A stretch of 64,000 bases of DNA from Eimeria necatrix (taxonomy: Eukaryota > Apicomplexa > Conoidasida > Eucoccidiorida > Eimeriidae): contig NW_013651892.1 in the NCBI RefSeq assembly GCF_000499385.1, forward strand, positions 1 to 64,000, written 5' to 3'. A program made the translations under genes and the position numbers. The notes under the pieces are model-generated. The model did not search any database and had not been told where the DNA came from. It worked only from the letters and a program-made list of their open reading frames with translations. Below, piece after piece: positions 1 to 64,000 of this stretch. Positions within the stretch are counted from its first letter, which is position 1, and the number at the start of each line of letters is the position of its first letter.

Positions 1-240
1 GGGGGGCCCGGGGGGGGCCCCCAGGGGCCCCTTGGCGCAGCCCGCAGCCACTTCCAACGGGACTCCCGCAGCAGACGGGGGGGCCCCCGGAGGGGGGGGG
101 CCCAGGGGGGCCCCCGAGGAACCCACGGGGGGGGCCCCCGGGGGGGGCCCCCCGGGGGGGCCCCCCTCCACCAACTCTTCTTCGGGGGGCCCCAGAGGTA
201 CTACCCCCAGGGAGTCGCAGCAGGGGGGGGCCCCCACGCA
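1..240. repeat. G/C-block palindromic low-complexity DNA
   Basis: Alternating runs of six to eight G and five to seven C form many overlapping self-complementary blocks. On the minus strand they fall in the open frame that continues from LSG1 and read as Gly-Pro-Pro-rich peptide. The G runs could form four-stranded structures. The block touches the window edge, so its full extent is unknown. Confidence 0.8.
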
Positions 241-300
241 GCAGCTGCTCAAACCCACTATGTCTTCCTCCGCTAGCACTTCTGCTGCTTCCCCACGGCA

Positions 301-344
<44 letters not shown>

Positions 345-442
345 AGGGGCAGCTCACAGAGCCCGCTGCTGCGGAAGACGCCAAGTGCCGCTGCTGCTGC
401 TGCTGCTGCCGCGAACGCGCGCGGGAGAAGTCCGACAGCCCC

Positions 443-489
<47 letters not shown>

Positions 490-628
490 GTCGCCGTGGG
501 GCAGCAGCTCGCGCTTCGCCCCCGCAGCAGCAAAACTGTCTCGTGCTGCAGCAGACCCCAGTTTGCTGCTGCCGGTCCTGCTGCCGGGGGCCCCCCCTCC
601 GCCCCTGCTGCGCCTCCCGCCCACTTCG

Positions 629-672
<44 letters not shown>

Positions 673-777
673 GGACTCCTCTGCGCCGTAGCGCAGCAAA
701 TGCCCCTGCAGGCTGCTGAGCAGCGCCTGAGTGCTTTCCAAAGAGGCCTCGTGCTCCGCAGCTGCTGCGTCGGGCTG

Positions 778-824
<47 letters not shown>

Positions 825-1163
825 AGTCCAGGGGGGCCCCCAGGGCCCCACAGCTGCTGCTCTCCGGCAGCAAAGACAGCAAAAAGGAGACAAGAGTTGC
901 CTGCCGAGTTGCCACATCTCCTTTTGCTGCTTCTGTCCCTTCTGCTGCTGCTGCTGCTGCTGCTGCTTCTCCTGCCCAGTCCCCCAGCGCGAAGGGCCTG
1001 CAGTCGTTAGCAGCAGCAGCAGCAGCAGCAGCAGCAGATTCTGCTGCTGCTGCTGCTGGCCTCTCGTTCTTCACAAACAGAGACAGCGCGTCTCCTCCCT
1101 TGCTGCTGCTAAACAGCCCGAAGTCTTCAGGAACTTCCGACAACGCCTGCAGCAGCGTCGGCT

Positions 1164-1211
<48 letters not shown>

Positions 1212-1560
1212 CACCGTTGTCCTTGTGCTGCAGCGGCCACGACGGGCGACAGAACGCAGTTCTGGGGCCTGTTGGTGCTGCAGCAGCAGCAGCAGCAGCA
1301 GCTGCTGCTGCTGCTGCTGAGTAGCCAAAGCCCTCTGAGAGGCTGCTCTCAGAGGCGGCGTCGCGCAGACAGTCTGCTGCTGCTGCATCAGCAGCAGCAG
1401 CAGCAGCAGCAGCTGCTGCTGCTGCTGCATCCGGCACTGCCTCCTCGCTGCTGCTGCTCTGAGGCCCTGCAGCAGGAGAAGCGCTGCGGGAATATGCCGG
1501 GGGCTGCTGCAGCAGGAAGTGCGGCAGCTCAAGAGACCCCAGGGCTCGCAGCAAACTGCA

Positions 1561-1604
<44 letters not shown>

Positions 1605-1718
1605 CTGTCGGATCTGCTGCAGCGTCAGTCGGCGACGCGAGCCCTTCATCGTGAAGCTCAAGTCCCCTCTTTGCTGCTGCTGCTGTTGCGGAGGGCCCTG
1701 CTGCTGCGCAGGGACGCA

Positions 1719-1753
<35 letters not shown>

Positions 1754-2254
1754 CGCAGCGTGTCTGCTGCTGCTGCTGCTGCTGCTTCTCCCTCGGCGCC
1801 GTCACTCATGCTGGTGGGCGCAGAGGGGCCCCCGGGGCTCTGCCGCAGGCGTTGCTGCCCGCCAGCAGCAGCAGCAGCAGCAGCTGCTGCTGCTGCTGCT
1901 GCTGCTGCTGCAGCAGAGGGCCCCTCGTCGAGCTGCAGCAAACCCTCTGCGTCGTAGAGACAGGCCGCGCTGCTGAAGGCGCTGCGCATAGCAGCAGCAA
2001 CGTCGTGGCCTGCTGCTGCTGCTGCTGCTCGGAGGCGGCTCTGTCCCCAGCTGCTGCTGAGGCCCGCAGCAGCAGCAGCAGCAACAGCAGCAGCACCACT
2101 TGCTGCTGGGTAGGGACTGAAGTGTCTCCAATTAATTGCTGCTGCTAAACGCTGCAGGAAACTCCGCTGCCCCAGCAGCGCAGCAACAGAAGCAGCAAGT
2201 GGGTCTTTAGGCTGCCTGGCCAGCGAGACTACGGGAGCAGCAGCAGCAGCAGCA

Positions 2255-2288
<34 letters not shown>

Positions 2289-2429
2289 CTGCTGCTGCCT
2301 TTGCTGCTGCTTTTGCTGCTGCTGCTTCCTCCTTGGGGCCGTCGGGGCCGTGGAGAGCGGCGGCGGCGAGCTTGCCCTCGAGGGCGCCGTCGCCCGCGGC
2401 AGCCGCTGCTGCTGCTGCTGCTGCTGCTG

Positions 2430-2473
<44 letters not shown>

Positions 2474-2621
2474 GTCTCCTCCAGCAGCGCCTCCGCGTAA
2501 GCTGCTGCCAAGTTGTCGCAGACAGCGTCCAGCATGGAGGCGGGGCAGTAGGCGAGGAAGATCTGCAGCAGCAGCCGCAAGTTGTCCGTTTCTGCTTCTG
2601 CTGCTGCTGCTGCTGCTGCTG

Positions 2622-2658
<37 letters not shown>

Positions 2659-2868
2659 CTGCGCGCGCAGCAGCCGCAGCAGCGGCCGCCGCTGCTCCAA
2701 AACCTGCAGCAAGTCCCGCAGCAAAAAGGAGACATAAGGAGACAGTTCAGCGAGAGAAGCAGCAGCAAGAACTGTGAACTGGTGATAGGCGTATTGGGGG
2801 TTTCGCTGCTCCACCACAATTGCTGCAGCGTTTGCTGCTGCTGCCAGCGCAGCAGCCACGGCCCCCTC

Positions 2869-2911
<43 letters not shown>

Positions 2912-3067
2912 AGGCCCAAAGCAGCTTGTGCTGCTCGCCGCGCCCGAGACACTGCAGCAGCAACTCCCCGCGGCAGCGCGCTGCTGCCAGCAGGCCGCAG
3001 CATTGCCAAGACACCCAAGACATCCGACAGCAGCAGCTGCAGCGCCCGCAGGTAGTCTGCTTCGCTG

Positions 3068-3121
<54 letters not shown>

Positions 3122-3128
3122 CGGCACG

Positions 3129-3167
<39 letters not shown>

Positions 3168-3239
3168 GCGCGAACGCGCCTGCCACGACGCCCAGCAGCA
3201 GCAGCAGCACGCCGCGAACGCCACCCCCCCCTCCACCCC

Positions 3240-3244
<5 letters not shown>
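1..3244 (-). CDS. Downstream part of the LSG1 frame: repeat-rich helical protein, open at left edge
   Basis: The minus-strand frame that starts as LSG1 at 4734 stays open here to base 1, giving 1,578 codons in total with no stop. Between poly-Ala, poly-Gln, poly-Ser and poly-Leu tracts there are well-behaved helical stretches: one near 2500-3060 containing YAYHQFTVLAAASLAELS and LLLQIFLAYCPASMLDAVC, one near 2120-2220 containing AINWRHFSPYP, and one near 870-910 containing TLVSFLLSLLPE. These look like alpha-helical repeats of HEAT type, but I do not recognise the family. The left end is Gly/Pro-rich. This should be the GTPase core of LSG1 and it is not: no P-loop, no NKxD and no DxxG motif is visible. 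It may be a second gene fused by a repeat-driven misassembly, a true fusion, or sequence split by introns I cannot place. Confidence 0.55.
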
Positions 3245-3293
<49 letters not shown>

Positions 3294-3541
3294 CCTGCTT
3301 GGGGGGCTGGAAGGCCCTGGCGAGTCGCTCGAGGGCGCAGCAGCGGAAGAAGGCGGGGTCGCGGGCGTCCAGCAGCAGCAGCAGCAGCTGCGCGCGCTGG
3401 CAGCAAATCGCCAGCTGCTGCCACAGCGCGCAGTTCCGCTCGAAGGGACTCAGCAGCAAACCCCCGGCCTCCAGCAGCGCCAGCTGCCGCCGCCACGCAG
3501 CAAACGCTGCAGCAGCAGCAGCAGCAGCAGCAGCAGCGGGA

Positions 3542-3575
<34 letters not shown>

Positions 3576-3837
3576 AGGAGGAGGAGGAGAGGTGGTGAGG
3601 AGCCGCTTCTGCTGCTGCTTCCTCCGTCTCAGCCGCGGAACTCTCTTCTGCTTCTTCGGACTCCGACTGTTCAGATTCAAATTCAAATTCAAATTCTTCT
3701 TTTTCTTTTTCTTTTTCTTTTTCTTTTTCTTCTTCAGATTCAAATTCTGTTTCTTCTTCAGACTCTTCTTCAGATTCAGCTTCAAATTCGGACTCCGACT
3801 CTGTGTCTGGCTCCGAGTCTGCGTGCGGGCGGGCGTT

Positions 3838-3892
<55 letters not shown>

Positions 3893-4078
3893 AGCAGCCG
3901 GCCAGCGCGCGCTGCTCCGGGCTTTTGTGTCTTCGCTTCTTTTTTGTTTTTTTGGAACTTCCGGTGGAGCTCTTCGCGCTGCTGCCGCACGAAGTGGACA
4001 TTTTGGATTGTGGCTTCTTCGAGTTTGCCCCGCAGCAGCAGCTGCACGCGGCCGCGGTTCCTGCGTCTGCGGCTCCTC

Positions 4079-4122
<44 letters not shown>

Positions 4123-4237
4123 GCTGCTGCTGCTGGCCGCTTTGCTGCGCTGCTCCGCGGCTTCCCGCGAGAACAACAGCGGCTCCAGCGGGATCGGCAC
4201 CTCCACCTCCTCCACCAGCGAGTCCGCCAGCTGCAGC

Positions 4238-4273
<36 letters not shown>

Positions 4274-4480
4274 GCTGCTGCTGCGCCGCAGAAGGGCGCC
4301 TTCGGCAGCAGCAGCGGGGCGGTGGGCTCCTGCAGCAGCCGCGCTGCGCTGCGGTCTTCAGCGAAAGTCTCTTGAGCAGCAAGAGTTGTGGCCAAGTACT
4401 CGTCGAGCCCGCTGCGCTCCAAGACTGACCGCAAGTCCTCCTGCTGCTGCTTCCTGCTGCTGCTGCTGCTGCTGCTGCAG
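300..4480. repeat. Dense CAG/CTG trinucleotide tracts
   Basis: More than twenty uninterrupted tracts of 6 to 20 CAG or CTG units lie here, for example at 780-823, 1560-1600, 3070-3120, 3241-3291, 3840-3892 and 4080-4121. In the coding minus frame they are read as Ala, Gln, Ser, Leu or Cys depending on phase. This matches the homopolymeric amino-acid repeats described in Eimeria. Tract orientation alternates (CAG on one strand, then on the other), giving potential hairpins such as 1279-1319 and 1388-1428. Confidence 0.95.
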
Positions 4481-4734
4481 TGCAGCCGCTGCGCCCCTGC
4501 AAAGGCCCCCGAGAGAAACTCCAAAGTCCTCTCCCGAGAGATGCTGCTTCCCATGGCCACCCCCGCGGGGGCCCTCGCCAGCAGCGCCCGAGACTCCTGG
4601 CTTTGCTGCTTCACAGCCGCCACGAGCTGCTGCTGCTGCTGCGCGCTCGCCGCCTGCTGCAGCAGACAGTGGTGCAGCACGGCGCTGCCGATTTCGCCCT
4701 TCCGCCCCCGCTGCTTCCTTCCGGGCCTCCCCAT
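3245..4734 (-). CDS. LSG1: LSG1-like 60S ribosome-biogenesis GTPase, N-terminal half
   Basis: LSG1 is a cytosolic circularly permuted GTPase that helps release NMD3 from pre-60S ribosomal subunits. The ATG at 4734-4732 opens with a basic MGRPGRKQRGRKG start like LSG1. Residues 110-116 read LDEYLAT, matching the LSG1 LDDFLAT block. After an acidic Glu/Phe/Lys tract (about residues 305-360), residue 414 onward reads WRRQLALLE, then LSPFERN (428-434) and LDARDPAFFRC (455-465), which match the LSG1 sequence before its NKAD motif. Poly-Gln, poly-Ala and poly-Ser tracts are inserted between these blocks. The NKAD motif expected next is missing: the frame enters a run of about 18 Leu codons at 3290-3240. 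Identity is strong; integrity is doubtful. The frame continues into the preceding feature. Confidence 0.75.
3690..3735. repeat. TTTTTC/TTC short tandem repeat coding for Glu-Lys
   Basis: A run of six-base CTTTTT units is flanked by TTCAAA units. On the minus strand it encodes alternating Glu-Lys, then Glu-Phe, inside the acidic insert of the LSG1-like protein. The biased composition without CAG units sets it apart from the surrounding tracts. Confidence 0.8.
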
Positions 4735-5289
4735 TGCAGCAAAAGGGCCTTCTGCACTTTCTGCCTTCTTCAAAAGTCCAAAAACACTTCAAAGGACCCC
4801 CAAAGTCCCGGAAGCGCCCCCCCGAGCGCCCCAGCAAACCCGCACACCCGGCGGCGGAAACCGCCGCGGAAACCCCCGAATTTCGAACTTCTGGCCTTCT
4901 TTCGCAGCAAATTGTGGCGCCAATTTTCATTTGGGATCTTTTTAACAAAAAAAGATCGCGAAAAGAGCCAAAAAATTCGCTTTCTGAAGAAAGTTCAACT
5001 TGGAGAAGTCTTCGGCGCCGGCTATTGACTCAACAACAACGCGCATGCGGGGCAGCAGCAACCCGCTCCGCCGCAGCCGCAGCCGCAGCAGCAGCAGCCA
5101 GGACACTCGACGGGAAATGCAAAGATTAAATGAAATTCTTTTTATTTGGAACTGAGGATCTTCTCCATCTCAGTGGGAAATATAACTCGTATTTCGCCAA
5201 AGTGCGACTTGCACGCGCGGCGGACGGGTGGCGGTCAGTGCCGGCCGGCTCCTTCAGCCCGTCCAAAACAGCAGCAACTGCCCACTTAA
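4735..5289. other. Upstream region of the LSG1 gene, no gene seen
   Basis: This stretch lies immediately 5' of the LSG1-like start codon and presumably holds its promoter and 5' untranslated region. Open frames here have no conserved features and are mostly continuations of frames opposite the LSG1 gene. I see no RNA gene and no recognisable control element. Confidence 0.5.
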
Positions 5290-5990
5290 ATGCATTTCAA
5301 CAAATGCCTTTTGCTGCTGCTTTTGCGTTTCTCCGCAGCTCTCCGAGTTGGGAGGAGATGGGGCAGCAGCAGGCCAAGGCGCTTCCCAAGATTATGAGGA
5401 AGGCGGGAGATCCCATGAACGTCTTCAGTGCGTCTTGAACTCCACAAACCGCCCTTTTCTCTTCCCAATTAAATTTAAAATCAAAATAAACCTCACTGGC
5501 GGTGGCGCTTATTCTTCGCTTCCGCATTTTCCCCCGAGTTTCCCTCCGTTCACCTTTGGCAAGTCCAGCCAGTTTCAGCTGCAGCAGCAGCAGCACTGCG
5601 GCGTTCTTGTCCGGAGCTGCAGCGCAGCAGGCAAAAGAAAACGCCTTAAAAGGATATAACACTTCTTTAAATTGTCGCATTTTGGACTTCTTCAACTCGG
5701 CAAAGTGGTGTTTCACCGCAGCTTTCCCTCTTTTCTTGCGGCTTCTTTGCTGCTGCTCGCCCGCAGATCTGCCAGGTGTCCACACGGAGGTCTTATACCC
5801 CTCGGCCAAACGGACTGTCAACTTCTCCATCTGCCGCTGCTGGCAGTCCAGTAAGTTCGCTGCCGCAGCAGCAGCAGCAGCTGCTGCTGCTGCTGCTGTT
5901 GCTGTTGCTGCTTCGCCTCAGGTTTTGCTGCTCGCCTCTCCTCGCAGCAGCGCCTCTCCTCACTCCCACCGAGCCGGCATTTCATTGGCT

Positions 5991-6026
<36 letters not shown>

Positions 6027-6210
6027 GGGTCTGCCGCAGCGAAGTTTCCCATATGCGACAACGCGCACAAGGTGCTGCAGAAGCAAGGCTGCAACTGCGG
6101 TGAGTTGTTGAACTCGAGTTTAGTTTTCTGTTCTTTCTTTTCTTCTTTTGCTCCAAATTGGCCACTCACGTGCCCCTGAAGACCCAGCAGTGCAGCAAGA
6201 AGCTCCACTC

Positions 6211-6245
<35 letters not shown>

Positions 6246-6498
6246 AACGCAGGCCCCACTATGCTGGAAGTTCGCCAGGCCCCGAGCCTCACAGAGCCGC
6301 GAGATATGAACAGCAGCTTTGAAAGCAAAGAGCGAGTCTCTGCTGGGGCTCTCTTTGGAGGCGCTGCGTCTGTTGCTGCTGCTGTTGCAGGTTCGTTTGC
6401 TTCTCGCTGCTGCTGCTGCTGCTGCTGCTGCGGCTGTTGCTGCTGCTGCAGCGCAGCAGCGTCGCGCTTGCTGGCTTCTCCTCTGCCGCTTTTTGCTG
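5290..6498 (-). CDS. Tentative multi-exon gene with poly-Gln/Ala tracts, unidentified
   Basis: Signals on the minus strand suggest exons. A pyrimidine-rich acceptor TTTTGCTTTCAG ends at 6499. A frame then runs through poly-Gln and LLSKLLFISRGSVRLGAW to LLGLQGH, followed by a donor GTGAGT near 6170. An acceptor TTGCTTCTGCAG near 6080 restores a short frame HLVRVVAYGKLRCGRP before poly-Ala. Further down, a frame reads LLDCQRQMEKLTVRLAEGYK (around 5790-5850) and continues as a basic, coiled-coil-like segment. The pieces cannot be joined confidently and I recognise no family. The low end is uncertain and may be untranslated. The whole may be non-coding, as repeats inflate open frames here. Confidence 0.25.
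5865..6445. repeat. Last CAG/CTG tracts of the repeat-rich segment
   Basis: Short CTG tracts occur at about 5865-5912, 5993-6026, 6213-6245 and 6408-6448, the last two interrupted by TTG or GGC units. They are the final long trinucleotide runs before the composition changes to a repeat-poor segment. Confidence 0.85.
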
Positions 6499-6505
6499 AA
6501 AGCAA

Positions 6506-8675
6506 AAGCTTGTTGTCTTCTTTTTCGTCCTTGTGAACAGATCTGAAGAGTTAATGCGGCCAAATATACTTTTGTTTCTTTATTTTGAAACAATTGCAAC
6601 AAAAGTTTTGCTGCTTTTGCTTTTGTTTGCAGCTGGCGGCCACGCCTTTGGCTTTTTCTGAATTTGAAGAAGACTTAATGCAGAAGTCGAAAGCGAGCTG
6701 CCGCTCACCGAATGAAAGTTGCTGCAGGGATAACGGGCTGATCTCCCTTTTTTTCATTTTATTTTGCATTTATTGTTTTGCATTTTTTAAATAAATTTGA
6801 ACTGCTAACGAGGGATTCAAAAGGACTCTCTCGTGTCAGTGGCTGGCTTTCCTTTCCGAATTCAACTTGGCAGCGCAGCAGCCAACTGGGCTTGCGCCGG
6901 CAGCACTGCACAGCAAAGTTTCCCTATTAGTGGCGAATTACTTGAAGTTAGCCAGTAATTGAATAATTTAAAATACTTTTAAATGCATTTGAGAGGCTTA
7001 TTCGCAGTTCTCGCTGGACTTAGTGAGTTGGCGAGTGCCGCAGCTCCACCTTTGGCTCTTCCCGCACTCTTCAGACTTTGCTGCACTTGCAAACGAAGTT
7101 TCTCGCCAATTAGTCCTCAGGCCAAACTCAACTTCACAAGTCTTCTTTGACTTCGAAAAATGGGGGCTGCAGCTCTTAATATTCATCTCGAATCCTCTCT
7201 CGAGACGCTTCCCAGCGCTCTCTTCTAAACTTGGGAAAAGGAGGCACTCTGTTGAAGAGCCGGAGCCTCATAAATCCCGTGTCAGTTCAACTTGCATCTT
7301 ATTAATGACAATTCGTAGCGTTAATTGAAGGTGCAACTCAGGCTGTGCGACTATCTTGCATGGATGGAACAGAAGTTCAACTTGCATGCGAATATGGCAC
7401 TCAAACTGATGCAAATGGCATTTCAACAAGAACACAAACCAAAATAAATCCCCTCAGTGGCAAGAGGCACTGTACACCCTCTCGATTACAGCGCTTGTGC
7501 ATCGGAACAGCTCGACCCTACCAGCTAGGGCTGGGATCAGCAGCTTTGAAAACATGAATTTGTATGAAGTCCGTCGAACTGTTCCAATTCGGCCGCAACT
7601 GAGTCAGCAATACTCTCTTAGTGTGATTTGCAACGAAACAAGTTGCAATAATTCCGTGAGAGTCCTCGCCGTAACCTCTGGAGGAACTAGAAGTGCTGTT
7701 CACAAGTTTGAACTTCTTCGGATGCAGGAAACATAAGGAAAGCCTCACGGGATTCTTATTTTAGTCTGTTGTAGTTGAACAAGCATTAGTTTTGCTGCCA
7801 CACTTCAAAGTAATATGCAACTCTTGGGACGCTTTCTCATCGTTCAACTTTCCGAAGCTTCGCCTTATTTTTCTTATGAACCAACCAGTACCACTCTATT
7901 CTACTGAATCTTTTGGAATTATTGTCCTTCACATGAGAAACCTCGCACATCATGCTGCGAAACTGCTGAAAATGTGAAAATGCAGCAGTTTTATCTCGGC
8001 AAACTAGTAGCGCCTGGTTTCTATCAAGAGAAGACACAACCACACCAATAGACGCAATGGGGGTTACTCTGTACTAATCCGCATACAAAGAAACTGATGA
8101 AAGCCTTCCAGCCTTCACTCTCTCTGCATACGGGAAACAAATTCTGATACGATTTTGCGAAATTAAGATGAAATCCGCTCACAGTGTGTGCAGTTTCCAG
8201 CATGATCCTCAGTTCAGCGCGGACGAGCACTCCGAGCCTCAACTTGCAAACTCCGCGGTGAGGCCTTTTCCCGCGAATGTTTGGTGAATCAACACACTTT
8301 TGAATGCCGATTTATCAAATCATTGTTTATTTCGTTTCGTTGGCCTTAACAGCCACAGAATCAAGCGATGGGAATACAGTTTCCGCCTCGCAAGACCCTG
8401 CAATTCATGAACGCCACCGCTGACCCGCACGCTGCAGCCACCGGGACGGACGCACGGTGTATCTGCGGACTTTATTATATCCCCTCAAAACAACGAAATT
8501 ACCGTAATACAAGGAATACAAAGTGGATGTGACTGCAAGAGCAGGGCAAACCAGCCCCGTGGCTTGAAAGGCCCCGCCTAGCCCCATGACATGCGGCGTC
8601 GAGTTGCTGTCCTTTTAGCCAAGGAAGTTTGCAGACGTTACCGTTTGGGTTTGGAAGAAGTATGTGTGCATAAAT
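6506..8675. other. Intergenic, no gene seen
   Basis: About 2.2 kb between the repeat-rich segment and the ATP synthase subunit b gene. Open frames are short and show no conserved motifs or convincing splice structure. A short stretch at 6725-6747 resembles organellar large-subunit rRNA and is listed under findings. The right end should hold the promoter of the downstream gene. Confidence 0.5.
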
Positions 8676-11600
8676 ATGGCCTCGTTATGGCTGGCCCGTC
8701 TAAGGGCCCCACATCGTGGGGTCTCTTCCGGGGGCGTTCTCCTTCAAGGGGCGTTCAGGCCCCTGGCCGCGTTTCAGGGAGTGGCTCCGCACCAGCGGCC
8801 AACTCAAAGCCCTCAAACGCGAGCCTACGCGAACTTGAGCGACAGCTGGGGCTTCAAGAAGGTCCAGTACACCAAGTACCGCATCACGAAGCCCTGGACG
8901 ACCGACACCCAGTTCGACGACATTCTTCTTTCCGAGCCCTCGAGGTCCGCATGCAAAAGCCAAATCGGAAAATAATTAAAAATGAACATCAGAGGCGCCT
9001 TCATATCCGGGCGATCCTCGGAATGCGTGCATCCCTTGTCGGCTTTTCCTGCCGCCCTCGAGTGGCGCCTGGGTCGTTTTGTCCCAGAAAAGCTGCATTA
9101 GCGTTTAATTTTTACTTTTTGAACTATTTTCAAAGCACTTTCTGCTTTTATTGCTAATATAAACAGCTTTGCGCGTGTGCGGAGGCTGGGCGGTGCTGCT
9201 GCGGCCGCCGGGTGTCTGCGTCTGCAGGGAGTCTCTGGCCAAGTTCACGAAGGAAGCGCCGCCATTTCTGCGCTTTTTGAAGCTGGTGACGGACGTGGAA
9301 AACAGGCCACAGGCCTTCATCGAATATGCGCTGAGGTGAGGCCGCACGCGCGCCAAAGCTGCCGCGGATTCCTTCTGCTGCTGAGCAGCAGCAAGCAGCA
9401 GCAAGCTGCAGCAAGCTGCAGCAAGCAGCAGCAAGCTGCAGCAAGTAGGCGGCTTGAGCTGGAGCTTTGCCGCGCAGGTGCCGCGACGGGCTGGTGGTGG
9501 AGAAGGACGTTTACATCACCAAGGCGGAACTCATGAAGTGCATTTGGGAAAACGGCTATTCCGAAAACGAAATGAACGCCTTCGAATTCGCCTTCCCCGC
9601 CGACTACAAGTTCCACTACCCCGGTGGGCAGCTGCAGACTCTCGCAAAGCTTTCTTTGCAAAGTTTCAACAGCTGCTGCGGCCAACTCCCGGCCAGCCAG
9701 CTCGCCTCTCCGGGGCTTCTGCGGGACTTGCAAGTTCGCTCTGGGGGCCTCGCTGGGTGTCTCTGCAGAGCTGGCCGTCTTGTTTGACTTGCCCGAGGAG
9801 GAGTGCTACAAGTATTGCATGCGGCAGCGGGCGAAGACTCCCGAGGAGCTCGTGGAGGTGAAGTACGAGAAGCCCAAGAACCTGGTGAGAGGGCCTCCCG
9901 ATCCGCGGCAGAATGCGCTGCTTCCTCTTCCCCAGCTCTTCTAAAACAAGTCGTTTGCTTACTTGCTGCTGCGCAGCTCTCGAGCTACGGACTCTGCTTC
10001 CTGGGCGTCTGGTACGGCTTTTCGAACCAAGTCCTCAGCAACGCCTGGTTCTACTCCAAGACCTTCCCCTTCGGCGCGGTGTTCTACATGCTGGCTTCTT
10101 ACTTTTAGTGAGCAGCAACTTTCAGAAACAATAAAACACTTTTAAAGGCGCCAGCGGGGCGCCGCGGCGCGCCCGCGGGAACATGCAATGCGGGGGCCAG
10201 CCTGGCTGTCCGCTGGTGCGGTGTACGTGCAACTGCAGCCGGAATATCCGGGAGTACTTGTGGAAAGAAGACAAAGCTCTTATTCAGGGCGCGAAGGAAC
10301 GCAAAGACGCGGGCGAAGAGCTGGTGCACCGGCAGCTGAAGAAGTACGCAAACGACGCGCGCTGCGTCGAGTACCTCTCCTCCTTCAAAGAGGAAGTGCA
10401 GCAGCAGCTGCAGGAGTACCACGAGGCCTTGCTGGAGCAAATGAGGGAAAATATGGTGAAAAAGATGAACAGCAAACTTCTTTCGATTCAGCAGGCGGAG
10501 CAAGCCATCCAAGGCTCTCTTCACGAGGTCATCGTGAACGAGCTCGTCGACTCCTTCCACAAAAAAGTCGAAACCGACGCGAAAATGCAAGACGCAGCGC
10601 TGAAAGCCGCAATTGAGGCCATTTCGGGGGAATCTCCTTCAGTGGTGAGCTCAAAAGAAAGAACTTCTGTGGGACATGCCGTCACTGGCAACATGAACTC
10701 CCAGCTCCAACAAGTCCGTTGATATGGGGGTCTCTAAAGAATGCATTGACGGCAATTTGCATGCAAATAAGCCAGTTGTGTGCTTCTGAATCTGCCCGTG
10801 AATGCGCATTTCCATGCCCTTAAATCGAGATTCCTTCTGGATGTATCAGCACTTGTGTATGCGTCAGTTTCTATGCGGTTGCTTACTGTATGTTCAAGCT
10901 GTTGTGGCGTGCATGATTGCATGCTCTTTTGTCACTGTTAATGCGTTTTCACGTTCCTATCTGAGCATTTGTTTGTGCCTGTGCGCACTTGTGCCTGCTT
11001 TCACTATACTTGTATGCTCACTTGAGTGCGGGCTCACTTGCTTTCTTGTTTCAAGCTGTTGTTGTGCGCTTACGCGTGCATATCAATGAATCTGCGTGAA
11101 GGGGCGGTTGGAGCTTTTCGAAGGCGCAATATATTTCTCTCTTCGACCTAGATGCTTACCTATGTGTTTGCGCATGAAGGCAACTATGGGAGTATATTCT
11201 ATTTAAGCCGAATGCATGTATTTGTAATGTTTGCCTAGGCGTGCGTGCATGGCTTTATATGAATGCGTCTGCGTGTCACGCGTGGTCCCAGGATCCAGTG
11301 GGAGCACACTTTCGAGCGTCGTTGAAAGAGCTCCAGAGTGCTGATGCGGAGGGATCAAAGCCAGCGCAGAGCGGATCAGTTCGTGAACGAGTATCTGCAA
11401 TCTTTCGCCGTCGTGAACAGGAATTCCTGGAAATGTTCACAGTCAGGTACTGGATACGAACGAATCGTGTGCACGTTTCCCTACACCAGCGCTTTAGGGG
11501 AGGCCTGTATCAGCTAGAAAATGCTGAATCATTTGTCCTGCTTTCGCGTTAACGCAGTCCTGAAGAAGCTGATGAAGTGAAGCGCATCACTGGAAAATGC

Positions 11601-11938
11601 AAATCTGGAAATGGCTATGACTTTTCCAAGCTCTCAAAGGAAGAAGCAGATCGCCTGGACAACCTGCAACAGATTATATTTGACCGGTAAGCTCTTAAAG
11701 CTTGAACTCGTGCTCCATTGTTACCAGCAACAGCAACTTGTTAAAGGATTTTTTGCTTTGCGCCTTTGTCGCTTTACGCAGCGTTGGATATACGACAGTC
11801 ACGGAGAATGATATTAAGCCTCTTACCGCAGTTGGTGAATCGGGCGCTGCACTAATCGAGCATGTTAACAACCAGGTGGGCGAAAAGTGTCACAAGTGTC
11901 TCTTGAAGCTGAACTCGAACATAAGTGGGAACAAGTAG
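8676..11938 (+). CDS. Mitochondrial F1FO ATP synthase subunit b-like protein, nine exons
   Basis: Probable peripheral-stalk subunit b of mitochondrial ATP synthase, anchored in the inner membrane. Exons: 8676-8944, 9228-9335, 9478-9623, 9769-9884, 9977-10107, 10239-10644, 11292-11446, 11558-11686, 11782-11938. They total 1,617 nt, a clean 538 residues. The N-terminus is Arg/Ser-rich without acidic residues, like a mitochondrial presequence. A hydrophobic hairpin (YGLCFLGVWYGFSN to FGAVFYMLASYF) precedes a long charged helix (REYLWKEDKALIQGAKERK onward) that includes LLEQMRENMVKKMNSKLL, the arrangement of subunit b. A TAG at 10106 falls exactly on a donor (TA|GTGAGC), and splicing to 10239 removes it. 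After the stalk helix comes an extra C-terminal domain of about 147 residues. The last exon could instead end at a donor near 11875. Family assignment rests on architecture. Confidence 0.65.
9377..9446 (+). repeat. Intronic AGC/AAGC repeat in the ATP synthase b gene
   Basis: Irregular units of CAGCAAG and CTGCAGCAAG repeat about nine times inside intron 2. This is one of the few trinucleotide-rich stretches outside the first 6.5 kb and is spliced out, so it does not enter the protein. Confidence 0.8.
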
Positions 11939-12826
11939 TCCGTGTATTCGTGCGTGCCGCATGGAAATCTGCTGTGTAGTGAAGCCTAGAATTTCAAAAT
12001 ATCGGAATACCCGAATCGCACCACTCCACCAAATGTCTTGGCCACTGACACAGTCACTGACACCCAAAATAATAATTAGTGCAGGATGCAGGATTCACCG
12101 TTAAAAATATTGTAAATTTGGATCTGCTTCAGATATGCATAGAGGGATGACTGTAGCTAGAGGAATTTGGGGTCCCGGATGTGCCTCATGCTAGATTGTG
12201 AACAGATGCTGCGAATGTTTGCGAGCTCAGCTGGAAACTTTCAAGGCGAATATCAGAAATGCTAGGTTAACATCGTTCGCAAAGTCATTTGCGTAGATGT
12301 GGACTCAAATCGGAGCGTTTCGTGGATCCTGCCGGCAGCTGTCTGGAGAGTGTCACTATTAAGCTGATCCAAGCTCGAAATGCGATTTAATTTACTTTAA
12401 AAGGGCTGAGAGTTTGCCCATTGTGCGTGCTGAAGCGACAGAATGCACCTCTGGGTGTCGTCCTGCCGTTTCGGCAACGACTGATGCGTTGATTCGTAAC
12501 TTTCTCTCGAAGACCACCTTGCTTCCTCTCAATACTACTGATATTGGTTCGACCTGCTAGACACTTAGGATTTTAGCATTTTTAATCAATATCAACTTTC
12601 GAAAGTCTACGATTTCGCAGTTTTCGAAATATAGAGTAGTGAGCAAGCTGTCTGCGACGGCTGCAGCGTGCACGAGCTGCGGTGTCTTGACACCGTATGA
12701 AGACGTCCCGGCTCACCAGTGACAACGCGCACTTCAGAAAGAAACGCGGATCGGAACATTTGTTGCCGACCGACCCCAAGGCAAAATTTGTATCTAAAAG
12801 ATTCACCTCTCAGGCAGCTAGTAGAA
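11939..12826. other. Intergenic, no gene seen
   Basis: Gap of about 0.9 kb between two genes on the plus strand. It holds only short open frames without conserved features. It probably contains the 3' untranslated region of the ATP synthase b gene and the promoter of the transporter gene. Confidence 0.5.
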
Positions 12827-15214
12827 ATGAGAGGAACTGCCATCCGGACCGCCTTTGGCGGCCTCGAGGAGGTTCAAGCTGTAAGTGAAACTTCGTCATT
12901 TGCTCTTAGGAACTCGAATAATGTCCATATTTTAGGCTGCAGGCACAGGGTAGGAAAAGCAGGCACACGTATTCCCAGGGAATCGCTGTTCACTCTCCTC
13001 GTCACGCTCTTCAGGGAAACTAGTGATGGATTGCTTCCTCATTTGGCGGACACGCATTTCTGGAAGCGGCTTTCCTTCACGCAGTTCGTCATGTAAGTCG
13101 TAATTTCTTGTTACCACTACTAGGGTTTGCTTGCATCCAGCAATTGCTCAGATACCTCGTCGGCTTCTCCGAGGGGCTGACACACCTTGCAGCCCTTGCC
13201 ATTTACTACATGCTCAAGGATGATCTAGGTGAGTACTGACTGGATATTTGGCTTCATTGGAGAAACCAAGAGGTTGCGTTTAGGTTTGAGCCCGGCGGAA
13301 GTATCCGCCCTGTTCATTGCGCCGGCCCTTCCTTGGGTTTTCAAGTGAGCAAAACACGGATTCGTTCCTGTTATTCAACGCTAATCCGTGTTCGCAGGCC
13401 AGTCTTCGCCTTCATTTCGGATTCGTATCCTCTCCGCGGCGGCCGTAGAAAGCCCTACATGATTGCCTTCAGCTTGTTAGAAGGGCTTGGCTTTATCATG
13501 TTGGGAACGTTTCCCACACACGTGCGTGTTCTGTTTGTATCTGTTCACTTGAAAACAACGCGAAATCCTCCGACTTCAGATCTTGACAGCTCTGCTCTCC
13601 CTATTCTTGATATCGGTAGGCCAAAAAGCAGAAAAATGAACTTCAAAGAACAGAAGTAATGTCGTTTCTCTCCAGATATCCGCTTCTTTCTGCTCGGCAG
13701 TTGCAGAAGCTTTGGTTGTTGAAACTACCGCTGGGAGGTCAATGGACCAGGTAGGCATTTTCATTTTACACAGTGCTAAGCACGCGATGTCCCTCATATT
13801 CGACTACAGAGCGCAGAGAATGTATCCGACTTTATCACTGCGAAAGCAGTTGGCAGTCTGATCGTCGCCTACTTGTCGGGTTACCTGCTAGAGAAAACTT
13901 CAAAACAGAGTAGGGAAAATGCGGCATCATTCGCAAAAGGACTTCGCTTACTGTGGCTTCTTAGGCATCTTCCTGGCAACCTCCATATTCCCTCTGTTCA
14001 TTGCCTTCATCACCCTCTTCATGGAAGATGTTGGTGGAGCGCCATCATACGACATGAAGACGCAACTGCGCCTGCTCATGGAATTCCTTAAGCAATGTAA
14101 GGATTTTGCCGTTCAATTTGAGGAGATCGTCGATATCACTGCACTTCAGCTGTTATTTGGGGACCCGCTCTGTACATCTTCGCGTACATGGCTGGGCCTG
14201 ACTATGACGATGCTCTGTTCTTCTACTTCACAAACAAGCTCGGCTTCTCTCCAACCTTTATGGGAACCCTGAGGTTGGTTTGTTGCTTAGCGTATCTCTA
14301 AGAAGGTTTGCCACATTGCATCCTCAGGTTCACCTACGGTATCGCCGCGCTGGTTGGAGTGGTGATGTACCGGACGTTTTTCAAGAGGACCGGTTTCCGC
14401 AAAACCCTCCTCGCCACGATTCTTGTAGCTGTGCCCATCTACCTTTCACCCAGTAAGCACTATCATGTAACACTTATCGTAACAACTTTCATGATCGTTT
14501 CTTCCCCCCAGTCATTCTTACTACTGGGTTCAACAGAACCCTTGGCATTAGTAACAAGGCGTTCGTTCTCAGTGGAGGCTTTCTCATTGAAGCTGTAAGC
14601 AAAATGCAAAGCAATCCTGGTCCAGCGCCAATCCAACTTCTGTATCTGTCAGACCGCTGAAATCCAACTGCTCCCCCTTCTGGTGTTGACAGCCTCGATC
14701 TGTCCCCCAGGTAAGACTATCTTCCATCACAAACTACTAGAGTATTTGTCAACAAATCTTTAAACAGGCCTTGAGGGCAGTGTCTACGCCATGATGATGT
14801 CTGTTAGGAACACCGGGTCTATGGTCTCGCGCGGGATCAGTGCAGTTCTAACATACATGGCCGGGATTACTTCTAGCAACTTCACACATCTGACTGGATA
14901 CATCATGCTTTGCGGTGCAAGCCTGTAAGGATAATTCAGTGACATTTTGTCATGGACGGCGCAACATTTTCCATCAATGCACGCAGTCTTATCCCGCTGA
15001 TTTTCTTGGAATACGTGTAAGTTTTATCAATATTATACATACATTAAAAATTGGTTCTAAATTCAAAATGTTTTCAGGCCCGACGGTATGACAAAAAATA
15101 TGGGTATACCATATGCATGTGTTGTTACGAGACCTTTTTGCAGATGCGGAAGTGCAGAGGGTCAAGCAATACCACGACTCCATCTACGAGAAGATCCGCC
15201 AGCAAACCGCTTAA
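12827..15214 (+). CDS. BT1-family folate/biopterin-type transporter, about sixteen exons
   Basis: Polytopic membrane protein of the BT1 (folate-biopterin transporter) group of the major facilitator superfamily. Substrates in this family include folates and pterins; the substrate here is unknown. Exons after the first: 13152-13228, 13284-13344, 13398-13521, 13580-13615, 13676-13750, 13810-13909, 13965-14096, 14150-14273, 14328-14452, 14512-14594, 14653-14710, 14768-14924, 14987-15016, 15078-15085, 15144-15214. With 12827-13092 they total 509 codons in phase. Family-like blocks are YLVGFSEGLTHLAALAIYYM, WVFKPVFAFISDSYPLRGGRR (spliced) and FGALYIFAYMAGPDYDDALFFYF-like sequence in the middle. The start ATG at 12827 is the least certain point: an intron may lie within the first exon, where a GTAAGT sits at 12881 but no acceptor keeps frame. 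It converges on STT3, leaving only 184 nt between stops. Confidence 0.85.
15078..15085 (+). other. 8-nt microexon of the BT1-type transporter
   Basis: The bases GCCCGACG sit between an acceptor TTTTCAG and a donor GTATGA. Joined to the exons either side, they give the in-frame peptide EYVPDAEVQR, and the total coding length stays divisible by three only if they are included. Confidence 0.7.
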
Positions 15215-15398
15215 GAGAACTGGCATCAATCGCCTTGCATTGTTTTGCTTGCGCGACATATCCTTCCACAACTTTCGGTGCCGTTTTTTTAAAGAAATGC
15301 ACTTTCGATGGCGTTGAGCATTTTCGCATCCCGGTTGTCTGCTTTGCGAACCTGATATTACACGCACAGACAATGTGCAATAAGGTGAAGAAAAATGA

Positions 15399-18300
15399 CT
15401 AGCGTAACGTCGATACAGGGAAACGCTCTGGTAATAGCAAACCTACCTTGTAGATTCGAACAACCCAATTTTCAGAGGTGAAGACCTCCTCGAAATGTTT
15501 GAGAACAATATCTCCGGTATTTACTTGTGTCTTTCTCGCGAAGTCAAAGCCCTTAGTTGCCTTGCCGAAGTGTTGGTAGCTAAGCTTATAAAGCAGACTA
15601 TTCAGAAGGGCATTCGGGGCTCCTTCTCCAACAGTGAACTGCGCACGCATACAACTCCAAATGCCATCATCCAGCTACGTGTACACAAATCCTCCCAATT
15701 TCACATTTTTATAACGGATATACCTGCCCCTTGGGTCCGAGGTAGTCTGACTGCTGCATATCGGGGAATACTCCAGATGCGATGCGAATCATCCAGATCA
15801 ACTTGTTGAGATCATCGCTGGAAAATCGTGCCATCCCACCGAAGACGACCTGAGCGATTTCAGATTTTGCATACGAGTTTTTTTCCTTACTAATCTGGCC
15901 TTGCCAGCTTTGACTCATTTTGGCTTTGGATTGTAGCTGCTTACAAATACATAGTCAACATCCAGGTCTTGAGCTATCTCGTAGGCTTGGAATTCCTCAG
16001 ATCCAAAGGCCTGAATATAATTGCAGCGCACTCAGAAAGCTGTGAATAACCCGTCACAACAGAATGCAGCGCATAGACAGTTTGATGGAGTACACAATAG
16101 TGCAGGAGCTCCTTCCTGTTTTGTCTTTCCATTTGCAAGAAACATGCAGTTCCCACGCTGTTGAGAATGCTCACAAGCCCAACAGTTGCGATATGCGTGC
16201 TGTTCCACGTATTGTTGTCCACAAAAACCGTCCTGTTCCCAACTTCTGATACTTGATATCCATAGTCCCACCTGCACCACAAAACAGTCGCTGTGCTAGC
16301 TTCACTGAAATAATCCGGGTGGAACCTAGCTCCCTTGCCGTTTGCTAAGCTCAAACAAAACCCGGGAAATGCATACGTGAGCACAAAATGGAGGTGCAAC
16401 CGTAGTCTTAAACATACCAGGCCATAATTCGAGACTTTGGGTGAGTGTTTTGACGAAACCAATCGTATGCTTCGCGGAAGTCATCAGGCTTTGGTGCTTT
16501 GGAGCGACCAATTGGCCCTCCTGCGGCAAAACAGGTACAACTCATCAAACGGTGCTTTTTGTAGCCTTCCATGAGCTCTGAAGCAAGGCCTGCGTGTAAC
16601 TTCGAACATTAGAGTGCTGCACAAGCATTAAGCTGGTTTGTGCACCAGTGGCCTTAAATATTTGCCTTTGGCAAGGTGGTCAAAGCTAGATTTGGACGGA
16701 CCCATAAAGATGCTTCTGTTCGAAAGCACCGCAGAGGCCATCCAAGTGCAGTGGACAACATACTGAACCAAATCCGCAAAACAACTCCCGAATGTCGCCA
16801 TGTTGTAACGAAGCCCGACTCGTAATGCTACCATTTCTAGTCCTTACCATGATACATAGCCAGAAAAATGCTAGTAGCACTGGAATAGACACTGTGAAGG
16901 GAATCCTGAAAGTGCTGCTTCTTATCACTTGAATGCCGAGCTGCGGGAGACAAAAGAAACAGGTGTTCAATGGTCCAGCCGTAATCATCCAGCCAAGGCA
17001 AGCCGAGCACCAAGCAGCAGCACAAGTGCAAAGCAACGAGTTCAAATGGAAGCTTACAGATTTCAAAGTCATACTGCTGCCGCCAGGGTAAACCCTACGA
17101 CACTGAGATAGAACCCCGGCAACCAAGGTAGCTGCGCCGATCCCAGCAAGGATGGATGCCGCCGGTGAAAGAACGAGCACAAGTCTGACCATGACGGCTG
17201 CGCAAAATAAGTGCGTATGCCATCTGTATTCAATGAATAGCAAAACGTTTCGGCCTCAACTGCCATTCTGTTTGCTAGTCACAGACTCTGGCGGCCTAAT
17301 GCCTGTTGTTCGTGCTGTCACGGGCGTGGAAATTCTACTTAGACAGGGCAATTGCCTCACCTGAGAAGTAGCAAGCCAGCACGCCATATAAGCCAACGAA
17401 GAACAGGCCTCCCCCTCGTTGGAGAGATAGAATTAGTCCCAATGGAGCAAGAAACATTACCATGTGGAGGTCAAGGAAGTATGTGGACCAAGTTGGTGGT
17501 TGGTGCTCTGACACGGAAGCCACGATAGGTATATACTTGGTTGCGTAAGTAGGATCCAGCAAAGTTAGGGACCTCGGCGACCACGCTGTTTTGCCCTATT
17601 AAACGCAGTGGCAAGAATCCTTGGTCACTTTCTTTCACCAGCAATGTTTGCAAAAGCACAGTGTGCATCAACGCTGCGAAAGCAAAGGGCGACTCAACCC
17701 CCTCTACTTGAATTACCGTGAGAGCCAGTATTGAAAGGACGATCAATATAAGGAGACCTGCTAGTCCAATGACCCAGGCTTGAAGGTCCTTCACAAGGTC
17801 CTTTGGAACTAGCGAAGAAGCAAAGCGAGCTACCGCAGACGCAATGACGAGCACGAACACTCCGTGGCTGGCCATATGCTCAGAGCTCCAGAGAGGGGTG
17901 AAGTTGAGGAAGGGAATATTGATGCAGAATGCGGTAATGATGACGTAGAATACAATGTACGCCACCTCGTGTTTTGGGGTTATTAACCCGAGTACACATA
18001 AGGCGAACACGTGAATGGCAATCGCATTGATAAGAAATACATAGCCACCCCAAGCAGAGGCCATGTAAGCAGACGGAATAGCAGCTAAGAGAGCCGATAT
18101 CATTGTGCCTCTCTTTACGGCACGGGTCCACATATAAAACCCGCTAATCATAGCAAATATTGCTATGCACTCATTGTCGTAGGATCCCACAAGCGAAGTC
18201 TTAATGTAGGCAGGAGATATTCCAACAAACAGCGCCGCAAACAGCCCGGCCGCTCGCGAGCCGCTGGCATGCTTGGTGAAGCAGTGAACTACAAGAGCTG

Positions 18301-18786
18301 TTAAGCAGGAGAAGAAAGGCGGGAGATAACAGGAAACATCATACACGCTGACTATTATGCCACAAAAGCTCAAAATCTTGTGGAATAAGTAAGAGGTTGT
18401 CATCAGTCCTGGGAAAAGAGTTTGCCCTGATGGCCGTCCAAGTGGATACCAACTTGCTGCAGCGAACGTCACAACGGAAGCATTCAAATCCAAAAGCACT
18501 TTCCACAAATTTAAAAAGACAGGCCACATGTTGTTAAGGGTGGAGGCTCCCCAAAACACAGTGAAGGGCGTAGAGGCTCACCGTCATCGTACCAATTCCA
18601 GAACTCGCTGAAGCCCTCCTTGGCAAGGAACTTGGTTGCGCGGTGGTTGAAGTACGGGTCGAAGTCATAGATTGTTGACTCGCCCCGAATAAATGGGAAC
18701 AGCCGAGTGGAAAGGCATAACAGCATTATTTGGACGAAACAAACCACCTCAATTAGTGAACTCCATCGTTTTGCAGCAGCTTGTAC
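15399..18786 (-). CDS. STT3: STT3, catalytic subunit of oligosaccharyltransferase
   Basis: Transfers the lipid-linked glycan to Asn in N-glycosylation sequons in the ER membrane. Visible hallmarks in order: [19 protein letters not shown] (the luminal DxD-type loop), WYPLGRP (from the exon at 18456), [26 protein letters not shown] followed by [11 protein letters not shown], the catalytic WWDYGYQ (split by an intron, joined near 16270), [13 protein letters not shown], and a soluble C-terminus ending [13 protein letters not shown] ([11 protein letters not shown]) before a TAG at 15399. About thirteen hydrophobic segments precede the soluble domain, as in the family. Many short introns break the gene; example donors are at 18581 and 17709. 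The first resolved exon starts at an acceptor at 18786, so the true start codon lies upstream; an ATG at 19104 opens a short acidic frame that could be the first exon. Confidence 0.93.
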
Positions 18787-19933
18787 CTGCACGAAAGCAG
18801 TAATTTCGCCCCGATGGCGGCACGAAGGCGGTAGACACAGCGGCTGAAAGGCCCCACACTAGTATCATAGCTCCACAAATCCCTAGACTCCCCCGGGGAA
18901 GTGGCGACATGCTGACTTTAACAGTCTAAAAAAGCTGCAACTCTGTGAAAAAATAGGCGGCAATCCTTCAGGAACGATTGAGCTTGCCTTGAATGCTGTG
19001 GAGCTCAGGAAAATCTTGCACAAAACGCCTTCAAATGACAAGCTGGCCTCTGGCGCGGATGAAGCATCAGCTGTGTTCTCTGTGTCTGCCAACTCAGGCT
19101 CCATCTCCAGCAACACTTTACTTCAATTGACGTAGCTCACCCTGTTTGACACGTCTGCGTGCGGTTTGTGCCACTGGGTGCACTGCATTACACACGAGAG
19201 CTGCCGCTGCTGAAGCTGTGCGAGAATCTGTTTCACAGCCCAACAGTAGCTTGCTTGATTGTCTCCAGGAAGGCGTTGAGCAGTTCCCGAAGACATTCAA
19301 GCAGCAAGCCGTTGCTAGGCACGGTCTCAAGCGGTTGCGCGGGCGAATGACCGGCGACTCGAGTGCAGCCACCGTCAAAAGCCTGCTCAACAGTCGCTTG
19401 AAGTCCTATGCATGCTGTATACACCTATAAAATTCCATCTTGCACTTTTAGAGCTATGCGCTCAACAGCTATTCCGATGCTAAAAGGTGCTCGTCTGCTG
19501 GGGGCACAAGACCAAGTCGGCGCAGCACGAAACCGTTCTCGCGTTGATGCTATCACTAGACCTAGACGCGCGCTTGGGGAAAGCAAAGTGAAAAGTAAAG
19601 ATGGCTTTTATACTCTTGTTAGCACTAAAATCTGGGGCTAAGCATATGTAGAAGGCAAGGGGGAGCCGACCTGGTCCCAGTTCAGGCAGGGCCCCGGCAG
19701 GCCCCGTTGCATCGAATGCGCGATGCAAAGCGAGAAAAACAGCGTTTCGGGTGCAGAAACACAATGCTTGAGCACAGCAGTGTGAGTTTATTGATCCTTA
19801 GCGCTACACCGCGCACTGTTTAACTCTCACGATCTGTGAGGGGGGACTCAACTGTCCTATCCCAGCTTAACAGCCCAGCTGAGCAGAGTTCGCTGGAGGT
19901 TGCTGAACGAAACACTGCTGTACTTGTTCTCTA
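18787..19933. other. Region between divergent STT3 and TRAPPC11, partly unresolved
   Basis: This is the shared upstream region of STT3 (minus) and TRAPPC11 (plus). The first STT3 exon must lie in it. The best candidate begins at the ATG at 19104-19102 and reads MEPELADTENTADASSAPEA, but it lacks a strong splice donor. Other open frames between 19118 and 19760 overlap on both strands and show no conserved features. Confidence 0.4.
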
Positions 19934-22900
19934 ATGTTTCCCCTTTCTCCTCCATCATGCAGCCCTCCACCAATACCCCTGATATGCGTATGTGCACCGA
20001 GAGGCCTGCACGCCTTGCTACGTCAGACGTTTGATTGCGACCGAGCCAGCTCGCGGAGTAGGCGCCAGCGTTTGACCTATGTATTCTGTGACGCGGATGA
20101 GGTAAATTTGTTTTTTAGTATGTAAGAGCCTTGATACGAGCGGGATGCACTGAAGTCCCAGGAATGAGTGTGGTCACTACACGAGCAGTCGAGGACTTGA
20201 ACACGGCCTGCAATGTTGCGCAGCGTCCCTGCCAGTGTTCGTGCAGACACAGGACTGTCGGGGTCCTACACAGGATGCTGCTCCGGACGCTATTCCGAGG
20301 AGTGGTCCGGCCGAGTCGTGCAGTGCATCGGCTGATGCAGGAGCCCACCTAGAAAAGTCCGGAACACCCGCCAGTCGGGACCAGCACACTCCACCTCAAC
20401 CTGAACAGCCTGAGGGAGGCAGCGTGGGCAGTGAAAAATGCGTTTCTGCGAGGCTTCTGTTTCCCGCGGAGCCGCCTGGCTCTGGGGCGAAGCGCGAGAA
20501 AGGCCCGCAACGCAAGAAGATTGTATCGGGAGGACAACTTGTGAACAAAGTAAGTACACAAATTAGCCAGTGCATTTGAGGATATGCAGGCTGAGTTGCG
20601 GGTTTCTTGGCCTTTGACATGTTTCAAAGCTTTCGTCCCGCGTGCACTGCGTCCACAGGGCTTTCTCAAGCACACATGGATGCAGCGGATGCGTACAGAA
20701 AGGCCTTCTTGTCTCATTCTCTGTTTCGACTGGAGAAGAGTGTACGACATTCGATCTGTTTGCTGCGGCTGTTGCCAAAACTCCGCCTCGCCCCTCCCAG
20801 ACATCTCCGCCCGTCAGCAGTGCTCTGCACAGTCCAGTGCATGCTGCACTCGAGATGGCTGTAGGCAGCGTCTGGAGGAGCCGCCCGACTCTGCTGCAGC
20901 GCAGCAGCAGTTTGCTGCAGCTTCCACACACCCGCAGGCTGAAGATCCTCGGCCGGGGCTGTCCACGAGCTCGGGCTCGGAGTCTCCGGCCTCGGTCTCG
21001 GCTGCTGCAGCAGCCCGAACGCCGGGGGGCGTGGCGGAGTCTCGAGCTGGTATTTTCGCGCGAGGCAGCGCAGTGGCCTCTGCCGAAGCAGAGGCCATGG
21101 CCATCATTGAGTTCTTCAGAGACAGGCTCCAGAGACGCATTGTCGTCCCGAAGATGGTAAGGCGCGCCGCGTGACTAGTGCAGAGAGGGCCAAGGCAAGC
21201 CCCGCACACACAAGAGCCTGCTGCTTTCCAAAGCCACATTTAGATCTGAAATCAGCTTTGAGTGCTCCTCAAAGCCTCCGGCCTTTTCCTTTTCAGATTG
21301 TCTTCGTCATTCTGCCCGGCGGCATGGAAGACCCCCAGTCTGCCGTTGGCTTTCTCAAGAGGCTCAACCCAGCAGATATAGCGGCGATCTTCATAACTTG
21401 CGGCGTCGACGACTTGAAGTCAAAGCTGGAGAAACTCGAACAGGTGCGCAGCCCAAAGAACACTCTAACATCTTGGAGTATTATTTATATTTACTCATTT
21501 ATTGCTCTTATTATTGTTGGAGCGCAACAAATTTCTCCTCAATTTTGTAATATTGACCCGCCTCACTACTGTTCTTCCTCTCATGAACAGTTTTTCCCGG
21601 ACTGTTGGCTCGACGCGTTGTCTGTGGACAGTCTGTAAATGTCTTCTCAGGTTTCCTTTGAATGTAGCGTGGAATACTACGAAAACGAAGCGCGACGTTA
21701 CCGAAAGCAGACACAAGTGACATTTAAGGGAGACCGTTCTCAAACCAGTGCATTCCATGTGTACCAGGTCGGTCTATCTTTGCAGATGATCTCATCAGGC
21801 CAAATCCCACTGCAGCTTCTCAGTTTTGTTTTAGCCTTTGTCCCCAGTAAGTCTTTCGTCTCCGCCTCCAGCAACGCTCGCCACGCCTGCCTTTGCTGCT
21901 GATGCCCACAGACCAGATGCTTAATAAAGGCCGGGTACATGCTCGAATTTGCACAGCAGCCCCACGCCGCAATGAAAAGCTACATAACTGCTTGGCAGTT
22001 CCTGACAAGCTACACGCAGATGGCCCCTGCACTGGAACGGATGACAGTGTGCAATTTGATTAGCGTGCGCATGTACCCGATGTACTTCAAAGCGAAAGAG
22101 CCAGCCAAGGCAGCTCACCACGCGCGCGAGCACCGCGCAGTTCTTCGAGAAAATATCCCGGAGTCTCCCTTACAGGGCTATTTGCTGCCCCTTTGGTTGG
22201 CGCAACTGCACCAGCTGCTTGCCCAGCTGTGCGAAGAGGCCATGCACTTGAGCCCTTCATCTCTTGACACGCGCGACGTGTGGCAGCTTGCTGGCTTCCA
22301 CTATCAAGCCGCTGCTCGATACCTTCAGCACGTCAGAGCCTGGATCAGGACTGCAAAGGAGGTGCATCCTCCCCCCTCAATGAAAGGCGGACTGGGGGTG
22401 CCATCGCAGTGGCTTGGGCAGCCGGATACTCTTCAGGCAAGTCTGAGCTTGTTGGTGTATCACTGCAGCAGCTTCTGCGATGTCTCTGTCTGATTTTGTG
22501 TATTTTTACGAAATGTTGGGCTTGTGTGGGGTGTGGGTGCGCTGCCTTTGTGCAGCATGGAGCAGCTGCCTTCGCAACGTCAGGCTCCCAAAATCCCGAA
22601 GCAGCTGCAGCCGCTGCACAGAAAGAAGTGTTCCTTCGATTTATATTCTTTTTCAACGAGGCTCAAGTGCTAACGCATGCAACGCACTTGCTGTCTAAAG
22701 CTCATATCGCCTACAAAGTCCGTTTCGCGAATAGCATAAAATTGCAAGTTTCGGTAGTTTCAGAGTAGCTAGAAAGGCTTTGTGCCCATTCATGCCCTTG
22801 CATTGGCAAAAGGATGTGGACGCGTTGTTCTGCGCTTTCAGCTTGTTGGAGGCTACCGCAGCTGTCCGATCTTGGCTTGTGAGCTCGCCGACGCCATGTT

Positions 22901-25900
22901 TGACGGCCATCGGATGATGACGGCGCGCCAGCTGTACTTCACTCTAGCCACGGCTTTTGCGTCGCACACTTACGGCCACCAGACATCGTGGCAGCTCGAA
23001 TCCAAGCCAGCGGAGTGCACCACTGCGGAGTCCGGCACGCCGCAGCAAAGTGTCGATATTTCGTGTCATGAGAGCGCCGAGGATCAAAGCGCTGCCTCCT
23101 TGCAAGCGGCGACGGATGGAGAAACAGCCGATCCTGAAGTTCCTTCAGCTGCTCATGCAACTCCGCCTACGGAGCAGCCAAGGAGCTTAAGTCAGCCAGT
23201 GGCAAACGAGCCACAAATTTCTGTTGGAAGCAGCATGCGCTTTTCTGGGGCGGTTAGGAGCACAGGGTAAGAAAAGTTTCTCAGACGGTGCTAACCGCTC
23301 CAGTGCCTGCGGGCTTGTGGTGGGCATCGTGTACTCCAGGGCCTGTGTATTGACGCAGCTTCTCTATTGGTTTACGAGTGTATCTGCTTTGTTTGTTGCA
23401 GCTGGTGGCCGTTATATCGATACGTTTTGGCGCGGCTCACTCTGTGCACGTCCCACTTGCTATCTATCCCCTCTGCGGAGTTCTTGTATGAAATAGCTCG
23501 AGTCGACTTGCGATCGAGCTCGGCTGTTGGTGATCAAGGCCTGTGTCGTCCAGCTGGTGGAGATGCTCAGCTCCCTTCTGCGGCAGCTTCGACACCTGGC
23601 TCACACGTCGTGTCTACGGTGGCAACTGCTGTAGGAGCCCAGGCAGATGCTGAGAGCTGCCATATTGCACTTAAGGCCTCATTTGAGATACTTAACCTTC
23701 TTGCGTTGAGAGAAGACACTGAGGATTTTGACGGCTTGAAACGAAAGCAAATGCACCAATTTGTGGAAAAGCTGCTGCCTTTGCTAAGACGCTTTGAGCA
23801 ACGCTCGGGCGACAGCCAGTGGCTGTTTCATGTAGACCTGCATGCAGTGGTGGTGTGGACCGACCTGTGCGCTGAGCTGCATCGTGAACATATTATTTCA
23901 GGAAGTGGACTACTTGTGAAACGCCACTTCTTTCTTCCCAGCGCGCACCCTGACAGGGATTCGACCTGGGAGGGCGTGGTCATTGGCAGAGTGTGCTTTC
24001 AGCACCGCCTCGGATTTGATATCTCAGTGTCAAATTGGGCCAATCTTGTAACCAGCACGGGGAAGAAGGCACGGTGCTACTTAGAAATTTTAAATTGCTC
24101 GCCGAAACTCGTGGGAGAGCAGGCTGGATCAACTTCTCCTACAGAGCCTGCGTCCCTCACATTGCCTCATGAAGCGCTGTGCTACTGTAATATGTATCTA
24201 GCACCGCCAGAGTTAAAGGATCTTAGCGGCGCAACAGTGCGCCGCCTGCAGGTTTCATGGGCATTGTGCCCTTCAGTTTGCTTCCAGCTAGCTACTTTGT
24301 GCTCCGTGGAGGGGGAGTTGTCTAGACTACCTGGCGGAGTGGTGGCTCCAACTAGCCCTCTCAAGACTGAAGCGGTGCCTAACGGCTGCTGGCCCTCCCC
24401 AATTAGGCGGGCTATTCGCTTCCACAAGCTGTGCATACCTCCGCCTCCACTTTGTGATGTTGAGCGCCCCGGCTTAGCTGAGCCTTTCCTGCCATCGCTT
24501 TGCCTATCGAAGGTAGGTGAAGCAGTGCTCGCCGATTCAGTATGAATTCCCTTCCTTGAAGCTTCCCAAGCCCGTATCTACGTAGATGGCAAGCATCACC
24601 CGGTTCCTCACACGCATGTTCCAACCTCCGCCAAATGTGCACGGTTTTTGCCCATCAGGATTCTTTTGAGCTTAGTACAGTTGGCGACCCTCAGTCGAAG
24701 TACATTTGGATCGGCGAGCTTGCACCCTATACAGTTCGGCTAACCGTAAAGCAAGACTGGGAGCTCTGCAAATTCAGCATCGGCGTACAGTGTACGGCGC
24801 AGGAGTCTGGGAGTGTGAATGATCGCACCGTTGACACATCTGTGCTTCTGGAAGATGAATTCGAGTCTTTTTTGATAGATTCGAGCTTGCTTCAAGGGCT
24901 AGGTGATCGTGAATCTGCAAATGCTGCTGGCGGGGAACAAGAACAAACGAATGGTACCTGCGCGGATTTGCCAAACTGCACCAAGCTCCTGCGGCTCCCC
25001 ACTAATGGATCTCCGTGCATGCCATTCACACTAACGAGGGATGACCAAGCATTTGGGCGCAACTCAGGTACGTTTTGTGCCGTATTTGCGTCTTTTTAAT
25101 ATTGAAAAAACAATCTTTATATGCGGAGTTTCATGCTGCGTTAAACTGACGACAATACGGTGCAGCCTTCACCAGTGGATGTATTTCTGGGGGTAATGGG
25201 TGGCTGTGCGTGCTGATGACGGCTCCCACGTATGCAGGACAGAATCGGGGGACTGTAGGCAGGGAACGGGCAGCCTCTCTATTGGTATTCGATCCGCGCA
25301 AATACAGCTGCAAGTTTACTGCTGAGGACTTGAAGATCCTTGTTGGCGAGACGACACAGGAAGATGTTTCTGGCGGAGTGCCTGATGTTTTGGAGACGGC
25401 CAAAGTTGTCTGTATACCCATGTTCCTTCGTTTGCGTCGCGCGGGGACATTTGAAGTTCGCGTAACAGTAGATGTGAACCTTGATGACATTGTTCAGAGG
25501 CTGACGACGTCCAGCTCTGTGGAGTGTCAGCGCTGCTTCGACTTAACATCCAGCCCGATCTATCTTCCTCCACTAGGCACTGATGGTTCTCGCGAGGCCT
25601 ACCGTGTAAATGTCACGAACGTTTCATGCACTGCTCTCCAGCTCAGGGACATTAAGTTCTCGAGTCTCGAAGTTCCATGCGCCCCGTCAGATGCACCAGG
25701 TTTGCCTTCACAAGTATAATTGCTAAGCGCTACATCTTACAAGATTAGTATGCCAAATGCAGAAATATCTGAGCCGGCGTATTCAGAATGCTTAACTAAT
25801 TGCGGACGAGCTCGTAATCTATGTTTTGTTCCGTTTGCGCCCATGACTGTTAGTGGATGATATTGCTTGACGGTTTCGCATTTTCATCTCTTAAAGCTAA

Positions 25901-27055
25901 CGATACGTGCGTTGCAGGGAACTCGTTAGGGCAACAACTGATTACTCCGGAACTGCCTTGCACTCTTCTGCCGGGCGAGTCATGGTCAGGGATTTCAAGG
26001 ATGAAAGATTCGGCGCAACGGCAAGCAGTGAGCCGTCTGTTTTTCGGAGTACTTGTCCTTTTTACGCCAGACCGTGTGTGAGGTGCATTACCAGTAGCCG
26101 CAATGCTACTTGTGATTGTCCCACTTTCAGGTGTTCATGAAGTACGCCCGGACAAGAGACAATCTCCCGTTTCCATTCTGTTGTGTTAACCTCGGCATCA
26201 CGGAGAACTTAACTATTGTCAGTCTTACAGCATCAAATCTACCGCGAAATTCAATAACAGAAAGCTGCAGTGGCATGCTGCGCTTGGCAGTTTTTGTGCT
26301 AAAGGCGGCACCATTAAATGGTATTTCTCACTCGTTGCCTGCGGCTGTGCATTCCTGACAGGCAAGCCTACCACCAATACTTAAGCCGCTGTCACTGCAG
26401 TGCCTCCAGATTAACGTGGCTCACCCAATCACGTCGGCTGTGGGTGTGCCGTTCATGTTTTCGGCAACTTTTGAAAACATAACTCGAGAGGCAATGGTGA
26501 GCTTCGGCCATCCCTACAAGCGAACGCTTTAGAACGATTGTTGCAATTTAGAGCTCACAGAACAGTCACTGAAGCAACTTTGCTCTTTTGCTGCGCAGGA
26601 GCTGCTTGTAAGCTTGTCTTATCCTCATGAAGACGGTCCGAACGGAATGGATTCAGCCGACCCTTTTTCAGTGCCATTCTCGCCTACATGCCCATTCATG
26701 GTCGGCGGACAAATCAAGACGCAAGTTATCATTCTTCCTCTTAGCAAGAAGACGCTTCACTGGACTCTGGTCCCATCAAGGTGAGGCGCCGTGTGCGCGC
26801 TTCGTCCTTCAGTAACTGTGGTGAAATGCTGTCAGCAATGGACGCGCTGCCTGTATCCCAGTTTTGCGAGTCGTGTTGTGTATTTACGAGATCAGGCCAG
26901 GATCGTATAGGCTACCGACAGTACGCGTTGAGGGGAAGGCGAAGAACCCAGGACTACCGAAGGGGACAGTGCCCCCCACTGCAGCATGCGATGCTAGCGA
27001 GACCAATTGGGAATGCGCCTCCAACCCAGCTCACGTTCTTGTCTTCTCGAAGTAG
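19934..27055 (+). CDS. TRAPPC11: TRAPPC11 (foie gras/gryzun) subunit of the TRAPP trafficking complex
   Basis: TRAPPC11 is a large subunit of the TRAPPIII tethering complex acting in ER-Golgi traffic and autophagy. The order of blocks follows the animal protein. An N-terminal domain has GFLKHTWMQRMRTERPSCLI (compare [20 protein letters not shown]), then IIEFFRDRLQ and IVFVILPGGMEDP. The foie gras domain includes YYENEARRYRKQTQ, GYMLEFAQQPHAAMKSYITA and LAGFHYQAAARY. Next come a region with AIRFHKLCIPPPP (compare PIRFSKLCVSF) and a C-terminal gryzun part ending RVVLCIYEIRPGSYRLP before TAG at 27053. Ala/Ser/Pro-rich inserts lie at about 20240-20540 and 20870-21080. Introns are numerous and several boundaries are not resolved. 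The ATG at 19934 was chosen because the following PLICVCAPRGLHALLRQTF resembles the N-terminus of the family. Confidence 0.8.
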
Positions 27056-27914
27056 TGCATTTGGAAAGACGAAAGTACCGCCTTTTGCAGTGTTGTGCTC
27101 ATGCGGAAAGGCACTCACTGTGCCGCCAGCGCAGCCAGCAAGGGGAGCACTGCCTACGCTAAGCCAAAGCTTGCCTTTTTGTTTCGAAAGGTAGAACGAA
27201 ATAGCTCTTCCTGACAGCTTCCGCGTTCGGGTGTTGCATAGAAGTACAGTGTGATATCTTTTTTTTCCAAGTTATGTTTGCAATGGCTAGCGGGAATCCG
27301 CTGTAGACTGAACCTGAACCTAGAACAGCTGCCCCCGCCCGCAACGAGAGAGCCATCACAGCCAGAGAGCTCCGCGGCTGCCAGTGTTGCATTTCACGGG
27401 CGCCTGTAGGGTCTACATCGAAGTCCCACTGGACCCCAGTCACTGAAATTAGACTCCAGTGTGAGGCTGTTTCTCCACGTAGGAACACACACTTTTCTGA
27501 CACCCTCAGTTCGCTTTCTTCGGATAGACATGCTTCTGAAAAAAGCCTTAGTCTGTGCCCATTTTGAAGCCTAGAACTAGGCGTTGCTGCCTAGTGATAC
27601 TATTGATCTTGTGACTGCCCAGATATCCAAACGGTCGATGCCATGCAATACATGACACAGATGTGAATGTTAGAAAACGCAAGTTCAGTTGCATTGTGCA
27701 AGGATCAAAGCTTGCTTGCGAAACGTCAATAAGCTGTTAAATTGCCAGTGGCTGGGCTTAGGCGCAGCACTATGTACAACAACTGCGCGGGGAAGCCACC
27801 GACCACAATGGGCTTCCTAGGAAGTAAGCAATACTTCCTCGCCTAGCAAAATCTAAATGCTTCTTCCAACGTGATCATGCTCCATGCAGCTCAACAAAAC
27901 CGGCCTGCTCACCA
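27056..27914. other. Convergent intergenic region, no gene seen
   Basis: Lies between the stop of TRAPPC11 (plus) and the stop of the F-box/WD40 gene (minus), so it should contain two 3' untranslated regions. No conserved open frame, RNA gene or repeat is visible. Confidence 0.5.
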
Positions 27915-30900
27915 TTATCCCAGCATAGTTGCTGGTAGCTCTGACATTGCCACAAAGGAAGAATCTCCATTAGCCGCCTCTACTTGGTCTTTTGTTGCAA
28001 GTAGTGCACCAACAAGTCTCCGTTCCTGCGGGTGTGACCTAAGCGACTGCACGTATTCTTCCACAATGCTGCTCTCTGGGCTCCCAGCGCCTGCCTCCTG
28101 AAACAAACTGGAAGGATTTCGCATTCCTTCCTGCGAAATGAGCCAAGGAGCTCCCGGAGCAACCACAGCCTGGCGCATTCTCTCGAGCACTTCACGATCT
28201 AAAAGTTGGATAGGGCATCCACTAAGGTGCCTTAGAGCATTGCGTAGCACGGTAGCGACCGGGCTGCGACTCATGCCCGCAGCTGTGGCCAAAGCAGCAT
28301 CACTCATGGCGCTCAGTCCCAACGCCATGTGTGACCGTAAGTATATGCGAAGGTTCAGCAGTTCTCCTTGGAGGTCAGCGAGTGTTGCTAGTCCATGGGA
28401 TGAACGGACACGGATGAATGGCCGGAGCAGCCCTTCGAGACTAACCACACCCAAATCACGTCCAAGACGACTGAAAACTCGGAAAAACCCTTCCTCAGTT
28501 CCGGCTGTGATGAACTCCTTTCCCCCTTGCAGATAGACGGCGCGGCGAAAGTTTGTCTCAGCGTTGACAGGAGGAATAGCAAATGATTGCGGAAATACGG
28601 TATAAGACCGCAGGCAGACCTGCCGCAGCGCAGCATCTACGCCGCTACAAAGGAGCCACTCGTCCGAATCATCAAAGCAGCACATTACACTCAGACTGCC
28701 AGTGTCAACGGTCAACAACGGCTGGTGACCGTTGATCCGCTGACGGAGATCCCAAAGTCTGCAGGTCTGGTCAAAAGATGCTGTGACGAAAAGATGAGGA
28801 GATGTGTGTGCAAATCTCACGATGTTAATACTGTCAGAATGGAGATTCCTCAAGGCGCCTAACCTTGCGCCAGTGGCCACATCATGTATGGTAAGGTCTG
28901 GGCTTCTCCCTGACACAAGCAAGTAGTCATCTGTACTGTTAACGGAGACAGAGCTCAGGTCATCGCACGCGCAGTACTGATGCACAATCCGCAAAGACGC
29001 AGTGCCTTCCCTACTAAGCCGGTCACCCCGACCACAGCTCCTAATCCACGTCAATGCAGCCGTCACTGTCGAGATGTCCAAACAATCTTCACGGTCAGCG
29101 GAGTATTGCTCTTCATGATTTGCTTCACACTCACCCGCCTCCGTACCTTGCTGCTGCAGCGCAGGCTGTCTAGACTGGGCGTTTAGGGATGGAAATGGCT
29201 GTGAAGAGGAAACTGCAGCCTTGGTCATCCTCCCACGCTCGCCCTTTAGCTCGTTCGAAAAAAATTCATCTTGTTCTCTCCAGCGAACAACGTATGGAAT
29301 GCCGGAAACTCCAGCAGCACAAACAAACAATTCGGGGTGGTGTTTGAGCCAGGAAAGTCCTAAAATTGGATGGCTATCCACAAGTTCTGTCCCCAGTACA
29401 GCGTCTCGCTCCCAGTCAAGAACACGCACCTGATCACAAAATAGTCACAAGCATTTGTAAAAAATGGCACATCATAACCAACTGCCACAGTACAGCAAAC
29501 TGAAAATATACGAAAATTTTGATTCTCGGCCTCTTTAAGTCTGACATTGAGATAGGCAGGTGCTGAACCTACCCTTCCATCATTGTTGCCCGTAAGTAGC
29601 ACACTCCTCTTTTCTGGGTGGTACTCAAACTGCCGCGCATTCACGGACGACTGCAGAATCCATGGCTTGCAAGGCTTTGAGTCCAGCTCTGCTACCAGGA
29701 TGCCCGTAGGTCGCTGAGGAGAAGGATCCGCAGGCGCTGTTAGATGCACGCCGCAATCCGACGAAGTGCTAGAATTTTCGGCAATCTGACCACTCCGCAC
29801 TGCATTTTCATCAGGCAAGCTCAAAGCACTGGACGGCTGCGCTGTCTGCAACCCATCCAGCATTGTACAATCAGGAGACAAGGATCCCTCAAGCCCGTCA
29901 GGAAGACGATTCTCTGTGGCGGACTGATCAGGCAAGGGTTGAAACTGTCCAGTTAGCATCTGCTCCTCCTGCTGTGGCTGCAGTTGCGCCTGAACGTCGC
30001 TTGACTCAACCATCCGGCGAATGGGCTCCGAAGCAGCTTCACGATGCAGGACTAAAGTGGGTTCACCGTCAGCCGGTGTATCCATCACCACTGAAAGCGT
30101 GCAATCCTGTGCCCAAGTGAAAAGCGGAGATAACAACCACGGGCTTGAGTCCTTTGGCACCCTCCTGTCCGCAGAATCGTGCTGATGCGCACTCCACGAT
30201 GACCAGCCAATGCCATTCTGACTACCCACTGAATTTCCCCTACGACGCCCGTGTTTCTGCTCAGAAAAGTTCTTTATATCGCATGTCAGTGTCAAACAGC
30301 GTGTGCATGCCGACGCAGCACGCCTGGCAGAAGAAAAAGGCATAACAGTAAGCGTCAGGCGCTCACATGACATGAGACGCAAGTCTGCAGTCAACTTTGC
30401 CGAGGGTAATGGCTGCTGCTCAAGATGATGCTCCCTGCTTGGATGGGTTGATGCAAGCCAGAAGCGTAGGACAGAAGACCGAGATAAATGAGCTGCTTGG
30501 CCGCCTTTCCCTTTGCGGCGGCGAGATTGAGGGCGACTTCCCCTGTTATACAAGTGTGTGCCGCTCATTGTTGTCTCCCCTGATCGCTCAGCAGAGATTA
30601 ATGGCAGCATATACTTCCTATCGGCCAGGGTGAGGAAAAGCAATCGGGCCAAGTCAGCTGCTGTTGCATCAGCCGGCAAGAGCAGTGGGACATCCTCTGG
30701 AAGTGCCGTCCATGACGCTGCAGCTGCAGCGTCCCACTCGGTACCAGAGCCGCAGCAATCCTGCATCCCGCGCGGCCACATAACACCATTTGCTGGTGGT
30801 AGACAGGTGCGCACAAAAAGCAACAAACCATGACCAGGTTGCAAAGGTGGGTTCTCCACCCTCCAGCCCTCTGTAGGTAGGCTGAAGTTTTGCGCAAAAA

Positions 30901-33900
30901 ACTCGCGTGTCGATGTCCAATTAGCACCTGTCGCGCTCACTTCACGAGACCTAGGATGCTCCTGGTCACTTGAAGATGCTTCTTCGCGTTCCGTTTCTCT
31001 GGCGCTTGACAGATGATTTTCACTTGCTTGCCTTGAACTGTGCCAAGAACTTAATGCCCTATGATGCCTCTGGTGTCGCAGAACTGACGCACCTGTGCCT
31101 GCTGTTTCCGCATTGGCTACCAACGGCCAACTACTTTCCGACTCGGCAGGGCTGTCGCTGGCATCCGGATATCGGGTGGCTCTTGCTGGCATCGAGCAGC
31201 CGCTTCGACGGCGAAAAGCTCCAAGCTGTCCAATACAGACAGACAAAAAAGAATGGGATCTACGGGGCTGCGCACGTGTTGCGGAAGGTGAACGATGACA
31301 CGCTGAATCTTCCGACGCACCACGTCGCACCACGTCACGGAGCTCCTGTTCATTAAACAGCTCCTCTTGAGTTGGTATCTTGAATTCTGAAGGTATTTTG
31401 AAGGGCCGAAACTCATTCACAGGGGCAGATGTTCTTTGGGGCTTTCCTCCGCTTTTGGCAGGAGTAGAAGCTTCGAGGGATTTCCCCCCATATTTCCCCT
31501 CTGTCTCTGTATCTAGGGGAAAACCTAAGGGTGTCGTCAACTGGATGGCACCCTGTAGAGGCAGCTGCTTTTCTGGCGGCAGCACACAAGCTGAACCTCC
31601 TAGCTGAAGACTATTCCTGGATCTTGCTGCGCCGGGTGGGCGTAATACTGAAGTGAACGCCGCACTAGCCGCTGCAAGAACATTCGCTGCAGTTGTCAGT
31701 GCATCCCTTGAGATGCTGCTGAAAACGGTAGAGGCTAAAGCCAAAGAGGCTTCGGTCAGTGCGGCGCTTGCAAGTGTCGACGAGCGCAGGAGGCGTCGAA
31801 GACGATCCGCAAAAATCCGCTGGAAGCACGGCAGACCTAAACGAGAATGAATGCTTTCATACTCTCCTGTTTGCCCGTTTACAGGTGCTGCATTCACCAC
31901 AGAGCTAGTCACACAAAGTGCCTGCCCAGACCCAGCTGGAGCAGATTCACCTCCCATCTGCCCGTGATTTCCGTAACCGCTGTTGGATGACGGAGCGTTT
32001 ACCGCCCCTCGTTGCGCCGTGAAGCCAGAGACAAGGCGAGTGGGCTGTATATCGCATTCCGCTACTTCCTCCTGGTCATCCTCGTGTTCATCTCTTTCAA
32101 TTACATGCAGGTCCACTCTGAATATCCTGGAGTGGCGAGCAGCAAGTGTTGCCGTCGCGGCCGCAGCAGTTGTGATCGCTGCTGTCGCACTAGAGGTTGC
32201 AACTGCAACGAGCAGTGCCCCAACGAAAATAGCTGCCGCAGTTGTTCCATTAGAGAGAGGTGAGAGAAGGGTTGCAAACACGCTTTCGCGGCCAAGAACG
32301 TCGAAAATCAACCGGTCATCCTGCACTCCATCCACTTCTGGTGTTTGCCGCGATGGCCTTGGACGGTTATCGTCCACAATATTAGGAATCGTCCTTCTCT
32401 CCTCACGCCTCCAGCCGCGGCCCAATTGGGCTAGCGCGTCTGATTCAAGCGTGCCGTAGGGCGGAAGTGGCCACACGCAGGTGCAGTCGCCAGTTGCCTC
32501 GGCAGCAAAACATGACGAGTGCGCAAACGGCTCCTGCAGATAGCGCAGTGAGACCTGCCATTCAAGTAAATAGTGCTGGTCGCGTAGAATTTCTGCTACG
32601 CATAGTCCAGGCCTGTTTCCTGGTCTCAAGTGACGCAGTCTCATGGGTTGACGAATGTTGAGTGCCCTTTTAACAAACGTAGAAACAAAGTCTTGAGGGT
32701 TTAGCCACTTGTCCCGGTTACTGCACTTGAATTGACGCTGCTTTTCATGTTCCCCGCCGCCGCAATCCTGACCATCAACCGAAGACGGTCCTCCAAGCGT
32801 GGAACAGCGGCAAGCACTTGTGAGATCAGGAACCGCAGGGTGCATAGGAAATTGCAGCTCTAGTTCCCTGACGTGAATATAAATCCTGGGACCCGGGCTA
32901 ACCCGATTAAGCAGAAACAGGAAACGCCAGTCCACTGACTCGTGCACTGCAAGAAGACAAGGAGCAAACAACACGCAAAATTGCAGGACTGCAGAGACAT
33001 TCGCGCAGGCAGATTTCAAACTTAAAATTCCTAGAAGAGCATTCCAGCATCCAGAAAATCTACTACCCCTACTATCCAGCCATAAATTTGCGCTGTAGCT
33101 CACATGTGCATCCAGGCAAGACTTGGAGCCCTCTGCAGTGCGTCCCTGCTCCGTGCGCCGTATTCGCAGCAGTCCGCTGGTGAATGAATTTCGGATGACA
33201 ACGTGTAGGCCATAAGAACTCTTCACAAGCACTAGAGGGGTCGGATCGCCTACCTTCACACCGGCTGCGGGCTGTTGAATCCGACGATGAGGAGTCCGCC
33301 TGATCAGCGTCGCTCAAGTTTCCCGCGCCTAAGCAACTTTGATTGCTTTCTAGGGAATTGAGAATTATGTTGTCCACATAAAAGCTACTCTTTCCCTGCT
33401 TTAAAAGATTTCTGTGGAGACGCGACTCAGGGTTCGGTCCTGTTTGCTTGGAGTTAGAAGCGCACTTGACCGTTTTCTCTCCAACCCTCTTCCGATACTG
33501 CCGACGAAGCACACCAGCATTGGGGGAACATTTAACAAGGCCAGCTGAGAAACAAAGCGCCCTCCATGTGTCTCTGTGATAAGCTATCCATCGGAGGCTT
33601 TTACAGACAGACGCAAGCGCTACTACATCCTCAGCATCCAGGAAGATGGCTACATGTCCAAACACCGCAGCAGGCAATGGAGTCTGGGAGAGAGGCAGCA
33701 CTGTCGGCTTCTCAGGCTGTGAGCGAGCTGTACATCTGCCCGATTTTTCAGATGCCACAGACTCTTCGCTACCTGCGCTGTCACAAAACCACAGGGGTCG
33801 GCCAAAAAAACCTAGGCCGCCTAAGTCCGACGGGCCCTCAGAGCTTGTCATGGTAGATTTATGCTCCTCTATGCGATAAGTAGAGCTAAGCTGCACTCTT

Positions 33901-34166
33901 GGAGGCGTCGCAGGCCTTGTTCTACAGATCGCGTGTTCCGAAGGCCCCATGATCGAGCCCTCCAAACATCCCTGCGGCGTCATAGCGTGGCACCCACGAC
34001 ATCGTGCTTCAGGCTCTCCCGTGGCTGCAACAGTCGTGCTGCCTCGGGGAGTCTTGTTGCGGCAAGAGTCTCCATCTGCAAACAGCCCCGCTTCTAACTG
34101 CTGAGTCAGCCGGGGAGAATGGAACACTTGCCGCCCTGGCTGCCTGCGGCTGGCCGGCAACACCAT
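27915..34166 (-). CDS. Very large F-box and WD40-repeat protein, three exons
   Basis: Exons 34166-33254, 32946-29573 and 29429-27915 sum to 5,802 nt, a clean 1,933 residues. Residues about 164-207 form an F-box (LPAAVFGHVAIFLDAEDVVA, then SVCKSLRWIAYHRDTWRALC), which in other proteins binds SKP1 within an SCF ubiquitin ligase. The C-terminal third has WD40-type repeats; LLTGNNDGRVRVLDWERD is created by the second splice, and TASFDQTCRLWDLRQ, GVSGIPYVVRW and FITAGTEEGFFRVF follow. The middle 1,000 residues are mostly disordered, Ser/Glu/Gln-rich, with one long Ala/Val/Thr-rich hydrophobic stretch (around 32140-32260). It may recruit substrates for ubiquitination, but this is inference. The first in-frame ATG is at 34166; the frame is open above it, and a small upstream exon near 34270-34465 is possible. 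Confidence 0.75.
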
Positions 34167-35967
34167 CAAGGATGGAGCTGCAACGGTCCACAGTTGAGTT
34201 TTCAAGCTGAAGAGGTACTTAATGGGGGGAAAGTGGCAGGATTAGCTGCATGCCCTAAGGCGAAACCATGTTACACACGGACGGTACCTGTACTCTGCGT
34301 CATCGCGGGCTCCAGGAATTCAACGTGCTGGGAGTTTAAAAAAAGCAACAGAGCTATCGGAAGCGTATAGATACCTCTAATGGTGAAGTACTGGAATAGG
34401 GTGCTCACCCCGCAGACAACAGTAGAGTAAGAAACCATGCGGCGGCAATGCCGACGCCGCCGCACCTGATCCAGCGGCCTACCCCTCGCTTTACTGCTCT
34501 AACGCCCTGCTTATAAACTACAGGTCATTCATGTCGCTCAAGAAGCATATAAATTTGTCATTGTTTCAGACCATTTTGCTGCACGGTAATTTTCCTGCCT
34601 TCTGAGCGTCCGCGCTAGGCATCTGCTACCAGTGCTGAGGCGTCCACACAACGGTGATGGAGGAGCTTAGAGGCGGATTCCAAACACGGGTTCTTCACTT
34701 GCTACAAATAACTAATAAATTGTCAAGTAATGCTTACAAACATGCATATCACACGCGCTTTACCGGCGTGTGCAGGAGGAATTCCTCATTGCACAGCTGA
34801 ACCCCAGTTGTGCTGAACCTCGTTACAGAGAGATAAACAGCCTTCCGTTAATTTACCCTAGTACAGACCGGCTCAAATGCACGATTGGCTGTCTCGATGG
34901 CAACTGTGGGTGGCCGCATTTGCCATAATTGCCATGGGATCCCCGCCGTTTCACCAACAATGCATTGCAGCGCCAAAATGCTTTCTCGGGAACACAGGAA
35001 GGCACGCTGAGACCAGCGTGTGTATATTCCAATGTTTCTAACTTCATGGTTGCCAATGCTGCTGCTTACCCGCAGCTTCTGTTGCCATGCGTTGCCTCGC
35101 ATTGCATCGCTACAGGGGTCTACAACCACGAATAATTATACTGGCCACCAGTAAGCTGTTCGACAACAACAAGGAACAGCTCTGTGCTCCCACTTCAGTT
35201 GAACAGGAATGCTCGGCTACGTCCACATTATCCCTGGAAGCAACGAGTTTGCCCGTGCACGGCTGTCGTATTGAGGCCATTGCTACTGGTCCGTTTCCTT
35301 GTAGCTTAAACTGCGCCAATTCTCTAGCCTTCAAAACAATCTATCCCTCCAATGTGTTCCCCGTGCATGTGTCAAACGGCGCTTTTGGCAGGAACGGACA
35401 CGGGCTTCTGGCCAACGGTCAAGCATAGGCCTGCGCAGCAGCTGCTGAACACTTCAGATACTAATCTGGAGGCCTCTCGCAACGTTCTTGTCTGTGACAC
35501 TTGACAACATTGATACGCTTGCACGAAAGTGACCATGAGAGTCTGCAGAGTTTAATACTCCTTTGAGCTGTGCACACCTTTGCTTGTATATTCACTGCGG
35601 CTTTTTGCCGTTGCCATGCAGCACTGAAAGCATGAATGTTCTTGATAAGTACGAAATGGTACTTCTACATGGATGCGCCGGGTACTTCCCCTTGATGCAT
35701 TTCACACTGAGTAGGCTGAGCTGATGCTCATGCCAGCAGAGAATCATTGGAAGCAATCCTGCCTTCCTCTTCGTGGTTTAGCTGGGCGGCAGAAAGCGCA
35801 CATGCTGCCACGAATTCAGTACTCTACTGCAAATCGTCTGCATAGCAGAGTCTCCATCACTGTTGTACACACAGCAGTATGAAAAGCCTCAAACAGGAAG
35901 CGTGGCACCAGCTTCCCACGTACGGAGATGTGCTCCCATTACATCCACCAACCTGAGCCCTGTCGTT
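34167..35967. other. Intergenic, no clear gene
   Basis: Upstream of the F-box/WD40 gene and downstream of the minus-strand repeat-protein gene. A 64-codon minus-strand frame at 34271-34465 contains a hydrophobic segment and could be a 5' exon of the F-box/WD40 gene, but no join can be shown. A GC-rich hairpin (TGCGGCGGC and its complement) lies near 34438-34466. Nothing else is visible. Confidence 0.4.
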
Positions 35968-38130
35968 TCAAGCCGCTCGCGTCGACTTCACTGCAGTTTC
36001 CATGTTGTTAGATTTCATTGGATGCTCAACAGCATTTGACTGTGCCTTGATTCGATTTGGGCTACAGTTCTGCTGTGAAGATCGCTGCGGAAGGCTCGCT
36101 GCAGCAGGCACCGTATCTCCCGTTACACGCCGTGTTCCGTCTCTGTCTCCACCGCAAGTTGCAACTTCCGCCATAATGTCCTTGGATGTTCGCCTACTGT
36201 CCTTCTGTAGACAATCTGTGGCTTCCCCACCCCCCTCGGGGCCGAATGCGCCGCGCGAACGAAGTCGCAGCAGGCCGCGCCGAACTCCTTCACACTCTGC
36301 ATGCACTGCAAGGTCGATGTCTTCTGCGCGTGTTTGGCTTGCCAAGGCTAACAGCGGAGGCAAAGTGGACGTGACTGCAATCAGCACAATCAGGAAAATC
36401 AGAAAAATTTACCCAAAACAAAAACTTGAAGGCTTGCTTAGCGCACTTCCGGCAGATCAGCATCAGTATAGTGGAACATGCACAACAAAAAGCACAAGCA
36501 TGAACAGTAATTCTTGGAACACAGCATATCAACTGGTGGCCTGAAGTAAGCGCACAAAGACACGTACTTTCTGTGCCCCGAGGTAGTTTACACACGAGGG
36601 AGACGATGCCTTCTACCATCTCCAACAAACCTCGCGTCTTCCATCCTTTTCCTTTTGGGAGTGTTTTAGCGTTGAGGTGGGACAAGTTCATTCTGTCAAC
36701 TAGTTCAATTCCTGGAGCAGGCTTCCCCGGTTTTGATCGTTTCATGCAAGCGACCCAGCACGCCACCTTTGCATCTACCTTAACTTTTTGGGCCTTTTCC
36801 AAAGCTTTCTGTTGCATGAGCGCCTTTCTTTCTTCTATGGTTATATCTTCGTCTCTGAGCCGCCTCAATTGATCGCTGCTAATTCGCCTTTGGTGCTGGT
36901 CTGAGTGTAAACTGCCTTTTGTGTGACTCCGTATGCATGTGAGTGGTTCCGCTCGTTTCTGTTTCTCTTCACCACTCATAGGTGAGACCGACCCGAGGGA
37001 GCTGGTATGTGAAGGGGCCTTAGCAGTAGGGAAGGATGGAAGAGAGGACACGCGTTCCATCGAGCCCGTTGAATATTCTAAGCGATCGAGGCTACAGCAG
37101 TCGCTAGAGCTTCCCACTCTCCTCGACAAGGATGGTTTTCTCCGTGGGAAAGACCTGTTTCTCCGCAGTGCTCCCGAAGGTTGTGTGTTTGCGATGTCTC
37201 GAAAAGCGGAGGCGAGTGACGAAATTCCCGAAGACGAACTGCCTTGGTGGCATAAGCTTTCCGAATCACCATCACCTACCGAGTGAAGCACATCACTGGA
37301 GAGGCCGACCCCACTTGAGGTAAAACTGTAGGATTCTGCGGGGGACTGCTCAGCTGTACAGGCCACACACAATCAGACGGAGCATCCTTTTTATAGGTCG
37401 AACGCCACCTGGTAGAATTATCACAGCCACACGACCCTGGACACTTAGACGAAGCAATCGGGTCATCTAGGCTCGCCATTCTGTTGTGCTCTACTGCCAG
37501 CGAACAGTTCTATACGTGCTAACCTGGCCCCCAAATAGAGCTTCCTAGCGAGTCTAAAAGCTTCAGATTTGTTTTTCTTTCTTCTTCTTCTCTTTGATCT
37601 TGTTGCTGATGATACAAACACGGGCACCGTTTCAAGTACCCCTGTTGGAGAGTCTGTATCCTCACTATGTAGGACTGAAAAAACACACCGCACGCAACAG
37701 CACAAGTCTTACGCATTTTATCAAAAAATGGTTCGAAGCGAAAGAAGGACGTGGAATACCCGGCTGAGAACAGTAACCGCTGGAGATGCTCACAAACTTG
37801 AGCAAGCGTTGACCTGGTTACGATGCTGGACTCTCTAGACTAACATTGAGAATTTCGCGCAGCTCTGCCCTTTGCTTGTACTGCTGCCGCCACGTCTTTA
37901 GGTCTTCAAGAAATATCTGTGACACCACAAACACAAAGCGTGTCACTATCCCGACAATGCAGTGGCAAAGTTGGTGAAATTATTGCTGACCCAGTAAATG
38001 GTCTCTTTTGTTTCTCGCCCAGCCCCACCTGCCTCTCTGCTGCCTCATGAACCAGCTGCTCCATCATCGATCTCTTAGCCGACAGGCTTTCGGCAGCACT
38101 GCAGCAAGCATTCAAGTAGCGCAGCAAGCC
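35968..38130 (-). CDS. Unidentified multi-exon coding region, probably the 3' part of the repeat-protein gene
   Basis: Several minus-strand stretches look coding. One near 37970-38100 reads KRSMMEQLVHEAAERQ, ending at a GTGGGG donor. An exon at about 37850-37916 reads IFLEDLKTWRQQYKQRAELR. A Ser-rich then highly charged stretch near 36560-37340 includes DEDITIEERKALMQQKALEK and LVDRMNLSHLNAKTLPKGKG. A final exon starts after the acceptor GCTGATTGCAG near 36372, reads ALASQTRAEDIDLAVHAECE, and ends at 35968. I do not recognise a family. Spacing and strand suggest these are downstream exons of the 38177-41260 gene, because that frame has a donor (CCAG|GTTTGC) at 38229 just before its stop. A separate gene is also possible. 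Confidence 0.5.
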
Positions 38131-38176
38131 GACTTCAACTCAATGTCAAGGACGAAATGGCAATCACGCAATACAC

Positions 38177-41100
38177 TTAGGTGCTGTCTATTCCAAAATA
38201 AAACGGCTCATGCGTGTAGAATGCAAACCTGGCTTGCGGAAAAGACCGTCCGTCGTGAGGCGGACAGACGTTGGCATTAATGGCAGCTTCAGCTTCCCGC
38301 AAAGGGGCATATGAAAGGACCCCCTCCACCGAATCTTCTCCCCGCGAAGCCTCAACGCCTTGTGGTCCTCGTACATCGGTCTTGCCAGTCGCAGAGGCAT
38401 ATTTTTCTCCCTTTGACACCTCAGCCAGCGACATATCTAACGGACGACCAGTGCTTTTAGGGAGAGTTAATGCAGTTTGTGGCACTTTCTCCTTAGGGCT
38501 CTCTGAATCAACTGACCCCCGTTGAACAACCGCAGCGACTTCCTCTTCTCGGAAGTCTCTGACCAAAGCTGGTAGCGCTTGTGCTATCTCCGTCGGGGAC
38601 AAGCAGACTGCAGCATCCCTATTCGACGCATGCTTCGCAGAATCCAATGAGGCCTTCAACTGGCAGTGACCTTCATCAGGTGCTGATGAGTCAGAATGCA
38701 TGTGCTGTCTTTGCTGCGCAACCGGCAATGGCGTAAATTCCTTGTGAGCTGCCGTGGGCCCTTCACCGTCCACTACTCCGGAAAACGAATTGTTCTCCAG
38801 TTCCATAGACTCTGGGGCTGTTGAGTATCCTGGTGTCCACTCCAGAAGAAGGAGAATCATCTGCACCTGGGTACGAGTCAATGAACCAGATAAACGAATC
38901 AGCAGCTTCCATGGCTTGCTGTTGCAGAACATGCTTTTTGAGTCTTCATTACCAACCGATGCGCCTAAATCAGAGCGGGGAAGACGTTGGGCACACCCAG
39001 GTGCCTGACTTATATGTTGTGACAACATCCATTGAAGAAGTTGTCTCTGGTTAGCGCTAATCAATTCATTGTGAATCTGACAAGTGTTACGAGATCTCCT
39101 ATCACCATGAGCCAAAGTCGTGCCTCCGAGCTGTTGGGCGTCGCTGCTAGCATCCGCATTGATCTGAGACACTTCATCACGGCTAGCATTTGCAATCTTT
39201 TCAATGAGCTTCACCTGCTCTTCCGAAAGTGAACGAGAGAGCTGGAAAAGAAGTAGTTGGTGTACCAGCTGATGAGGCTCGTCAGAGACAGGGCCTGAAA
39301 ATTGAAACCGCCGGAGCAAGTTCGCCAGCATGTCGTCCTGTTGTGAGGACTGGGCACCAATATCATGTAATTCCAGCAAGAGTTCAAGAAGTCCAGCTTG
39401 GTCCTGTGTCAAAAGCAATGCGCAGTCTCCCCGCAGCTCCGACGTTTCATCTCCTGCATCCTCCTTGTTACTAGTTAGTTCAGAGCCTTCCCTGTATCGT
39501 GGTCCAGATATCTCTACTGTACAGCTCCCAGCACCACCAGAAAGGCTGGCTGTGGCCTCAAGTGATGCTGGCAGAAAGCCAGAATGTGGCTGCTCAACAC
39601 TGCTCTGGTGAGCATCAGTTTCCTGGAGCTGTATGCCCTCCTGAAGCAGTTGTGTTAGCAGTTGCAGCTGTTCAGGAGTAAGAGAAGCGGCAAGACAATT
39701 CATGAACATGTGCTGAAGCCCACTGCCGTCTTTGCGTCCTCCGCACATTATGAGGTCTCCGCTGGACTGCCACATGTCGCGGGCGCACTGCAGCTCCTCA
39801 AGAATCGGCAAGGCATTTCTAGTGAGTGGTGCCGAATCATGTAGATGTACCACGCAGTGCAGTGCCCCGACATATTCTTGAGGCAACAGCCTAGAGAGCT
39901 CTTGAAGTATCCCGTGCTGCAGATCACAAGTCTCGACGGCAGTTAGAGTCTCGCCGTCTATCGCGCGCTGCGTCAAGGCCATAGTCCTCGCCTGCAAAGG
40001 GGTAGGTAATCCTCCACTCCACTGAGCACATTCGGTAGATTGAAGCTCCGTTGCATTTCCTTGCGCTTCTGGTGCTTCAAGCAAACCTGAAAGGTGCTGC
40101 CTCTGGCGGGGAGTGAGTGAAGCAGCGAGGAGCTGAAGTAGGAGCTGAAGAGCCTCACTATTTGAATTCGACTCTCCTTTTACAGTGTCGCTTGCAATGC
40201 TATTAAAGAATCGTTTTTCCTGCGCTGGCGACCACCAAGCTGCCGGCTGAAAGTACAGGGTTTCAAGCAAGTGGCGGTCTTCGGGTGACAGTGGCCACGG
40301 TGGCTCTAAGAAGAGGAGCCGATGAATAGCAACGCGTTGTTTCAATCCGCAATACGGCTTCAGTTGCTCCTCTAGTGCCGCCTGGACATCGCTTCTGCTT
40401 TGCTCGTCATCCGCTTCGTATAGGACACGACGAAGGTCATCGAGCACATATGGGGATAAGGGAACACTAAACTTATCCTGAAGGGCTGCAGACGCGTTCA
40501 ACTGCTGCTCTGAAGACAGAGAATTCGCCAGTGCCCGAAGTAATAGCGTCTTCAGGCTAAGTTCTTCATCAGGTGGAAGGCTTCCGTTGGCTCGTTTCCC
40601 TAGCAAGCCGATGAATAGCTGACGTTCAGAAAGTGACAGACAACTGGCCCCTGTATTGCTCAGCAATTCGTGTAACAGCTTCGCTTCTTCATCCATTAGC
40701 GGCCCCATTCTTTCGGCGCAAAGAACATGGCGAAGTACATGGAGATCATCCGCAGAGAAGACTTCACACGAGTAGTAGTACAGCATCTCTTGTAGCTTGT
40801 CAAGCTCATTAGAAAAAGCTTGAACGCGTAAACACTGAGCTTGAAATATACCTGTAGAGGTATCCCGCTGTGGCATTCGGCCTTTCGCGGGTGCACTGCG
40901 GGGTTTCTCACACGTCGCACGTCTCTGAACTGTCGATTGCGTGAAACATACACAGCTCCAGGGACTGAACAAGTACTCTCCATGGTCCTCTTGCCGTGTT
41001 CTGGTGCTGAGTACATTCGAGTAAAGCTGGTTACCCTGACTCTTCGATACGTGACCGCCTCGTGTAGCGGTGCAGCAGCACTGTGACTCTCTTGGCCCTG

Positions 41101-41260
41101 GTAGACAAAAGCCTATGCACTCTTCATTATCCATGTTGCTCAACTCACTGAAACTCCGCTGCTCGCGGATTCTCCCCCGTGTGAAGTGCAGCATCGGTGC
41201 GTCAGCGCCACCCTTGTCTCGCCCAAAAGGTGGAGCACCTAATGGGGTATTTTTATCCAT
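38177..41260 (-). CDS. Protein built on a degenerate leucine-rich helical motif, unrecognised
   Basis: A single frame of over 1,000 codons; the ATG at 41260 (MDKNTPLGAPP) is the likely start. I know no matching family. A motif of the form L-[ST]-x-x-[QE]-x-x-L-[LI]-x-x-L-L recurs at irregular spacing: LSERQLFIGLLG, LSPEDRHLLETLY, LTPRQRQHLSGLLE, LTPEQLQLLTQLLQEG, LTQDQAGLLELLLEL, LSEEQVKLIEKIA, ISANQRQLLQWMLSQ and LTRTQVQMILLLLEW. Each would make one amphipathic helix with a Ser/Thr N-cap. The last 200 residues are disordered and Ser/Glu-rich. No signal peptide or membrane segment is visible. A frame upstream at 41424 (MWQRKLFLVIKAFMPY, then a GTAGCC donor) could be an extra 5' exon, but its phase does not fit. 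The frame ends with TAG at 38177, or is spliced at 38229 to the exons listed separately. Confidence 0.7.
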   Translation of the reverse strand: MDKNTPLGAPPFGRDKGGADAPMLHFTRGRIREQRSFSELSNMDNEECIGFCLPGPRESQCCCTATRGGHVSKSQGNQLYSNVLSTRTRQEDHGEYLFSPWSCVCFTQSTVQRRATCEKPRSAPAKGRMPQRDTSTGIFQAQCLRVQAFSNELDKLQEMLYYYSCEVFSADDLHVLRHVLCAERMGPLMDEEAKLLHELLSNTGASCLSLSERQLFIGLLGKRANGSLPPDEELSLKTLLLRALANSLSSEQQLNASAALQDKFSVPLSPYVLDDLRRVLYEADDEQSRSDVQAALEEQLKPYCGLKQRVAIHRLLFLEPPWPLSPEDRHLLETLYFQPAAWWSPAQEKRFFNSIASDTVKGESNSNSEALQLLLQLLAASLTPRQRQHLSGLLEAPEAQGNATELQSTECAQWSGGLPTPLQARTMALTQRAIDGETLTAVETCDLQHGILQELSRLLPQEYVGALHCVVHLHDSAPLTRNALPILEELQCARDMWQSSGDLIMCGGRKDGSGLQHMFMNCLAASLTPEQLQLLTQLLQEGIQLQETDAHQSSVEQPHSGFLPASLEATASLSGGAGSCTVEISGPRYREGSELTSNKEDAGDETSELRGDCALLLTQDQAGLLELLLELHDIGAQSSQQDDMLANLLRRFQFSGPVSDEPHQLVHQLLLFQLSRSLSEEQVKLIEKIANASRDEVSQINADASSDAQQLGGTTLAHGDRRSRNTCQIHNELISANQRQLLQWMLSQHISQAPGCAQRLPRSDLGASVGNEDSKSMFCNSKPWKLLIRLSGSLTRTQVQMILLLLEWTPGYSTAPESMELENNSFSGVVDGEGPTAAHKEFTPLPVAQQRQHMHSDSSAPDEGHCQLKASLDSAKHASNRDAAVCLSPTEIAQALPALVRDFREEEVAAVVQRGSVDSESPKEKVPQTALTLPKSTGRPLDMSLAEVSKGEKYASATGKTDVRGPQGVEASRGEDSVEGVLSYAPLREAEAAINANVCPPHDGRSFPQARFAFYTHEPFYFGIDST

Positions 41261-44200
41261 TGTTCCTGTATCTGGTGAAATAATGATGAAAAAGAAGGCT
41301 TTGAAAAGATATAAGCCGTGAAACGTGCAGAAGTGAGACTGCCAGTTTCGGACACGGCTACCTCGTCGATCGCTCGATAGGGCATGAAGGCCTTGATCAC
41401 TAGGAACAGCTTCCGCTGCCACATAACAAGAGCCCTAATAACATCTATGAAGAAAATTCTCTCAGCATTGACTTAAATTCGTGCAGCTAAAGGCAGACTG
41501 CAGGACTCTAAGCTACAGGGCCCCACGTGCATGAACCACTGGTCCAATGGCTCACTGATGAACCTTGCACACTTGTTGCTGGTCTCTATTATTTCCCAGC
41601 GCCTCTATTCAAACATATTTTTGAGAGACATTCACCTGATAAATGTCTTTAAGGCGACGGTTCGCACGAGTTTCACCTCATAGTCCCTACTGCCAATCTG
41701 TGTCAGCATGCAGACTGAATGTTGGCAGGCTCTTGTTCACTGTTTTTCCACACTTCAGGACCTTCAACTTTGTGGTTACTTTGACCTGGAAGTTAAGCTG
41801 CCTTTCCGAATCTCCGAACACTCATGATGCATAGTTCCTTTACACAGCTGGTGGTGCTGTTGGGTGCATGAGCTCGCGTATAGCCATCAGTTACGCTCCA
41901 CGGCGTTCCAACAGGACAACCTCTTGGACAGAAAAACTTTTCGTCTCTTCCACAGATTCCCCAATAATAAGTACAGCTCGCTCTAACCAAGCAGAATGTT
42001 GCCTGTAGGTCCCGCCTTTTACAGCAGAAAGCGGGTGGAGCACAGGTACCCTTCATCTCTGACGTTATTTCTGCTAAATGACTAGCGGCAGAGCACTTAA
42101 ACTGTGGCTGAATAGTTGAGGGTTCTCAGTCTCATGCTGCACCTTCACAGAGCTGGGACGTGACCAAATCCTCAATGTAGAAACAATAGATAAGCCTCTC
42201 GGCACCAAGGAGTTCTTAATCTGTGTCGTTCTTGATATTTTGGCACGTGATACTAGAAGGTGCCTTCAAAGCAGTGGGGAGACCCCACGAATATCCGAGG
42301 AGCAACTGACCCCAAGTACAGTTGTTTGCTCCCATTGCATTTGACATACTGACAACTCGACAAGAGAACAAGAGCTCATCTTGCACATTTAAAACACTGT
42401 GCACGAGTAGCGCTCTTCCCTATATAGGCCGCACGAATTATGTTGCTGATCTGTTCGCACGCAGGCTTGTATATTGTGCTTCTTAAATCGTGTCTAACAA
42501 AGATCAGAGGGAATAGTGTTCGCGATAAAACATGAATAAGCAAGCAATGAAACCAAACTGTGCTGCGTTAGCTTATTTGCAAGGCGATGCAAGCTATAAA
42601 ACACGTGGTTCATTGGGGGCGAATCGAGCTGCGCTCCTAGACATAGAGAATGTGGTACTTTGTCTCTACCGAAAGCCACAAGAGCAGTTGGAACGTTCAA
42701 GGATACAAAATTTTAGAATGTTTGTGCTTTGTAGGACTTCAGTAAGCGTGACAGCTGGAAGCCAGCAAGGTTGCAATGCGTCTCTACGTCGGCTTCAGAA
42801 AGACACCTGGTCAGCAACTAGCTAATTCCCGGCGAGCTTGTGAATATTGAAGCAGTCCAAGGTGACTACTTAAAAGGCGCCAGTACGATGGAGAATTTTA
42901 TATATGCGGTGTGTAATTTTTAGTGGGCATCGCGCTGCACCTTGCGATGCGATTGGATCCTCATTTCACTTTGTAAAGCAGGTCATGGGCAGATCCAGCT
43001 CGACAAATGCGACAAAAAGCTCAAAAGCAATGAACTGGCAAAAACTGTTTCCCCTTCTTGTTCTTCGGCAGGTAGCCACCCCTGACGATGGGTGATGGTG
43101 AAACAACTATAGAGAGGCGTAGCCACTATCACTGAATTATCAATAAAAGAGGTAACTCCCTTAACTGAACGCAAACACATGTATCCAGAATTTCTAGAAA
43201 TAACCTGGAAACTGCTTGTAGGGACGGAAATGAAACCTCTGTCTGGGATGAAAAGGGTTCCCGGCCCTTGTGTAGCTAGTCAGTGCGCGATGCGCAGGAC
43301 AGGCGGTAGGGTAGGACAACTTTTCCCCACTAGTAAGACGGCAAAAGCCTGCTCAAGAAAAATGAATGACTACCTAACTTTTACTGGACGCAGAAATTCT
43401 TGAAGATTCGCTGCGTCCGTGTTGGTGCACCCGCGGAGCGCTCATTGGAACGACAGCTCAGCTGGAGCGTGAAACACCGCTGGCAGAAGCCACAAGAATG
43501 GTAGTTGCTGAATAAATCACATCCACAAGTTTGTATTATATTTTGCCACGGTGTGCATCGGCAGGCTATACAGTCTCCACACGCAGCGGCTGTGCGCAGC
43601 ACTGCAGTGCCGCCCAGAAATGGCCTTCAGGTTCGCATAACTTACATTATGTAGATTTCCGTAAGAATTATTGTGTTTACACACTAATGCTGTAGGCAAT
43701 CAGTCTCAATGTCCTGTGCAATTAGGCCAAGTTTCACCCATATCTACACTACGCCGTATTGGGGTTAAGACCGGACTGTCTCGGCTGTAGAGTGACACAC
43801 AAAGTTAATTTTCCTCGCTGCAAGTGTTCTACCACCGTCAGTGGAAATCGGCGGCCCCAAAAAAGAGCTAGGAAAGGCCGTAATACTGGACAGGGTCATA
43901 GGATGTACTTCACATGCGTGTGACTGCAAACGGTCACCTACCGTTAGCAGATGGTGCGGAGGGAGTTACAGTAGTTACTAAAAAGAAAAACCAACTAGAT
44001 GTGAGCGAAGTGCAACTTTGTTGGTGTCTATTGTTGTGGAGCATGACCCTTATCCCACAACGTGCCCATCCAGTCCAGGCCAGCCATGCGTGCTTCACTT
44101 TGCAGAACATCATCGTCCATCTTCACTAGCCCAAATCATCTGTATATTAGCAAAAGAATATTTGGTCTGGGACGATTATGAGTAGCTGCTTGTGGCTGCA

Positions 44201-44910
44201 ATTCAACGTCGTTACACTCGCACTGTTGCTCGTACTCAATCGAGGCGGCAGCACTTGGTCGCATGGCACCAGGCCACCAGTTCCTTTGTAGGTCGGCCAC
44301 GAACTGTTTTCCACCATCGCAAGGTAAATTGGCTTGTTCGAAATTTTAATATGTCATATTAAAGAGCACTAGACATTCCTGAAGGCTTAACAGAGTCATG
44401 ATTCTCCTCAATGCTCTGCGAGTGGGCTGGTTGTGGCGAGCACGGAGTCAGCAGTAGTGAGCCAGTTTCATAGGAGACCAATGTAACTTCATGTTTTATA
44501 CTATTTGGAGAAAAATTCAAGATGATCTCAATCTTTTTCGTGTAAGGGCCTCTAAAACTATTTAGATGGGATGGGTGCGTTGTAATGCGCGTGGTTAGCT
44601 GACTGCAAGCCGGATTCCCTGGGGAAGTGGTGTTTTATTACCTTACACGAACACCAGGCCCTTGTCGTCACTAGATACTTTCCCTCCTTGCTCCTCATCA
44701 CCAAGGAGCTGCGGTAACGGGAGCTGCGGCGAATTTTCGAGAGGCACAGCTGCGGCCCAGCCATCGTGTAACGCCTCCTCTTCATCTTCCCGTGCTCTGC
44801 ATTCACTTTCCCATTGCAACAGAAACATAGCAGGTGCACAAGCACGGCCTAGGCTGGTCTGCTACAGCTGACCGGGTCTTTTAAGGCAGTTTTTCCTGCA
44901 CTGGTGTTTC
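41261..44910. other. Divergent intergenic region, no gene seen
   Basis: About 3.6 kb between the divergent repeat-protein gene (minus) and the FUSC-like gene (plus). All open frames are short, under about 100 codons, and show neither conserved motifs nor coherent splice structure. Both promoters should lie here. No RNA gene or long repeat is visible. Confidence 0.5.
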
Positions 44911-47900
44911 ATGCGTTTGGCCGACGTCATGCATACCCCTGAGAGACACGACGGTGGCGATGAAGGCTCGCCTCAAGAACGCGAAGAAGGAAGGGTCCAA
45001 TGGCAAGATGTTTTCACTAAGAGCCTCTTCCTCAATGTTATGGGCCGCACAGAGAGGGCCCTGCGAATGGCGCTTGGTGGTGCCCTGATCATGGCCCTGA
45101 CAATGTGCGATCTCCCCAACATGGATTATTCCTTCAAGTACATTGGTCCCTTTTTATTTTTTGTCGTGGGCACTCTGGCGCCTCCACTGCTCAGCACAGC
45201 AGTCATCATCCTCTTTGCTGGTCTGTTTTGCATTCTTTTGGCGTGCGCAGTGGCAACGGGGCTCTTGTCTTGCCTTCTGGTGAGCAGCGGTGGACAGGCC
45301 CTTTGCATTATAGTCTTTGCCTTGTTTGTCTTTTGGGCATCCTTCTTGACTACCAGTAAGACCAAGGAGATGACCCTCATCGGCTCCTACATCCTGCTGT
45401 ACGCGGTGCCTCTGGCCACCCTGGTCGCTTCCCCTTATGCCTCTGACGGAATAAGACTTGTTTTGACGCCCGAGAGATACGCTGCACTGAAGCAGTTTAT
45501 GGCAACGAGCAGCATAGCGCATATACTGGACGAAGCCTCCAGCTTCTTGCTGATGCCTTCTGATGTTGTTGCTGAGCTTGTGGCGAAGCTTACAAGCCCT
45601 GCAGCTGTTCAGTTCCTGCAGCGTGCTGCTCAGGCACTCCAAATTCAGCTTCCCGCAGTCCCTACAGACCGACCGCTAACTCCGCAACAAGTTATGGGCC
45701 TGCTGTTCACCTTTTTCGAAAGCCTGCCACCAAATATGCCTGTTTCTGTTGAGATGAAGCCATCACGAAATGCGGGTCTTAATTTAAGCCAGGACTGGAT
45801 GTATGACGTCCCACTCTTTGTGGAGGGTGTCGTAGGACAGCAAATTTCAATTGGCGCGAGACCTGGAGCGTGGTTCATCAAGACCATCTGGGTGGCCTCC
45901 GGACCAATAGGAATGCTTAGAAACCTTATCATATTCGCATTTCTGGGTTTCGCTATTTATTTGTTAGTCATGTTGGTTCCTCCAATCCGACGGCAACGTG
46001 ATGTTGCGATACGAGAGATGGCAAATGCTTGCGGCGTCATCCGCCGGTAAGTCAATAGGTTCACTGCTTTTTTTTTTCTGTCGCTGAGCCTTCATATGAA
46101 AGTGGTGCGTTTTCGTCTATCGAGCTGGTTAGCGAAATTCGAGAGACAAGGAGTGACTGTGGTGTGATGCAGGGCTCTGCATACGGTGAAGAGCAAGCTG
46201 GCTACAACGGAGAATACAAACGATCAGGCAGTGGGTGACGGCGATGGGGCATGCCAGACAGAGCACAACCGTGCTCGCAGTGGAGATTCACTATCTGGGA
46301 AAGCAGAAGCGAGTGACTCTGAGATACCAGCTGCAAATGCTCTCGAAAATGTTATTCTCAGCCTGCTTGATGCAGAAAAAGCGATACTATTGTCAGGTAT
46401 GGAGCCCTTCCTTCTGTACCCTGGCCCTGGAGTGTGGACCATGAAGGTGCTGGATGCTGTACGGAAGAGACTGATTCAGTGCTGCGTTCAGACGCAGCAC
46501 ATGCTGCAGCTACTGCACCACACTGAGAGCCCCATAGGCAGTATGGGTTCGAATCCTCAGCTGGCAGCGGCTGGCAGGACGTTACTAGCCAAGTGCATTA
46601 ACATGTACGAGCTGTGTGAAGATTTACTTACTACTTTCCCCTCCATCTTTTCCCCCTCCAAAAGCAAGAAGAAAGCAGAGGGGTTGATGCAACAGATGAG
46701 TTTGCTCGAAAAGGAAATGCGCACTCTGGCTATGGAGGTCTCCCGGCCATCAGAAACAGACACAGAAAATGCTCTTGTTCAGCTGGAAGCAGATACCGCT
46801 GCCTTGTCGAGGTCAAACACTGAACAGCTTACAGACGCTGCCCAAGTTGTAGCCCGCACGCAGTCTTTTGCACGGGCTATGGAGATTCTTCCCGTGGGGC
46901 TTGCTGTTACCGCATTTGTTCAAGCTTGTTACTCTGAGCCTTTATGGCTTAGCCGAGTTGTTTGTGCGTTGAGCAAGGCACAGCAGGTCAATACTTTGCA
47001 TGGATTTGTCATGAACCTTGCTTTTCCGTTCATACCGGTTGTCGTACATTTAAAACGTTTAGTAACTGCGCCAATCTCTGCTTTGGCAGTATGGCGTCAT
47101 CAGTGGAGAGGACAGCGCGCCTGGTGGAAGGACCCTGAGGCTTGGTATGTCATAAAGTTGGTCATTCCACTTATCGTCATCTTCTCCTGCGGCCTATGTT
47201 TGCCGAAGCTGCTCCAGTACTCTTGGGGTAAGAACGCTACTAGAAGTTGCCCTCGCATTATACCTTCTGGCTGAATACCGAAGGAACACTGTAGCTTTCC
47301 ACAAACAGGAGAAGAATGATCAGTTTAGTAGAATGCGTAGGCTTCATTCGTGTATACATTGCTACTCTTCGCCATTGGCTGCCGTGCTAGAGCCACGCAA
47401 GGTATATCTTTGGAGTGAATTTGATGGGTTACACCAAGTGTTGCTGTCTGTTCTGTTGTTGCAGGCGTTGAAGTTACAAGTAGCCCTGTTTTCTTGGATT
47501 ATTCCGAGCAGGGTGTTACTACGCGCATGGTTCCTTGGTTCTTACTGGGGTACCTAACTGTTCTTCAGACAACATACAACGGCACAGCTCATCGCGGTCT
47601 AGCCCGCACACTTGGCATTCTTCTGGGTTCATTCTGTGGGTGGGTTGCATTGTCGTGGTACGAATCGGTAGCTGCACTCATTGCCTTCTGCGCAGTGACA
47701 GTGTTCGTCGACATCTTTGCTTTTGCTGATCGTCATCATCCACTTGACGGATTCAGCAGAAGGTGGGGATACATAGGAATGGTCTTCACCTACACACAGG
47801 GACTTATTGTCACCCTAGCGTCAGAGGAACTAGGCGGCTTGACAGGTTGGTGCAGCTTACCAGACTCCAAATATCTATGAGCTATGTGTATTCTGTGAAC

Positions 47901-49755
47901 CATCGAACGTCCTCTACTCACGAAATTTCACTCAAATGTACAAAAGGACTGCAGTAGCCTAGAAGTGTAACAGTAGCTAATGTTTACTTCTACTTGCGTG
48001 AGCTGAGTCGGTGCCGCATGTATTTTTCTGTGCAGGGAGTCGTGACTACTTGGTCACCACACGCATTCTTAGCAACGTCATGGGCATCCTTTTGGCCATT
48101 CTGGTGTCACATCTGCCACCACTAGCAAGCGCAACAACGTGTGCTTGCAATGGGTACTCCCGGGTCATCGAAGGATGCACGAAAGAGGCCAACACGTTGA
48201 CGCGCACCTTTCTGGCTGTATGCAGCGCGTCAAAAGACGGGCATGAGGCGAACGCTGCTGATACAAATGATGCGACTGAGGTTTTTTCGGCCAGGTAAGC
48301 AATGAATCATAGCGGCGTGTTCTGTGCGAAATGGTGCAACTCTCTGTCTTGTGCCGCACAACCATTGCAGTAGACTTTTGGACATGCGGAAGTGATCTTG
48401 AACATTGTAGGGCAGTTTGTCAATTTGTGCACGCAGGAAAGACGAAATTGCTGCAGTAATCGGCTCACTAGATTCAGACGTTAAGGAGCAGCTGGGAACA
48501 ACGTCCATGCTGCTGAGGGAAGGTAGCTACGTCCCGGTCCTCCAGCCATGGCAGGCAGACGTGGCTCTATCAAAAGTTAAAGTGGCGGCAACTTCAATGT
48601 TGCTTGAAGCTTATAACGCAGCGCAGCTCGTGAAGGGGCTCTTGGAAGACTTAAGTGAAACCACGGCCGCCACTGATACTGCGGTGGCAGAAGCAAGAGA
48701 GCTAGAGTTGCTGCCTATGGCAGGCCCAGCGGCGCGGAGCCCTTCAAGTGAAGGAAATTGCGGGGTGCCAAGGAGCTGGAGTGTGTGTCTATTGCAGCAT
48801 GGCAACTTTTTGGCTATTAAAGAGCTCTTCAGTTGCACTGCAGGTCAGTATTCGACACTGGCACAATCATGAAGAGAATTTTTACTTCACTGTTGACCTA
48901 GGGGCAGTGCAGCCGCTGCTGCTGGCCTTCAGACATATGACAAGTGATCGTGGACGCTGTAGAGCAGTTTTTCAATATGTGCATGCAGTAGAGACGAGAT
49001 TTCCACATATCGAAGCTTGCTCTGTTGGCGTGTTCGAACATTTGACGCAGGTGGCAAGCTAGGGGAAGCCCTAAGTGCGTTGTGTAGTTCTCTTAGCACC
49101 CTTGCTGAGGCAGCAAATGTGGAACTCTGCAAGTCCTTCCCGGCATTCGGAGACAAGCTGATGTGCCACAAAGGACGATATACTCGCCAAGGCGACTCCC
49201 CTGAAAGCCCTGAACTAGTGGGTTTTGCTGGCCGTGGGAACTAGCCCACTTTTGGGAAAGTTAGCTATCGCAAGCGTCCATTGAGCCGTTTAGTAGAACA
49301 GCGCAAGGTTTCCTTTGCTTTTAGGCAGTCTACTGGCAAGCTTTGTAGCAGGCCAGTGGCTAGCTTGAATCGAGGAAGCTGGAAACTAATGCAGAGGGAA
49401 GTCGACTGTAGGTGCCTACGACGAACAGTGGTTTAGTGACTGACTTGTATGGGACATGTGAAGAGCTGCATGGTGGTTTGTGCTGCAGGTATATGAGAGC
49501 TGTAGCTCAGCCGTTGACAGCGACGCACGGAGAGTCGTCGAGACGCTCGTCGAGTGCCTGGGGAGCCATTTTGCTGAGCATCGTCTGTCCGCAACAGCTC
49601 GCACAGCGTCAGCTTTTGTTGTAATGAAGCTCTTGCACCACCTTCAGAACATGAAACTTAGCATGGATGAAGTCCATGCCGCAGCAGTGAAAGGAGCCAG
49701 CAGAGCCAACCGAAGCGCGATCTCCTATTGCCTTCCGACAAGCCGCACGCTGTAG
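44911..49755 (+). CDS. FUSC/ALMT-like polytopic membrane transporter
   Basis: Resolved exons 44911-46046, 46173-47227, 47465-47845, 48036-48294 and one starting at 48437 join in phase; the final coding stretch is near 49490-49755. The N-terminal half has six or so hydrophobic helices (LGGALIMALTMCDLPNMDY onward), then a large hydrophilic domain and another helix pair near 45905-46000. A second set of helices includes QTTYNGTAHRGLARTLGILL and GWVALSWYESVAALIAFCAV. The GxxxRGLxRTLGxxxG pattern is the signature of the FUSC/aromatic-acid exporter and plant ALMT (malate channel) superfamily. Transport of an organic anion is therefore a reasonable guess only. The C-terminal cytosolic part is helical. 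Start: ATG at 44911 (MRLADVMHTPERHDGGDEGS). Exons between about 48700 and 49480 are unresolved and include a decayed duplication. Confidence 0.72.
48381..48450 (+). repeat. Exon-edge duplication in the FUSC-like gene, copy 1
   Basis: Contains the end of an intron, the acceptor GTGCACGCAG and the first codons of an exon (KDEIAA). It is similar over about 70 bases to 48932-49002, for example GTAGGGCAGTTTGTCAATTT here against GTAGAGCAGTTTTTCAATAT there. Confidence 0.75.
48932..49002 (+). repeat. Exon-edge duplication in the FUSC-like gene, copy 2 (decayed)
   Basis: Second copy of the segment at 48381-48450. The acceptor is kept as GTGCATGCAG, but the following bases read TAGAGACGAG, so in the copy-1 frame the duplicate exon has changed and may no longer be used. 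It lies in the unresolved part of the gene. Confidence 0.7.
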
Positions 49756-50908
49756 TGCAGTACCCTTCTGGTTGGATCATAGATAGCTAGTAGTAGTGGC
49801 GGTGGGCACGACTCACAGCAGTATTTTCGTTGACAAATATTAGCAGTTGCGCCTGCGCGTAAATGCTTATTGATGTGTGTAGTCCCATGAAGCGTATGCT
49901 CAAGTGCAGTCGTGCATAGTTAACAATGATTGCACTTTGAAAATATTTGACTGCTTATTTGTCGAATTGTAAAAGTGAATGGCTTTACTTGACTTTGCAA
50001 TCCTCTACAAATTTGAAGTAGTGGTTTGCGCGGCAGTGATCTTGTTTGTCCAGAGCTTTCTAAAGACAAAACATTGACGCATTTTGATTGAGATGAATAA
50101 ACAAGAAACGAGAAAGACAACGGACTAGCAGAGACGTATAATCGCGCTAAAATTGCCGTAACTGTGTAGGAGCAGCATATGTGCAGCAGCGAAGCTGATG
50201 CCCGCGTAGGGCTTCGCCCTACGCCGGCAACTAGGATGTGGGCGAATCCCGCAAATCCTATATGCCTCTGCTACTTGCAAAAGCAGATTTGTCAGGCCGA
50301 GTCCAATGTCGGGAAGGTGGCGATGGCTACTTGTTCATGCGGGCTGGTGACACTACGATTCCCATGCAGTTGTGTGTCCTAGCCTTACTATGCGGCATTA
50401 CGTATCACAGTTGCCACTCCACCAACCCTAGAGGAAATGGCTGGTAGCTTCATGTACCGTTTGGAAGAAGCCCACTGCATTTTACGCCCCTTCTTACTCG
50501 TCAGCCAAGCGTAGCGCGGAATTCATCCCCTCACGTAGGCTCCGACGGAGGAGCGATGCGCGATGAGGCACTGACAAATACGGGTAAATCTACGGCCTTC
50601 CTGATTACTCAAAGTTCGTTTCATAATTACGTGAAAGAAGCTCGCACTTTTTCACTTCTGCAGTGCCATGCTACTGTCAATTCAACCCCTTCCACTCGTG
50701 ACGGTGCGTTGCAATGCACTCTAGCCATAGACATCATTGCCGACATCCCGAAAAGCCAAAAAAGCTACTAAAAAATTTGGGTTTCAATAACGGCAGGGAC
50801 TTCCGCAGCTTCCCGGAGAGTCCGTAACTATGTCAGTGCAACTACTGTAAATGGTTATGCACTTCATCAAACCGTCAGCCTGCGCTGCACAGGCCGCAGC
50901 TGATGAAA
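49756..50908. other. Convergent intergenic region with one hairpin
   Basis: Lies between the stops of the FUSC-like gene (plus) and the MMTAG2-like gene (minus). A perfect 9-bp stem with a TTC loop is at 50204-50224 (GCGTAGGGC TTC GCCCTACGC). No conserved open frame is visible. Confidence 0.5.
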
Positions 50909-52719
50909 TCATGGCTCCCGTTTAATCCGCAAAATTTCGGAGTTCCTCCTGTCGTCCCGCGTTTCGCTGCGCCGGCGGTGGTGTTGCCTCTCTTCCCTTG
51001 CTCTGTCTTCTTCCAGCAGCTCCTTCTTGACTCCTCTTTGGTTTCCACTACCTCTTCCCTCTCTGGGGCTGTAATGTCCGCTGTCCCTTCTACTTACGGA
51101 CACCTCACGGCTCCGTCTCCTGCTGCGCGACCTCCGTTCCTCTCTCTTAACGTTTTCATGCAGTCCCTTGTACTCCTTGCCTTCCCTTTCACTATTCGAA
51201 CGGAGCTGCCCGCCATCTTTTTCGGATTCTCTTGTATGCCGCTGCCTACGGTCGCTGTCTTCTCCAGTAGCCCGGCTGCTCCTGTGCCTGCGCCGCTCCT
51301 GCCTCTCCTCCTGATTTGGCTGAGAGTGCGACCGCCGGCGCCTCTTGTGGCTGTGTCTTTCGCGGCTGTGGGAATGGCTGCGCTTGCGGGAAGCGTCGTC
51401 AGCCTGTTTCCTGCGTCCCTGCCTTCTTGTTAGCTCGTCGGAGTGCAAAGTTCTCTCCACGGGAAGTCTCTCTTCTGATGGAGGTCTCTTTGTCCTCACA
51501 CTTTTCCAGTCTTCTCTGCGGGGGCTGGTACTGGCTTCACGGCTGCGCCTGTGGTGCCTGTCTTCTGAGGGAGGCGTCTTAGTTCGCACGCCTGTCAGCC
51601 GTTCTCCACTGCAAGGGCTTTTGCTGGTGCGCCTGTGGTGGAGCCCGTCATCCCTATCTTTTCGTCGTTTGCTTTCGCGATCACTTCCGCTGCTTCTTCC
51701 AGCTGAGGAAGAGCGTCCACGGGCAGAGGGGGAAGTGCTGCGGCGCTCTCTCTTTAGTTTCCGGAGAAGCCGCGCTTCTTTCTTTTGTTCTTTCTTTTTC
51801 AGCTTTTTCAATTTCCTGACCAAAACCAAAACGAGAGGCAAATAGCATACCACACAGCTGCCTCGATACACATGCGACTAGAGGGAGCAGCAACAGAGGC
51901 AAAACCTGGTCAAGCTGCTCACTTCTGCTCTTTCTTTAGCTTCTTGAGAGCCTTCTGAGCATCACGGTCTACTGCAGGAGCCTCAGACTTCGCCGCGGGG
52001 CCAGACCGTGGGGCTGCTTCGTCTGCCAATGCCTCTCCAGCGAGCAGATGGCGAGGCCGGCGCCCCCTATTCGAAAAAACCAACAGAAAAAATATAAACA
52101 GAATAAAAATCAACCAAAAGCGTACAAACGCACCAGAGTGAACCCGGGCTGCACAGACGCCACGCAACAATGCTGTGCGCTTACAGAGCTTCATCAAGTA
52201 GTTGCTGCTCAAACCGTTTCACTCTTTGCAGTTCTTCATCCTCTCCTCCCTTCTGCGGCCCCGTATCCTTCTTTTTTGTCCACCAATCAAACTTTTCAAA
52301 CTTCCCTCCAGTAGTGCAGATGCCCACCTTGGCGCTCGCCCCTTCGGATGTCAAATCGCACTACTGCTTTGCAAAGAGATTATCTTCACAGAATAAAGTA
52401 AATAGTATTATGAAGTGATAGCTCAACAGTTCGCGACGGAGTAAAAACACCGAAGGCTAAACCCCACCGACACGGTGGGCAACAGAGCAAGACTAATACG
52501 CGCGCTGCTGGCCGTGAAAAACTCGGGACAACCTTCCCCACGCGCTATCACTTGGCCTTAATGCATATACGTTCCATAGCAAAACAGAGGGCACTCATGC
52601 TCACCGAGATAATAGTCGCGATCAGCGTTGGACTGTGTCTTCAGGGATTCCCACTTGAAGTCTTCCCACCCTCCCCGTACTCCCTCACGCGGAGGGCTCT
52701 GCTTGATGTAGACAGCCAT
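50909..52719 (-). CDS. MMTAG2-like protein with an SR-rich C-terminal tail
   Basis: Exon 1 (52719-52605) reads MAVYIKQSPPREGVRGGWED then FKWESLKTQSNADRDYYLG, matching the conserved N-terminus of multiple myeloma tumor-associated protein 2 (GVRGGxDQFxWEDVKxxxxRENYLG). The donor G|GTGAGC joins to 52341, giving ASAKVGICTTGGKFEKFDWW then TKKKDTG, equivalent to the NSLMAPVGRWQKGRDLTWY block. A short Lys/Glu-rich exon (ALKKLKKEQK, around 51920-52070) follows. The last exon (about 51790-50909) is an Arg/Ser/Glu-rich tail with RRRSHSQ, RSRSRRRSR and RSSSAGRSSGS, as in splicing-associated nuclear proteins. The family's molecular role is not established; nuclear location and a link to RNA processing are inferred from the tail. 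Internal exon edges between 51790 and 52200 are approximate. Confidence 0.75.
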
Positions 52720-54325
52720 TGCGCTTAGCGGTTTTACCCTTACTGTGGCAGCAGGCTCGCTCACGCGCCTTCACACATGAGGCAAAGGAGCTGCTCATCA
52801 CAAGTAGTGTACGAATGCATCATCGACAATCGATGTTGCACACGTCGTTCGATTTTGTTAGAAGACAGCAAGCTCTTTTGTCTCTAATCTGAAAAAGATT
52901 TGAGAAACACGATAGCAAATACCAATGGGGCTTTGCATGCAGCCACACAGCGCATTGAGTAAACAAGGCGAAATCCCCTCGGCGTGCTCAGTAACCCACC
53001 GTGGGTTACTGAGACCGTTGAGTTCATTTTGTCTTTGTTTATTCTCGTGTCTCAAGCTACTACGTAACACACAACATGTATTATGAATGGATTCAGCGCG
53101 GACTTTTAGAGGCCTCGGCGGCGGGGGACGGGCGCCAGGAAATCTTGGCGGGAAACTCGTGGGCTGGCCAGTGGTCTATTCTAGTTTTGGGCCCTCATAG
53201 GTCCCGTAGTGGCTTAAGCGGCATCTGCTTCAGCGTGTAGTGTTAAGAGGGAAAACATTGGAAAAGCTGCTTCAACCGCCATAGATGTCATTTCATCGGT
53301 GCATCATTTTTAGACGCTGCATTTTTCCCCGTTTCTTCAGCAAAATTTGCGCTTTTTACAGCTGTAACGGTATATTGAATGTGCGCACAGTGCACGTCAT
53401 GCTTGTTTAAGTCACACAACGGAGCACGATGGACAGCAGTTAGAGTTGCCAGTGTTTACCTGACAATGTTGGCCACACACACTGTACAGAGGGCCACAAT
53501 CCATGTCCAGCGCATTTTGCTTAGATTTGTTGTCGAAACACTGAGAAAAGAGACTCTGGGAATCGTGGCTCTGGGGTCAATGTGTGTACAACTGCTTCGA
53601 CGCGATGCACGTTCAGTGTGTTTTTCTCAGATGCCCCATTTCTGTATCTTTTCACTTGCTGTGTATTTATATTTTTCTGTGGCTACGTTAAGCTTTGTAA
53701 TGGCTGTGCATTAGCTTCTATACTGCCAAATCCTGATAAAGAATAAACAGTCAATATGAAATTCCAAAATGTCAAGGAATTGGGAAGCTGTGTTCCTGTA
53801 CTCAGCGCAGCGAGTCGAAGAGGCGCTGACGGTTCACCACAGTAGATCCCTGACAATTGATTAGCCCAGTTTGTGAGCAAATGTGCATCTAAAACGTATT
53901 CTCCCATCTCCACATTGCCAGCTGTTGCGGCCTCTGCGTGGCTTGACGTGTAGTCACAAGGTATCAGAGGGGAATCGCCCGCAGCCAGCATGAGCGGGAT
54001 CCGTGTAGAGTCAGCAGCAGCAAGAACTAGCGTATTGAATCCACTTTGCAGAAAATGCAGACGTAAGACAACAGCTCAACGCATTCTTACAAGAGTGTTC
54101 CTGACCGCTGGCAGCATTAAAGCCAGGGACCAACACAAGCAGCTGCTGCTTCACTTTTCTCCGGAAATCTGTTCCCAAAACGGAAGTTGGTCCCTGCAGA
54201 GTCAGTGGTCTTAGGCACATGAAGCACTTGAAAAAGGAAATCAAGATTTTCTCCAAAACGCCGTCTATTATCCGATGGCCCACAGTAGTCGCTCTGACGT
54301 CGGCGGGGCTTCCGCTGGTGGAATG
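52720..54325. other. Intergenic, with a long perfect palindrome
   Basis: Between the start of the MMTAG2-like gene and the stop of the Ca2+-ATPase fusion gene, both on the minus strand. A 27-base perfect palindrome with a one-base centre lies at 52987-53013, about 270 bases upstream of the MMTAG2-like start codon. No conserved open frame is visible. Confidence 0.5.
52987..53013. promoter_or_regulatory. Perfect 13-bp inverted repeat, possible protein-binding site
   Basis: CTCAGTAACCCAC, one central C, then its exact reverse complement. It lies upstream of the MMTAG2-like gene. A role as a binding site or cruciform is a guess; only the symmetry is seen. Confidence 0.4.
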
Positions 54326-57300
54326 TTAAGCAGCGAGTTGCACAGGCAGGTAGCCATCCGTTACAGCCGTAACATTTGCTGCCTGCGCTTGTGGCGCTTC
54401 CCTTCGTGCTTTCATTCTGCTGATCGTAAGAACTTTAGCTCTACGTGCGTATTTCTTGGCGACCGCTAGCGTACTGATCATGCAGCGGTCGTTCATGCGG
54501 GAAGGAGACCGACCCCTGAGGTTTAGGGCCAGAGGCGCAGCCCCTGATATGCCTTCTTCTCTCATACCATACTCAGGAAAAAGGCGAGTGATCTGTGGGA
54601 AGCACTGCGGAATCCGCGCGAACAAGAGGCCCACGAAGCCGATAAGAAGGCTCAGGCACCACTGTTGCCACGTGAGGCCCTGCGACAAAAACACAGGGGT
54701 GAAAACCCAATGAAGAAATGGCTTGAAACTGCGAATGCGGGCATCTAAAGCACTGTCGAATTTTAGCCCAAAACTGCCCAGAAGAGATCTCATTGTGGCT
54801 CACCTCACGGTGACAGCCCAACATAGCTCCACCATACTCCACCATTAGGACTTGCGAGAAGAGAATAAATAACCAAATAAAGAACCCCATAGGGTTGCTT
54901 GTCATTTTGACAAAGAGCCGCGGTAGAGACATTTTCTTAGCAAAGTCTTCCTCTACGTCCCTTGCACTGATCATGTTGAAAAGCTGCATCAGCACAAATG
55001 TATTAAACACAAATGTCAGGTGTCGTGAAGGCCCAATTACTCCAACCCAACGCTCCTCATAGTCTTCTTCGGTAGAAAACAATTTAAACCGTCGGCCAGA
55101 TCGCATGAGGCTTCCTTGCCCTAAATTCACAGAAACATAGGAAGAGCCGTGCATTGTATCCTTGCGATACACATTTATACTTATTCACTTTTGTGCCTTC
55201 TACAACTGGTCCTACATTTTATGGATGCAGGGCTGGGGTTGGTCTACTGTAATTCGTCGCACCTGTGACAGGATCGCAGTCGGAGAATTCGCAAAAGTCA
55301 TTTTGGGTCCTGTCTGCCGGCAAGAGGTACCCCCACTCTGTTTCTGGGAGGAAAGAGTCTCCATAGAAGATGAGCAACACCATAACTACAAGCTGATACA
55401 CGGCTGACGTCGTGATTGTGAGAGCCATCGACCTGGAGATCAGCGACTGGTGCCTGTGGTGAGGTTTCTGTTTTAGCAGGTCTGGCGTGGGAAGTTCTGT
55501 CGCAAGAGCCAGAGAAGCAAAGCTATCCATGATGAGATTTACCCACAGCATCTGCACCGCAGTTAGGGGGGAGTCGCGCAGCAGTGCAGCGCAGATGATG
55601 GTGGTGATGACGGCTACCACGTTGACGGTGAGCTGAAACTGCAAGAAGCGCCGAATGTTGCTGTACACGTTCCGCCCCCATTTCACGGCTTGCACTATAC
55701 ACTGGAAGTTGTCGTCTAGCATTACAATGTCTGCTGCTTGCTTGGCTACCTCTTTGCCCGTGATGCCCATGGCCAAGCCCACGTCAGCCTTCTTCAGCGC
55801 CGGCGCATCATTCGTCCCGTCTCCAGTGACAGCCACTACCTGCCCCAGTTGTTTCAAAGCAGTGACTAAAACGTACTTATCTGATGGCTGAGATCTTGCG
55901 AGCACCTGAAGGCGCCGCCATATCCTCTCAAATGCATCCATATTTCCAATAACATCAACTCGCAGGTTCTTTCCCTCTGCTTCTGCGGTCTTGGCATCTG
56001 TGGCGCAGCCGCACATTGCCGTTCTGCAGGTTTGGCAAATGACCCCTCCCACAAGCTTTGTGAAATCAGGACCCAGCATTGCCAGATCTCCCCTTTCTTC
56101 GTTGAATATGTGGCACTTCTTTGCGATAGCCTTTGCGGTTATCAGGTTGTCTCCTGTCACCATCCTCACATTGATTCCCGCTTGGTGACATTTCTCTACA
56201 GCTTCTGGAACTTCGTCTCTGACTGGATCCATGATTCCAAAAATGCCAAGGCAGACCAGATCCTGCTCAGCAACTAGGAATTGCTGGTTAGGAGCGTGCT
56301 GTTTCTCTTCCCAGTCAGGGACATCATCCATGCTAAGGTCTCTGTATGCTATGCATATAGTCCGCAGGGCTTCGCGGGCCATTCCATCGATGACTTGGTC
56401 TTCTATTGCAGCTTTGTGTTCTTGCTGAATCTTTTGGATATCGCCGTCAGAATTCATAAGATAGTTGCACAGGTTCAGCACCCGCTCAGCTGCGCCCTTC
56501 ACATAAACGCGCAAGCGGGCATCGCCGCCGCCATCCAGGTGGACGATGGTGGTCATCATCTTACGGTCGCTTGAAAAATCCTCCCTGTGGGCTATGAGTG
56601 AATCAGAGCCCTTCAGCCTTCGTGTTTCTGCATAGTCTGCACCGCAGATAAAATCGTTAAATTCCAGCAAGGCACACTCAGTTGCTGATCCGACATATTT
56701 CACAGTATACTTAGGGGTCTCCTGGCCGTTGTTAAGGGTCATCACTTCCATTTTTTCAAGGTATGCAGTTGAGTTCAGTGAAATGCTTTCAGAAATCAGA
56801 TTCCACTTCTCGGTATGCTCATTGAACCCCGCCACACCCACCGTGTTTGGCCCTGCGAAAGAAGCTGAGGGGATATGCACAACCTTAGATCCATTCCAGA
56901 ATGCAACGGCACTCATTTGATTTCGTGTAAGGGTGCCCGTCTTGTCGGAGCACACTTCATTAGCGGAACCCATTGTCTCGCAAGCTCCTAGCCGCCTCAC
57001 GTAGTTCTGGTCCGCCAGCATTTGCCCAATCGAATATGCCAGGGATATGGTGACAGCCAGAGGCAGCCCCTCGGGCACAGCAACGACGAGGACGGTGATG
57101 GCTGTGACAAAGAAGTGAACGTGACTGCCGATTATGGCCACGATTGGAGGCCGCTGGTCGGGTTCAGTGTACATGAAAATGACCCAATATTCCAATACGA
57201 GGATGCAGAGCGCAATGATAGCACATACAAGCCCGAAATTGCCGATGTCGCCAGCAAGAGCATTCAGTTTCAGTTGCAATGGAGTTGCTTCCGTGTCGAA

Positions 57301-59223
57301 CGAAAGTTTCTGGTATAGTTGCCCAGACTGCGAGTGTTGCCCGACAGCAATGACGATGGCACTGCCGCTTCCGCTGTTCACAGTTGTTCCTGACAGCACC
57401 ACAGGCGAGGAAAAGAAGTGGTGCTGCATCGACCTCGGACTCCTTGTATCTCCGTCAGCAATCTGTGCTATGCAGCCATCATACGTGTCTTTCTTGATCA
57501 TTTCGGATTCGCCTGTCAACGAGGACTCGTCCATCCGTAGACTCCGGCAAGATACTACAATGCAATCCGCCGGCAGCTCATCCCCTGCTTCAAATTGCAG
57601 CAAATCTCCCAGCACGAGATCAAACACAGAAACTTGAGTAGGACATCCATCTCTCAAGACTGTGCAGTTCTTGTCATCTTTTACTGCAGAGAGCTGACGG
57701 AACTGCTGCTCCTTCATCCAGTCGTTTCCAGCCGTCACGAGTACGACTACCAAAACAGCAACCCATATAGCAGCCCCCTCCATCCATTCCACTTGGGGAT
57801 TTTCACCAAAGAGCTGAGAGAGGACAATTGAGGCGAGGCCGCAAACCATAAGGATCTGCAAGGTGTTGTCGGACGCAGCATCAATGCAAAGACTAAGGAA
57901 AGAAGCAGAGGCGCGAGAGGGAAGCCGATTGACCCCAAACAACTTCCGACGGTGTTCGATGTCTTGGGGGTCTGAAAGCCCCACAGAACGCTGCACATGC
58001 AACATATGTGCAATGCCGTCCGCTCCTCCCATGTTCTTCAGCATAGTCAGATCTTCACATTGGGTCCTTGTCACATAAGCCTTTACCAGGCCCGTCAGTT
58101 TCTCCCTTATATCTTCAGCCTGCTCGGGCGATATGTGCTCCAAGAGCCCCTCCTCAACAGTGCCAAATGACCCTTCCGCGGATGAGTCCCTGCGGCTGAG
58201 CCGCCGGGAATAGTAGGTGCGGGTAAGTTGCGGACTGAGCTGTCTCCTTTCCTCGTAGCTGTCTACGGCGCAGCAGAGCCTCCCTGCAATCAGAAGAGCC
58301 AGGCCCAGCCACAGCAGCAGCCCAACAGGGCCGCATAGCTGTACTGAGAAGAAAAAAACGGCAAGGACGGAAGCCAATTCGCTGATACGCCAAGCCTGGG
58401 GCCCCAACGCCTTCATGAGCTGGTTACTGACCACGCTCTTAAAAAAGGGAACTGTACCCGCGGTGATCCAGCAGCCCAATATAAGCCACTCGTGGAGGTC
58501 GAAAGAAGTCAGTTTACTAAAAGAGACGAGCTCAGGCTGCTCGTCAGCCAACCATATCACAAGCGGCAGCACCAAGACACCAGTTAGACTGCAGGCTGCG
58601 GTCAAGGAGCCCTCATCAGACCCGCTCATGTGTATTGCGCGCGGCATGTAGGCCCCCCTGTAGATAGCTGAGGTCACAGCCAAGAGAATGCAGTAATAGA
58701 ATTCCAAGTAACCGATTGAGAAGAAACACGAAGCTGCCAGCAAACAAACGGCGCCCCATCGCAGTGGCGTATACTGCGTCTGGCATCCTGTAGACCTAAA
58801 CATATGATGGAAGGCCACCAAAAGCCCTGAGGCGACAGGGAGGGCAGCTGGATGCACTATATCCGAAATCACGCTGTTAGACACTGCGTGGAAGGCGCAG
58901 TATGCAAGCGAATAGGGCAGCAGCTGGACAAACCACTTGAAGCCCCCTAGTTTGACTGGAGGGAAAATCGCAGCCCGAGGGAACGACACACCCAGCTCTC
59001 CAACTATGGAGGCACTGATGAGTAACTGCAGCAGCTGCCACCATGTCAGGAACAGCGGCGTCGGATAGTAAGTAAGGAGGCAGTAAGATACAAGAACCTG
59101 CGATACTGTGAGAGCTACACAGGCAGTCAAGAGAAACACTTCGCCTGCTGTCCAACTGAACTCAGTGAAGACGCCTCCCAGGTTTCGAAAGAAGTTGCCC
59201 AATGGGCCTGCCGATTCCGTCAT
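54326..59223 (-). CDS. Fusion of a DMT/SLC35-like transporter with a plasma-membrane-type Ca2+-ATPase
   Basis: Exons 59223-55263, 55120-54804 and 54679-54326 sum to 4,632 nt, 1,543 residues in phase. Residues about 20-315 hold about ten hydrophobic helices with YPTPLFLTWWQ and FFKSVVSNQLMKALGP-like blocks, resembling triose-phosphate/nucleotide-sugar transporters of the drug/metabolite transporter superfamily. After a Ser/Arg-rich linker a complete PMCA-type P2B ATPase follows: TGES at 570, PEGLPLAVT at 717, the phosphorylated Asp of DKTGT at 760, and GDGTNDAPA at 1134. Exons 2 and 3 supply the last membrane helices (FVFNTFVLMQLFNMISAR) and a basic tail that could bind calmodulin. The ATPase part would export Ca2+ from the cytosol. 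Both domains lie within exon 1, so no splice choice is needed to fuse them. The start is a true ATG. Confidence 0.88.
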
Positions 59224-62200
59224 CGTGAATTCATGCTCATTTCAAACGCGAAAACCTCAGGCCTGCAGGGCGCGGCTCCCCGTCCGAGAGCCAAGCCGAG
59301 CTGAATGTGCCCTGCAGGCCACCGTTCAGCTGAAATTGTCCCAAACTGAATTTGAGCCTACGCTGGTTGTGTATCGTCAGCCTTTGAAGCCAAACTGCGA
59401 TGATGGGAGAACAGCAAGAGGCTCAGAACGCATAGCCATGCACCCCAAAAAACGGATTAATAAAGAAAAATGAATGTTTTTTCGTATGACAAGAATATTT
59501 GTTGAGAAATGCTTAAGTCGTCCTTTGGCGTGAAAGGTCCGCTGGTGCCGCCGGGAGAAAGAGCAGAGGACTCGCTGTAGTCGGCAGCTGTTACTGGGAA
59601 GGCGCTGCGCCAACGATTCACAAATAAGTATGGAGAGACAGCCTCAAGTTCCGTTGCTTTTTTTTACAATGTTTGCATGCGGTGCCATACTGCAAAAACA
59701 AATGACCTCAATAGCACAGCTCACAGGCACCGCCGCTGCGGTCGCCGACTGAGGCAATCACTGGCTGCTGGTCACAGCCGTCGGCGGTGCTCCGCTGTGA
59801 GCTGTCTACGCACTTCAACCACTACTGAAGTTTCCCTTTACTAAAAATTAATGAAAACACTTACACGCATGCAACAGCAGGTACTTAGGAATTGCAAGAA
59901 CGCACTTGCGAGAAAGACCGTCGGGGCCTGCGCCACCCGCTGAGAACCGCACTCGAACAGCAGCGGGGCTTCTTCTAGCCACCTCATCTGTGGCATAGCT
60001 CGAAACATCCCTTCAATCATCATTATTTCTTTGGTTGTTTTATAGCTTCCGTGTGCTTGCGACCGAGCGCCGTGGACCAGTCAGTGGACCACCGACTGCT
60101 GCAAGACACTGCTGCTCGCGCAGCAAGGGCTGGGTTTACGGTTAAGCGCTTAGGGCTGGGCCACAAGCTCCGTATCCTGCTCAACTTGTATATGCCCAGA
60201 AAAAATAGCTGTCAATTCGTGTAAAATTTCTCTCGTTTTCCATAACCAAATAGGAATATAGCGGGCTACTCGAAAATGCATCAAAACAGAGCTCGAAGTT
60301 GATTATTTCATAGCGGAAAATACAACTTTCACACCAAACACCTAAACCAAAGGCAGCAGCTAGGCCGAACAGAACAAGCTTTGATATTTTTGCATGGTTC
60401 AGCCAAAGCTACAAAGATTTCGGCAATATGCCACTGGTAGCTGCCCAGAGGATAGACCCTTTTGCTGTTGGGAGGCTCACCGAAAACCTAGAAGCTAGAA
60501 GAGCACGTCAGCACGAACGGAGACTTGTGCTAAGCGTTTCCCGCTGTCGCAGTAAGGAACGCGGAACAGTGCGGACTCAGCGGATAGAAGTGGCACACGC
60601 CTTAGTAGGAGTGGGCGATGGGCAACCTGTGATGTTCCAAAGCCGAAGCACTTCCAACCCCTAAATTTCGGCCCCTGAAGCATGCCATCTTATTCAGGTG
60701 TCACTTTAGTCAGTACAGCCACAAGAGTAAACTTCAAGGGGTAATGGTGTGCACGTGCACGCAAACGTCTCGTTGTGTTGATGAGTCCGTGCCGGGCAGC
60801 TTGCACTTACAATTGTTTCCAAGTCCTTTGCATGAGCCTCAGAAAAAATGAGGCCACCTTTTATACTGTTGCTCCCCTGGGGGAGGTGGCTTCCATTTGA
60901 AGTGTCTTGACGCATTGTGCTGCATTTTCAAGCGGCAGACCGTTCATAGAAGAGGCCAAGAGCAGGCCCCAGGCTGTTTCAGTAGTGATTCTTTCAGTTA
61001 GTAGTGACAGCCGCGACGTGCTTTTGCACAGAAGAAGTCAACAAACACCTTATGGCTCTCTTATCTACCTCCGCATCCACCAGAAATCACTTCTGGGTGC
61101 CCACAGGAACGAATTAGTCTTCGCATGCTTCACATCTACTTGGCTAGACCACAACTTGGAGAATCGCGTAGTGCTAGCCATCAGCTGCAAGTTGTATATC
61201 TTCAGCCCCTAGGCCTGATTCAGAGGACCTACACGCTACGCCGTAGTCCTACTCCTCCTCCTGGCTGCCGGGGATGGCTCAACAGAACACAGATTGAATA
61301 ATTCAAGTCCACACACACACAGAAATCAACAAGGTCTATTATGCCAACCAACTCCATCTTAAAATGATGCAGATACGAAGTACTCAGAGAGCCACAGGAC
61401 AGTTGCTGATCTATGACTTAGTCAAGCTGAAAGCGGCAGTCGTCATGGGGAACTTTGATTCTGCAGGGGCAGTTTTTGTCCTATGGCTCTCTGAGTACTT
61501 CGAATCTGCATCATTTTAAGATGGAGTTGGTTGGCATAATAGACCTTGTTGATTTCTGAATTTGGTTGGCATAATAGACCTTGTTGATTTCTGTGTGTGT
61601 GTGGGCTTGAATTATTGTGGTGTTGTCTGTCGATGTAGTGGTGAACGTGTGGATCGCCTATAGAAGTTATCCCGTTCGAGTACAGTCGACCCATGCTATG
61701 TTATGTTGGCCACTGCTTCTGTGGCATTAGTTGCTTAGAAGCGTCTGGGGCCTATGGTTTTTTAAAATTTGCACAACTAGCACTATAAGCAGATATACTG
61801 AGATCTGGCTGAGCGCGTCCTGCTAGTTCTAGCTGCTTTCAAGGCCTTTTCATAATGCGTGTCACTGCTACATTGCACTGGAAGCCTGGGGGTTTCTAAA
61901 GTATTGCAGGACGCTGGTCCACTCAAGGATAAGACATATGCTTTTGGACTCTTTCAATCAGAAGAGGCGCGACTGTTGAAAGCAGCTCAACAGTGACAGT
62001 TTGCGCAGAAACAGCACTCAAGAACCTGAAGTAGCTATCACCTGCAGGCTTTGAGGGTATTCAAGAGGCTTTCTAGACTCTTTTATAGGTCACTTAAGTC
62101 CATCAGTACGAGCTGCATTGCCTCAATTCAATTTCCTTCTTTCTGCCGCAAGAGTGCTCATGCTCTTGTGCAATATTTCAGCCTATTTTGTCGGATAAGT

Positions 62201-64000
62201 TTCATATCTGTTGAATATCTGAGTTTTCATCCTCGTGGCTTCATATATGGAGCTTACCACTCATATGAGGTTCCCCTCGTCTCAACAAATTAGATTGTTT
62301 GCTCACTAGTTTTACGTTCACATTTCCGTCTGCGTATGCCTCGCTGCCCCGATTTAAAATTTTTCTAGGTGATTTCTATTCTTAATTTGGGATATTTGTG
62401 GATTCAATTCTTCCAATTATGAAGCACTCAGATCACTCTTTACTGTGTACAGGGTGTAGATTTGCTTCTGTGTAGAAGTAGCAGGCTTTTCTAAGTCCAG
62501 GTGGTCGCATATTGCTTGTGTAATCTCTCCTTCCAAAAGTGGTGACAGCATTTAAAACGTCTTTGGCCCTGTTCTTAGCTCATCCTGTGCTTCGAAACCT
62601 AATCCATCTGTGAGTTCGTAACTCCGAAGATGTTTCCGGTCCTGTGACTGAGCAGTTGCCTGGATTGCTTAGTTGCAGCTGTCTTTATTATATTGAGCAC
62701 ACAAATTCCTCGTGGGACAATGCATTCGTGGTAGAGCCTCCTGGTGTTCAAACTTAGATGTAAGAAGAGGCTCAGCTTGCACTGAGAAGAAATATCCATT
62801 CAGTAAAACGGCATTACAGCTTATTTCGATATATACTTGAGAAAAAAGGCTGCAGAACCTTGCTATTGCTCAAGGGGCGAGGAATTTCTTCTCTATTTCC
62901 TGTTGGATTGAATGCGGATCTAATTTGCTGCCTTGCTTTCTATGTGATGAGTCCTTCCAACTGAGCTGCAGAGGCCGTTAACCGTTAGTGCGTCCTTCAT
63001 TTATTTTTATTCTAGCTGGTTACGCGTCGCTTCAATCGTTTCACATCCCCTTACTCACTCCGAATACAGGCAATGCACGAACTCCCGATCTAGAGAATGT
63101 GTACTGGTATTGCTTGAATTTCGTTTCTTATATGGGCATTCATCCAACACGCTAAGAAAAAATTATTATTTAAGAGTTTAAAAGAGAAACAATTGCTTCT
63201 GTCACGTTGAAGTGAGCTTGGTTCTGGAGGCTCCCATTCTTTGGCCAGGGCTGCGCCGCCAGCGGACCGGTTCAGCTGCGATCGGCTCCCCAAAGGATAT
63301 GAGGTAAATGAAGGAATAAGCAGATAGCTGAAATGCAGTAAAACCTTGAGTGCAGCTGTTGCGTGGAGTTGCAAGGCTCCCAGAACACTGTGTTCGCGCC
63401 TCCCTGTTAACACCTAAGGCAACGAACTGGCGATAAATTACCCACTAAACAATGCGTTACTGGCTGGAGAAGAGCAGTAGAAGCGTCACATCTGTAGAAA
63501 ATAGAAGAATAGTTACCCTAGAACTTCACTATTGCTGCGGGGTTGCAAGTGCACTCCATTTCGGCGCTGGCTCAACTTGATCTGCGTCTGGTATTGCGAC
63601 CACGACTACTTGATAACGCGGAGCACCGGAGTAGCCTCTTTTCCCTCTTATGCCACTTTCATTTATTTCATTCGATATTGACGGCCCGTTCAAGTCGCTC
63701 CGACCCTAAACGCACGTGCCTCAGCTCGTCAGGCCCGACAGGGGATTCATCACGTGCATCTTAAGTAGGCGTGCACCTTCAGTAAAACTGCTTGAGGGCC
63801 GTTGCAAACTGTTAAAGGAAAGCCATGCTTAGGCCTCCCTAGCTCACAGAGCCCTGCGTACTGAGCACGCAGCTAAAATTTACACAGAACGATAACGGCA
63901 CAACGTGCTCTGCGCAGGCATGGTGGATACTTAAAAAGATGGCCTGCCATGTTCCAACTGCACTGGCTAGTCGCTAATAGTGACTCTAAAAATAGCAAAT
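59224..64000. other. Gene-poor region to the right edge
   Basis: Almost 4.8 kb without a convincing gene. Open frames are below about 110 codons and lack conserved motifs. The left end should carry the promoter of the Ca2+-ATPase fusion gene. A long imperfect inverted repeat lies at 61297-61616. I see no RNA gene or telomeric repeat at the right edge. Confidence 0.5.
61297..61616. repeat. Long inverted repeat with an internal tandem duplication
   Basis: The arm at 61297-61401 returns as its reverse complement at 61477-61616, separated by a loop of about 75 bases. The match covers about 105 bases with few mismatches. In the right arm a unit of about 33 bases (TTGGTTGGCATAATAGACCT onward) is present twice, at about 61527-61557 and 61561-61593, whereas the left arm has it once. 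Both arms carry a short CA/GT run near their outer ends. It could be a foldback mobile-element remnant or a hairpin RNA source. Confidence 0.85.

Follow-up and report, generated by a model that had tools for sequence, protein, structure and literature searches.

Ca2+ signalling drives motility and secretion in parasites such as Eimeria and Toxoplasma, and their repertoire of Ca2+ pumps is only partly described. The plasma membrane-type (PMCA, type IIB) Ca2+-ATPases, such as human PMCA1/2 and plant ACA8, are the pumps closest to the one described here, with which they have in common the family model, the catalytic motifs and the residues of helices 4 and 6. The Eimeria protein differs from these pumps, and also from TgA1 of Toxoplasma, in that an additional membrane domain of some 320 residues precedes its pump. 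TgA1 is likened to it by family, the two being set side by side by description and not by sequence. According to the available part of one report, TgA1 loads acidocalcisomes and is expressed at the plasma membrane (PMC12131190).

For the extra domain, the nearest described systems are the TPT/SLC35 carriers, for example the GDP-fucose transporter TgNST2 (PMC6939170, available in part), which was likewise compared by description. The likeness is one of size and possibly of ten hydrophobic helices, whereas the absence of a Pfam match and a second half without detectable relation set the domain apart from these carriers. P-type ATPases joined to other proteins are known from alveolates, in which the guanylate cyclase-P4-ATPase TgATPaseP-GC resembles our case in that a P-type ATPase is covalently joined to another functional unit. 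It differs in being of the P4 class, in having a cyclase as its partner and in the N-terminal position of the ATPase. On the evidence of the available part of its description, it is the nearest described fusion that we found (PMC6592433). A search of chiefly open-access literature brought up no fusion of a Ca2+-ATPase with a TPT/SLC35-like domain, as judged from the titles and abstract openings among the matches listed.

Here we describe such a fusion in Eimeria necatrix. The window that was analysed is the whole stretch of 64,000 nucleotides at positions 1 to 64,000 of contig NW_013651892.1 (assembly GCF_000499385.1), and all features of the gene lie on its minus strand.

Gene structure

The fusion gene runs from 59223 to 54326. 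Its main open frame (59223-55219) comprises 1334 codons from the ATG and spans the junction between the carrier-like domain and the pump uninterrupted; an in-frame stop lies six codons before the start, giving an open frame of 1340 codons when counted from that stop. Among 200 shuffles of a 6-kb stretch, no open frame was longer than 257 codons. A chance open frame was rejected on this maximum and on the linker, which is both open and coding-like, and a chance origin of the fused frame is very unlikely.

The gene model has three exons of 3961, 317 and 354 nt, which add up to 4632 nt and encode 1543 amino acids followed by one terminal stop. Exon 1 (55263-59223) is a single open frame that holds the carrier-like domain, the linker and the pump as far as residue ~1320, and ends at the donor ACAG/GTGCGA. 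Intron 1 (55121-55262) is in phase 1 and intron 2 (54680-54803) in phase 0; both are GT-AG introns, and the reading frame is kept across them. Exon 2 (54804-55120) encodes C-terminal membrane helices of the pump, and exon 3 (54326-54679), which includes the stop, encodes the last membrane helix and a cytosolic tail. The first-pass annotation of this DNA had claimed that both domains lie within one uninterrupted exon of 3,961 nt. The junction does fall in exon 1, but the last 223 residues of the pump come from exons 2 and 3. The annotation's main proposal, a carrier-like domain fused to a Ca2+ pump, is confirmed at the DNA level, as is its protein of 1543 residues.

The pump half

Residues ~394-1543 form a type IIB Ca2+-ATPase. 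In NCBIfam, the PMCA model TIGR01517 gives 827.1 bits, well above its cut-off of 507.05. The rival models stay below their own cut-offs (PMR1-type, 409.3 of 798.3 bits; SERCA-type, 354.8 of 703.4 bits), and Pfam recognises P-type ATPase domains in the same half. The best solved relatives in the PDB are human PMCA1/2 and plant ACA8, the alignment with ACA8 starting at residue 394. The pump core within exon 1 (residues 394-1320; 55263-58044) carries the catalytic motifs that had been listed as intact, and all four are so: TGES at residue 570 (57505-57516), PEGLP of membrane helix 4 at residue 717 (57061-57075), the phosphorylation motif DKTGT at residue 760 (56932-56946) and GDGTND at residue 1134 (55807-55824). 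Helices 4 and 6 also retain E718, N1229 and D1233, which we take to be Ca2+-site residues. A scan for a calmodulin-binding tail found a basic stretch near the C-terminus of the pump, with the strongest amphipathic windows elsewhere, where the last helix ends. Judged by its sequence, this half of the protein is expected to move Ca2+ out of the cytosol.

The front domain

The domain that precedes the pump (residues 1-322; 58258-59223) had been labelled a ten-helix sugar transporter of the DMT/SLC35 type. Ten helices are plausible, since they fit when hydropathy is averaged over the domain and its paralogue (see below) and the long blocks are split, but a stricter scan gave seven. An AlphaFold2 single-sequence model of residues 1-343 was helical but unreliable, with a mean pLDDT of 41.7.

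When the two domains were searched separately against protein families, only the pump found its family. The front domain (residues 1-343) and its paralogue on contig C115 matched no Pfam family at E up to 10, and NCBIfam likewise gave no match for the front domain at E up to 10, a limit that is nominal because the filters remove most matches above ~0.1. The PDB sequences returned nothing at E 10 with the front domain, the paralogue or their alignment as the query. In the converse direction, the TPT, UAA and EamA models gave two, one and five matches, respectively, in the parasite's own genome, and neither the window gene nor C115 was among them. The two-sequence alignment of domain and paralogue (A1) gave 78 pattern matches in prokaryotic genome contigs and 28 in viral contigs, of which none was confirmed.

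A distant relative was found in the same genome. Two pieces of a gene on contig C138 match Pfam TPT with E 2.3e-6 and 1.5e-5 (27.7 and 24.9 bits, just short of the cut-off of 30). This gene presumably resembles the GDP-fucose transporter, and its TPT-type piece had no PDB match at E 0.01. When the two-sequence profile of domain and paralogue was aligned with the first half of the C138 gene, hhalign gave a score of 39.7 (P 2.7e-5, probability 74.6%) over 71 columns, which include the string PTPLFLxW. The controls scored lower: 200 shuffles of the C138 sequence reached at most 20.2, its reverse 12.2 and three stretches of the pump 12.1-14.5, while a Nuc_sug_transp-type gene (Pfam E 6.6e-106) scored 21.4 and its reverse, the highest control, 25.6. 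In single-sequence alignments to the C138 first half, the real score was reached by 5 of 500 shuffles for the window domain and by none of 500 for the paralogue. No relation was seen between the second half and C138, with an hhalign score of 10.2 and shuffles reaching the real score 61 times in 500 (window) and 482 times in 500 (paralogue); for the Nuc_sug_transp gene, the corresponding counts in single-sequence alignment were 155 and 32 of 500.

These results suggest that the first half of the front domain is distantly related to the TPT-type C138 gene, and they make relatedness to DMT/SLC35-type carriers plausible. The sugar-transporter label is thereby weakly supported, by distant TPT homology over 71 columns of the first half, but not by any Pfam or NCBIfam match or by the second half. 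Because the Pfam match is absent, the homology is confined to the first half and the helix counts range from seven to ten, we name the domain TPT/SLC35-like without assigning it to the family.

Related copies and origin

A search of this assembly (44.0 Mb, 1148 contigs) found the front domain twice, once fused and once alone. The standalone paralogue (P0002, C115:10996-12117) is a single exon with a single open frame of 374 codons from Met, and matches the window domain with 31% identity in the genome search (E 1.7e-37) and 30% in pairwise alignment (E 2e-41). Used as a query with a limit of E 10, it returned three matches: itself, the window gene and a weak match on C497 (E 0.09), which was taken as chance. 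The 9.9 kb around it showed no homology to the pump. At identical residues, Met and Trp left out, the window domain and the paralogue differ in codon in 68 of 96 cases. Fourfold sites at identical residues differ in 32 of 41, and the two copies are therefore considered old, with their protein sequence conserved.

Other PMCA-like matches lie on C32 and C415, both at contig ends and overlapping near residues 1100-1157, and are perhaps the halves of one gene. Fewer P-type matches were found on C625, C909, C832 and C978. None of these six contigs matched the front domain at E 0.001. Four weak matches to it at locus L023 on C909 (E 0.11-0.72) were taken as chance, and the pieces of C32, C415 and C625 showed none. 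The PMCA-type gene on C415 is intron-rich, with seven exon-like pieces and one duplicate. Inspection by eye places one of its introns at the same codon and in the same phase as window intron 2, although the matches on either side are weak (E 0.028 and 0.048); no intron was seen in it where window intron 1 would lie. The idea that an intron-rich PMCA was retrocopied in full to give the window pump was rejected because of this seemingly shared intron, whose flanks are weak as just given. The window pump looks like an intron-poor relative.

The loci also differ in repeat content. CAG-type repeats account for 9.3-10.8% of the sequence at L020, L021 and L023, for 2.0% of the window and for 0.2% of L022, and are absent from L024 and L025; TTTAGGG repeats occur inside the C415 introns. 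Repeat-rich stretches mixed in this way with repeat-poor ones are characteristic of Eimeria.

The linker

The carrier homology ends at residue 322 and the ACA8 alignment begins at residue 394, which leaves 71 residues (213 nt) in between. A stop or frameshift at this junction had been named as a sign against the fusion; no stop was found there, and the frame is open. Over residues 323-395 (58039-58257), the codon log-odds are 0.033 in frame against -0.338 and -0.192 off frame, a value about 1.8 SD under the mean of the gene (mean 0.128, SD 0.052). When the 219-nt linker was shuffled, 3.46% of 20,000 sequences were open. The linker thus looks coding, more weakly than the rest of the gene.

Since 71 residues were judged too short to hold a 3' end, a promoter and a 5' end, we favour one gene over two. 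A fused transcript would then be expected, and the fused product is likely made as one protein.

Proposed function and alternatives

Our preferred reading, which we hold to be probable, is that one gene yields one protein of 1543 residues, in which a working PMCA-type pump is fused to an old TPT/SLC35-like domain that is most likely still a carrier. The N-terminal 322 residues would be a copy of an old, divergent carrier that became fused in frame to an intron-poor copy of a PMCA. In the pump, the aspartate of DKTGT would be phosphorylated by ATP, and the Ca2+ that helices 4 and 6 bind would leave the cytosol. The front domain would most likely carry an anionic solute of the organic-phosphate type in the same membrane as the pump, and solute and Ca2+ may enter the same compartment, which could be acidocalcisome- or Golgi-like. 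As TgA1 loads acidocalcisomes according to the available part of its description (PMC12131190), a phosphate-rich store would be one possible site of the fusion protein.

A more specific form of this proposal is a covalent transport metabolon, in which a carrier of the organic-phosphate or nucleotide-sugar type and a Ca2+ pump load one compartment together. We regard it as unlikely. The first-pass annotation had proposed that a carrier may be coupled to Ca2+ export in one polypeptide, perhaps in the Golgi or plasma membrane. To our knowledge, no established protein couples a secondary carrier to a primary pump in this way.

It is quite possible, if short of an even chance, that the carrier-like domain is real but has lost transport, and now serves as a membrane anchor, a targeting module or a regulator of the pump, such as a sensor of lipid, phosphate or Ca2+. 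The domain is very divergent, matches no family and has a second half without TPT relation, all of which would fit such a loss. There is also a precedent in the P4-ATPase joined to guanylate cyclase, the function of whose ATPase part is called 'rather enigmatic' in the available part of its description (PMC6592433). However, polar and charged residues of the front domain are common to the C115 paralogue in alignment A1, and the protein has been kept despite the divergence at fourfold sites, which fits a working carrier but is no proof of one. A further alternative, to which we give a similar and substantial weight below one half, concerns novelty and not function: the fusion may be ordinary in coccidia and already catalogued as a PMCA-type ATPase with extra helices. 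Against it, no such description appeared in the titles and abstract openings of the literature among the matches listed.

Two separate products are less probable than either of these, and we consider them improbable. An internal promoter or start at Met394 or Met398, which are both in frame at the start of the pump, would give an ordinary PMCA, with the fused form rare or absent; the ACA8 alignment does open at an in-frame Met, residue 394. Yet there is no stop after the carrier, and the carrier product must therefore continue into the pump unless the latter is spliced out; moreover, the intervening linker is open and coding-like. An assembly chimaera, in which two genes were wrongly joined, has in its favour that a single assembly was examined and that related carrier and pump genes stand apart elsewhere in it. 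It is hardly credible, because joining by accident would have had to preserve the reading frame and fall cleanly between two domains, the contig extends over 231 kb, the window contains no N and the assembly yielded no further near-identical copy of either half.

Significance

A single protein combining a Ca2+ pump with a TPT/SLC35-like domain would be a second, unrelated P-type ATPase fusion in alveolates, beside that of a cyclase with a P4-ATPase. If the metabolon were true, Ca2+ would be supplied in step with its phosphate counter-anion, or Ca2+ would be provided for lumenal glycosylation enzymes. With a carrier built into the pump, the link of Ca2+ storage to the supply of phosphate or sugar nucleotides could be tested directly.

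PMCA-type exons on two other contigs

PMCA-type exons are located at two contig ends of the same assembly, on L020 (a piece of contig C32) and L021 (a piece of contig C415), and they overlap near query residues 1100-1157, as numbered in the window's predicted 1543-residue fusion protein. These exons represent either a single gene divided between the two contigs or two paralogues. In the PMCA-type gene on C415, part of one exon has an apparent tandem duplicate (L021 7111-7034 and 6956-6804), in which 26 residues are identical. Exon borders of this gene directly adjoin telomere-like TTTAGGG repeats, found near L021 6985-6940, 7660-7630 and 7480-7450.

Other open frames in the window

Long overlapping open frames occur on both strands at window 2229-5129, and their translations are largely poly-A, poly-Q and poly-L derived from CAG-type repeats; the frames listed there are unlikely to be real genes. 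The Arg/Ser-rich open frame of 320 codons at 50909-51871 (minus strand) resembles a splicing-factor-type SR protein. The 362-codon open frame at 17471-18559 (minus strand) contains a 12-residue motif that we take to be STT3-like, and is a candidate resembling the STT3 oligosaccharyltransferase subunit.
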